Below are positions 1 through 43,480 of a stretch of DNA of 43,480 nucleotides, piece by piece. Made by a program: the position numbers and the translations under genes. The stretch is from Anaerolineae bacterium (GTDB lineage Bacteria > Chloroflexota > Anaerolineae > Anaerolineales > DRMV01). Below the pieces are notes generated by a model that searched no databases, had not been told where the DNA came from, and saw only the letters and a program-made list of their open reading frames with translations. The first letter of the stretch is position 1. Each line of letters begins with the position of its first letter. The DNA lies in the NCBI GenBank assembly GCA_011176535.1, contig DUEP01000012.1, positions 1 through 43,480 of the forward strand, given 5' to 3'.

Positions 1-38
1 CATTGTACGCCAGGCCTACAAAGAAAGGCTGCTGAACC

Positions 39-150
39 ATGATGGGCCGCCGTGAAGTGATCTGTAAGCGCCTGCAACGCCTGGAAGAACACCTCGCCAT
101 GCGTGAGTCCTATCACCCAACCAAGGAACCAATCCACTTTACGACTCTCA
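39..150 (+). pseudogene. Possible truncated HepT-like fragment
   Basis: The first roughly 20 residues after ATG 39 (REVICKRLQRLEEHL region) resemble the N-terminus of HepT/DUF86 toxins, which normally run to about 130-140 residues and follow an MntA-like nucleotidyltransferase. The resemblance ends after about residue 20. From there the frame runs on into the M42 peptidase gene in a non-coding frame, so if this is HepT it is only a stump. Another frame, open from the window edge to a stop at 53-55, could be the last residues of an upstream MntA-like gene. This is a weak call from recalled family patterns; it could be plain intergenic DNA. Confidence 0.28.
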
Positions 151-183
151 CGACTTCACGATCCCACGACTACCGAGGTACCC

Positions 184-1167
184 ATGAAACAACTCATCCG
201 CCAACTCACCGAGACGCCCGGCCCTTCGGGGTACGAAGACCAGGTACGCGACCTGGTGAAAACCCTGGTCGCCGACTACGCCGACGAGATCCGCACCGAC
301 GCCTTGGGCAACCTTATCGTGCGCAAGGGCACAGCCCGCGACGGCGGCAAGCGCATCATGCTGGCCGCCCACATGGACGAAATCGGCATCATGGTCAGCC
401 ACATTGACGAAAAGGGCTTCGCCCGCTTTGTGCCCATCGGTGGCGTGCGACCCTGGACCTGCATCGGCGGGCGTGTGCGCTTCCTTGACGGCCGCGTCGG
501 CGTCATCGGCGTCGAGGGCGACATCCTCCGCCAAAACAAGATGCCCGCCTTCGACCATCTCTACCTCGATGCGGGTAGCGCGCCCCTCCATGTGGGCGAT
601 GTGGCCGCCTTCGAGCGCCCCTTTGCCGATTTGGGCGACCGTCTGGTCGCCAAGGCGATGGACGACCGCATCGGCGTGGCCGTGCTCGTTGAAACTCTGC
701 GTCGCCTCACTGACACGCCCCACGAACTGTACTTCGTTTTCAGCGTGCAGGAAGAAGTCGGCCTGCGGGGCGCCACCACGGCCGCCTACAGCGTGGCGCC
801 CGACATCGGCATTGCCGTGGATGTCACCGGCTCCGGCGACACACCCAAAGGCATCAAAATGGCCGTCGAACTGGGCCAGGGCCCGGCCATCAAGGTCCGC
901 GATGGCGGGATGCTGGCCGACCCCCGCGTGGTGGATTGGATGGTGCGCACGGCCGAAAAGGCCCACATCCCCTACCAGCGTGAAGTGCTCCCCGGCGGCA
1001 CCACCGACGCCAAGGCCATCCAACTCTCCCGCGCCGGGGTCCCGGCGGGCACCGTGTCCATCCCCTGTCGCTATGTCCATAGCCCCTCGGAAATGGTGGA
1101 CTACAACGATGTTCAGGGGGCCGTGCAACTCCTGGTGGAACTGCTGACCCATCCGGCGGACTTATGA
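184..1167 (+). CDS. M42 family metallopeptidase (glutamyl/leucyl aminopeptidase-like)
   Basis: Cytosolic di-metal aminopeptidase of the M42 (FrvX/YsdC/TET) family, 327 aa, a normal length. Family metal and catalytic positions are visible: H63 in HMDEIG, D160-D161 in MDDRIG, the E190-E191 pair in QEEVGLRGA, D213 in AVDVTG and H299 in HSPSEM. An upstream in-frame ATG at 103 exists, but the added 27 residues look like non-coding sequence. ATG 184 gives the canonical N-terminus of the family (TETPGPSGYE just inside). The stop overlaps the next ATG (ATGA at 1164-1167), so it is co-transcribed with the following lipoprotein. Its likely job is trimming oligopeptides imported or released during proteolysis; the exact specificity cannot be read. 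Confidence 0.93.
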   Translation: MKQLIRQLTETPGPSGYEDQVRDLVKTLVADYADEIRTDALGNLIVRKGTARDGGKRIMLAAHMDEIGIMVSHIDEKGFARFVPIGGVRPWTCIGGRVRFLDGRVGVIGVEGDILRQNKMPAFDHLYLDAGSAPLHVGDVAAFERPFADLGDRLVAKAMDDRIGVAVLVETLRRLTDTPHELYFVFSVQEEVGLRGATTAAYSVAPDIGIAVDVTGSGDTPKGIKMAVELGQGPAIKVRDGGMLADPRVVDWMVRTAEKAHIPYQREVLPGGTTDAKAIQLSRAGVPAGTVSIPCRYVHSPSEMVDYNDVQGAVQLLVELLTHPADL

Positions 1168-2444
1168 CCTGGACCCCACGCTGGTTGCTGATCCCCTTGC
1201 TCCTCCTGGCCTTGGGATTGGGGGCCTGTGCCGGACCTGTGGGGAGCACGCCGAGCCCTTCCATCACCGTCACGCCCCCGCAGGCCCCGGCCACCCTCAC
1301 TTCCACCCCGGCGCCGCCCACCGTGTTTCGGGTCTGGCTGCCGCCCTCCTTCGACCCCAACGCCGACCATCCGGCGGCGAACTTGCTCCGCGAGCGCTTG
1401 GAAGCGTTCGCCCATGCGGAAGGCCTCGCCCTGGATGTGCGCCTCAAGCGGGTGGATGGCCCCGGAGGTATGTTGCCCACCCTGACCGACGCCGAGTTGG
1501 TGGCCCCCGACGCCGTGCCTACGGTGTTGCTCCTCCCCCGCTGGGCTTTGGAATCCGCTGCGTTGAAGGGCTTGCTCACCCCCTTTGGCCTCTTGCCCCA
1601 GGCCTCGTTTTCTGGAGGCCAGGGAGCGATGTGCCCTTTTGCCGTCGGGCTGGGTCAGGTGCAGGGGGTGACCTATGGGTTGCTGGTCGGCGGAGAGGCT
1701 TTCGTCATGCTCCATCCTCCCGACGCCTTTGCCGAGGGGGTTCCGGCCACCTGGGACGACCTAGTGGCCAACGCCAGCCTGCCCTGGCGCTGGGCTGCCG
1801 GCGACCCGCAAGCCCGGTTGCTGCTGGGCGCGTACCGCGCCGCGGGCGGGCCGCTCCGCACCGCCGAGGGCCGCCCCACTCTGGACCCCACGGTACTTAC
1901 CAGCATCCTCGGCGATTTTGCTCAACTGGCCCAACGCGGGTTGCTCGTCCCGGCGCTGCTCGACCTGACCACGGACCAGGCGGCCTGGGAATACTACGGG
2001 CAAAGCCCCAGCGCGCTGCTTTTCCTGCCTCAAACCTATGCCCTCCGCGAGGAAACCCCATGGCAAATCGCCCTCATCCCCGGCGCAGAAGTACGGGGAT
2101 GGGCCTGGGCCGACGGCTACCTCTGGGCCGTGCCCCGACAGACACAGCCTCGCCTGGCCCTGGCCGGGCGCTGGCTGGCCCAGATGAACGACCCCGCCTT
2201 CCTGGCCCCCTGGACTGAAGCCCTGGGGCTCCTGCCGCCCAACCAGGCCACCCTAGCCCAGTGGCAACAACACGACCGGGCGACGACGCTGGAAACCATC
2301 GCTTCCTACGCCACACCTTTGCCTTCCATGGACCTGTTGACCACCCTGGGGCCTGTGCTCCAGGAGGCCCTGGCTCAGGTGCTTCAGGGGTCCTCGCCGG
2401 AAGAAGCCGCACAACAGGCCGTGCAGGCCCTCCCCGCGCCTTGA
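1164..2444 (+). CDS. Extracellular solute-binding lipoprotein
   Basis: 426 aa with a lipoprotein signal peptide: a hydrophobic run at residues 8-20 and lipobox LGAC with Cys22, followed by a Thr/Pro/Ser-rich tether typical of Chloroflexota lipoproteins. The rest resembles family 1/8 solute-binding proteins of sugar-type ABC importers, with TWDDL and a hinge region near PSALLFLPQTYALRE. The N-terminal lobe is unusually proline-rich, and no ABC permease or ATPase is adjacent. The ATGA overlap with the M42 peptidase implies translational coupling. It could be a ligand-binding protein working with a distant transporter. The substrate is unknown. Confidence 0.75.
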   Translation: MTWTPRWLLIPLLLLALGLGACAGPVGSTPSPSITVTPPQAPATLTSTPAPPTVFRVWLPPSFDPNADHPAANLLRERLEAFAHAEGLALDVRLKRVDGPGGMLPTLTDAELVAPDAVPTVLLLPRWALESAALKGLLTPFGLLPQASFSGGQGAMCPFAVGLGQVQGVTYGLLVGGEAFVMLHPPDAFAEGVPATWDDLVANASLPWRWAAGDPQARLLLGAYRAAGGPLRTAEGRPTLDPTVLTSILGDFAQLAQRGLLVPALLDLTTDQAAWEYYGQSPSALLFLPQTYALREETPWQIALIPGAEVRGWAWADGYLWAVPRQTQPRLALAGRWLAQMNDPAFLAPWTEALGLLPPNQATLAQWQQHDRATTLETIASYATPLPSMDLLTTLGPVLQEALAQVLQGSSPEEAAQQAVQALPAP

Positions 2445-2472
2445 GTAACCCTCCGGCACCCCCCTGTGGTGG

Positions 2473-2496
2473 AACGGCGGTGAAAACACCGCCGTT
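2473..2496 (+). terminator. Perfect hairpin after the lipoprotein gene
   Basis: The 10-bp perfect stem AACGGCGGTG / CACCGCCGTT has an AAAA loop and lies 29 bp after the stop at 2444. It is followed by CTGGCTTTA rather than a clean T-run, so the terminator is probable but not textbook. The smpB promoter lies just downstream, which supports an operon boundary here. Confidence 0.65.
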
Positions 2497-2519
2497 CTGG
2501 CTTTATGGGGCTGTGAACA

Positions 2520-2528
2520 TGATAAAAT
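2520..2528 (+). promoter_or_regulatory. Extended -10 promoter of smpB
   Basis: TGATAAAAT fits the extended -10 form TGnTANNNT, with the hexamer TAAAAT at 2523-2528. Only 6 bases separate it from the A of ATG 2535, so transcription would start on or next to the initiation codon and the mRNA would be leaderless. No -35 box is evident. Confidence 0.55.
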
Positions 2529-2534
2529 CAAAGC

Positions 2535-2990
2535 ATGAGCATCAAAATCGTGGCTACCAATCGCAAAGCCCAACACGACTACTTCCTGGACGAAACCCTG
2601 GAAGCGGGCCTCGTGCTTCAGGGCAGCGAAATCAAATCCATCCGCGCGGGCAAGGTCAGCCTGCGCGAGGCCTTCGTGCGCATTGACGACAACCTGGAAG
2701 CCTGGCTGATCAACGCTCACATCGCCCCTTACGACGCGGCCAGCCACTTCAACCACGATCCCCGCCGCCCGCGCAAGTTGCTGCTTCACAAACGGGAGAT
2801 TCTGCGTCTGTGGCAAAAGGTGCGCGAAAAGGGCGTGACCATCATCCCCACGAAGATGTACCTGAAGAACGGTCGCGCCAAAGTGGAAATCGCCGTGGCG
2901 CGGGGGAAGAAGAAATACGACAAACGAGCCGCCATCGCCAAACGCGAGATGGAGCGTGAAATCCAGCGTGAACTGCGACGGTGGAAGTAA
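2535..2990 (+). CDS. smpB: SsrA-binding protein SmpB
   Basis: The tmRNA partner in trans-translation: it binds tmRNA and delivers it to stalled ribosomes. 151 aa, full length. The hallmark segments are all present: a beta-barrel core with GSEIKSIRAGKVSLREAF at residues 30-47, a basic middle region (RRPRKLLLHKREI) and a Lys/Arg-rich C-terminal tail (GKKKYDKR...IQRELRRWK) that becomes helical in the ribosomal mRNA channel. There is no Shine-Dalgarno; the promoter -10 sits directly upstream, suggesting a leaderless transcript. No tmRNA gene was recognised in the window. It is probably co-transcribed with the next gene, whose start overlaps or abuts the smpB stop. Confidence 0.97.
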   Translation: MSIKIVATNRKAQHDYFLDETLEAGLVLQGSEIKSIRAGKVSLREAFVRIDDNLEAWLINAHIAPYDAASHFNHDPRRPRKLLLHKREILRLWQKVREKGVTIIPTKMYLKNGRAKVEIAVARGKKKYDKRAAIAKREMEREIQRELRRWK

Positions 2991-2992
2991 CC

Positions 2993-3799
2993 ATGCCTTC
3001 CACAGAGCCTGGCGGTCCCTCTTCTATCGGCAGCATCAACCGCCTGCCCTATCCGGAAAAGCGGGCCATCTATCTGCGACTGGTGCCCCTGGCGCTGTTG
3101 CAGCGTTTTCATCTCAGCCCTTTTCTCTACGACAGCCAGGGACGGGACCTGGTCGAACTGCGCTGCCCCGCCGGATCAGCCACGGTGGAAATGGCCGTCT
3201 ATCATGCGTACGGATTTCCCGACCCGGTGCTCTTCGGCCACCTCACAGATACCCTCAACGGGCGCATCCATGTGCTGCTCTACATCCTCAACGACCCGGA
3301 TTCGCCGCGCTTTGATGTGGACCGTTTGCCCGATGGGACCCCCACCCGCTTTGGCACCCTGACCCGCAACCTGGAAGCCGAAGAGGCCGCCATGCGCTAC
3401 GGTCTGGCTCCGGGCCAGGTGCGTCGCGGGCTGCGCCTTTTGGGACAGGCCATTGCCGCGTTCGAGGCCTTTGTCCAGTCCCTGGGGCACGACATCTTCT
3501 TCGCCGAGCCACTGTATTACCACAACGCCGTGCTTTTCGAGCGCTACGGCTTCGCCTACCAAAGCGGACGGGCCTTGATGGAACGCATCGAGCGCGGCTT
3601 TGCCCCGGACGGCGATTTGCGCGCCAAACTCGACGGCTGCACCCCCTTCCGTCGCCCCGAAGCGGTGCACAGCATCCGCCTGCGTTCCTGGGCCATCCAC
3701 GACGGCATCCTGGGCGCCCCCTTCACTGGCGTGACCATGTACAAACGGGTGGGCAAACATGCAGGGGTGCAAACTTGCCCGCCGGATCTTCCGTGGTAA
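2993..3799 (+). CDS. Hypothetical protein following smpB
   Basis: 268 aa from ATG 2993, which lies 2 bases after the smpB stop; a GTG at 2981 in the same frame would overlap smpB. I do not recognise the family. It appears soluble, with no signal peptide or membrane segment. A segment LYYHNAVLFERYGFAYQSGR near residues 170-190 resembles the terminal strand of GNAT acetyltransferases (…YERYGF), and the protein may be a distant acyltransferase. Co-transcription with smpB is likely, and a terminator follows. The last residues (QTCPPDLPW) look poorly conserved. A function cannot be assigned from the sequence. Confidence 0.75.
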   Translation: MPSTEPGGPSSIGSINRLPYPEKRAIYLRLVPLALLQRFHLSPFLYDSQGRDLVELRCPAGSATVEMAVYHAYGFPDPVLFGHLTDTLNGRIHVLLYILNDPDSPRFDVDRLPDGTPTRFGTLTRNLEAEEAAMRYGLAPGQVRRGLRLLGQAIAAFEAFVQSLGHDIFFAEPLYYHNAVLFERYGFAYQSGRALMERIERGFAPDGDLRAKLDGCTPFRRPEAVHSIRLRSWAIHDGILGAPFTGVTMYKRVGKHAGVQTCPPDLPW

Positions 3800-3810
3800 G
3801 ACCGGACCCC

Positions 3811-3845
3811 AAGGGTGGCTCGCGACGGCCACCCTTTTGATTCTG
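3811..3845 (+). terminator. Rho-independent terminator
   Basis: The 9-bp stem AAGGGTGGC / GCCACCCTT (3811-3819 and 3828-3836) is followed by TTTTGATTCTGTT. It ends the smpB transcription unit and precedes the Shine-Dalgarno of the ammonia-lyase gene. Confidence 0.75.
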
Positions 3846-3862
3846 TTCTCTCAAGGAGGCCT

Positions 3863-5446
3863 ATGCTGCTCATCGATGGGCACCATCTCACCATTGAGGA
3901 AGTCGTGGCCGTGGCACGCCACGGCGAACCCGTGCGCCTGGCTCCCGCAGCGAAAGCGCGCATGACCCAATCCTACACCTGGGTGGAGCACATCGTCCGG
4001 CAAGACCAGCCGGTGTACGGCATCAACACCGGCTTTGGCGTCTTTGCCGAGCGCCGCATTCCCAATGAAACCTCGGCGCGGCTGAGTCGTAACCTTATCC
4101 TCAGCCACGCCGTGGCCACCGGGCCGGCCCTCCCCGAAGAGGTGGTGCGGGCGGCCATGCTCATCCGGGCCAACACCCTGGCCCTGGGACATTCGGGCAT
4201 CCGCCCCGAGGTGGTGGAGACCCTGCTCGAGATGCTCAACCGGGGCGTGACGCCCGAGGTGCCGTCGCAAGGCTCCATGGGCTCCTCGGGGGATCTGGCC
4301 CCCCTGGCCCACCTGGCTCTGGTGCTGACCACCGACGAGGCCGACCGGGTGGAGGATTCGGGTTGGGCCTGGTATCAGGGCCGACGGATGCGCGGCAAAG
4401 CGGCCATGCAGGCTGCCGGCTTGTCTCGCTGGGTGCTGGGCCCCAAAGAAGGCCTGGCCCTGATTAATGGGGCCACCTTTTCAGCGGCGCTTTTGGCCCT
4501 GGCCGTGCACGATGCCGCCCTCCTGCTCGACCTGGCCAACATCACCCTGAGCATGACCCTGGAAGCGCTGCGCGGCGTCTCGGCCGCCTTCGACCCCCGC
4601 ATCCATCTGGCGCGGCGGCACCCCGGCCAGATGGAATCGGCCCGTCGCGTGCGCCAACTGACCGCCGGGAGCACGCTCCTGGACGCGGCCGGACGGGTGC
4701 AGGACGCCTACTCCCTGCGCTGCGCTCCTCAGGTGCACGGCGCGACTAGGGACGCCTGGCGTTTTGTCAGCGAGGTGGTCACCCGCGAAATCAATGCCGT
4801 GACCGACAACCCGCTGCTTTTCGGCCTCGATGCCGTGCTCTCGGGCGGCAACTTTCACGGTGAGCCCACCGCCATGGCTGCCGACTTTTTGAGCATCGCC
4901 CTCACCGAACTGGCCGCCGTGGCCGAGCGGCGGCTCTTCCGCCTCACCGACGGCAAACTCAACGATGGCCTCCCCGGCATGTTGGTCGACCCGCCGGAGG
5001 CCGCCGGGCTTAACTCCGGCCTGATGCTGGTGCAGTACACTGCGGCCTCTCTGGTGCTGGAGAACCAGACCCTGAGCAGCCCCGATAGTGTGCGCTCTCT
5101 GCCTACTTCGGGCGAGCAGGAGGATCACAACGCCAACGCGATGAACGCGGCCCGCCACGCCCGCCGGGTGGTCGCCAACACCGCTCATGTGCTGGCGGCC
5201 GAGGCCTACACCGCGGCCCGGGCGCTGGACCTGCGGCTGCGGGCCGCCCCTGAAGCGCGCTTGGGCCGGGGCGTGGCCGTGGCCTGGCAGGCCATCCGGG
5301 AGGTCGTCCTCTATCAGGCGGGGGACGCCCTATGGGGTCCGGAAATTGAGCGTGTCAGGCAACGGGTGACCCAGCCGGCCTTTGTGCACCGCGTGTTGCG
5401 CGCCGCCGACCTCTCGCCCACCCTTCCCCCGGCCCAGGTGACCTGA
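3863..5446 (+). CDS. hutH: Histidine ammonia-lyase (HAL/PAL superfamily)
   Basis: Enzyme of the MIO superfamily; histidine ammonia-lyase converts L-histidine to urocanate plus ammonia. 527 aa, slightly longer than the usual 505-515. ATG 3863 is preceded by a perfect AAGGAGG. The MIO prosthetic group would form from S141-S142-G143, in a GSMGSSGDLAPL context (Ala-Ser-Gly in most HALs). Y52 in VYGINTGFG and H82 in ILSHA match the Tyr53 and His83 positions of Pseudomonas HutH and favour histidine over phenylalanine or tyrosine. The catalytic Glu is kept in GEQEDHNANAM, but the residues after EDH differ from the common EDHVSMG. No hutU, hutI or hutG is nearby, so this is a stand-alone gene and the substrate remains somewhat open. 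Confidence 0.88.
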   Translation: MLLIDGHHLTIEEVVAVARHGEPVRLAPAAKARMTQSYTWVEHIVRQDQPVYGINTGFGVFAERRIPNETSARLSRNLILSHAVATGPALPEEVVRAAMLIRANTLALGHSGIRPEVVETLLEMLNRGVTPEVPSQGSMGSSGDLAPLAHLALVLTTDEADRVEDSGWAWYQGRRMRGKAAMQAAGLSRWVLGPKEGLALINGATFSAALLALAVHDAALLLDLANITLSMTLEALRGVSAAFDPRIHLARRHPGQMESARRVRQLTAGSTLLDAAGRVQDAYSLRCAPQVHGATRDAWRFVSEVVTREINAVTDNPLLFGLDAVLSGGNFHGEPTAMAADFLSIALTELAAVAERRLFRLTDGKLNDGLPGMLVDPPEAAGLNSGLMLVQYTAASLVLENQTLSSPDSVRSLPTSGEQEDHNANAMNAARHARRVVANTAHVLAAEAYTAARALDLRLRAAPEARLGRGVAVAWQAIREVVLYQAGDALWGPEIERVRQRVTQPAFVHRVLRAADLSPTLPPAQVT

Positions 5447-5491
5447 AGCAAAGGCTGTTCTCCGGAAACGGGCCTGTCCTGCGGCAAACAA

Positions 5492-5526
5492 AAACCGCCT
5501 GGGGAGGAAAAGTCCCCAGGCGGTTT
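5492..5526. terminator. Bidirectional terminator
   Basis: The 14-bp perfect stem AAACCGCCTGGGGA / TCCCCAGGCGGTTT (5492-5505, 5513-5526) lies between convergent genes. On the minus strand it is followed by TTTTTGTTTG, a good T-run, so it mainly ends the sppA operon. On the plus strand it can end hutH transcription. Confidence 0.88.
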
Positions 5527-5542
5527 CCTTGCTTGAGTTTGA

Positions 5543-7369
5543 CTACCCCACCAGGAACGCCGCCCAAAACAGAAACCAGACGAATAACCCGAAGGCCGCG
5601 GGGAGCGCCTGCCGCCAGGTCAGCCTCTCCCACCCCTGCACGCTGCCGCCCAGGGCCAGGGCCCGGAGGCGATGCACCGTTTCCTCCAAAAGCGCCTCAG
5701 GGGATGCGTCGCCCATGCCCACCCACAGCCAGGGGCCGCCCACAGGCAACACCAGTTTGGCCCCTGTAAACCGCTCCAACCACAGGCGCCACATCTCGTT
5801 CAAGGTGCTCAGGGTATGCCCCACCAAGACCACCGCCTGCACTGGCTGGTCCGGCGTCGGTAGACCCCGGCCCAGGTCGTGCCAATGAAGGGGCAACTGG
5901 GGTACCAAGGAGCGCAGGCGTTCCTGCAGCAACCCCAGCACGGGCGAGGTGCCGTCCGAAAGCAGCCAGACATGGAAGGCGGAAAGACGTTGCGCTTGTT
6001 GGGCAGTCTCCCAGGCCTGGTCCTGGCGTAGCCAGGACCAGTGAAACGCGCCCAGCCCCAGGGCCACCGCACCGCTGCCCAGCGCGGTCCACCACTCCAC
6101 CGCTGGCCAGGTCTCTCCCGCCAGAAGTAGCAACAGCCCGTGGTAAACCAGAGCCCCCAGGGTGCCCATCAGCGTGAGCACACTGCCCAGCAAGGCGGCA
6201 TAGAGCAACCCCCGGCGGCCCAAAGAGCGCCGTACTGCGCCCCCGACTTCCGAGGGCGTCAAGGCGTCGCGCTGAAGCACACGCCAGCAGCTCCACCAGA
6301 GGGGCAGGCCCACCCCGGCAAAGCCAATGCCGCGGGCCAGGATGGGGGCGCCCAGGCCTTCCAGCCACGCCTGCATCAGCGCCCGCCACAGCATGGCCAG
6401 CCCCAACCCGAAAAGGAACAGCCCGCCCAACCCGGCGAAGGCCTCGGCCCTGGCCCGGAGCAGGCGCCCCCTAGGTGTGGGCCAGGAGGCCTCCAGCCGC
6501 CGCCAGGTGCGCCCCATCCACCAGGTCGCCGCCCCCCAGGGGAGAAGACGGCCCAGCAGCAGCACGCCCAGACGCTGCCCGGCCTCCGCCCCGGCCATCA
6601 CCCCCAAAACCGCCCCGCTGGTCGCCCACAAAGCCTCCACCAATCCCGCGGCGACCACCGCCAGACCGGTGAGGCCTGTCAGGAGCGTCAGGGTGGCATG
6701 GATGGCGGAACGCCGCTCTTCCTTCTCCCGCCCCCATCGGCGCCACCACGGGGCCACGGCCACGCCCAGCAGCACCCCCGCCGCGGCCCAGACGATGCTT
6801 TGGGGCCAGCGATAATCCGTTTGTTCCAGCCAGGCCTGGGAGATCCCGAACAGCCCCTGGCTGCCCAAGGCCAGAGCGTGCAGGGTCCAGAGCCAGCCTT
6901 GAAGGCGGTGCAGGGCGCGTTGGGCCGCGCCGGTTTCCCTCCGGTTGCGGTAGGCGAAAAACGCCCCGACCAGGCCGTTGACGACCACCGTCAGCACCCC
7001 CTGGCGCCACACCACCACCCCATAGGGCGGTTTTTCAAAATACGGCCATAACGCCTGCTGGGCCAGATCGAGCAGCCGGTACAACGCGATCAGCCAGGGA
7101 ACGGCCCAGGCGAAGTGCAACGCTGCGGCCCGGATCCAGGTCTGCCGCTCTTCCAGGTGCTCGCGGGCCAGGCGCTGTGCCCACAGCCAGTGTCCCAGCA
7201 TGACGGGAAAGCCCACCAGCAGCGAGGCCAGCCCGCCCGCCAGCACGTCGGCCGAGCGGGAAAAGCCCGGCTGCCACAGCGCGTTCAGCGTCTGGATCAT
7301 CCCGTTGACGCTGGCCGCCAGCCCGGCCAGAAAAGCGGCGTACAGGTAAAGCCGACGCATGATTTGCAT
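5543..7369 (-). CDS. Polytopic membrane protein, probably DUF5671-type
   Basis: 608 aa with at least ten hydrophobic segments spread over residues 1-470, often separated by Arg-rich loops (RRW, RNRRE, RRTWRRLE). A soluble region of roughly residues 470-580 follows, then a final transmembrane segment (LFVWFLFWAAFLVG). The repeated motif, a short basic stretch followed by LYAAFLAGL... or LLYAALLGSV..., suggests internally duplicated DUF5671-like units of the kind I recall from Chloroflexota proteins. It is the last gene of the sppA operon, starting 3 bp after the previous stop. No catalytic motif is visible and the function is unknown. Confidence 0.8.
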   Translation of the reverse strand: MQIMRRLYLYAAFLAGLAASVNGMIQTLNALWQPGFSRSADVLAGGLASLLVGFPVMLGHWLWAQRLAREHLEERQTWIRAAALHFAWAVPWLIALYRLLDLAQQALWPYFEKPPYGVVVWRQGVLTVVVNGLVGAFFAYRNRRETGAAQRALHRLQGWLWTLHALALGSQGLFGISQAWLEQTDYRWPQSIVWAAAGVLLGVAVAPWWRRWGREKEERRSAIHATLTLLTGLTGLAVVAAGLVEALWATSGAVLGVMAGAEAGQRLGVLLLGRLLPWGAATWWMGRTWRRLEASWPTPRGRLLRARAEAFAGLGGLFLFGLGLAMLWRALMQAWLEGLGAPILARGIGFAGVGLPLWWSCWRVLQRDALTPSEVGGAVRRSLGRRGLLYAALLGSVLTLMGTLGALVYHGLLLLLAGETWPAVEWWTALGSGAVALGLGAFHWSWLRQDQAWETAQQAQRLSAFHVWLLSDGTSPVLGLLQERLRSLVPQLPLHWHDLGRGLPTPDQPVQAVVLVGHTLSTLNEMWRLWLERFTGAKLVLPVGGPWLWVGMGDASPEALLEETVHRLRALALGGSVQGWERLTWRQALPAAFGLFVWFLFWAAFLVG

Positions 7370-7372
7370 GGC

Positions 7373-7873
7373 TTACTCTCCAGGGGTGGGCGACGGCGGC
7401 GCGGGAGGGGGTGGTAAACGTTTCAGGCCCTCCACCACGCCCCAGGGCGGGGGCAGGGCTACCAACCGCCAGCTGCCGTCCGTGCGGGTCAACACGGCCT
7501 CCAGCACCTGCTCCTCGGCGGGGAAGAGCAACGGCGGTGAGGCGATGCGGGTCAGATGCAACAGGACGACCGCCCTGTCCGGACCAGGGAAGCGCACCGC
7601 GCCAATGCTCACGGCATATTGTTGCCGCCAGGAGGCCGTCTCCTGCAAGTGATGCTCGAACTTTTGGGCATCCAGCCACGCCTGGGGAGCCCAGTAGTCG
7701 TAGGCCCGCTGGTAGTTGCGTTGCTCCAGAGCCTGCAGGTAGGCCTGCACCACCCGGCGGGGGTCGTCCGGCGGGTAGGTGGGCGGTCGCCGCCGGGCGA
7801 AAAGCACCCCCGCCACCACGGCGAAAAGCACCACGATCCCGCTGCCCAGCAAAAACGCTCGGCGTTCGCTCAT
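7373..7873 (-). CDS. Membrane-anchored NTF2/DUF4878-like protein
   Basis: 166 aa with one N-terminal membrane anchor (residues 8-26), a short Pro/Arg-rich linker, then an extracytoplasmic domain beginning DDPRRVVQAYLQALEQRNYQRAYDYWAP. That opening helix pattern is characteristic of NTF2-like/DUF4878 lipoproteins and anchored domains. The C-terminus is Pro-rich. ATGA overlap with the upstream gene (7870-7873) shows operon membership and coupling. It is probably a small ligand-binding or scaffolding domain at the cell surface; no catalytic residues can be named. Confidence 0.75.
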   Translation of the reverse strand: MSERRAFLLGSGIVVLFAVVAGVLFARRRPPTYPPDDPRRVVQAYLQALEQRNYQRAYDYWAPQAWLDAQKFEHHLQETASWRQQYAVSIGAVRFPGPDRAVVLLHLTRIASPPLLFPAEEQVLEAVLTRTDGSWRLVALPPPWGVVEGLKRLPPPPAPPSPTPGE

Positions 7874-8088
7874 CGTCGTCCCCTACGCTTCATCGCGGCA
7901 GGATACCCCCACAGGATGGCGAAAAACGGCCCCACCAGGGGGACAAACACGGCCAGCAACCCCCACCAGGTGAACGCGGCCAGGGAAAGCCGCCGCCGGC
8001 GCAGCGCGGCCATGCCCAGCAGGGTCATTCCCATGATGGTGAGCACCAGGCAAAACCGCATCACCTCTGCTGCGGCGTCCGAGGGCAT
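7870..8088 (-). CDS. Small two-helix membrane protein (PLDc_N-like)
   Basis: 72 aa from ATG 8088. An AGGGGG lies 6 bases upstream of this ATG, whereas it abuts the alternative ATG 8094, so 8088 is preferred. It has two transmembrane helices. The second, WGLLAVFVPLVGPFFAILWG, follows the pattern of the PLDc_N (phospholipase D nuclease N-terminal) small membrane domain. It lies between sppA (6-12 bp gap) and the NTF2-like gene (4-bp overlap). Its role is unknown; small PLDc_N proteins often accompany membrane quality-control or secretion genes. Confidence 0.68.
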   Translation of the reverse strand: MPSDAAAEVMRFCLVLTIMGMTLLGMAALRRRRLSLAAFTWWGLLAVFVPLVGPFFAILWGYPAAMKRRGRR

Positions 8089-8099
8089 GGGCATCCCCC

Positions 8100-9140
8100 T
8101 CAAGGCACCCAACGATACGCCAGGGAGGGCATCAACGCACGATCGAGGAAGTGCGCCCATTCGCCCGAAAGGGACGCTTGGGCGCCCATGAGCAGGTCGG
8201 CAAAGGAACTCACCCGGCGGTAACGCACCACCCGGGGCACATCCTGGATCCCGCCCAGGTCGGCGGCTCTGGCAATCCCGTCGTCCAGATAGCCCAACGC
8301 ATCCACCAGGCTCAGTTCCAGCGCCTGTTGGCCGGTGTAAACCCGCCCATCGGCCAACTTGCGCACCTCCTTCTCGCTCATGCCCCGCCCCTCGGCGACC
8401 ACCTTGACGAAGCGGGCATAGGCTTCGTCGATGATGCGCTGCCAGTACGCCTGCTCCTCCGGCGTCATGGGGCGGTAGAGGCTGCCGAAATCTTTGGCCT
8501 CCCCGGACTTGATGACGGTGAAATGCACGCCCAACTTGTCGAACAACTGGCTGGCCTCAGGGAAGGTGGAGATGACCCCGATGGAACCGGTCAGCGTGGC
8601 CGGGTTGGCGATAATGTAATCCGCACCTGCTGCGATGTAATACCCCCCCGAGGCAGCCAAATCCTCCATCACCACCACCACGGGCTTGTGCAGTTCCTGC
8701 AAGGCCTGGTGAATGCGGTCCGAAGGCACCACCCCGCCCCCGGGGCTATTGATGCGCAGCACCACGGCTTTGATGCTGGGGTCGCGGCGGGCGTCGGCCA
8801 GCATATCGAGGATGTCGTCGGCCGCGGCTACCTCATTCAACGAGGGGAGCGGCGCCCGACCGTTGACGATGGGGCCGTTGACCTCAATGATGGCCACTGC
8901 CGGGCCGCTGAGCGGCCCCCGCACATGCACCTGCTGGACCCTGGGCGTCGGCGCCGCCGGGCCGGAGGCCATGCCGCTTACCGCGCCCACCAGGGTAAAC
9001 AGCGCGAACAACAACCCGCAAGCCAACACCGGCAACAACATCCCTGCCGCCACGCCGACGAGGGCCCACAACGCCTGCCGACCACCGGTGTTGGCAGGAC
9101 GCCCGGGAATTTCATTGGAGCGCTCAGGTTGACGATCCAT
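8100..9140 (-). CDS. sppA: Signal peptide peptidase SppA (S49 family)
   Basis: Membrane-bound serine protease that clears remnant signal peptides, of the short single-domain (36 kDa) type: 346 aa. One N-terminal transmembrane segment (about residues 22-52) is followed by the S49 domain. The expected Ser-Lys dyad is visible: S164 in DLAASGGYYIA and K216 in KSGEAKDFGS. The oxyanion-type INSPGGG motif is at 130-136. ATG 9140 is chosen because AGGAG lies just upstream and the longer form (9194) would overlap the promoter. It is the first gene of a four-gene minus-strand operon ending at the 5492-5526 terminator. Confidence 0.93.
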   Translation of the reverse strand: MDRQPERSNEIPGRPANTGGRQALWALVGVAAGMLLPVLACGLLFALFTLVGAVSGMASGPAAPTPRVQQVHVRGPLSGPAVAIIEVNGPIVNGRAPLPSLNEVAAADDILDMLADARRDPSIKAVVLRINSPGGGVVPSDRIHQALQELHKPVVVVMEDLAASGGYYIAAGADYIIANPATLTGSIGVISTFPEASQLFDKLGVHFTVIKSGEAKDFGSLYRPMTPEEQAYWQRIIDEAYARFVKVVAEGRGMSEKEVRKLADGRVYTGQQALELSLVDALGYLDDGIARAADLGGIQDVPRVVRYRRVSSFADLLMGAQASLSGEWAHFLDRALMPSLAYRWVP

Positions 9141-9184
9141 CTCATCTTCTCCTGAGGGGCAAAAGATCACAACTGCGTAGTGGC

Positions 9185-9193
9185 ATTTTACCA
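9185..9193 (-). promoter_or_regulatory. Extended -10 promoter of the sppA operon
   Basis: On the minus strand this reads TGGTAAAAT, an extended -10, 45 bp before the sppA ATG. No -35 is evident. It is divergent from the identical motif on the plus strand at 9268-9276. Confidence 0.6.
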
Positions 9194-9267
9194 CCTCCTG
9201 CTCCGGGCGGGGGCGGCGTAGGCGGGGGGCTGTCCTCCCTTGCCCGCCACATCCAATCCCTCCCCCA

Positions 9268-9276
9268 TGGTAAAAT
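9268..9276 (+). promoter_or_regulatory. Extended -10 promoter of the GH114-like gene
   Basis: TGGTAAAAT lies 55 bp before ATG 9332 and has no recognisable -35. It is the same sequence as the opposing sppA promoter and the mtaB promoter at 22090-22098. Confidence 0.55.
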
Positions 9277-9331
9277 AGCCCTCGTGCGGTGGGCGGGACG
9301 CCGATCGCGAAACATGTGTTGAGGGTGGCTG

Positions 9332-10342
9332 ATGGATGGTTTCTTTCGTTTTGCGGACTTCCATCGCTGGATGCTGAGAGCCGTGGTTGTGGGGGCTCTG
9401 GCCCTGTTGGTAGCCTGTGGAGGCCCGTCTCAACCTGCGCCGCCCCCTACGGCGACGGCGGGGTTGCCTCGCTTCACGCCGACCCTGCCTCCCGCCACGG
9501 AGACTGCCTCCTATGCGCCTGTGGCCACCGCCACCTTCACCGCTGAGGTGGCGCCTTCCCCCACGGTCACCATCACCACTACCCCCGGGAGGCCCCCTTC
9601 CCCCACGGCGCGGTCCTGGTGGCAGCCCAAACCCCGCACCACCTGGCAGATCCAGATCAACGGCGGTCAGATCGACCTCTCTTACCAGGCCCAGGTGTAC
9701 GATGTGGACCTCTTCGACACCCCGACCGAGACCATCGCCCAACTCCACCGCATGGGGCGCAAGGTCATTTGCTACTTCAGCGCCGGCACGTACGAGGACT
9801 GGCGGCCCGACGCCGACCGTTTTCTCGGCTACGGCATCGTGGGTCAGCCGCTGGAAGACTGGCCCGGCGAGCGTTATCTGGATATCCGCCGCCTGGACAT
9901 CCTGGGCCCTATCCTGCAAGACCGCCTGGACCTGGCCGTGGAAAAAGGGTGCGACGCCGTGGATCCCGACAATGTGCAGAACTTCCAGGAACCCACAGGC
10001 TTCGCTCTTTCCTCTGAAGATCAGTTGCGTTTCAACCTCTGGCTGGCCGGGGAGGCCCACGCCCGCGGCCTGGGGGTGGGGTTGAAGAACGACCGCCCGC
10101 AAATCCCTGACCTGGTGGCTGCCTTTGACTTCGCTGTGGACGAAGAATGCTTCACCTATGCCGAATGCGAACCGCTGCTGGCCTTCATCCGGGCCGGCAA
10201 AGCCGTTTTTGAGATAGAATATGAACTCAGCCCGGCGGCTTTTTGCCCTCAGGCCAACGCCTGGGGCTTCTCAGCCCTGGTCAAGCCGTGGGACCTCAGT
10301 CCGCAACGCTTTGATTGCCTGCAAGATTTTGAGGAGAGATGA
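9332..10342 (+). CDS. GH114-like lipoprotein (endo-alpha-1,4-polygalactosaminidase family)
   Basis: 336 aa. It has a lipoprotein signal with lipobox LVAC (Cys29) and a long Thr/Pro-rich tether to about residue 95, then a TIM-barrel domain matching the GH114/TM1410 family: TWQIQINGG at the start, [44 protein letters not shown] and VGLKND. Family members cleave or are predicted to act on alpha-1,4-galactosaminoglycans; acidic residues in DVDLFDT and DAVDPDN are candidate catalytic positions. It is exported and anchored, so probably acts on extracellular polysaccharide. An in-frame ATG at 9371 would also give a signal peptide. The next gene starts 1 base after the stop. Confidence 0.85.
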
Positions 10343-10343
10343 G

Positions 10344-10562
10344 ATGGTACATCAAGACCTGCTGGAGATTTTGCGCTGCCCCGTGTGCGTGCAGGAAGGC
10401 AAGGGCGAACTGGAACTGGTGAAGGAGACCTGGCTGGTGTGCTACGATTGTGGCCGCAAGTACCCCATCCGCGACGATATCCCTGTGATGCTCATTGAGG
10501 AAGGGGACAAGTGGCGCGAGACCCCGGTGGACGACCTGCCCGTTCCCGTGCCGGAAAAGTGA
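10344..10562 (+). CDS. Trm112/UPF0434-like small zinc-ribbon-type protein
   Basis: 72 aa. The opening [15 protein letters not shown] and the following [21 protein letters not shown] are the Trm112p/UPF0434 (YcaR) signature, with two CxxC pairs that can bind zinc. Trm112 proteins act as small adaptors that stabilise methyltransferases in eukaryotes and archaea; the bacterial paralogues are poorly defined. ATG 10344 follows the previous TGA by one base and the preceding gene's end supplies GAGGAGAG. Its stop overlaps the next gene's GTG, so it is tightly coupled within this operon. Confidence 0.88.
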
Positions 10563-11146
10563 TCGTGGTGGACATCCTGACCCCGTTGCGCCGTGCGGTG
10601 GCCCAGGGGGACGACGCCGCGGCCGAGGAGGCTGTGCAGGCCCTACTCCGGACCCCTGAGGCCGCGCTGACCCAGTTGCTGCATCTCTCCCACGAGGAGG
10701 ACCCGGACCTGCGCTGGTGGGCCTTGCGTGCCCTGGCCGAGATCCCCGCCCCCCAGGTGCCCCCGCGCCTGGGGGCCGCCTTGCGCGACCCCGACCCCAC
10801 CGTGCGCCAGGTGGCCGCCCTGGCGCTGCGTTACCAGCCCACCGCCGAGGCTGTGGACGACCTCATCGCCTTGCTGGCCGGGCCGGACCGCCTGCTGGCC
10901 CGACTGGCTTCCGATGCGCTGATCGCCATCGGGACGGACGCCGTGCCGGCGCTCATCCAGGCCATCGAAGAGGGCCCGGCCCACGGACGGGTTCCCGCCG
11001 CACGGGCCCTGGCCGCCATCGGCGACCTTCGCGCCGTCCCCACCCTGTTCGCCTTGCTCGACGACCCCTCGCCTCTGGCCACGGCTTACGCCGAGGAGGG
11101 CCTGGAGCGCTTAGGGATCGGCATGGTCTTCTTTTCGCCCAACTGA
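10559..11146 (+). CDS. HEAT-repeat protein
   Basis: 195 aa from GTG 10559, which overlaps the preceding stop (GTGA). It is composed of about five HEAT/PBS-lyase-type helical repeats, for example [42 protein letters not shown] and [14 protein letters not shown]. These form an alpha-solenoid used for protein binding. It lacks extra residues suggesting bilin-lyase activity, so a scaffold or adaptor role is likely. It sits in the operon between the Trm112-like protein and a small membrane protein. Confidence 0.85.
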
Positions 11147-11151
11147 CGGGA

Positions 11152-11170
11152 TGCGCCCACCCTGGGCGCA
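11152..11170 (+). repeat. Short perfect hairpin
   Basis: TGCGCCCA / TGGGCGCA is an 8-bp stem with a CCC loop directly after the HEAT-repeat gene. There is no T-run, so it is more likely an mRNA-stabilising or REP-like hairpin than a terminator. Confidence 0.4.
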
Positions 11171-11204
11171 AGCCTTGCTCACACTTTAGCAAAAGAGGGC
11201 TATC

Positions 11205-11420
11205 ATGGACTCTTTAGGACTGAGTTTGGGTTATCTGCTTGTCCAGATTCTCAACCTCATCCTGTCCGTGGGCCTGCCGCTGGTGTTGCTCTTTTTCGTT
11301 TACCGCTGGATGTTGGGAGTCCAGCAAAGCCTGGAGCGGGTGGAGAAGCGGCTGCAGGCCCTGGATGAGCACCTGGAAGAGGTGCTGGACTATCTGGCCG
11401 AACAGGAAGAGGGGCGGTAG
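11205..11420 (+). CDS. Small membrane protein with coiled-coil tail
   Basis: 71 aa. One or two hydrophobic segments occupy residues 5-35 (GYLLVQILNLILSVGLPLVLLFFVYRW), followed by a charged heptad-like helix (QQSLERVEKRLQALDEHLEEVLDYLAEQEE). This suggests an inner-membrane anchor with a cytoplasmic coiled coil. There is no recognisable family. It is probably the last gene of the 9332-11420 unit, or has its own promoter in the 58-bp gap. Confidence 0.7.
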   Translation: MDSLGLSLGYLLVQILNLILSVGLPLVLLFFVYRWMLGVQQSLERVEKRLQALDEHLEEVLDYLAEQEEGR

Positions 11421-11454
11421 GCCGTTTGTAATCCAGGCAAAGGACAAAGAAAAC

Positions 11455-11480
11455 GCCCCGCGCTTGCCGCCGCGCGGGGC
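11455..11480. terminator. Terminator between convergent units
   Basis: The 9-bp stem GCCCCGCGC / GCGCGGGGC (11455-11463, 11472-11480) has an 8-base loop. On the minus strand it is followed by GTTTTCTTTG, so it best serves the serS-DUF456 operon; it can also block read-through from the plus strand. Confidence 0.78.
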
Positions 11481-11501
11481 CCGGTTTCTGGTGCCAGGGA
11501 G

Positions 11502-11993
11502 TCAGTACCAGGCCCAGTAGGCCCATAGGCTGATCATGACCACGCCCAGGAAAAAGCGAACCACGAAGGCCCAGCCGCAGCCGACCAGGTAGCCTTTCGC
11601 CGCCTCCCAGGCGTTGTGGAAGTCTCTCTGGCGCAGATACTCCGCGGCCAGCAGCGCCAGAGGGGCCAGCACCAGGCCGCCCAGAGGAGGGAAGACGTAG
11701 GTGCCCGCTAAAGCCGCCACGATGGCGAGGGCGATGCTCCACCAGGAGGCACCGCCTTTGCGTGCGCCGGCCCCCATGGCGATGTTGTCCACTGTGACGC
11801 CGAGGAGCATGAGCACGGTGAGCCCGGCGAAAATCCAGCCGCCTATGGTGCCAAAGCCTTGCACCAGGCCGTATACCAACGCCGCGCCCCAGATGACCAC
11901 AATGCCGGGAAAGATGGGCACCACCAGGCCGAACAGGCCCACCAGCATGACCAGGAAGACCAACAGGCGAAAGGAGAGGCCCAGCCAGTCCAT
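11502..11993 (-). CDS. DUF456 family membrane protein
   Basis: 163 aa with four to five transmembrane helices. The opening VGLFGLVVPIFPGIVVIWGAALVY and the central GLTVLMLLGVTVDNIAMGAGARKGGAS with a Gly-rich following helix match DUF456 (YqgC-like) proteins. The function is not established. It starts 2 bp after the serS stop and so lies under the same T-box control. Confidence 0.88.
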   Translation of the reverse strand: MDWLGLSFRLLVFLVMLVGLFGLVVPIFPGIVVIWGAALVYGLVQGFGTIGGWIFAGLTVLMLLGVTVDNIAMGAGARKGGASWWSIALAIVAALAGTYVFPPLGGLVLAPLALLAAEYLRQRDFHNAWEAAKGYLVGCGWAFVVRFFLGVVMISLWAYWAWY

Positions 11994-11995
11994 CC

Positions 11996-13276
11996 TCAGC
12001 CCTCCGGCCTGATGATGTCCAGCCCGCCCATGTAGGGCCGCAACACCTCGGGCACCACCACCGAGCCGTCGGGCTGTTGATAGGTTTCCAGCACGGCGAT
12101 GTACACCCGCGGCAGGCCTAGCCCCGATCCGTTGAGGGTGTGCACGAAGCGCGGTTTGCCGCCCTCTTTGGGCCGATAGCGGATGTTGGCCCGTCGGGCC
12201 TGAAAGTCACCCACATTGGATATTGAGGACACTTCCAGCCATTCCCCGCTGCCGGGGGCCCAGACCTCCAGGTCGTAGGTCTTGCGGGCGGCGAACCCCA
12301 GGTCGCCGGTACACAGTTGCACCACGCGGTAGGTCAGCCCCAGCAGGCGGATGGTCTCCTCGGCGTGGGCCAACATGCGCTCCAAGGCCGCCGGGGAGTC
12401 TTCGGGGGTGGTGTAGATGTACATCTCCACCTTGTCGAATTGGTGACCGCGTTTCATGCCGCGCACATCGCGGCCGGCGCTCATCTTCTCGCGGCGGAAG
12501 CAGGGCGTGTAGGCGGTGTAATAGAGCGGCAGGTCCTCTTCGTCCAGGATTTCGTCCTTGTGTATCCCGGTGAGCGGGACTTCGGCGGTGGGGACCATCC
12601 ATTTGTCCTCTTCATGGTCCTTGTAGAGGTTATCGGCGAACTTGGGCAATTGCCCTGAAGCGTAGAGGATTTCGCCCTTGACCATGAAGGGAGGGTAGAT
12701 TTCCGTGTAGCCTTGCTTCTGGGTGTGGAGGTCGAGCATCCAGGCGATGAGGGCGCGCTCCAGCCGAGCGCCAGGGCCACGCAGGAGGTAGAAGCGGGTC
12801 CCGCTCAGTTTGACGCCCCGCTCGAAGTCGATGATGCCCAGGCGCGGGCCTAATTCCCAATGGGGTACAGGCTCGAAGTCGAACTGCGGGATGTCGCCCA
12901 CCTGACGCGCGACCACATTGTCGTTTTCGTCTTCGCCGTCGGGCACATCGGGGTCGGGCAGGTTAGGGATGCTGATGAGTAGGTCGTGCAGTTGGGCCTC
13001 GACCTGGTCGAGTTGGGCGTCCAGGGCTTTGATGCGGTCGCCCACCTGGCGCATGGCCTTGATTTTCGCCTGCCGCTCGGCGGGGTCTTTCGTCCGCCCG
13101 ATTTCCTTTGAGGTGCGGTTGCGCTCGGCTTTCAGGGCTTCGACCTCCTGGATGATGCGCCGGCGTTGTTCGTCCAGCGCGCGGACCTGATCCACAACCG
13201 CATCGTCCATACGGCGGCGGCGAAGGCCTTCGCGAATCAGGTCGGGCTGTTCCCGGAACAAATGGATGTCCAACAT
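11996..13276 (-). CDS. serS: Seryl-tRNA synthetase
   Basis: Class II aminoacyl-tRNA synthetase charging tRNA(Ser), 426 aa, normal length. The N-terminal tRNA-binding coiled coil (about residues 28-105: [29 protein letters not shown]…) is followed by the catalytic core with motif 2 ([25 protein letters not shown]) and motif 3 ([19 protein letters not shown]). ATG 13276 gives the standard [21 protein letters not shown] start and has GTGAGGAGGT upstream; an open-frame extension to 13396 runs through the T-box leader and is not coding. The gene is transcribed from 13659-13687 through a T-box leader and shares an operon with DUF456. Confidence 0.97.
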
Positions 13277-13298
13277 GGTGACCTCCTCACGATGGGAT

Positions 13299-13333
13299 GA
13301 TGGATTTTGGTAGCGAAGCCACCAAAATCCATC
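13299..13333 (-). repeat. Long perfect hairpin before the serS ribosome-binding site
   Basis: The 13-bp perfect arms GATGGATTTTGGT (13299-13311) and ACCAAAATCCATC (13321-13333) enclose a 9-base loop. The hairpin lies in the serS leader between the T-box terminator and the Shine-Dalgarno at about 13281-13287. It is not part of the standard T-box architecture. It could affect translation or mRNA stability, or be a small palindromic repeat. Confidence 0.7.
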
Positions 13334-13345
13334 GCATCCTGGTAC

Positions 13346-13652
13346 GCAAAAGCGCCCCCCTGCGTGCAGGACGAGGGGGGCGCCCCGTGGTGCCACCTGC
13401 TTTCGCCCGCCACCCCATGGGCAAAAGGTGCGACGGGCCTCGTTCGTCGCGCTAACGGGCGAACCCGGCCACCCTTACGACGGCAGTCCTGCCGCCCCTG
13501 CGGGGGCACCCGGCCTGGCGGTTGTGTCTCTCCGGGCCGACGGAGGGGATTCGCCGCAGCGACCCACCGTCTCGCACCAGCCGACGGCTCTCTGAAGGGT
13601 CTGCCCTGCGGTTACTGGTCTCCGTGCAAGGCGTTGGCTTTCTGGATTGTTC
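13346..13652 (-). ncRNA. T-box leader controlling serS
   Basis: About 300 nt of minus-strand leader with the main T-box parts in order: AGTA of the stem I K-turn, AGAGAGC, GGTGCGAG (GNTG apical motif), GAATCC with a UCC serine codon in the presumed specifier loop, then AGGTGGCACCAC (13398-13387), the T-box bulge motif that pairs with the uncharged tRNA NCCA end. It is followed by a 9-bp terminator stem (13352-13360 with 13375-13383) and TTTT. Uncharged tRNA(Ser) should stabilise the antiterminator and allow serS-DUF456 transcription. The UCC specifier is my reading, not proven. Confidence 0.88.
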
Positions 13653-13658
13653 GTTTTA

Positions 13659-13687
13659 ATTATAGCCAGAGGTGCAAGGGTTGTCCA
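13659..13687 (-). promoter_or_regulatory. Promoter of the serS T-box operon
   Basis: On the minus strand this is TGGACA (13687-13682), a 17-bp spacer and TATAAT (13664-13659), a near-consensus sigma-70 type promoter. Transcription would start at about 13652. The -35 is only 31 bp from the divergent metH -35. Confidence 0.85.
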
Positions 13688-13718
13688 GGAAAATTTGGAT
13701 TGGGTCTTGATTTTGCCA

Positions 13719-13747
13719 TTGACAGCCCTTAGGCTCTTTGGTAGACT
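13719..13747 (+). promoter_or_regulatory. Promoter of the metH S-box transcript
   Basis: Perfect TTGACA (13719-13724), a 17-bp spacer and TAGACT (13742-13747), the latter preceded by TGG so that it also has an extended -10. The start would be near 13754, about 43 nt before the riboswitch. Confidence 0.82.
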
Positions 13748-13796
13748 TAGCGCCACAATGGCATAGGTGAGATGACTTTGGGGCATTTGCGCCCCA

Positions 13797-13929
13797 CCTC
13801 ATCCAGAGAGGCGGAGGGACCGGCCCTGTGAAGCCTCGGCAACCAGGTCGCGTCCTCCGGTCTGCACCACGACCGGGGACGGGCCCAGGTGCCAATTCCG
13901 GCAGGCCTGATTTGGCCTGGAAGATGAGG
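13797..13929 (+). ncRNA. SAM-I (S-box) riboswitch
   Basis: Clear match to the S-box consensus: P1 CCTCATC (13797-13803) pairs with GATGAGG (13923-13929). Conserved core blocks are in order: AGAGAGGCGGAGGGACCGGC, CCTGTGAAGCCTCGGCAACC and AGGTGCCAATTCCGGCAGG. It binds S-adenosylmethionine and, with the terminator at 13946-13972, should switch metH off when SAM is plentiful. Confidence 0.96.
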
Positions 13930-13945
13930 GTTGATGCATTCGCTC

Positions 13946-13977
13946 AGCCTTCCTCTTCCGGGAAGGTTTTTTGTTTT
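13946..13977 (+). terminator. Riboswitch-controlled terminator
   Basis: Stem CCTTCC (13948-13953) with GGAAGG (13961-13966), followed by TTTTTT and then GTTTT. It sits 17 nt after the S-box P1 helix, the expected position for the expression platform. An alternative antiterminator presumably uses the 3' half of P1. Confidence 0.85.
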
Positions 13978-14045
13978 GGTTATCTGGTTACCTGGTTGTC
14001 TGGTGATTTGGTCGTATCCAACGGTCAAGCGCCCAAGTAACCAAG
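13976..14045 (+). repeat. TGGTT-rich degenerate intergenic repeat
   Basis: Between the S-box terminator and metH lies a run of degenerate units (GGTTATCTGGTTACCTGGTT...). It ends with a partly complementary stretch CCAAGTAACCAAGCAATAAC, which could fold back on it. A very similar stretch, sharing GGTTACCTGGTTG, occurs upstream of fhs at 42651-42675, indicating a dispersed repeat rather than metH-specific sequence. Confidence 0.55.
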
Positions 14046-14078
14046 CAATAACCACTTCAACCATAACACGAGGACGCT

Positions 14079-17000
14079 ATGCCAAAACCCCAGCGCAAAT
14101 ACACCAACCGTCGTTATCTGGACGCCTTAGAAGAACGGGTGCTCATCTACGACGGCGCCATGGGCACCAACCTGCAGAAGTTGAACCTTGCGCCAGAACA
14201 CTACGGCGGCGAGCGTTTCGTCGGCCTCAACGAAATACTGGTGCTCACTTACCCTCAGGCCGTGGAGCAGGTACACCGCTCCTTTTTAGAGGTGGGGGTC
14301 GATGTCATCGAAACCGACACCTTTCGCGCCAACCGCATCACCCTGGCCGAATTCGGCGTGGCCGAAAAGACCCTGGAGATCAACCGCGCCGCCGCCGCGC
14401 TGGCCCGTCGCCTGGCCGACGAATACACCCAACGCACCGGCCAACCGCGCTTCGTGGCCGGTTCGATGGGCCCTACGGGCAAACTTCCCTCGGCCGACGA
14501 CCCCGATCTCTCCGATATCACTTTCGACGAACTGGCTGATGTGTTCCGCGAGCAGGCGGTGGGCCTCATCCAGGGCGGCGTGGATGTGCTGCTCATCGAG
14601 ACCTCACAAGACATTTTAGAAGTCAAAGCCGCCATCCACGGTATACTCCGCGCCTTCGAGGAAACAGGGGAATGGCTGCCCATTCAGGCCCAGGTTACGC
14701 TGGACACCACTGGACGGATGCTTCTGGGCACGGACATCGAGGCCGCCCTGACCATTTTAGAAGGGCTCCCCATCGATGTCATCGGTCTCAACTGTTCCAC
14801 CGGCCCCGAGCACATGCGCCAGCCTATCGAGTTCCTGGGGCAACACGCCCCCTTGCCCGTCTCCTGTATCCCCAACGCCGGGCTGCCGCTCAATGTGGAC
14901 GGTGAGGCCGTCTACCCACTGGAACCCGAACCCTTTGCCGAGGCCCTGGCCGAGTTTGTGGAAAAGCATCACATCAGCGTGGTGGGCGGCTGTTGTGGCA
15001 CCACCCCGGCCCATCTCAAAGCCCTGGTCGAGCGGCTCCACGGCCGCCCACGCCCCCCGCGCCCCATCCTCGACCTGCCTCGTCTGGCCTCCGCGGTGCG
15101 CGCCTACAGCATGAAGCAAGACCCACCCCCGCTGCTCATCGGCGAGCGTTGCAACGCCCAGGGCAGCCGCAAGTTCAAGCGCCTGCTTCTGGCCGAAGAC
15201 TGGGATGGCATCGTGGCCCTGGCCCGCCAGCAAGTGGCCGCCGGCGCCCACGCGCTGGACATCTCAGTGGCCGTCACCGAGCGCAGCGATGAGGCCGAAC
15301 TGATGCGCACGGTGGTGCACAAACTGGTCACCGCTGGCGTGGAGGTGCCTTTGGTCATCGACACCACCGAGCCCAAAGTCATGGAAGCCGCGCTCAAAAC
15401 CGCCCCCGGGCGCTGTGTGCTCAACTCCACCCATCTGGAAGGGGGGCGCGAGAAGGCCGACCGGGTGCTCCACCTGGCCAAACTGCACAACGCCGCGGTC
15501 ATGTTGCTGACCATCGACGAGCAGGATATGGCCAAGACCGCCGAGCGCAAACTGGAGGTGGCCCAACGGCTTTATCGCCTGGCCGTGGAGGAGCACGGCC
15601 TCCAGCCGGGCGACCTGGTCTTCGACCCGCTAACCTTCACTTTGGCCACCGGCGACCCCGAATTTGCCAACGCCGCCGTAGAGACCCTGGAGGGCATCCG
15701 GCGCATCAAGGCGGCGCTGCCGGGTGTGTTCACCTCGCTGGGGGTGAGCAACATCTCCTTCGGCTTGCCCAAGGCCGCTCGCCCAGTGATCAACAGCGTG
15801 TTTCTCTACCACGCCGTCCAGGCCGGGCTGGATATGGCCATCGTCAACCCGGCCCATATTACCCCCTACGCCGACATCCCCGAAGAGGAACGCCAACTGG
15901 CGGAAGACCTCATCTTCAACCGCCGCCCTGACGCCTTGCAGCGGGTGATCGCTTTTTACGAAGGGCGCGAGGCCCGCCCCTCCGCCACCCAGCGGGACCC
16001 GCTGGCCGGGTTGAGTTTGCCCGAACGCCTCCACGCCCGCATCCTCCACCGCCACAAGGAGGGGTTGGGGTTGGAAGGGGACATCGACGCCCTGGTCGCC
16101 GAATGGTCGGCCGATCCCGCCCTCACCCTCACCCCATCCCCCCAGCCCCCCTTCCCCTCTCCCACTGGGAGAGGGGAAGGGGGTGAGGGCACTTCCCCCA
16201 CCCCGGCCACCCATCGGGCCGCGGTGCGCATCCTCAATGAGGTGCTGCTCCCGGCCATGAAAGAAGTGGGCGACAAATTCGGCGCCGGCGAACTCATCTT
16301 GCCCTTCGTGTTGCAATCGGCTGAGGTGATGAAGCGCGCCGTAGCTCACCTGGAGCGCTACCTGCTGCGCCAGGAAGGGGTGACCAAGGGCACCATCGTG
16401 CTCGCCACCGTTTACGGCGATGTGCATGATATCGGCAAGAATCTGGTCAAAACCATCCTGAGCAACAACGGTTACACCGTCATCGACCTGGGTAAACAGG
16501 TCCCTGCCGAAACCATCATTCAGGCCGCTCAAGAGCACCGCGCCGATGCCATCGGCCTCAGCGCCTTGCTGGTCAGCACCAGCAAGCAAATGCCCCTCAT
16601 CGTCAACGAACTCCATCGGCGCGGGTTGCGTTATCCGGTGCTCATCGGCGGCGCGGCCATCAACCGCCGCTTTGGCTATCGCACCCTCTTCACGGAGGAA
16701 GGCAAACCCTACGAACCGGGCGTCTTTTACTGCAAGGATGCCTTTGAGGGGCTGCAAGTCATGGACGCGTTGATGGACACCCGGGAACGGGAGCGCCTGC
16801 TGGAACGCCTGCTCCGGGAAGCGGCCCGCGCCCTGGGGCGGCAACGCCCCTCCGGACCCCGAGGACGGCCTGCGGGGTCCCGAAAGGTGCCCCCGGCCCC
16901 GGATATCCCCCAACCGCCCTCCTGGGGCCCCCGCGTGGTCCGGGAGATGCCCCTGGAAGCGGTGTTCCAACACCTGTTCAAGAAAGACCTGTTCCGCCTC

Positions 17001-17669
17001 TCCTGGGGCGCCAAGAACGCCCACGGTGAAGAATGGGAGCGCCTGCAGGCCGAGTTCGAGGAACGCCTGGCCCGTATGCAACGGGAGGCGCTGCGCCACG
17101 GCTGGCTTCGTCCGCGGGGCGCTTACGGCTATTGGCCCTGTCAATCCCAGGGCGAGACGCTGTTGGTTTATGACCCGGCCTCGGTCGCGGCCGGAGAGCC
17201 TGAGGTGTTGGTCACCTTTACCTTCCCACGCCAGGCGGGCGGCGAGGGGCTTTGCCTGGCCGACTACTTCGCTGCCGTGGATTCTGGCGTGATGGATGTG
17301 GTCGCCCTGCAAATCGTCACCGTGGGCGAGGAAGCTACCGCGCGCTTCGAGGCGCTGCAGGAGGCTGGGGAGTACACCGAAGCCTACTTTTTCCACGGCC
17401 TGGCCGTCCAGACCGCCGAAGCCGCCGCCGAGTACCTGCACCGCCATATCCGCCGCGAGTTGGGCCTGCCTCCCGGACGAGGCAAACGTTACTCGTGGGG
17501 CTATCCGGCCATTCCCGATCTGGAAGACCACGCCGAGGTGTTCCGCCTGCTGCCCGCCGAGCAAGCCCTGGGTATGCGGCTCACCGAGGCCTATCAACTG
17601 GTGCCAGAGCAATCCACAGCGGCCATCATCGTGCACCACCCCCAGGCCAAATACTTCGCCGTGCGGTAA
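14079..17669 (+). CDS. metH: Cobalamin-dependent methionine synthase MetH
   Basis: Transfers the methyl group from 5-methyl-THF to homocysteine through methylcobalamin. 1196 aa, all modules present: homocysteine/zinc domain (residues 1-325; Cys in LNCSTGP near 244 and the CC of GGCCGTTP near 308-309); pterin domain (about 345-630; PPLLIGERCNAQGSRKF, ITPYADIPEEER); B12 cap and B12 domain with DxHxxG, D781-H783 (the axial ligand) in YGDVHDIGKN; and C-terminal reactivation domain with the AdoMet motif RYSWGYPAIPDLEDH near 1137. Two linkers are odd: residues about 681-704 are encoded by a palindromic repeat, and about 920-945 are Pro/Arg-rich. ATG 14079 is preceded by CGAGGA. Controlled by the upstream S-box. 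Confidence 0.97.
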   Translation: MPKPQRKYTNRRYLDALEERVLIYDGAMGTNLQKLNLAPEHYGGERFVGLNEILVLTYPQAVEQVHRSFLEVGVDVIETDTFRANRITLAEFGVAEKTLEINRAAAALARRLADEYTQRTGQPRFVAGSMGPTGKLPSADDPDLSDITFDELADVFREQAVGLIQGGVDVLLIETSQDILEVKAAIHGILRAFEETGEWLPIQAQVTLDTTGRMLLGTDIEAALTILEGLPIDVIGLNCSTGPEHMRQPIEFLGQHAPLPVSCIPNAGLPLNVDGEAVYPLEPEPFAEALAEFVEKHHISVVGGCCGTTPAHLKALVERLHGRPRPPRPILDLPRLASAVRAYSMKQDPPPLLIGERCNAQGSRKFKRLLLAEDWDGIVALARQQVAAGAHALDISVAVTERSDEAELMRTVVHKLVTAGVEVPLVIDTTEPKVMEAALKTAPGRCVLNSTHLEGGREKADRVLHLAKLHNAAVMLLTIDEQDMAKTAERKLEVAQRLYRLAVEEHGLQPGDLVFDPLTFTLATGDPEFANAAVETLEGIRRIKAALPGVFTSLGVSNISFGLPKAARPVINSVFLYHAVQAGLDMAIVNPAHITPYADIPEEERQLAEDLIFNRRPDALQRVIAFYEGREARPSATQRDPLAGLSLPERLHARILHRHKEGLGLEGDIDALVAEWSADPALTLTPSPQPPFPSPTGRGEGGEGTSPTPATHRAAVRILNEVLLPAMKEVGDKFGAGELILPFVLQSAEVMKRAVAHLERYLLRQEGVTKGTIVLATVYGDVHDIGKNLVKTILSNNGYTVIDLGKQVPAETIIQAAQEHRADAIGLSALLVSTSKQMPLIVNELHRRGLRYPVLIGGAAINRRFGYRTLFTEEGKPYEPGVFYCKDAFEGLQVMDALMDTRERERLLERLLREAARALGRQRPSGPRGRPAGSRKVPPAPDIPQPPSWGPRVVREMPLEAVFQHLFKKDLFRLSWGAKNAHGEEWERLQAEFEERLARMQREALRHGWLRPRGAYGYWPCQSQGETLLVYDPASVAAGEPEVLVTFTFPRQAGGEGLCLADYFAAVDSGVMDVVALQIVTVGEEATARFEALQEAGEYTEAYFFHGLAVQTAEAAAEYLHRHIRRELGLPPGRGKRYSWGYPAIPDLEDHAEVFRLLPAEQALGMRLTEAYQLVPEQSTAAIIVHHPQAKYFAVR
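16119..16190 (+). repeat. Palindromic repeat element inserted in frame in metH
   Basis: Nested inverted repeats: outer arms GCCCTCACCC (16119-16128) / GGGTGAGGGC (16181-16190), inner arms CTTCCCCTCTCCC (16151-16163) / GGGAGAGGGGAAG (16167-16179) around an ACT loop. The total of 72 bp is 24 codons, so the frame is kept. It encodes a TPSPQPPFPSPTGRGEGGEG-type peptide between the pterin and B12 modules. This matches the widespread class of GC-rich palindromic repeats that encode TPSPSPxGRGEGG-like peptides when they land in genes. Confidence 0.85.
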
Positions 17670-17735
17670 ATTGCGGAGTGTGGTGCCTCGGCACTGCTTT
17701 GGAGCAGCGTCGGCGTCTTCGCTCACTGGGTGCGC

Positions 17736-18089
17736 CTACACATCCCGCGGCTCCAGCGCCAACCGCACGCCGTCCAGGATCTGCCGCACCCGCCGAGGCG
17801 AAAGTGTGCCGATGTAATCGCTCAAGTCCTTTTTGTCCAGGGTGAAGATCTGGCTCACATTGACAACGCTGGCTTTGGGTAGGCCGCCTTCCCCTGCCTT
17901 GAGCAACACATTGCCCGGCGCTGCGGCCCGCTTCAGGTTGCTGGTGATGGCGCAGACGACCACCGTGCGGATGCGGCTTTGGTTGAACAGGTTGTTCTGG
18001 ATCACCACCACAGGGCGTCGATACCCTGGCTCTGCACCGCGCGGTTCGTCCAGATCCACCCAGTACAGGTCGCCCTGGCGGATCACCAT
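17736..18089 (-). CDS. MazF/PemK-family mRNA interferase toxin
   Basis: 117 aa, typical for the family. It begins IRQGDLYWVDLDEPRGAEPGYRRPVVVIQNN, the MazF/PemK fold signature with the conserved G(Y)RRPVVV strand, followed by TVVVCAITSN and the VNVSQIFTLDKKDL region; the family cleaves RNA at short sequence motifs. Its ATG lies inside the end of the antitoxin gene (7-bp overlap), the normal coupling of toxin-antitoxin pairs. It sits on the opposite strand between two methionine-pathway genes. All core motifs are intact, so it is probably functional. Confidence 0.93.
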   Translation of the reverse strand: MVIRQGDLYWVDLDEPRGAEPGYRRPVVVIQNNLFNQSRIRTVVVCAITSNLKRAAAPGNVLLKAGEGGLPKASVVNVSQIFTLDKKDLSDYIGTLSPRRVRQILDGVRLALEPRDV

Positions 18090-18331
18090 GGGTCAGCCGC
18101 CTCACCTTGTAGGCGTTTGAGCGCGGTCAGTTGACGTTGTTCTTCTTCTGTCAGGTCCTCGGCATAGACCTGGTTGATCGCCTCCAGAAGCGCCTGATTG
18201 CGCTTCCGTTCCAAAAAAGACTCCAACGCCATGACAAACACCCGGCTCCGAGGCACGCCCATCTCTTTTGCCAGCCGATCTACTTCGGCGAACAACTCCT
18301 CAGGCAAAGATACCGCCGTCTTGACGGTCAT
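18083..18331 (-). CDS. Ribbon-helix-helix antitoxin (MazE-type)
   Basis: 82 aa. The N-terminal ribbon-helix-helix is KTAVSLPEELFAEVDRLAKEMGVPRSRVFVMALESFLERK, the usual CopG/MetJ-like DNA-binding fold. An acidic C-terminal half (YAEDLTEEEQRQL…) is expected to wrap the toxin. It presumably neutralises the downstream MazF-like toxin and autorepresses the promoter. The Shine-Dalgarno AGAGGAGGA lies 6 bases before ATG 18331. Confidence 0.9.
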   Translation of the reverse strand: MTVKTAVSLPEELFAEVDRLAKEMGVPRSRVFVMALESFLERKRNQALLEAINQVYAEDLTEEEQRQLTALKRLQGEAADPW

Positions 18332-18369
18332 CCTTTGTCCTCCTCTTGGTGTTTACTCGGGTATAACCG

Positions 18370-18378
18370 ATTGTACCA
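18370..18378 (-). promoter_or_regulatory. Extended -10 promoter of the toxin-antitoxin pair
   Basis: On the minus strand this reads TGGTACAAT (18378-18370), 38 bp before the antitoxin ATG. It is in the 72-bp gap shared with the divergent HMT/MTHFR gene, so RHH binding here could also affect that gene. Confidence 0.5.
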
Positions 18379-18403
18379 CCATCTTCCAGCCGCGAGGGAG
18401 TCG

Positions 18404-20293
18404 ATGACCACACCCCGCCAACGCTTTCTCGACTTGATCACCCGCGCCGAGCGCCCTATTCTGCTGGACGGTGCCATGGGCACCATGCTGCACGCCAAAG
18501 GTATCGGCTTTGACCAATGCTTCGACGCCCTCAATCTGGAGAACCCTGCTTTGGTGGCCGAGGTGCACCGGGGCTATATTGAAGCCGGGGCCCAGGTCAT
18601 CCTCACCAACACCTTTGGCGCCAACCGCTACCGCCTGGCCGAACACGGCCTGGAGGACAAAGTCGCTGCCATCAACCGCGCCGGGGTGGAACTGGCGCGC
18701 CGGGTGGTGCTGGCATCCTTTCGCGAGGTGCTCGTGGCCGGGGATGTGGGTCCCCTGGGCGTTCGGCTGGCCCCTTTTGGGCGGGTGCAACCGGAAGAGG
18801 CCCGTGCTGCCTTCCGGGAACAAATGGCCGTTCTGGCCGAAGCGGGCGCTGATCTCATCGTGATCGAAACCATGAGCGATCTCTACGAGGTGCGCGAGGC
18901 CGTGTTGGCCGCCCGGGAAGTCGCCCCCGACCTGCCCATCGTCACCTCGGTCACCTTCACCCGCGACGACCGCACCCTACTGGGCGACGCGCCGGAAAAA
19001 GTAGCCGAGACCCTGCGTGATTTGGAAGTGGATGTCATCGGTGTGAACTGCTCCGGCGGCCCGGCGCAGTTGCTCCGCATTCTGAAGCACATGCGGGCCG
19101 TGGCGCCTGAGGCGCGCTTCTGGGTCAAACCCAACGCCGGGTGGCCCGAGCGGCTCCCCGGTGGGCGGATCATGTACCCCGCCGGGCCGGCTTACTTCGG
19201 CGAGTACGCCCTGGCCTTTTACCAGGCCGGCGCCACGCTGGTTGGAGGCTGTTGCGGCACCACGCCCGAGCATATCGCGGCGATGCACCACAGCCTGGAA
19301 CAGGCGCCCCCGCGCGAGGCCCTGCCGCGCCTCACTGTCAGCCTTTCCCAACGGCGGGAGCAACTGCCGCCCCCCGACGAACCCACCCAACTGGCCCAGA
19401 AACTGCAGCATGGGCAGTTTGTGATCACCGTGGAGATGACCCCTCCCCGCGGTCTGTCGGCCCACAAGGTGCTGGCCGGGGCCCATCTCCTGGCCGAGGC
19501 CGGGGCCGACACCATCAATGTGGCCGATAGCCCCATGGCCCGTATGCGCATGAGCCCCTGGGCGGTGTGTCACCTTATCCAGCGTGAAGTCGGCGTGGAG
19601 ACGGTGCTCCACTTCCCCACACGGGGGCGCAACCTGCTTCGGGTGCAGGGGGATTTGCTGGCCGCCCACGCTTTGGGGGTGCGCAATGTCTTTGTGGTCA
19701 TGGGCGATCCTACGGCCATTGGCGACTATCCCGAGGCCATGGACAACTACGACCTGGTGCCCTCCGGCCTGATCAAACTCATTAAGCAAAAGTTCAACGC
19801 TGGGGTGGACCATGCCGGGAGCGACATCGGGCAGCCCACCTCTTTCTTCGTTGGGTGTGCCCTCAACCTCAACCCTAAGGACCCGGAGCGCGAGGCCAGG
19901 GTGCTGCGCCGCAAAATTCGCGCCGGGGCCGACTTCGCCCTCACCCAGCCGGTGTACGATCCCGAAGCGGCACGGCGCTTCCTGGACTTTTACGCAGAAC
20001 GCTACGGGCCTGTGGAGATCCCCATCCTGGTGGGCGTCCTGCCGCTCAACAACCCGCGCCACGCTGCGTTCCTGCACCACGAGGTGCCCGGCATTACCAT
20101 CTCTGAGCCCATCATGCGCCGTCTGGAGCAGGCTGGCGAACGCGCGCCCTGGGAGGGCGTGCGCATCGCGCTGGAACTTATCGAGCGTATCCGCTCCTGG
20201 GCCCAGGGCGTGTATCTCATGCCCCAGTTCCGGCGCTATGATTTGGTGGCGGAGATCGTGGAGGGGGTCAGGGCCCGGACAGAGCAGGGTTGA
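18404..20293 (+). CDS. Homocysteine S-methyltransferase / methylenetetrahydrofolate reductase fusion
   Basis: 629 aa bifunctional protein of the YitJ type. Residues 1-295 form the zinc-dependent homocysteine methyltransferase domain: LLDGAMGTMLH, VNCSGGPAQ and the CCGTTP zinc cysteines near 283. Residues about 325-629 form the MTHFR barrel: VITVEMTPPRG, ADTINVADSP, NVFVVMGDP and DFALTQPVYDP. It makes 5-methyl-THF and can pass a methyl group to homocysteine, feeding MetH as well. ATG 18404 has GAGGGAG upstream; longer in-frame starts back to 18131 run through the divergent antitoxin gene and are rejected. The next gene, a decayed GNAT, lies 115 bp downstream. Confidence 0.94.
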   Translation: MTTPRQRFLDLITRAERPILLDGAMGTMLHAKGIGFDQCFDALNLENPALVAEVHRGYIEAGAQVILTNTFGANRYRLAEHGLEDKVAAINRAGVELARRVVLASFREVLVAGDVGPLGVRLAPFGRVQPEEARAAFREQMAVLAEAGADLIVIETMSDLYEVREAVLAAREVAPDLPIVTSVTFTRDDRTLLGDAPEKVAETLRDLEVDVIGVNCSGGPAQLLRILKHMRAVAPEARFWVKPNAGWPERLPGGRIMYPAGPAYFGEYALAFYQAGATLVGGCCGTTPEHIAAMHHSLEQAPPREALPRLTVSLSQRREQLPPPDEPTQLAQKLQHGQFVITVEMTPPRGLSAHKVLAGAHLLAEAGADTINVADSPMARMRMSPWAVCHLIQREVGVETVLHFPTRGRNLLRVQGDLLAAHALGVRNVFVVMGDPTAIGDYPEAMDNYDLVPSGLIKLIKQKFNAGVDHAGSDIGQPTSFFVGCALNLNPKDPEREARVLRRKIRAGADFALTQPVYDPEAARRFLDFYAERYGPVEIPILVGVLPLNNPRHAAFLHHEVPGITISEPIMRRLEQAGERAPWEGVRIALELIERIRSWAQGVYLMPQFRRYDLVAEIVEGVRARTEQG

Positions 20294-20331
20294 AAGCCCA
20301 CCTGGTGTCTGAGGAGCAAGGCTTTTTTTGG
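20293..20331 (+). terminator. Weak possible terminator
   Basis: A 6-bp stem AAAGCC / GGCTTT with a long loop precedes TTTTTTTGG right after the HMT/MTHFR stop. The T-run is good, the stem weak. Confidence 0.4.
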
Positions 20332-20408
20332 CGCGGGGTGGGGCTGGGGCAAATCCTGGTAGATAGGGGCACTTGCCGATCTGGAAAAGGAAAACGAGGA
20401 GGTGTTTT

Positions 20409-20685
20409 GTGGCCTGGCAGGTCAAACATAACCCGGAACAGCAGCGTTTTGAGGTGGATTTGGGGGACGCGGTGGTGGTGCTGGGATACATGCCCCAGGG
20501 AGGGTGCCTGGTGTTTACGCACACGGGCGTGCCCCTCGGCTTATGAAGGGCAGGGCATTGCCAGCGCCCTGGTCAAAGAGGGACTGACTTACGCCCGGAG
20601 TGAGGGCTACAAGGTTGTGCCGTTGTGCTCCTTTGTGGCGGCTTACATCAAACGGCATCCGGAAGACGCCGATTTGCTTCCCTGA
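20409..20685 (+). pseudogene. Frameshifted GNAT N-acetyltransferase (YjdJ-like)
   Basis: From GTG 20409 (preceded by GAGGAGG) the frame reads an N-terminal half ending ...LVFTHTGVP and then a premature TGA at 20544-20546. The rest of the protein continues in another frame as SAYEGQGIASALVKEGLTYA ending at 20685. Family members read FTHTEVPxxxEGQGIGSALV continuously, so the two halves join across a CCCC run at 20532-20535; removing one C restores one open frame of about 91 codons. Small yjdJ-type GNATs are about this size. Either a true pseudogene or a base-call error in a C run. Confidence 0.85.
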
Positions 20686-20782
20686 CCTTTCCGCCTGCCC
20701 GTCGGCTGTTGAAGCCGCGCTGGAAAGGCGCCCTTCCTAACCCCTTTGCAGAGAACATAGCTCCTCGTTTGCTGGAGCGTCC

Positions 20783-21515
20783 GTGAAATCCTTGTCCAAA
20801 CGATGGCTTCTTGTTGGATGGATTGGGCTGGTCGTCTTGAGCGCCTGCGTGGGCCAGGGGCCGCGCCCTGCCTTGGATTCCCCCGCTACGGCGGAGGCGG
20901 TTGCGGCGGCTTCGAGGGTGACGCCGACCTGGTCGCCGTTGGTGCCTTTGCCTCCCATCCTTCCCTCGCCCACGCCGTCCCCGCAGCCTTCGCCCACCCT
21001 GGGGCCCCCGGTACGGTTTGCCGTCATCGGGGATTTCGGTCAGGCTGGGCCTCACGAGCAAGCCGTGGCCGCGTTGGTGGATTCCTGGCATCCCGATTTC
21101 GTCGTCACCACGGGCGACAACAACTACCCCAACGGCGCCATGGCCGTCATGGCGGCCAATGTGCTGCAGTATTACGGCGACGATGTGGAGCAGCGGCGCT
21201 TTTTTCCGCCCCTGGGCAACCACGACTGGCGTAGCGGCATCGAACCTCATCTGGCGATCTTTGACCTCCCGGGCAACGAGCGGTATTACGATGTGGTCTG
21301 GGGCCCGGTGCACCTGCTCGTTTTGGACAGCAACTGGCACGAACCCGGCGGTATCGGGGCCAACTCCAAACAGGCGCAATGGCTCCGGCAGCGTGGTGCG
21401 CTACAATGGAGATTACGGTGCCATGCTGGTGGAGGGCGACGTCTCCCACATCACTTTCCAGTTCATCAACATTTAGGGTGAGGTGATTGATACCTACACG
21501 CTGCAAGCCCCATGA
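20783..21515 (+). pseudogene. Decayed metallophosphoesterase lipoprotein
   Basis: From GTG 20783 there is a lipoprotein signal (lipobox LSAC), a Pro/Thr-rich tether, then the N-terminal half of a calcineurin-like phosphoesterase: FAVIGDFG, VVTTGDNNYPNG and FFPPLGNHDW. It reads normally to SKQAQWLR. There the frame is lost near 21381-21394, and the C-terminal strand SVVRYNGDYGAMLVEGD…FQFIN resumes in another frame. The segment that should carry the FHHPPYSS and GHDHTYER catalytic histidines is missing. A TAG at 21474-21476 interrupts the tail before GEVIDTYTLQAP. So it has an internal deletion, a frameshift and a nonsense codon. Confidence 0.85.
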
Positions 21516-21537
21516 GCCCTCTGCCCGGCAAAAAAGC

Positions 21538-21566
21538 CCAGGGGCGGGAAGCAATCCCGCCCCTGG
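21538..21566. terminator. Terminator of the superoxide reductase gene
   Basis: The 12-bp perfect stem CCAGGGGCGGGA / TCCCGCCCCTGG (21538-21549, 21555-21566) has an AGCAA loop. On the minus strand it is followed by GCTTTTTTGC, a good terminator immediately after the SOR stop; it also insulates the decayed plus-strand gene. Confidence 0.88.
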
Positions 21567-21577
21567 TTTATGTTCCC

Positions 21578-21973
21578 TTACTCGGCCAGTTGGATGGCTT
21601 TCTGGGAGGTCCACAGACCGTGGATGTTGCAATGCGAAGTGGCCAGCAGGGTTCCCGGCTGGTTGATCTGCATGGAGAATGTGGCGATGGGATGAGTGTA
21701 CACGGGACCCTTGTTGGGGCCTTTGGTGGATTCCCCGTGGGCGCGGAAGTCAAAGCGCGCCACATGGTGGGCGAAGCGGCTGCCTTTGGGCACAAAGAAG
21801 ACATCGATCCAGGCGATGAAATGCTCCGTGGTGTTGGGATGAGGGATTTCCTTGCCGATGCTGACGGTCACGGTGAAAGGCTCGTTGGCCTTGACGGCGT
21901 CCGGGCACTCAATGACCGGCGTGTGTTTCTCTTTTTTCCAATCGGCGGTCTGGAACACATCCTGGATGTTCAT
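21578..21973 (-). CDS. Superoxide reductase, class II (neelaredoxin type)
   Basis: Reduces superoxide to hydrogen peroxide without making oxygen, an oxygen defence typical of anaerobes. 131 aa, lacking the N-terminal desulforedoxin domain. Iron-site residues are all visible: E15, H17 in EKHTPV, H45 and H51 in HPNTTEH, C115 and H118 in SHCNIH. ATG 21973, preceded by GAGGAGGA, gives the standard start; longer frames back to 22222 are non-coding. It is monocistronic, with a promoter at 22010-22015 and its own terminator. No rubredoxin gene is adjacent. Confidence 0.95.
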   Translation of the reverse strand: MNIQDVFQTADWKKEKHTPVIECPDAVKANEPFTVTVSIGKEIPHPNTTEHFIAWIDVFFVPKGSRFAHHVARFDFRAHGESTKGPNKGPVYTHPIATFSMQINQPGTLLATSHCNIHGLWTSQKAIQLAE

Positions 21974-22009
21974 GGTATCCTCCTCTTGAGTGTGGGATGG
22001 GCTTTTTTC

Positions 22010-22015
22010 ATTATA
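22010..22015 (-). promoter_or_regulatory. -10 box of the superoxide reductase gene
   Basis: Perfect TATAAT on the minus strand, 37 bp before ATG 21973, preceded by CGG. No convincing -35. It is divergent from the mtaB promoter. Confidence 0.55.
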
Positions 22016-22089
22016 CCGGCTTTGCCGCCAAGTGAGGGAGGCCAGCGGGCCTTGTCTGGCCCGGGTTTGCCTCGCGCCCCGCGCCTTGA

Positions 22090-22098
22090 TGGTAAAAT
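22090..22098 (+). promoter_or_regulatory. Extended -10 promoter of mtaB
   Basis: TGGTAAAAT, identical to those at 9185-9193 and 9268-9276. The start would be near 22105, leaving a 31-nt leader before ATG 22136. No -35 found. Confidence 0.6.
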
Positions 22099-22135
22099 GA
22101 AGTCTGTACCCTGCACCCCCTGGTTTGGATGAGCG

Positions 22136-23419
22136 ATGAAGGTTTACCTGGATACGGTCGGTTGTCGGTTGAATCAGGCGGAGATCGAGCGCATGGCCCG
22201 CGAGTTTCGCGCGGCGGGGCATACCCTGGTAGCCTTCCCGGGAGAGGCGGATCTGGTGGTGTTGAACACCTGCGCGGTGACCCAGAAGGCGGTGGCCGAT
22301 TCCCGCCAGAAGGCCCGGCAGGCGGCCCGCGCCGGGGCCGGGCAGGTGGTGCTCACCGGGTGCTGGGCCACGCTGGAACCGCAGGGAGCCGCCGCTTTGC
22401 CGCGGGTGGCCCAGGTGGTGCCCAACCCGGATAAGGACGCCCTGGTCTTCCGGGTGTTGGGGCTTCCGGCGGAGGCCTTCGATTTGGAGCCGGTGGCCCG
22501 CGAACCCCTACCTGGAGCGCGTTTGCGCACCCGCGCTTTCATCAAAGTGCAGGACGGCTGCGACAATCGCTGCACTTTTTGTGTGACTACCATCGCACGC
22601 GGGCCCGGCCGCAGTCGCCCGCTGGCCGAAGTGCTGGCCGATGTGCGCGCTGCGTTGCAAGGCGGGGCCCAGGAGGTGGTGCTCACCGGCGTTCATCTGG
22701 GCTCCTGGGGCCAGGATTTCAACCCGCCCCTGCACCTCCGGCATCTGGTCGAGGCTGTGCTGCGGGAAACCGATGTGCCTCGCCTGCGCCTCTCCTCGCT
22801 GGAGCCATGGGACCTGGATGAGGCCTTCTTTGCGTTGTGGGAGGACCCCCGTTTGGCGCGGCACCTGCATCTCCCGTTGCAATCGGGCAGCGCGGCCACC
22901 CTGCGCCGCATGGCCCGCAAGACCACCCCCGAGGCCTTTGCCCGCCTGGTGGAAAGCGCCCACCGTCTCATCCCCGAGGTGGCCATCACCACCGATATCA
23001 TCGTGGGCTTCCCCGGCGAAACCGAAACCGAGTTCGAGGAGAGCCTGGCCTTTGTGCGCGCCATGGATTTTGCTGGGGGCCATGTGTTCACCTATTCCGA
23101 GCGTCCCGGCACGGCCGCCGCGCGGATGCCTAACCCCGTCCCGCACGCCGTGCGCAAGGAGCGTAACGCCCGCATGCGTGCCGTGTTGGAGGAGGGCGCC
23201 CGCCGTTATCGGCGGCGCTTCGTGGGTCGCACCCTGCAGGTGCTTTGGGAGAGCACGACTACGCTGGGCCCGGGAGGTTGGACTTTGGTGGGTATGACGG
23301 ACAATTACCTGCGCGTGCGGGCCGTGGCCCCGAAGAACCTGTGGAATCGCCTGACCCCGGTGCGTCTGGAGCGGGTACAGGGCGAGGTGTTGGAAGGTCA
23401 TTTGCTGAACATCCCCTGA
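22136..23419 (+). CDS. mtaB: tRNA threonylcarbamoyladenosine methylthiotransferase MtaB
   Basis: Radical-SAM enzyme that converts t6A37 to ms2t6A37 in tRNAs reading ANN codons. 427 aa, typical. The UPF0004 domain has Cys in VGCRLNQAE (C10), NTCAVT and LTGCWA for the auxiliary cluster. The radical-SAM cluster motif is CxxxCxxC at C142, C146 and C149 in CDNRCTFC. Further motifs are HLPLQSGS and TTDIIVGFPGE, and a C-terminal TRAM-like region covers about 370-427. The lack of the MiaB-specific N-terminus and the short opening (MKVYLDTVGCR) favour MtaB over MiaB or RimO. It has its own promoter; the HIT gene follows after 105 bp. Confidence 0.93.
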   Translation: MKVYLDTVGCRLNQAEIERMAREFRAAGHTLVAFPGEADLVVLNTCAVTQKAVADSRQKARQAARAGAGQVVLTGCWATLEPQGAAALPRVAQVVPNPDKDALVFRVLGLPAEAFDLEPVAREPLPGARLRTRAFIKVQDGCDNRCTFCVTTIARGPGRSRPLAEVLADVRAALQGGAQEVVLTGVHLGSWGQDFNPPLHLRHLVEAVLRETDVPRLRLSSLEPWDLDEAFFALWEDPRLARHLHLPLQSGSAATLRRMARKTTPEAFARLVESAHRLIPEVAITTDIIVGFPGETETEFEESLAFVRAMDFAGGHVFTYSERPGTAAARMPNPVPHAVRKERNARMRAVLEEGARRYRRRFVGRTLQVLWESTTTLGPGGWTLVGMTDNYLRVRAVAPKNLWNRLTPVRLERVQGEVLEGHLLNIP

Positions 23420-23524
23420 GGGGCTGGGTCCGGCCAGGGCCGATGGGCCGGATGAGGAGACCGCCCCTTGGGGAAGTGGGCGAAGTCCTCTGTCGCCCGG
23501 GCTATCCAAGAGGAGGAGGTTGCC

Positions 23525-23872
23525 ATGAGTGAGGATTGCATTTTCTGCAAAATCATCGCTGGCGAGATCCCCAGCAAAAAGGTGTATCAGGATGAGAGGG
23601 TGACCGCCTTTCACGACATCAATCCGGTGGCGCCAGTGCACATCCTCATCGTGCCCAATGAGCACATCGCCTCGGTGAACGAGGTGGAGCTGGGTCAGGA
23701 GGCCCTGCTGGGGCACCTTTTCGTGGTGGCCCGTCAGATTGCCGAGGCGCAGGGCATTGCTGAGAACGGGTATCGGCTCATCGTGAACACCGGCCCCCAT
23801 GCAGGGCAGGTGGTGTTCCATTTGCACATGCATTTGCTGGGCGGTCATAAGATGCGTTATCCCATGGGATGA
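23525..23872 (+). CDS. HIT family nucleotide-binding hydrolase (HinT-like)
   Basis: 115 aa, full length for the HinT branch, which hydrolyses purine nucleoside phosphoramidates and acyl-AMPs. The N-terminal CIFCKIIAGEIPSKKVYQDE and the active-site triad HLHMH (H99, H101, H103; catalytic H101) in the VFHLHMHLLGGH context are intact. ATG 23525 has AGAGGAGGAGG upstream. The stop overlaps the start of the next gene by four bases (ATGA at 23869-23872), coupling a small housekeeping enzyme to a 1099-aa regulator. Confidence 0.95.
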   Translation: MSEDCIFCKIIAGEIPSKKVYQDERVTAFHDINPVAPVHILIVPNEHIASVNEVELGQEALLGHLFVVARQIAEAQGIAENGYRLIVNTGPHAGQVVFHLHMHLLGGHKMRYPMG

Positions 23873-26800
23873 TGGCCGAGCGCTTGCGGGTGCACCTGTT
23901 GGGCGATCTGTTGCTCACCGATGCTCAGGGCCAGCCCCTGGACCTGGGATCGCCCACCACGCGTTCGTTGTTTGCCTATCTGATGTATCATCGCGGCCAG
24001 CCGCTGGATCGTCGGCGGCTGGCATATGCTTTTTGGCCCTGGGGGACCGAGGCCGCGGCCCGGCGCAATTTGCGCCAGTATCTGCACCGCCTGCGGCGGG
24101 CGTTGGAAGATGTGGCGCCGAACCTGGTGCAGGCCACCGGCTCCTATGTGATGCTGGAGCCGGACTTCCCATTGTGGGTGGATGTGGAGCAGTTCCGGCG
24201 GCAGACGGGGGCGCAGGCCTCGTTGGAATTGTTGCAGCAGGCGGTGACCCTGTATCGGGGAGATTTGCTGCAGGATGTGTACGAGGATTGGGTAGAGGAG
24301 CCGCGGGCCGAACTGCGGGAGCGCTACCTGCGCACCCTGGAGCGGCTGGCCCGCGGCTATGCGGCCCAAGGTGCCGCGGCCGAGGCGTTGACCTGGGCCC
24401 AGCGCTGGGTGGCCGCCGACGCGCTGGACGAAGCGGCCCACCGGCTGCTGATGCGGCTGTATCTGGAGATGGGGGACCGCAGCCGTGCTCTGCAACAGTA
24501 TCGGTTGCTCACCGAGTTGTTGGAGCGGGAGTTGCAAGTGGCCCCCTCGCCAGAGACCCAGGCTCTGGCCGCGGAGTTGCAATCCGGGGAGGGGGGACGC
24601 CCGCGCTCGATGCCGGTGACGCCGCCCAGGCCCAGGGCTTCTTCCCCTTTGGGGGCGGCCCCGCGCATTCCGTTGGTGGGCCGGGAGGAGGAGCTGGCTT
24701 TTCTGGAAAGGATGCTGGCCCAGGCCGAGCAGGGGCAAGGCCGCTGGGTGCTTATCCTGGGCGAGGCTGGCATTGGCAAGACCCGTTTGCTGCAAGAGTA
24801 TCGCCGGCGCCACCCCGAGGTGCCCGTGCTGGACACAGTGTGCAGCGAGTTGGAGGCCCTGGTGCCTTACGGGCCGCTGCGGCACATGGTGGAACGGGCC
24901 CTGACCCTGTTCCCTCCGGGGATGCTGGAACCGCCGCCCCTCTGGTTGTTGCCTCTGTTGGGGTTGGCCCCAGATTTGGCCGTGCAGTTCAGCCTGCCCG
25001 CCCCCGGTGAAATTCCTCCGCCGGAGCGGCTGGGGGAGGCGCTGTATCGCATGTTGCTGGACCTGGTGACCTCCCTGCCCAACGGCCCCCTGCATCTGGT
25101 GCTGGACGACCTGCACTGGAGCGATACCCCTACCTGGGAATTGCTGGCCCAGTTGGCCCGCCGGGCCCGGGATGTACCGCTGTTGATCGTCGGTTTGCTC
25201 CGCCTGGAGGATTTGCCCATGCCCCGGGCGCGGATGCTACATATCATGCGCCGCGACCGGCTGGCCGTGGAACTCCCTTTGCGCCGCCTGACCCCGGAGG
25301 AGAGCGCCTCGTTGGCTCGCCAGTTACTGGCCGGCAAAAAGCCTTTCCCTCACTTCTTCGACCGCCTCTACCGCGAGACCGAGGGCAACCCCTTTTTCAT
25401 CATCGAGATGACGCAGGCAGCCCTGGAAGCCCCCAAGATGCTGGCCTCGGCCGATGGCCCCTGGCTGCCCCGCACGGTGCAGCAGGTCATTCAGGCGCGC
25501 CTTTCTCGCCTGCCTGAAACCTACCGCGAGTGGATCGGCGCGGCGGCCGTGCTGGGCCACAGTTTCACCCTGCCCATGTTGCGGGCTTTGACGCAGGCCG
25601 AGGATGAGGACCTGGTGGCGGCCATCGAGACCTGGATGCAGCGCGGGCTGGTGCGCGAGGAGGCCCTGGGTTTTGCCTTCAGTCACGACAAAATCCGCCA
25701 GGTGGCCTATCAGAGCCTGAGCCGGGCGCGGCGGCAGATCCTCCATCGTCGCGTGGCCGAGGTGTTGGAAGCCGCCGTCCCCCCGGCCGACGCGGCCACC
25801 CTGGCCTACCATTACGCCCGCTCGGACGAACCGTTGAAGGCGCTGCCTTACCTGACCCACGCCGGAGAACAGGCCCTGCGGGTGCGTTCCTATCACGAGG
25901 CGCGGCAGTTTGGCGAGCAGGCCATTCGGCTGTTGGGGCGTCTGCCTGGCCCCCGGGAACGTGCCCAGCGGGTGGACCTCAACCTGCAACTGGCTCAGGC
26001 GTACGCCTTCTCCGGGGATTTGAGCCGCGCCCTGGATATCCTCACCCAGACCGAGGACCTGGCCGCCAGCCTGGAGGATGAGCAGCGCCTGGGGCGGGTG
26101 TTCTATCGCTCGGCGCAGATTTTCTGGCTGCGCGGCGAACCCCGGGTGGCGGGGGACTACGCCCGGCGCACCCTGCGTGTGGCCGAGGAGACGGGCAACC
26201 CTACGCTTTTGCAGGCGGCGTTGCGCATGCTGGGGCGGGTGAGCATCGCCACCGGAGCGTTCGACGATGCCATTGCCTATTTGCAACGCTATCTGCGTTT
26301 GGAGCACACGCCGCCGCCTCCTCAACGCCCGGCGGTGCTGGGCTATCTGGGTGTGGCCTATGCCCGCGTGGGGTCCTTCGCCCGCGCGCTGGAGGCCGCG
26401 CGAGAAGGGGTGGCTCTGGCCGAGGCGCGGGGCGTGGCCGAGGAAATCGCCTTCGCCCGGATGCAGTTGGGTTTTGTCCACGCCGACGCGCGCGCCTGGG
26501 AACAGGTGCTGGAGGCCACTTCCCCCGTCCCCGACCCGTTGACGCAAGACGAGCCGTTGACGCCCTGGGGCTTCATGTTGTTGGGCCTGCAGGGCCGCGC
26601 GCTGGCTCATTTGGGCCGCCTCCAGGAAGCCCTGCAGCGCATCACCCATGCCCTGGCCTGGGCCGAGACGGTGGACTATCGGGTGTTCCACTACCTGCCG
26701 CGCCTGTTCTACGCCGAGGCGCTGGCGTTGGCCGCGGAGTGGGCTCAGGCCGAGCGCGAGGCGCGGCGTACGTTGGACGAGGCGCAGCAGGCCGGGAATC

Positions 26801-27168
26801 GTTGGGCCTACGGCGTGGCGTTGCGGGTCCGGGCGGCCATTCTGTCTCGCCAGCCTGAGCCGCCCTGGGAGCAGGTGGAGATGTTGCTCATTCAGTCCAT
26901 GCATGTCCTGCGGCGGGTACGGGCGCGGCCCGACCTGGCGCGAACCTATCTGGCCCTGCGACGACTTTACGACCGGGCAGGGCAAATTGCCTGGGCGGTG
27001 GATTGTCACTTTCGGGCCACTTCTCTCTTCGAGGAGTTGGGTATGCGCCAGGAACTGGAGGAAGCCCAGGGCCGGCCTGTCCAGCAGCCCTCCGAGGCTG
27101 GGGTGCTGGCCCAGGTGGTCCTGCGCGGCCCCAATCTCCCCTTCCCCGCCGAATGGGACGAGATTTGA
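23869..27168 (+). CDS. SARP-like transcriptional activator with AAA ATPase and TPR domains
   Basis: 1099 aa. Residues 1-95 form an OmpR/SARP-type winged helix (RVHLLGDLLLTDAQG…GSPTTRSLFAYLMYHRGQPLDRRRLAYAFWP) and 96-245 the bacterial transcriptional activator domain (BTAD). A linker leads to an AAA_16/STAND ATPase from about 266, with Walker A GEAGIGKT (298-305) and Walker B LVLDDLHW (about 410-417). From about 650 come TPR-like helical repeats to the end. STAND regulators use ATP binding to switch on when an inducer meets the TPR sensor; target genes and inducer are unknown. No C-terminal LuxR HTH is present; DNA binding would be N-terminal. Coupled to the HIT gene by an ATGA overlap. Confidence 0.9.
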   Translation: MMAERLRVHLLGDLLLTDAQGQPLDLGSPTTRSLFAYLMYHRGQPLDRRRLAYAFWPWGTEAAARRNLRQYLHRLRRALEDVAPNLVQATGSYVMLEPDFPLWVDVEQFRRQTGAQASLELLQQAVTLYRGDLLQDVYEDWVEEPRAELRERYLRTLERLARGYAAQGAAAEALTWAQRWVAADALDEAAHRLLMRLYLEMGDRSRALQQYRLLTELLERELQVAPSPETQALAAELQSGEGGRPRSMPVTPPRPRASSPLGAAPRIPLVGREEELAFLERMLAQAEQGQGRWVLILGEAGIGKTRLLQEYRRRHPEVPVLDTVCSELEALVPYGPLRHMVERALTLFPPGMLEPPPLWLLPLLGLAPDLAVQFSLPAPGEIPPPERLGEALYRMLLDLVTSLPNGPLHLVLDDLHWSDTPTWELLAQLARRARDVPLLIVGLLRLEDLPMPRARMLHIMRRDRLAVELPLRRLTPEESASLARQLLAGKKPFPHFFDRLYRETEGNPFFIIEMTQAALEAPKMLASADGPWLPRTVQQVIQARLSRLPETYREWIGAAAVLGHSFTLPMLRALTQAEDEDLVAAIETWMQRGLVREEALGFAFSHDKIRQVAYQSLSRARRQILHRRVAEVLEAAVPPADAATLAYHYARSDEPLKALPYLTHAGEQALRVRSYHEARQFGEQAIRLLGRLPGPRERAQRVDLNLQLAQAYAFSGDLSRALDILTQTEDLAASLEDEQRLGRVFYRSAQIFWLRGEPRVAGDYARRTLRVAEETGNPTLLQAALRMLGRVSIATGAFDDAIAYLQRYLRLEHTPPPPQRPAVLGYLGVAYARVGSFARALEAAREGVALAEARGVAEEIAFARMQLGFVHADARAWEQVLEATSPVPDPLTQDEPLTPWGFMLLGLQGRALAHLGRLQEALQRITHALAWAETVDYRVFHYLPRLFYAEALALAAEWAQAEREARRTLDEAQQAGNRWAYGVALRVRAAILSRQPEPPWEQVEMLLIQSMHVLRRVRARPDLARTYLALRRLYDRAGQIAWAVDCHFRATSLFEELGMRQELEEAQGRPVQQPSEAGVLAQVVLRGPNLPFPAEWDEI

Positions 27169-27176
27169 AACAAAAA

Positions 27177-27216
27177 CGCCCTGACAAGAGAACTTGCCAG
27201 GGCGGCGTTGCTTTTT
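27177..27216. terminator. Bidirectional terminator
   Basis: Stem CGCCCTGACAAG / CTTGCCAGGGCG (27177-27188, 27193-27204) with one mismatch, between convergent genes. The plus strand continues to CTTTTT and the minus strand to GTTTTTGTTTC. It ends both the SARP gene and pgk. Confidence 0.82.
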
Positions 27217-27230
27217 CAGGTTGAAGGGTG

Positions 27231-28406
27231 CTATTGGTCCAGCAGGGCTGCCACGCCGGGGAGCATTTTCCCTTCCAGCATTTCCAGCGAGGCGCCGCCG
27301 CCGGTGCTCAAGTGGGTGATGTGGTCGGCCAGGCCGCTTTGCTTGACCGCGGCCACGGAATCCCCGCCGCCCACGATGCTCACCGCGTCGCTCTCGGCCA
27401 CCGCGCGGGCGATGCCGAAAGTGCCCTGGGCAAAGGGGGCCATCTCGAAGACGCCCATCGGTCCGTTCCACACCACCGTGCGCGCTTCACGGATGACCTC
27501 GGCAAAGGCGTCCACCGTATCGGGGCCAATGTCTAAGGCCCGCCAGCCCGCCGGAATGTCGCCCACGGGCGCCACCCGGCGCTGAGCATCGGGGGCAAAG
27601 GCCTCGGCGATGACCAGATCGACCGGGAGCAGCAGTTTGTCGCTGCCGTCCTGCAACAGGGTTTTGGCCGTCTCGATGGCCTCCTGTTCCACCAGCGAAT
27701 CGCCCATGGCGTAGCCCAGGGCGGCGAGGAAGGTGTTGGCCATGCCTCCGCCGATGAGCACCCGATCGGCTTTGCCCAACAGGTTGCGCACCACGCCGAT
27801 TTTGTCGCTGATTTTGGCCCCGCCCAGGATGGCCACGAAGGGGCGCGCGGGGCTTTCCAGGGCCTGGCCCAGGTAGCGCAGTTCTTTTTCCATCAAAAAG
27901 CCGGCCACCGCAGGCAGGTATTGGGCCACCCCCACGGTGGAGGCATGGGCCCGATGGGCCGACCCAAAGGCGTCGTTGACGAAGAGGTCGCATCCGGCGG
28001 CCAGTTGCCGGGCGAAGTCGGGGTCGTTCTTTTTTTCCTCAGGATGGAAGCGGGTGTTTTCCAGCAACAGCACCTCGCCGGGCTTCAAGGCGGCCTTGGC
28101 TTGCTGGGCTTCCGGTCCCACGCAGTCGGGTGCGAAGGCCACCGGCTGGCCCAGCAGTTGGCTTAGGTGCTCCGCCACCGGCCGCAGCGAAAGTTCGGGC
28201 ACCACCTTTCCTTTGGGGCGGCCCAGGTGGCTCATCAAGACCACCGCCGCGCCCTGTTCCAGCAGATACCGCAGGGTGGGCAACGCCCCTTGAATGCGCG
28301 TATCGTCGCTCACGCGGCCCTCTTTGAGGGGTACATTGAAATCCACCCGCACCAACACTTTTTTGTCTTTGACTTGCACATTACGGATCGTTTTTTTCGC
28401 AAACAT
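27231..28406 (-). CDS. pgk: Phosphoglycerate kinase
   Basis: Glycolytic enzyme interconverting 1,3-bisphosphoglycerate plus ADP and 3-phosphoglycerate plus ATP. 391 aa, normal length. Signature motifs: [14 protein letters not shown] (substrate binding, residues 17-30), [21 protein letters not shown], the hinge region with [13 protein letters not shown], and the nucleotide-binding [13 protein letters not shown] / [13 protein letters not shown] at the C-terminus. It lies 36 bp after the Endonuc_Holl gene. gap is 10 kb away on the other strand, so the common gap-pgk operon is split. Confidence 0.97.
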
Positions 28407-28441
28407 GGCGTTTTCTCCTCGATTCGACCTGCCTTGGTCTA

Positions 28442-28447
28442 ATCATA
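28442..28447 (-). promoter_or_regulatory. Possible -10 of pgk overlapping the upstream stop
   Basis: Minus-strand TATGAT preceded by GGG, 35 bp before the pgk ATG and covering the stop codon of the upstream gene. It would let pgk be transcribed separately from that gene. Confidence 0.4.
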
Positions 28448-29216
28448 CCCCATTCCCGCCCACAGAGGGTTCTTCCCGGCGCAGCAGGGCTTCTATGTGG
28501 GTGCGGACCTCTTCCGGGGTACGGCGCACGATGTCGGCCAGGGTTTCGTAGGATGCCCCCTGGCGGATTTTGCGCAGCAGGTAGGCCTCCTCGCGCGGAT
28601 CCCAGGGGAGCCCGCTGCGCGCAGGGCGCTCCTGTTTTTTCGGGGGGTGCCGGTCTGGATGGCTTTTCCGGGCCGCGTCTCGGGGGTTCGGTTTCGCCCC
28701 TGGGGCGGTACTGCCCGCCGGGGAGGAAAGCGGTGGGGTGGCCTTGCGGCGCAGTTTGCCCTTCCGCCACTCCAGGGTCTGAACAATGCCCTCCTCGCTC
28801 ACCCGCAGCACCTCGAAGCGCACCCGTCCGGCTTCCACGGCGCGGGCGATGGCTTTCTGGGTGGCGCTCAGACGGGCGTTGGGGCCGCGCTTGATGTCCA
28901 GAATCACCACCTCCAGGCTATCGGGATGGCCGATGCCGTCGCGCAGGTCGGCATAGCCGGAAAACAAAATGTAGTCCACCGGATCGCCTAAAAAGTGGGC
29001 GTCGGAAGGCGAGTACGCGAAGCCCGGCAGCCAGGGGGCTAGGCGCTCGGCCACCTGGCCGCGTAAAGCCGCGCGGCTGCGCCCTAAGCGCTCCTTGCGA
29101 ATGCGCTCCAGTTCCTCCCGATAGCGCGCTTCGGCGGCGCGCAGGCGTCGATAGAGGGTGAGCACGACCATGAAGAGCAGGAGGACGAGCAAACCCCAGA
29201 TCAAAGTGATGGGCAT
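28443..29216 (-). CDS. Endonuc_Holl family protein (Holliday junction resolvase-related), membrane-anchored
   Basis: 257 aa. A single N-terminal transmembrane helix (residues 2-22) and a coiled-coil linker (RRLRAAEARYREELERIRKERLGRS) lead to a predicted PD-(D/E)xK-like domain (about 50-135: FAYSPSDAHFLGDPVDYILFSGYAD…VVILDIKRG) matching the Endonuc_Holl family. The IKRGxxA block probably holds the catalytic Lys. After a Pro-rich linker, residues about 205-250 look like a small helix-turn-helix (REEAYLLRKIRQGASYETLADIVRRTPEEVRTHI), an addition absent from the minimal family. Function is unproven; possible role in DNA processing at the membrane. Confidence 0.82.
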   Translation of the reverse strand: MPITLIWGLLVLLLFMVVLTLYRRLRAAEARYREELERIRKERLGRSRAALRGQVAERLAPWLPGFAYSPSDAHFLGDPVDYILFSGYADLRDGIGHPDSLEVVILDIKRGPNARLSATQKAIARAVEAGRVRFEVLRVSEEGIVQTLEWRKGKLRRKATPPLSSPAGSTAPGAKPNPRDAARKSHPDRHPPKKQERPARSGLPWDPREEAYLLRKIRQGASYETLADIVRRTPEEVRTHIEALLRREEPSVGGNGV

Positions 29217-29245
29217 GGGGCAACTTCTCCTTTACCAAGATGGAA

Positions 29246-29276
29246 AACCGCCAGGGAAGGCCTTCCCCTGGCGGTT
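29246..29276 (-). terminator. Terminator of the BMP ABC operon
   Basis: Stem AACCGCCAGG / CCTGGCGGTT (29246-29255, 29267-29276), extended inward by GAAGG/CCTTC with one bulged base. On the minus strand it is followed by TTCCATC, a weak T-run, directly after the last permease gene. Confidence 0.7.
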
Positions 29277-29296
29277 GAAGGCATGGGGTCGAGCGG

Positions 29297-30295
29297 CTAT
29301 TCTTCCTCGAAATGGGTGCCCAGGGCCGCCGGAGGGGTGACCTGCATGGCCCGCAGCAGTCGCAAGAGGAAGTGACGCAGGTCGGGCGGCAGCCCGGTCA
29401 GGGTGCGGTTGACCCACTCGGTGTTGCCGATGTTCACGAAGAGCAGCGTGAGGATCATCAGCGGGAAAGGAGCCACCTGCAGCACCTGGGAGGGGACGCC
29501 TGGCAGGTAGGGCTGCAACACCAGCCCCAGCCACTGGAGCAGGGCGAAGAAGTAGGCACCCAAAGCGCCCCGCAGGGGGCTCCAGCCGCCGAAAATGGTC
29601 AGCGCCAGGGCGATCCAGCCGATGCCGTCCAGGCCCGAGATGGTGCCTTTCCAACCGGCTTTGACGCTGAGGGAGTAGGTAGGACCGGCTAGACCCACCA
29701 GGGCGCCGCCCAATAGGGTGTAAAGGTAACGCTGCAGGCGCACATTGGCCCCGCGGGCGTGGGCTGCGGCCGGGCGTTCGCCGATGCCCTGCAGGGTCAG
29801 CCCCGGCAGCGTGCGGAACACCCACCACCAGGCCAGCCCGATGAGCAGAAAACTGAGATAGGTGAGTGGATCCTGGGTGAAGAACAGCGGGCCGAGGATG
29901 GGGATGTCTTTCAAAACCGGGATGGGCCACTGGCCGACCCGCGGCCCTTGCAGGCCCATGTAGGGGTTGCCCAGGAAGTAGGACAGGTCGCGGGTGGTCA
30001 GGGTGAGCACGAAGCCCACGGCCACCTGAGAGACCTTGAGGGAGATGCTGGCGAAGGCGATGATGGTCGCCACCAGGGCCCCGATGAGCATTCCCACCAC
30101 GAAGCCCAGGATGAGGTTGTCCGTGCGTACGGCCACGGCAAAGCCCGCCATGGCGGTCAGCAGAATGGTGCCGTTGACCGAGAGGTTGATCACCCCGGCG
30201 CGCTCGGTGAGGGTTTCGCCAATGGTGGCGAAGATGACCGGCGCGGCGGCCGCCAGCACGCCGGCCAGACCGAAGAGGATTTGCTCCAGGGTCAT
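29297..30295 (-). CDS. ABC transporter permease, nucleoside/BMP type (NupQ-like)
   Basis: 332 aa, around eight to nine transmembrane helices. The start APVIFATIGETLTERAGVINLSVNGTIL is the characteristic opening of the BPD_transp_2 permeases that pair with BMP-family binding proteins; the usual text is ERSGVINLGxEG. It forms the channel with the second permease. It begins by ATGA overlap with the preceding permease gene (30292-30295) and is the last gene of the operon. The substrate is most likely a purine nucleoside, judged by family. Confidence 0.9.
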   Translation of the reverse strand: MTLEQILFGLAGVLAAAAPVIFATIGETLTERAGVINLSVNGTILLTAMAGFAVAVRTDNLILGFVVGMLIGALVATIIAFASISLKVSQVAVGFVLTLTTRDLSYFLGNPYMGLQGPRVGQWPIPVLKDIPILGPLFFTQDPLTYLSFLLIGLAWWWVFRTLPGLTLQGIGERPAAAHARGANVRLQRYLYTLLGGALVGLAGPTYSLSVKAGWKGTISGLDGIGWIALALTIFGGWSPLRGALGAYFFALLQWLGLVLQPYLPGVPSQVLQVAPFPLMILTLLFVNIGNTEWVNRTLTGLPPDLRHFLLRLLRAMQVTPPAALGTHFEEE

Positions 30296-31377
30296 CCCTC
30301 ACCTCCTGCGTGGGCCCGGATTTCCTGCAACGCCTCGCGGCGCTCCTCCCACCATTGCCGCACCCCTTCCATGATGAGGAAGGAAAGCACCAGCGTGCCC
30401 TGGATGACGCCGGAAAGGGACGAGTCCAGTTTGAGCACAATGGGCAGTTGAATGCTGCCGATGTTCAGCGCGGCAAAGAAGAGCGCCACAGCCGGAGCCC
30501 AGGCGGCCTGGTAATTGACCAGCATGGCCACCATTAGCCCCAGCCAGCCGTAGCCGCTGGAGATGGCCGGGATCAGCCGGTGATAGACGGCGGTCACCTG
30601 GACGGCTCCGGCCAGCCCGGCCAGCGCGCCGCAGGCCAGGAAAGCCCCCATCATCATGCGCTGGGTAGGGATGCCCAGCAAATGGGCGGCTTTGGGATTG
30701 CGCCCCACGGCTTTCAGTTTGAGGCCGTAGTAAGTGCCCTGGAGCAGGAAGTACACCACCATGGCCCCCAGGAGGCCGAGACCCAGGGCCCACAAACTCA
30801 GGCGCGAACCGGACACCATGGGTAACCACAGCTCCCGGGGGAAGGGTTCGGTTCCGCTCATCGAGCCGATCCCCGGACGCTTCCAGGGGCCGAAAATCAA
30901 CCACAGGGTGAGGGCCATGGCCACGAAGTCCAGGCCCAGGCCGCCGAAGATTTCGTTGACCCCGCCGAAAGTCTTGAGCAGGCCGGCCAGAGCCGCCCAG
31001 AGCGCGCCGCCCAGGGCTCCGGCGAGGATGGCCAGAACGAGGATGAGCGCCGGGGCCCACCCGCTATCCTGCATCAGGCGGAGCGCCCAGGTGGTGAAGA
31101 TGGCCCCCAGCACGATTTGGCCCTCGATGCCGATGTTCCACAACCCGGCGCTGAAGGTGATAAGCAGCCCGGAAGTGGCCAAAAGCAGAGGCACCCAGGC
31201 CACCAAGGTGTCGGCTACCTTGGTCCAAGAGCCAATGGCGCCCAATACCAGATGACGGTAGGCCAGCGCGGGCGATGTGCTGGCCGCCCACAGCACAAGG
31301 GTGGTCAGGAGCAAAGCCATGACCACCGCGCCCAAGCGGAAGAGCCAGGCGATGCTGGCGTCGCTGCGTTGCCTCAC
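30292..31377 (-). CDS. ABC transporter permease, nucleoside/BMP type (NupP-like)
   Basis: 361 aa, about nine membrane helices. The GLWNIGIEGQIVLGAIFTTW motif near residues 75-95 and the central FGGVNEIFGGLGLDFVAMALTLWL and LKAVGRNPKAAHLLGIP segments are standard for this permease family. It starts at GTG 31377, overlapping the ATPase stop (GTGA), and ends overlapping the next permease. The two permeases are thus strictly coupled to the ATPase gene. Confidence 0.9.
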   Translation of the reverse strand: MRQRSDASIAWLFRLGAVVMALLLTTLVLWAASTSPALAYRHLVLGAIGSWTKVADTLVAWVPLLLATSGLLITFSAGLWNIGIEGQIVLGAIFTTWALRLMQDSGWAPALILVLAILAGALGGALWAALAGLLKTFGGVNEIFGGLGLDFVAMALTLWLIFGPWKRPGIGSMSGTEPFPRELWLPMVSGSRLSLWALGLGLLGAMVVYFLLQGTYYGLKLKAVGRNPKAAHLLGIPTQRMMMGAFLACGALAGLAGAVQVTAVYHRLIPAISSGYGWLGLMVAMLVNYQAAWAPAVALFFAALNIGSIQLPIVLKLDSSLSGVIQGTLVLSFLIMEGVRQWWEERREALQEIRAHAGGEG

Positions 31378-32873
31378 GGACTCGCCTCCTTCGCTGGGGT
31401 AAAGGTTTCTTCAAAGCCGCGCCCCCCGATGAGTTGGCCCAATTGCTCTACCGTGGTGTGCCGGGCATCCAGGGGCGGCGACACCTTGCCGCCGAAGAAC
31501 ACCAGGATGCGGTCGCTATAGTGGAGCAGTTCTTCCAAGTCCGAGGACATGAAAAAGATGGCTGTGCCCTGCCGACAGCGTTCTTTCAGTTTCTGCCACA
31601 CCCAGATGGCCGACTCCATGTCCAGCCCCCGGGTGGGATGTTCCAGGAGCAGCAGGCGCAGGTTGGCGCGCAGCAGCGCCAGCAGGGCGCGCTGCTGGTT
31701 GCCGCCGGAAAGGGCCTCCACCGGCGATTCGGGATATCCCCGGATGTGGTACTCGGCGATGGCATCCTGGGTGATCTGCTGGGCCCATTGGCGGTCGATG
31801 ACCAGCCCGGTCTGCTCGCGGGCCAGCACGAAATGCTCCATCAGGGTCAGGGTGGGGATGAGCCCCTCTTCCAGGCGGGCGGCGGGTAGGTAGGCCACGC
31901 CGTGGCGCATGAAGGTGAGATAGGGTTTGCCGGTCAGGTTGTGCCCGTCCACCCAGATTTCCCCCTCCACGGGGCGGGTCAGCCCCGCGCAGGCGCGCAG
32001 TAGGTGCTGCTGCCCGCTGCCTTCCATGCCCGCCAGGCCGATAACCTCGCCTTCGCGCACCTCCAGGTTGACCCCTTCGATGCGCAACCGGTGGTCTTCC
32101 AGGGCCAGGTTGCGCAGGCGCAGCACCGGCTTGCCCAGAGGGATGCCTTGCCGCTCGCCGATGCGAATGTCTTTGGCGAACATCCAGCGCACCAGTTCGT
32201 CCAGGTCATAGGGCCGCTCGGCCTCGCCCACCAGTCGCCCGGCCCGCAGCACGGCCACGCGGTCGCATAGCACCTGCACCTCTTCCAGTTTGTGGGTGAC
32301 GAAGATGATGGCGCGCCCTTCGTCGGCCAACCGGCGCAGGGTGGCAAACAGGCGCTCCTTTTGTTGGGCGCTGATGCCCGTGGTGGGTTCGTCGAAGATG
32401 AGCACCCGCGCGCCCAACCAGAGCAGGCGCAGGATCTCCAGTTGCTGGCGTTCGCCCACGGTCAGGGTGCCCACCTCGGCGTTGGGGTCTAGATCGAAGC
32501 TGAACTCCCGGCTCAAGCGGGTGAGGGCTTGTAGGGCCTCCTCCCGTGGGGGGAGCAGCCCTTTGGGGTATCCGGCCATGAAGTTGTCCAGCACCCGCAT
32601 GGGCGGGAAGTCCAGGGGGTCCTGATGCAACATGCCGATGCCGTGCCGCAGGGCGTCGGCGGGGGAGTGGATCTCCACCGGTTGCCCGTCCAAAAGAATC
32701 TCGCCGCTGTCGGCGTGGATGAATCCCGAGAGGATTTTCATCAGGGTGCTTTTGCCTGCGCCGTTTTCCCCCAGAAGCCCCTGGATGGTGCCCGAAGGGA
32801 TGGTCAGGGTGATGTCGTTGTTGGCATGAACCGGACCGAAGTGCTTATGGATGTGGCGTAGTTCGATGTGCAT
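31374..32873 (-). CDS. ABC transporter ATPase with two nucleotide-binding domains (NupO-like)
   Basis: 499 aa fused dimer. Domain 1: Walker A GENGAGKST (residues 35-43), signature LTVGERQQLEIL, Walker B VLIFDEPT and H-loop VTHK. Domain 2 from about 255: degenerate Walker A GMEGSGQQ lacking the Lys, signature LSGGNQQRALLALL and PTRGLD, which is the norm for sugar/nucleoside-type ATPases where one site is inactive. It powers uptake through the two downstream permeases. A hairpin-containing 116-bp gap separates it from the binding-protein gene. Confidence 0.93.
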   Translation of the reverse strand: MHIELRHIHKHFGPVHANNDITLTIPSGTIQGLLGENGAGKSTLMKILSGFIHADSGEILLDGQPVEIHSPADALRHGIGMLHQDPLDFPPMRVLDNFMAGYPKGLLPPREEALQALTRLSREFSFDLDPNAEVGTLTVGERQQLEILRLLWLGARVLIFDEPTTGISAQQKERLFATLRRLADEGRAIIFVTHKLEEVQVLCDRVAVLRAGRLVGEAERPYDLDELVRWMFAKDIRIGERQGIPLGKPVLRLRNLALEDHRLRIEGVNLEVREGEVIGLAGMEGSGQQHLLRACAGLTRPVEGEIWVDGHNLTGKPYLTFMRHGVAYLPAARLEEGLIPTLTLMEHFVLAREQTGLVIDRQWAQQITQDAIAEYHIRGYPESPVEALSGGNQQRALLALLRANLRLLLLEHPTRGLDMESAIWVWQKLKERCRQGTAIFFMSSDLEELLHYSDRILVFFGGKVSPPLDARHTTVEQLGQLIGGRGFEETFTPAKEASP

Positions 32874-32951
32874 GAGCCGTTACCTGTGGAAGGAGATGTG
32901 GGAACGCAGCCGCTGTTCAGGGGGGAGGAGGTGCCCCGGCGGATACGGACA

Positions 32952-32982
32952 GGGGGCCTGCCCGACGCAGCGGGAGGCCCCC
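32952..32982 (-). repeat. GC-rich hairpin between binding-protein and ATPase genes
   Basis: GGGGGCCT (32952-32959) pairs with AGGCCCCC (32975-32982), with CCCG / CGGG inside and one bulged base. It begins 8 bp after the bmpA-like stop codon and lacks a T-run. Such hairpins after binding-protein genes typically protect the upstream mRNA or partly stop read-through, giving more binding protein than transporter. Confidence 0.6.
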
Positions 32983-32989
32983 CGGGTGT

Positions 32990-34201
32990 TTACTCGTTGG
33001 GGACGCTTTGCCCTTCCATGCCTTCCAGCAGTTGGGGCAGATACCAGATTTGCTGGTCGGTGGCGACTTCGCCCTCTTTGAGGTAAGTCGTGCCGTCTTG
33101 CAGGTTCAGGGGTCCTACCCACAGGTTCAGCCCACTGGCCAGTTCGCCGATGAACTTGTCCACCTGGGCGGAGGCCTCCTGGCTCAACCCCTGGCCCTTG
33201 ATGAAGCCCACCGCCGAGGTGTCGGGGTTGTTGATGTCCTTCCAGTCGGGTCCGGCCCAGACGAATTGGGACTGCCAGGTGCCGTTCATGGCCGATTGGA
33301 TCATGTCGCGGTAGCCCGGGCCCCAGTTGAAATAGGGCACGCCCAGGCACACATCGGGGGCTTCCTCGCAGGCGCCCTTGTAATCATAGGGCACGGCCCA
33401 GACCGCCTTCCCCTGGTCGTGGAACTTCTTGGCTTCCACCAGGGCCTCGGTGGTGTCGATGCCCGAGATGACCACATCGTAGCCGCTGTTGAAGAAGTCG
33501 TCGGCCACCTGGGTGGGGTCCGAAGTCACGCCGGGGATGTTGAACCAGAAGCCGATCCAGGTAACCTTGAATTTGAGGTCACCGGCGTCCTTGCCCAGGT
33601 AGTGCGTCCAGCAGTATTTGGCGCCCAGGTAGGCGCTGGAAGCCAGACGGCGGGTTTCATCGTTGATGAGGGGCCCCAGATAGCCGATTTGACCGGTCTG
33701 GGTGGTCAGGGCCGCGGCGCAGCCGGCGATCATCTTGCCGTACTCCATGCGGCCCATCAGGTTGGACAGGTTGGCCACCTCCTTGTAATCCTTGCCTTCT
33801 TTCCAGGAGTGGTCGCCCGAGGCGTGAATGACATAGATGTCGGGGTGGGCCTGGGCAAAGGCCAGCGCCGCGTCTTTCATGTCGTCGGAGTTGAAGATGA
33901 TCACCTTGGCGCCTTTGCTCACCAGGTCCTCGGCCAGTTGTTCAGGGGTGGTGCCCGGCCGGTCCGCGGGGTTCACTTTGTCCACATAAAGCATTTGGGC
34001 GCCCAGTTTCTCTTCGACATACTTGCCGGCCTCATAATGGGCTTGGCTCCAGCCGTGGTCGTTGTACGGGCCGACCAGGAGCATGCCAAAGACAAAGGGT
34101 TTGGCCTGGGCTTCGGGCGTTGGTGTGGCCTTGGGACCACAGGCGGCCAGGACCAGCACCAGCGCCAGGAACACGATTCCTACGCGCCACCAGGTTTTCA
34201 C
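32990..34201 (-). CDS. BMP family substrate-binding lipoprotein
   Basis: 403 aa. Signal peptide with lipobox LAAC (Cys21), short Thr/Pro tether, then the BMP (BmpA/Med, PF02608) fold: FVFGMLLVGPYNDHGWSQAHYEAGKY, AKVIIFNSDDMKDAALAFAQAHPDIYVIHASG, NLSNLMGRMEYGKMIAG, GYDVVISGIDTTEALVEA and AVWAVPYDY. It captures nucleosides or related purines at the cell surface for the downstream ABC genes. It starts at GTG 34201 with AGGAGGA at good spacing. The ligand cannot be fixed from sequence. Confidence 0.92.
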   Translation of the reverse strand: MKTWWRVGIVFLALVLVLAACGPKATPTPEAQAKPFVFGMLLVGPYNDHGWSQAHYEAGKYVEEKLGAQMLYVDKVNPADRPGTTPEQLAEDLVSKGAKVIIFNSDDMKDAALAFAQAHPDIYVIHASGDHSWKEGKDYKEVANLSNLMGRMEYGKMIAGCAAALTTQTGQIGYLGPLINDETRRLASSAYLGAKYCWTHYLGKDAGDLKFKVTWIGFWFNIPGVTSDPTQVADDFFNSGYDVVISGIDTTEALVEAKKFHDQGKAVWAVPYDYKGACEEAPDVCLGVPYFNWGPGYRDMIQSAMNGTWQSQFVWAGPDWKDINNPDTSAVGFIKGQGLSQEASAQVDKFIGELASGLNLWVGPLNLQDGTTYLKEGEVATDQQIWYLPQLLEGMEGQSVPNE

Positions 34202-34288
34202 GGCTTTCCTCCTCGGTCAAGGGTTGTCCCGGGGACGGTGTTGAAAGCGATGGGGACAGGGGGGCACCTCCTCAAAGCACCTTCTTTA

Positions 34289-34316
34289 ATTTTAGCGGAA
34301 CTCGCCAGGAGCGCAA
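34289..34316 (-). promoter_or_regulatory. Promoter of the BMP ABC operon
   Basis: On the minus strand TTGCGC (34316-34311), a 16-bp spacer and TAAAAT (34294-34289). The start would be near 34282, leaving an 80-nt leader before GTG 34201. Confidence 0.55.
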
Positions 34317-34351
34317 CCTGAGGCACCTTAAAAAATCCCCCCGGAGTGATG

Positions 34352-34357
34352 TATAAT
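34352..34357 (+). promoter_or_regulatory. -10 box of the class III aminotransferase gene
   Basis: Perfect TATAAT. The inferred start near 34364 leaves a leader of about 120 nt containing the tandem 8-mer CACGGCCTCACGGCCT. I do not recognise a known riboswitch in the leader. Confidence 0.5.
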
Positions 34358-34483
34358 CACATTGGGCGATGCATCTGGCGATGGGTATCCCACGGCCTCA
34401 CGGCCTGTCACCCGTCCAGGGCAACCCCCGCTGAACCTTCCCTTGCAGGCGCATATCATCTTCCCTATCAGGAGAGGCAGACC

Positions 34484-35809
34484 ATGGCATTGCGCAATCT
34501 CCCTGGCCCTAAGGCCAAAGCCATCATCAAACGGGACAAGCGGGTCATTTCTCCTTCGTACCCGCGGGCTTATGAGTTCGTCATGGACCATGGCAAAGGG
34601 GTCCATGTGTGGGATGTGGATGGCAACGAGTATCTGGACTTCGTGGCGGGTATCGCGGTGGTCGCCACGGGGCACGCTCATCCCAAGGTGGTGAAGGCCA
34701 TTCAGGAACAGGTGGAGAGGTTCCTCCACATTTCCTCGGATTACTATCACCCCATCTGGGTGGAACTGGGCGAGAAGTTGAGCCAGATCGCCCCCTTTGG
34801 TGATGAGCCGGGGTTGTCGTTCATGACCAACTCGGGCACGGAGAGCGTGGAGGCGGCCATCAAACTGGCCCGGGCGCACACCAAACGCAAGTTCTTCATC
34901 GCTTTCCTCGGCGCCTTTCATGGGCGCACTATGGGCTCGCTGGGCTTTACGGCCAGCAAGGCCAAATACCACGCCGACTTCTTCCCCTGGATGCCTGGGG
35001 TGATTCATGTGCCCTACCCCGACCCTTATCGCCCGGTGCTGGCTTCCCGCCCCGGTGAGGACTACGGCGAGACGGTAGTGCGCTACATTGAGGAGCAGAT
35101 TTTGGATCGCCTGGTGCCGCCTGACGAGGTGGCTGGGGTCATCGTGGAGCCTATCCAGGGCGAGGGTGGGTATGTGGTGCCGCCGGACGGCTTCTTCCCG
35201 GCCCTGCGTGCCCTGTGCGACAAGTACGGTATCCTGCTCATCGCCGACGAAGTGCAGTCCGGCATCGGGCGCACGGGCAAGTGGTGGGCCATCGAGCACT
35301 GGGGCGTGCAACCCGACATTGTGACCTCGGCCAAAGGCATCGCCTCGGGGATGCCCATGGGCGCGATGATCGCCCGCAAGAGCGTGATGACCTGGCCTAC
35401 CGGTGCCCACGGCAACACCTATGGCGGGAATCCGGTGGCCGGCGCCGCCGCTCTGGCCACCCTGGAACTGGTGGAGAAGGAGTACATGCAAAACGCCGCC
35501 GAGGTGGGCGCCTATGCCCTGGACGCTTTGCAGGAGTTCCAGGCCCGCCATCCCTCCATCGGCATTGTGCGCGGCAAGGGGTTGATGATCGGCATCGACT
35601 TCGTGCGCAGCCGTGAAACGCGCGAACCCTTCCCCGAACTGCGCCGCGCCGTGGAACTCAACGCCTTCCGCATGGGGCTGTTGACCATGGGCTGCGGCAA
35701 GAGCGCGCTGCGTCTGGCGCCGCCCCTCTGTGTCTCCAGGGAAGAGATAGACCAGGGGCTGAAGATTCTGGATGAGGCCATCACCCTGGCCGAGAAAGAG
35801 ATGCTGTAG
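34484..35809 (+). CDS. Class III aminotransferase (acetylornithine/4-aminobutyrate family)
   Basis: PLP-dependent enzyme, 441 aa. The PLP lysine is K284 in TSAKGIASG; other family blocks are FMTNSGTESVEAAIKLAR, FLGAFHGRTMGSLG, VEPIQGEGGYVVPP and IADEVQSGIGRTGKWW. ATG 34484 has AGGAGAGG upstream and the conserved MALRNLPGPKAKAII start; the frame is open upstream to 34346 but passes through the -10 box. The long N-terminus (about 40 residues before the usual ArgD start) and HGKGVHVWDVDGNEYLDFVAGIAV resemble the broad-specificity GABA/acetylornithine-type enzymes also seen in archaea. No arg genes are adjacent, so the substrate (acetylornithine, GABA or another omega-amino acid) is unresolved. 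Confidence 0.9.
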   Translation: MALRNLPGPKAKAIIKRDKRVISPSYPRAYEFVMDHGKGVHVWDVDGNEYLDFVAGIAVVATGHAHPKVVKAIQEQVERFLHISSDYYHPIWVELGEKLSQIAPFGDEPGLSFMTNSGTESVEAAIKLARAHTKRKFFIAFLGAFHGRTMGSLGFTASKAKYHADFFPWMPGVIHVPYPDPYRPVLASRPGEDYGETVVRYIEEQILDRLVPPDEVAGVIVEPIQGEGGYVVPPDGFFPALRALCDKYGILLIADEVQSGIGRTGKWWAIEHWGVQPDIVTSAKGIASGMPMGAMIARKSVMTWPTGAHGNTYGGNPVAGAAALATLELVEKEYMQNAAEVGAYALDALQEFQARHPSIGIVRGKGLMIGIDFVRSRETREPFPELRRAVELNAFRMGLLTMGCGKSALRLAPPLCVSREEIDQGLKILDEAITLAEKEML

Positions 35810-35822
35810 CCACCCATCCGCA

Positions 35823-35875
35823 CCCCGCCCTCGACCTGCTTTGCGAGGCGGGGGCGGGGTTTTCTTTTCTGTTGC
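35823..35875 (+). terminator. Rho-independent terminator
   Basis: The stem CCCCGCCCTCG pairs with CGAGGCGGGG (one bulged C), followed by GGCGGGG and then TTTTCTTTTCTGTT. It ends the aminotransferase gene. Confidence 0.85.
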
Positions 35876-35948
35876 GGTTTCATCCAGGCCTGGCGGACGA
35901 TTTTCCCTGAGGAAGCGCCTGGCTGGATGGACTGTGGAACCTTCCCCG

Positions 35949-37538
35949 ATGTTGAGCCCCCAAAGCATGATGCTGCCTGATTATCGCGTACGCCAACGAG
36001 ACGCCCTGCTGGCCATCGCTCGCATCCTGACCCAGGAACTCAACCTGGAGCGGGTGCTGGAGCAGATCTTGGGCTTTGCTGTGGAGTTGCTGGCCGGGCA
36101 GGCGGGCCTGGTGGTGCTGCGGGGCGAGGAAGGGGGATGGACCCTGGCCACCGTGCAGGGTATCCCGGAGGCTTTCCGTTCCTCACTGGAGCGATTGGTG
36201 CGCGATGTGCCTCCTCACGAGGACGCGCGCTACGAGTTGCCCGAACTCCAACGGCGCATGGAAACCCTGACCCATGTGGCCAGTCTGGGCTTGCTACGCG
36301 TGGTGGGGCTGCCCTTGCAGGTGCAGGAACAGGCCATGGGGGCCATTTTCGTCTTTCGTTCCTTCCCGGCCCTTTTTACCCCCAACGAGCAGGCTTTGTT
36401 GCAGAGTTTTGCCGACCAGGCCGCCGTGGCCGTGCGCAACGCCCGCCTTTACACCCAGTTGTGGCGCGAAAAGCGCCGCACCGAAGCCCTGCTCGACGCC
36501 GTCGCGGACGGCATCCTCATCCTGCGGGCAGATCACCGCATCGAGCGCTGCAATCCGGCCTTTGCCCGGATGTACGGCCTGCCCGTGGCGCAAATTGTGA
36601 GGCGTCGGCACGAGGAGATCATCCGCTGGAAACGCATCGAGCAGGGGATGACCCTGGAAGAGGCCGTGGCCGGGGGATGGCCGCTGACCCCTCAGGCCAC
36701 CTTCTACACCCAGGGGGATTTGCTCCGGGCCGTGGAGCCTCCCCTTCCCGTGGGGATCACCTATGCCCCTCTGCTGAACCCAGAAGGCTCGCTACTCAAC
36801 ATCATCGCCAGCGTGCGTGACATCACCCACTTTCGGGAGGCCGATGAACTCAAGGCCACTTTTGTTTCCATCGTCAGCCACGAACTGAAGACGCCCATCG
36901 CCCTGATCAAGGGCTATGTGGGCACCCTGCGCCGCGAGGACGCTACCTGGGACCCCGAATTCGTCCAGGAGAGCCTGAGCATCATTGAAGAAGAGGCCGA
37001 CCGTCTGGCCGAACTGGTGGAAAATCTGCTCGAGGCCTCACGGTTGCAGGCTGGCGGCGTGGCGTTGGAAAAAAACGAGGTGGACCTGCCGGCTTTGGCC
37101 CGTCGGCTGGTGGAGCGTTTCGCCACCCAGAGCGATCGGCATACCTTTGAGGTGCACTTCCCCGAAGGGTTCCCGCTGGTGTGGGCCGACGAGCGCCGCC
37201 TGGAGCAAGTGCTGAGCAACCTGCTCTCCAATGCCATCAAATACGCCCCCGGGGGCAAGGTCGTCGTGTCGGGGCAGGTGCGCGGAGAGCAGGTGGTGGT
37301 CTGCGTGAGCGATGAGGGGCCGGGCATCGCCCCCGCCGACCTGCCGCACATTTTTGACCGTTTCTACCGGGCCTCAGAGGTCACCAATCGCACCAAAGGG
37401 GCCGGTCTGGGCCTTTACCTGGCCAGGGCCGTGGTGGAGGCCCACGGCGGTCGCATTTGGGCCGATACGCCCGAAAAGGGGGCGCGCATTTGCTTTTCCC
37501 TGCCGTTGGAGACGCACCTGGGGGCTGACGGCAGGTAA
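35949..37538 (+). CDS. GAF-PAS sensor histidine kinase
   Basis: 529 aa if started at ATG 35949; ATG 35967 (MMLPDYRVRQRD) is also possible and no strong Shine-Dalgarno decides. It has no membrane segments, so it is a cytosolic sensor. A GAF domain (about residues 20-170) is followed by a PAS domain (175-290: LLDAVADGILILRADHRIERCNPAF) and HisKA with the phosphorylated His in FVSIVSHELKTPIALIKGY. HATPase_c has N box LSNLLSNAIKYAP, G1 DEGPGIAPADL, F box IFDRFYRA and G2 KGAGLGLYLA. No response regulator is adjacent, so it is an orphan kinase. Just downstream is membrane-anchored YvcK, 29 bp away. Confidence 0.93.
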   Translation: MLSPQSMMLPDYRVRQRDALLAIARILTQELNLERVLEQILGFAVELLAGQAGLVVLRGEEGGWTLATVQGIPEAFRSSLERLVRDVPPHEDARYELPELQRRMETLTHVASLGLLRVVGLPLQVQEQAMGAIFVFRSFPALFTPNEQALLQSFADQAAVAVRNARLYTQLWREKRRTEALLDAVADGILILRADHRIERCNPAFARMYGLPVAQIVRRRHEEIIRWKRIEQGMTLEEAVAGGWPLTPQATFYTQGDLLRAVEPPLPVGITYAPLLNPEGSLLNIIASVRDITHFREADELKATFVSIVSHELKTPIALIKGYVGTLRREDATWDPEFVQESLSIIEEEADRLAELVENLLEASRLQAGGVALEKNEVDLPALARRLVERFATQSDRHTFEVHFPEGFPLVWADERRLEQVLSNLLSNAIKYAPGGKVVVSGQVRGEQVVVCVSDEGPGIAPADLPHIFDRFYRASEVTNRTKGAGLGLYLARAVVEAHGGRIWADTPEKGARICFSLPLETHLGADGR

Positions 37539-37552
37539 ACTATAAGCCGTGA

Positions 37553-37561
37553 TGGTATGAT
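37553..37561 (+). promoter_or_regulatory. Extended -10 promoter of yvcK
   Basis: TGGTATGAT with 6 bases before the A of ATG 37568, so the transcript would begin at or next to the start codon (leaderless), as with smpB. No -35. Confidence 0.5.
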
Positions 37562-37567
37562 GAAGGT

Positions 37568-38890
37568 ATGAAAGCGACGAAGAAAGTGTTGTGGACCTGG
37601 GCGCGGGAATTGCGGCGCTGGCTCACACCGGGTCTGGGCGTGAAGCGCTGGCTGGGCCTGATCCTGCTGGGCACCATGTTCCTCGGTCTGGGGGTGGCCG
37701 TGCTGGTGTTGCAGGTTTACCGCACGGCGCCGGAAACCTGGTGGCTGCCGTTGCTTTCCACGGCTTCGCTGCGTTTCCTGCCCCGGCCTTTGCGGGCGTT
37801 GATCTTTGGCGGGATCGGCGTGGGTCTGCTGGGCCTGGGCCTGTGGGGGCTCCACCGTTCCCTGCTGGCCCCCTTTCTGCGGCCCAACCGCTCGGTGGCT
37901 CAGGCCCTGGCAGAGTACCGGCGTCGGGAGCACGGCCCGCACATCGTGGCCATCGGCGGCGGGCATGGCCTTTCCACCCTGTTACGGGGGCTCAAGGCGT
38001 ACACTCACAACCTGACCGCCGTGGTCACGGTGGCCGACGATGGCGGCTCTTCGGGGCGTTTGCGCCGCGATTTGGGCATTCTGCCGCCGGGTGATATTCG
38101 CAACTGTCTGGCGGCCCTTTCCGAAGACGAGTCCTTGCTTTCCCAATTGTTCCAGTTTCGCTTTTCAGATCAGGCGGGTGATTTGCAGGGGCACTCCTTT
38201 GGCAATCTTTTCCTGACGGCGTTGACGGCGCTGACCGGCAGTTTTGAGGAAGCCATCGCCGAGTCGGGGCGGGTGCTCGCCGTGCATGGCCGGGTATACC
38301 CGGCCACACTGCGCCAGGTGCAACTGGTGGCCGAGAAGGCTTTGCCCAACCAGCCGGGCCAGGTGGTGAAAGTCAAAGGGGAAAGCCGCATCCCGGAAGT
38401 GCCGGGCCGCATTCGTCGGCTGTGGCTGGAACCCGACGACCCGCCGGCTTATCCGGCGGTCATTCAGGCCATCCTGGCGGCGGACATGGTCGTGGTGGGC
38501 CCGGGTAGTCTGTTCACCAGTCTGTTGCCCAATTTGCTGGTGCCCGATATTGCCGGGGCGCTGCGCGCCACGCGGGCCTTGCGGGTTTATGTGTGCAATG
38601 TGGCGACCCAGGTGGGCGAAACGGACGGTTTTTCCTGCCAGGATCATCTGGCCGTGCTGGAAACCCATGTGGGGCAGGGCCTGTTCGATCTGGTTTTGGT
38701 CAACCAGCACATCGAGGGCGCGTTGCCTGGTACAATTCAATGGGTGCGCGAGGATCCGCAGCGCCCCATGCCCTATCCGGTCCATTGCGCCGACCTGGTG
38801 GAGGAAGCTCACCCATGGCGCCATGATCCGGACAAATTGGCCCGCGCGTTGATCCGGTTGTTGGAAGGCCGCACTGGGCCTTTGGCATGA
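37568..38890 (+). CDS. yvcK: YvcK/CofD-like protein with N-terminal membrane anchor
   Basis: 440 aa. Two hydrophobic helices (about 28-50 and 75-96) precede the YvcK domain: HIVAIGGGHGLSTLLRGLKAYTHNLTAVVTVADDGGSSGRLRRDLGILPPGD, followed by QLFQFRFSD, GHSFGNLFLTALTAL, LPNQPGQVVKVKGE and VVVGPGSLFTSLLPNLLVPDI. YvcK binds UDP-GlcNAc-type nucleotide sugars and links cell-wall synthesis to growth on gluconeogenic carbon in Bacillus. The membrane anchor is known in some Chloroflexota/Actinobacteria-like members. No upstream whiA or rapZ is present. The putative leaderless promoter and the closely following gap gene suggest a metabolic link. The last codon is 54 bp before the gap start. Confidence 0.92.
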   Translation: MKATKKVLWTWARELRRWLTPGLGVKRWLGLILLGTMFLGLGVAVLVLQVYRTAPETWWLPLLSTASLRFLPRPLRALIFGGIGVGLLGLGLWGLHRSLLAPFLRPNRSVAQALAEYRRREHGPHIVAIGGGHGLSTLLRGLKAYTHNLTAVVTVADDGGSSGRLRRDLGILPPGDIRNCLAALSEDESLLSQLFQFRFSDQAGDLQGHSFGNLFLTALTALTGSFEEAIAESGRVLAVHGRVYPATLRQVQLVAEKALPNQPGQVVKVKGESRIPEVPGRIRRLWLEPDDPPAYPAVIQAILAADMVVVGPGSLFTSLLPNLLVPDIAGALRATRALRVYVCNVATQVGETDGFSCQDHLAVLETHVGQGLFDLVLVNQHIEGALPGTIQWVREDPQRPMPYPVHCADLVEEAHPWRHDPDKLARALIRLLEGRTGPLA

Positions 38891-38944
38891 GCGTGTTTTT
38901 GTCCCTCGAAGCGCTTTCTTACTTTGCTACAGAGGAGGTTCGCC

Positions 38945-39973
38945 ATGAGCAAAGTGCGTGTCGGTATCAATGGTTTCGGACGCATTGGGCGTCAGGTGTT
39001 GAAGGCCATCATCGAGCGCTATCCAGATGAGTTGGAGGTGGTCGCCATCAACGATTTGTTCCCGCCGGAGACCAACGCCCATCTGTTCAAATACGATTCG
39101 AACTATGGGAAATACCCCGGCACCGTGGAGGTGGTGGATGGGGACCTGGTGATTGACGGCCAGCGAATTAAGGTGTTTGCCGAGCGCGACCCGCGCAAAT
39201 TGCCCTGGGCTGATCTGGGCGTGGATATCGTCATCGAGGCCACGGGCGTGTTCCGCGATGCGGATAGCGACCCCGGGGCACGCTCCCACATCACCCACGG
39301 CGGGGCCAAGAAGGTGATCATCTCGGCGCCGGCCAAAAACGAGGATTTGACGGTGGTGCTGGGCGTCAACGACGACCAGTACGACCCGGCCAGGCACCAT
39401 GTGGTTTCCAACGCTTCGTGCACCACCAACTGCCTGGCTCCGGCGGCCAAAGTGGTGCATGACCATCTGGGCATCCTCCGGGGCCTGATGACCACCATCC
39501 ATGCGTACACCAACGATCAGCGCATTCTGGATTTGGCCCACAAGGATATGCGCCGGGCCCGCGCCGCGGCGATCAACATCATCCCCACCACCACGGGGGC
39601 GGCCAAGGCGTTGGGCAAGGTGATCCCCGATCTGCAAGGCAAGTTTGACGGGATGGCCGTGCGTGTGCCCACCTCGACGGTGTCGCTGGTGGACTTTGTG
39701 GCCGAGATCGAAAAACCCACCACCGTCGAGGCCTTGAACGCCCTCTTTAAAAAGGCGGCCGAAGGCCCCTTGCAGGGGATTCTGGGGTACTCTGAGGAGC
39801 CCCTGGTCTCCTCGGATTACAAGGGAGACCCCCGCTCCTCCATCGTGGACGCGCTTTCCACGCGGGTGCTCAATGGCACCTTTATCAAGGTGGTGGCCTG
39901 GTACGACAACGAATGGGGCTACTCCTGCCGCACGGCGGACCTGGCTGCTATGATGGCCAAGTCGTTGGAATAG
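38945..39973 (+). CDS. gap: Glyceraldehyde-3-phosphate dehydrogenase (type I)
   Basis: 342 aa. N-terminal Rossmann [16 protein letters not shown]; the acidic residue in AINDLF (about position 35) indicates NAD rather than NADP preference. Catalytic C159 sits in [12 protein letters not shown], with the usual His in [10 protein letters not shown]. The conserved C-terminal [17 protein letters not shown] is intact. ATG 38945 has GAGGAGG upstream. It interconverts GAP and 1,3-bisphosphoglycerate; pgk, the next step, is elsewhere in the window. Confidence 0.97.
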
Positions 39974-40010
39974 TTCGCCCTTTCAAGCCATCTGCTGTAT
40001 TCAATAAGAA

Positions 40011-40042
40011 AAACCTCGGGCGGGAGAGCTTGCCCGAGGTTT
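40011..40042. terminator. Bidirectional terminator
   Basis: The 11-bp perfect stem AAACCTCGGGC / GCCCGAGGTTT (40011-40021, 40032-40042) lies between convergent gap and psiE-like genes. The minus strand continues TTTTTCTTATTG, a strong T-run. Confidence 0.88.
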
Positions 40043-40045
40043 GCG

Positions 40046-40567
40046 TTAAGCCCTTGAGGTCCTGGATTCGGATGAGGGAGGTTTGGGCGGCTTCCCCGGA
40101 CGGCGGTACCAGGTGCGGGTCCAGCGCACCAGCACCAGGGCGATCACCAGGATCAGAATCAACCCGCCGTGGATCATCAATTCCTGCATCTGGAGGCGGG
40201 CCACTTCGGTAGCCTGTTCGGTCAGAGACATCTGGGCGCTGATGAGCAAAAGTTTGCGCGCGCTGGAGATGATGCCTACAAAGAGGAAGGGTTCCAGCGG
40301 CACCGAATGCTCTTGTAGGTAGGTAACCACCGTCCAGAGCAACTCCAGCACGATCATGACCAGCATGAGGTCATGGATGAAGGTAGATACCCCCTCGCTG
40401 AGCCCACCGGTGAAGAAGGAAGGCAGGGCGAGGAGGGTGTAGCCGATCAGCACCAGCGCGGCCACGGTGAGCAGAATACCCACCAGGAATTGAAGCAAAT
40501 CTTCCAGATTGCTCAACAGGCGAATCAGTCGGGGATGGGGTGGAAGCCATTTCGAAGGTCTGAACAT
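40046..40567 (-). CDS. PsiE-like membrane protein
   Basis: 173 aa, four transmembrane helices. The FLVGILLTVAALVLIGYTLLALPSF helix, the charged FLFVGIISSARKLLLISAQ block and the final helix LILILVIALVLVRW match the phosphate-starvation-inducible PsiE family. ATG 40567, with an AAGAGGT upstream, is preferred over the longer frame to 40621. It follows fhs on the same strand by 66 bp. The role is unknown; no PHO-box-like control can be claimed. Confidence 0.85.
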   Translation of the reverse strand: MFRPSKWLPPHPRLIRLLSNLEDLLQFLVGILLTVAALVLIGYTLLALPSFFTGGLSEGVSTFIHDLMLVMIVLELLWTVVTYLQEHSVPLEPFLFVGIISSARKLLLISAQMSLTEQATEVARLQMQELMIHGGLILILVIALVLVRWTRTWYRRPGKPPKPPSSESRTSRA

Positions 40568-40632
40568 AAGGCGACCTCTTGGCAGGAGGATGGAAGGTTT
40601 CCCTGAATCGATGAGGGGCAAGGCGGTTCCTC

Positions 40633-42543
<1,911 letters not shown>

Positions 42544-42888
42544 CGGGTCACCTCGTGCATGGGTTTTCTACGCCTATTGTCCCATATTTTTGACGAAAGG
42601 GGAAGTGGGGTGGGGAGCGTGAGTCGTTGGGTCGTGGGTCGCTGGTTCCTTGGTTACCTGGTTGCCTGGTTGGTGGGTGGGGCTTGGCGAGGGGGAGGCC
42701 GCGCAGGCGGCGCTTCGCTTACGCTCAGTGGGCCCGTGGCTTCAGCCGCTGGGGGGCAAGCGTTGGGGGATCTCGGCAGTTGAAACTGCATCCACATTCA
42801 CAAAACCGCCCTACGACGGTTTTCCCCTGAGAAATCCGAAAAAATTCTCCAATCCGTGTCCATCCGGGCTCTCCGTGTCATCCGTGGT
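42544..42888. other. Intergenic region upstream of fhs with repeat-like DNA
   Basis: This 345-bp stretch has no convincing gene. It holds a TGGTT-rich degenerate repeat (42651-42675, sharing GGTTACCTGGTTG with the metH leader) and a GC-rich run with GGGGCTTGGCGAGGGGGAGG. A hairpin at 42802-42823 follows. Finally there is a tandem-like CCGTGTCCATCCG / CCGTGTCATCCG pair (42854-42884) next to the acyl-CoA synthetase stop. Short overlapping reading frames here look non-coding. Confidence 0.6.
42802..42823 (-). terminator. Likely terminator of the acyl-CoA synthetase gene
   Basis: The 7-bp stem AAAACCG / CGGTTTT (42802-42808, 42817-42823) has its 3' arm ending in TTTTG on the minus strand, 66 bp downstream of the minus-strand stop. 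Short but correctly placed. Confidence 0.55.
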
Positions 42889-43480
42889 CTATCCTCCCTC
42901 CCCCACCCGCACGCGCACATCCAGCGCCACAGCGCCTCGGCCCGGCGCGAGCACCCGCAGGGGGTTGATTTCCATCTCCGCAATCTGTGGGAAATCGGCG
43001 GCCAGTTGCGCCAACCGGGCCAGCACCTCGGCCACCGCCTCCCTGTCCGCCGGGGGGATGTGCCGGAACCCGGCCAGGCGTCGGCCGGCCCAGGTGCTGG
43101 TCAACAGATGCTCGCGGTCGGGCGCGGTCAGCGGGGCTAAGGCAAAGGCCACATCGCCCAGGGCCTCCACCTCCACGCCCCCGCTGCCGAACATGACCAG
43201 CGGGCCGAAGAGCGGGTCGCGCACCACGCCCACGATGACCTCTTGCCCCGGCGGGGCCATTTGCTGCACCAGGGCGCCCTCAATGCGCGCTTCGGGGTGC
43301 GCCTGCCGCACGGCAGCCATCATCTGGGCGAACCCCTCGCGCACGGCCTGGGCGTCGCCCAGGTTCAGCCGCACCCCGCCTGCCTCGCTCTTGTGGGGCA
43401 GGTCGGGCGAAATCACCTTGAGCGCCACCGGATACCCTATGCGCTCGGCCAGGGCCACGGCCTGCCCGGCGTCGGCGGCC
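42889..43480 (-). CDS. ADP-forming acyl-CoA synthetase, ATP-grasp (beta) domain, partial
   Basis: The reading frame is open to the window edge, so the 5' part is missing; 196 residues are visible. It begins AADAGQAVALAERIGYPVALKVISPDLPHKSEAGGVRLNL, the ATP-grasp_5 signature of NDP-forming acetyl/acyl-CoA synthetases (and of Pat-type protein acetyltransferases). VGVVRDPLFGPLVMFGSGG, ALAPLTAPD and a metal-binding EMEINPLRVL follow. It makes acyl-CoA hydrolysis-linked ATP in anaerobes, or belongs to a larger fusion. It cannot be told whether a GNAT domain or alpha domain precedes it. The visible part shows no damage. Confidence 0.93.
   Translation of the reverse strand, partial: AADAGQAVALAERIGYPVALKVISPDLPHKSEAGGVRLNLGDAQAVREGFAQMMAAVRQAHPEARIEGALVQQMAPPGQEVIVGVVRDPLFGPLVMFGSGGVEVEALGDVAFALAPLTAPDREHLLTSTWAGRRLAGFRHIPPADREAVAEVLARLAQLAADFPQIAEMEINPLRVLAPGRGAVALDVRVRVGEGG

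Follow-up and report, generated by a model that had tools for sequence, protein, structure and literature searches.

Methionine synthase gene with a palindromic insert

The window, a stretch of 43,480 nucleotides from an Anaerolineae bacterium, contains a gene for cobalamin-dependent methionine synthase (metH) whose reading frame runs uninterrupted through a 72-bp palindromic insert. The features of this locus are collected in Table 1. The peptide encoded by the insert is ALTLTPSPQPPFPSPTGRGEGGEG, and four of its six reading frames are open. A preliminary description of this DNA had reported an insert of exactly 72 bp with perfect 10-nt outer arms, encoding in frame a peptide rich first in Pro/Ser and then in Gly/Arg/Glu; the repeat geometry and the translation of the metH frame both bear this out. 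The inner arms, which had been given as 13 bp, are longer, comprising 18 nt on either side that are perfectly complementary and separated by 1 nt. The copy in the window keeps both of its outward tails, but has only one hairpin. A chance palindrome is ruled out, as the insert is the top-ranking inverted repeat of the window and its 23-nt core, which occupies no second place in the window, had no match in 100 shuffles. An open frame of 698 aa lies opposite metH (15630-17726, minus strand) and is probably a by-product of the high GC content.

Table 1. Features of the metH insert and its surroundings; positions refer to the window.
Feature	Position	Strand	Basis
metH, cobalamin-dependent methionine synthase, 1196 aa, open throughout the insert	14079..17669	+	Open reading frame list, translation, homology to PDB methionine synthases and to metH of relatives
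72-bp palindromic insert, in frame; putative doublet of the TM/PIT/BoxC-type unit that has collapsed to one hairpin, with the tails pointing outward	16119..16190		Inverted repeats; unit model R1; absence from the minimal loops of relatives
Left outer arm (tail) GCCCTCACCC	16119..16128		Complements 16181-16190 perfectly
Left inner arm, 18 nt, pyrimidine-rich	16147..16164		Inverted repeat
Right inner arm, 18 nt, purine-rich	16166..16183		Inverted repeat
Right outer arm (tail) GGGTGAGGGC	16181..16190		Inverted repeat
Complete unit (tail and hairpin)	16154..16190	-	Covariance model R1, E 2.1e-9, model positions 1-35
Second, poorer unit match in the opposite direction, hairpin in common with 16154..16190	16138..16176	+	Covariance model, E 9.5e-6

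The insert lies in a loop of the B12 cap domain

The fragment of MetH encoded by positions 15900-16829 was modelled with AlphaFold2, using 25 homologues from the loci collected (mean pLDDT 81.6). The insert corresponds to residues 74-97 of this fragment and falls in a coil (residues 76-101) between the cap helices 57-70/73-75 and 102-128, with pLDDT values of 54-65 across residues 81-100. Methionine synthases in the PDB align to the fragment up to residue 63 and then again from residue 109 onward. The insert had been assigned to the linker between the pterin and B12 modules; the model instead places it in a surface loop within the B12 cap domain, and the pterin-B12 linker would be an earlier coil, at approximately residues 22-39.

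The unit is dispersed in frame through the genome

A covariance model of the unit (R1) was built from 30 units, none of which came from the genome of the window; the units in the underlying alignment had been selected with a regular expression, which builds in part of its conservation. With an E cut-off of 0.1, the model finds 26 matches at 16 places in this genome, four of these places only above E 0.01, and the best of all matches is the copy in the window. A 111-base query produced 24 BLAST matches in the genome, of which several are at chance level. The frames across the R1 places and two additional BLAST places were inspected, and ten frames were scanned. Nine places lie in frame within conserved genes with homology on either side, namely metH, uvrA, mfd, a uvrD/pcrA-type helicase gene, glyS, hisC, cydC, menD and a gene for an FAD/FeS dehydrogenase. 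The helicase gene holds a second unit copy at a contig end, an amylase-like frame has one weak copy, and the places on C46, C110, C32, C118, C1, C16 and C56 have no gene assignment. The search for further copies of the palindrome that the preliminary description had proposed is thus answered in the affirmative.

Rickettsia palindromic elements are in-frame selfish repeats. The unit described here is likewise dispersed in frame in conserved genes and absent from their orthologues, and in both systems short palindromes sit in frame within genes for functional proteins. The comparison is one by description; the bacteria are different, and the account in which the Rickettsia elements are named makes, in the parts that concern them, no mention of a partner nuclease (PMC3733652).

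One metH loop in three allele states

Among the metH loci examined first, those of seven genomes of the order show a minimal loop from which the element is absent. Within the family of the window genome, two genomes (G002 and G006) have an unrelated short loop, two (G004 and G007) carry other repeats, and one (G011) has palindromes around a DUF559 domain. A metH match was found in 63 of the 80 genomes of family f12; 60 of these loci were analysed, the partial frames of G374, G409 and G370 being left out. A script assigned 12 of the 60 to DUF559, five to a GC palindrome alone, two to other inverted repeats and 36 to none of these, and left five unclassed, of which two (G278 and G398) show DUF559 on reading, for a total of 14/60. 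Four of the palindrome-alone loci are clear and one (G372) is weak. Relatives that lack the element occur in the order, the family and f12, which is the outcome of the check on relatives' metH that had been suggested; the segment is thus no conserved part of MetH proteins. A conserved feature of MetH is ruled out by the wide variation of the loop, both from genus to genus and inside single genera.

The full element in f12 is a doublet, a DUF559 domain and a second doublet in one open frame, and the solo form is a single doublet. In genus g16 the nuclease is found in metH of G041, G103 and G322, and is missing from G028 and G168. In three filled alleles (G322, G103 and G308) and one solo allele (G356) the element starts at the identical host position at the DNA level, and the solo doublet of G356 matches the right-hand doublet of G322 in 72 of 83 columns. 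A single spot in metH is thus empty, occupied by one doublet, or occupied by doublet-DUF559-doublet, and these states differ between species of one genus. The insert has inverted ends; a search of the metH junctions for a target-site duplication gave no definable one, the species being far apart. What is new in this arrangement is the palindrome-DUF559-palindrome in frame at a metH loop which is elsewhere empty or holds the palindrome alone.

The metH assembly of G278 breaks at the DUF559 element (at the starts of contig 3 and contig 42; L096 and L241), and draft genomes therefore under-report full elements. The same loop also hosts unrelated in-frame repeats, which include the ACCACAGATTACACAGATT type, GTAGGGGCGCACGGCCGTGCGCCCCTAC and repeats with the peptides NNQLP, QVDTY and AGxSPAP, in G004 (L025), G007 (L026) and G058 (L031) and in the f12 loci L242, L249, L261, L263, L275 and L283. 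The MetH loop acts as a natural trap in which repeats of several families collect.

DUF559 is a Vsr-like nuclease under purifying selection

DUF559 is a Vsr-like PD-(D/E)XK nuclease; its profile matches the solved DUF559 structure 3hrl (E 2.7e-31) and the mobile-intron homing endonuclease I-Bth0305I (PDB 3r3p, E 8.9e-4). Matches of the profile to PDB enterotoxin B chains are weak and at chance level, and were disregarded. In published work, one gene with DUF559 is placed in the EDxHD homing family (PMC9403480), YcjD is related to Vsr (PMC1189080), and a role in repair is proposed for a Caulobacter DUF559 protein (PMC12907096).

The genome of the window has a single PF04480 match, which lies in frame in uvrA and is flanked by palindromes of a sister type. 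Five further genomes of the family have DUF559 in uvrA with an identical right-hand junction. In uvrA of G014, G004 and G011 (L058, L059 and L061) the left and right palindromes have a common core within each genome, which differs between genomes; this suggests concerted change by gene conversion. Purifying selection acts on the nuclease part, with dN/dS values of 0.02-0.12 for the uvrA copies and 0.07-0.21 for the metH copies, computed from unsaturated pairs only after pairs with saturated synonymous sites had been dropped. In a tree of 135 DUF559 domains, built on few columns, the uvrA copies make up a single clade (100/98) and the intein copies another (100/94). The metH copies of f12 and G023 group with other Chloroflexota rows, and the position of the G011 metH copy is not settled; three of the named loci in the tree (L125, L129 and L149) are identical to G278, G053 and G041. 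The uvrA copies look vertically inherited.

The EDxHD (Vsr-like) homing endonucleases of inteins and introns, such as I-Bth0305I, resemble the present case in that a related nuclease domain lies in frame in conserved genes (3r3p; PMC9403480). They differ from the palindrome-bounded DUF559 domains, which show no splicing domain match and in which the nuclease stays in the host protein. No Intein_splicing match was found in the palindrome-bounded hosts scanned with Pfam, and an intein is unsupported for these. Three DUF559 domains (L100, L103 and L104, in G348, G086 and G077) lie within methylase genes, in intein-like frames free of palindromes, and those of L103 and L104 gave weak Intein_splicing matches. 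Their presence in such frames hints, independently, at a homing role.

Hairpins bound DUF559 across phyla

Hairpins with pyrimidine-first arms of at least 8 nt were sought within 200 nt of DUF559 and in control windows from the same loci. In the phylum set a hairpin is present at 38 of 49 DUF559 domains, on both sides in 21, as opposed to 3 of 98 control windows with none on both sides; 11 of 60 DUF559 matches had been dropped (score below 100 or flank shorter than 200 nt), and one locus, G263 (L071 = L112), may be counted twice. The remaining 11 of the 49 domains have no such hairpin within 200 nt; among them are the intein-borne ones, for which a hairpin is not required. In the named multi-phylum set, which comprises the best 80 of 569 by likeness to Chloroflexota DUF559 and so over-represents that branch, a hairpin is found at 69 of 75 loci (47 on both sides; five of the 80 were dropped for short flanks), against 4 of 150 control windows and 0 on both sides. 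Across phyla, the frames of this DUF559 branch have TM-type units at their borders, whether they stand alone as small genes or lie in frame inside larger proteins.

Open frames of at least 400 aa contain 41 of the 80 named loci, and 26 of these long frames were scanned with Pfam. Restriction-modification proteins account for 16 of the 26; the other ten are the MetH of Stagnimonas, two HrpA-type helicases, three methionyl-tRNA synthetases, three Mur ligases and an EPSP-synthase/NUDIX frame. Host homology extends to both sides of DUF559 in nine (L132, L124, L148, L141, L130, L127, L134, L137 and L138).

Of the 301 phylum genomes, 149 contain the exact core. It is present in 101 of the 142 genomes that have DUF559 and in 48 of the 159 that lack a DUF559 match. 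Counted by family, the ratio is 43/53 with DUF559 against 7/29 without. Overall the association is strong, yet inside families it is weak (Mantel-Haenszel odds ratio 1.5), and this genome-level correlation is therefore not taken as proof of cause. DUF559 is present in each of the 11 phylum genomes that contain 100 or more exact cores.

Relationship to the TM/PIT/BoxC palindromes and to ycjD of E. coli

The unit itself is already known as the TM/PIT/BoxC intrastrand triplex motif (Holder et al., 2015). Besides E. coli, more than 260 genomes from many phyla have been reported to contain such palindromes (PMC4666352). In E. coli MG1655 the TM_ECO motif, previously PIT, has 23 copies, all of them intergenic (Holder et al., 2015; PMC4666352). 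The passages of that study which deal with function report triplex formation by the TM_ECO single strand in vitro and tie the motif to genome instability; they report that no mobility activity was found near TM motifs, and state the mechanism and evolutionary origin as unanswered in 2015 (PMC4666352). There and here, the unit has the form CCCTCTCCC-loop-GGGAGAGGG with a tail ..GGGTGAGGG, and occurs in inverted pairs and in many phyla. The complete unit of the window consists of two pyrimidine blocks, one of them the tail, and one purine block, in the same order as in Table 1 of that study (PMC4666352). The two sets differ in that the MG1655 copies are all intergenic with no mobility gene noted in the account, whereas those described here lie in frame in genes and bound DUF559. 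The intergenic location does not define the sequence family, because it is reported for E. coli only. Judged by its sequence, the metH insert is a member of the TM/PIT/BoxC-type family.

In MG1655, ycjD is a DUF559 gene (PF04480, E 1.4e-49), and its 3' end extends into a degenerate hairpin. TM copy no. 9 of the published table (PMC4666352) lies at 1351204-1351239, 167 bp past the ycjD stop. The number of DUF559-TM neighbours expected within 250 bp in this genome is 0.0035. The ycjD region has a match in 3365 of 5426 E. coli genomes and none in 2061. The E. coli control genome, unlike MG1655 with its ycjD (NC_000913.3:1351204-1351760, L290), has no PF04480 match, and may be a strain without ycjD. 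In a search of mostly open literature, by titles, abstract openings and passages, we found no publication that ties these repeats to DUF559; an earlier description is possible.

Discussion

Our analysis identifies an insertion in metH, relative to the MetH of relatives, by a unit that also has copies scattered, in frame, among other genes of this genome. The absence from relatives and the further in-frame copies support the original suggestion of a mobile palindrome that landed at a tolerated site and left the gene unbroken. We think it likely that the insert is a solitary, non-autonomous mobile palindrome of the TM/PIT/BoxC type, and that such palindromes are the ends or remnants of a nuclease-bearing element which inserts in frame without splicing. 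The full element would be a minimal selfish unit, with one Vsr/EDxHD-like endonuclease of about 110 residues between palindromic ends. From the sequences we infer that the nuclease would be the driver of mobility: it may cut the palindrome or an unoccupied target, and repair of the break would copy the element in. Copies would survive where the frame remains open and the loop is dispensable. The pyrimidine-then-purine arms contain few stops and are translated into a peptide of first Pro/Ser and then Gly/Arg/Glu, so that splicing would be unnecessary. Recombination between the flanking doublets, or loss of the nuclease, would leave solo palindromes, of which the copy in the window, collapsed to one hairpin, may be an example. 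Since the longer form of the unit carries the nuclease, this copy may have been left behind by such an element instead of having landed separately. In favour of the reading are also the left junction common to filled and solo alleles, the hairpins around DUF559, the purifying selection on the nuclease part and its kinship to a homing endonuclease, and the TM motif near ycjD. Counting against it are the phylum DUF559 domains that have no hairpin nearby, the weak association inside families, the vertical look of the uvrA copies and the repair role credited to the Caulobacter protein (PMC12907096).

Whether the proposal can be extended to all of these repeats is, in our estimate, evenly balanced. 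In its general form, the pan-bacterial TM/PIT/BoxC palindromes would be the ends or remnants of minimal elements with DUF559 as their only gene, which colonise loops and linkers in frame without splicing, mainly in restriction-modification and housekeeping genes, and YcjD would be the representative in E. coli K-12.

The alternative with the best standing, which we nonetheless consider unlikely, is that the palindromes spread by another route, such as replication slippage, recombination or another transposase, and that DUF559 uses them as safe sites or rides along. The 48 genomes that have the core without a DUF559 match fit such a route, as does the reported tie of the motif to genome instability (PMC4666352). 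Loop tolerance alone explains part of the pattern, because other palindrome families occupy the metH loop without DUF559. Against this stand the units on both sides of DUF559 across phyla, set beside 0 of 150 control windows, the left junction common to solo and full metH alleles, and the DUF559 in every one of the copy-richest genomes.

Mobilisation as REP/REPIN elements by RAYT tyrosine transposases, as in the GTAG class, appears very improbable. The likeness to these systems (REPtrons) is considerable: palindromic units form REPIN-like inverted doublets, full copies flank a gene for a DNA-processing enzyme, and some REPs are published within open reading frames, uvrA among them (PMC3733652); the genome of the window also has one weak Y1_Tnp match. 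However, the unit consensus, which begins YCCCTCACCC, has neither a GTAG nor a CGTC tag at the hairpin foot, a Y1_Tnp (RAYT) gene is absent from six of the ten copy-richest phylum genomes searched, and the gene between the palindromes encodes a PD-(D/E)XK nuclease instead of a tyrosine transposase.

We give equally little credence to a functional fusion, in which DUF559 would be an ordinary accessory nuclease domain of restriction-modification or repair proteins and the palindromic peptide a linker. Restriction-modification proteins do predominate among the scanned named hosts, and several Chloroflexota hosts are methylases; yet the hosts also include MetH, UvrA, methionyl-tRNA synthetase, an HrpA-type helicase and a Mur ligase, the presence of DUF559 varies within a genus, and these palindromes are also found by themselves and next to stand-alone DUF559 genes. 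Least probable of all is that the 72-bp palindrome is kept for a role of its own in metH, as an RNA hairpin or in pausing or regulation, for although it forms a strong hairpin inside coding sequence, it is absent from the metH of relatives, where other sequences take its place, and the unit is also found in unrelated genes.

With DUF559 bounded by the TM unit across phyla, and ycjD beside a TM motif, the question of the origin of these repeats becomes testable in E. coli K-12. If the mobile nuclease-bearing element is real, it would provide a route for a nuclease gene into essential genes, in frame and without splicing, and would account for many odd inserts of the Pro/Ser-Gly/Arg/Glu kind, and for 'fusions' of DUF559, among the proteins in databases. 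The result suggests how long-unexplained repeats may spread through genes while leaving these intact.
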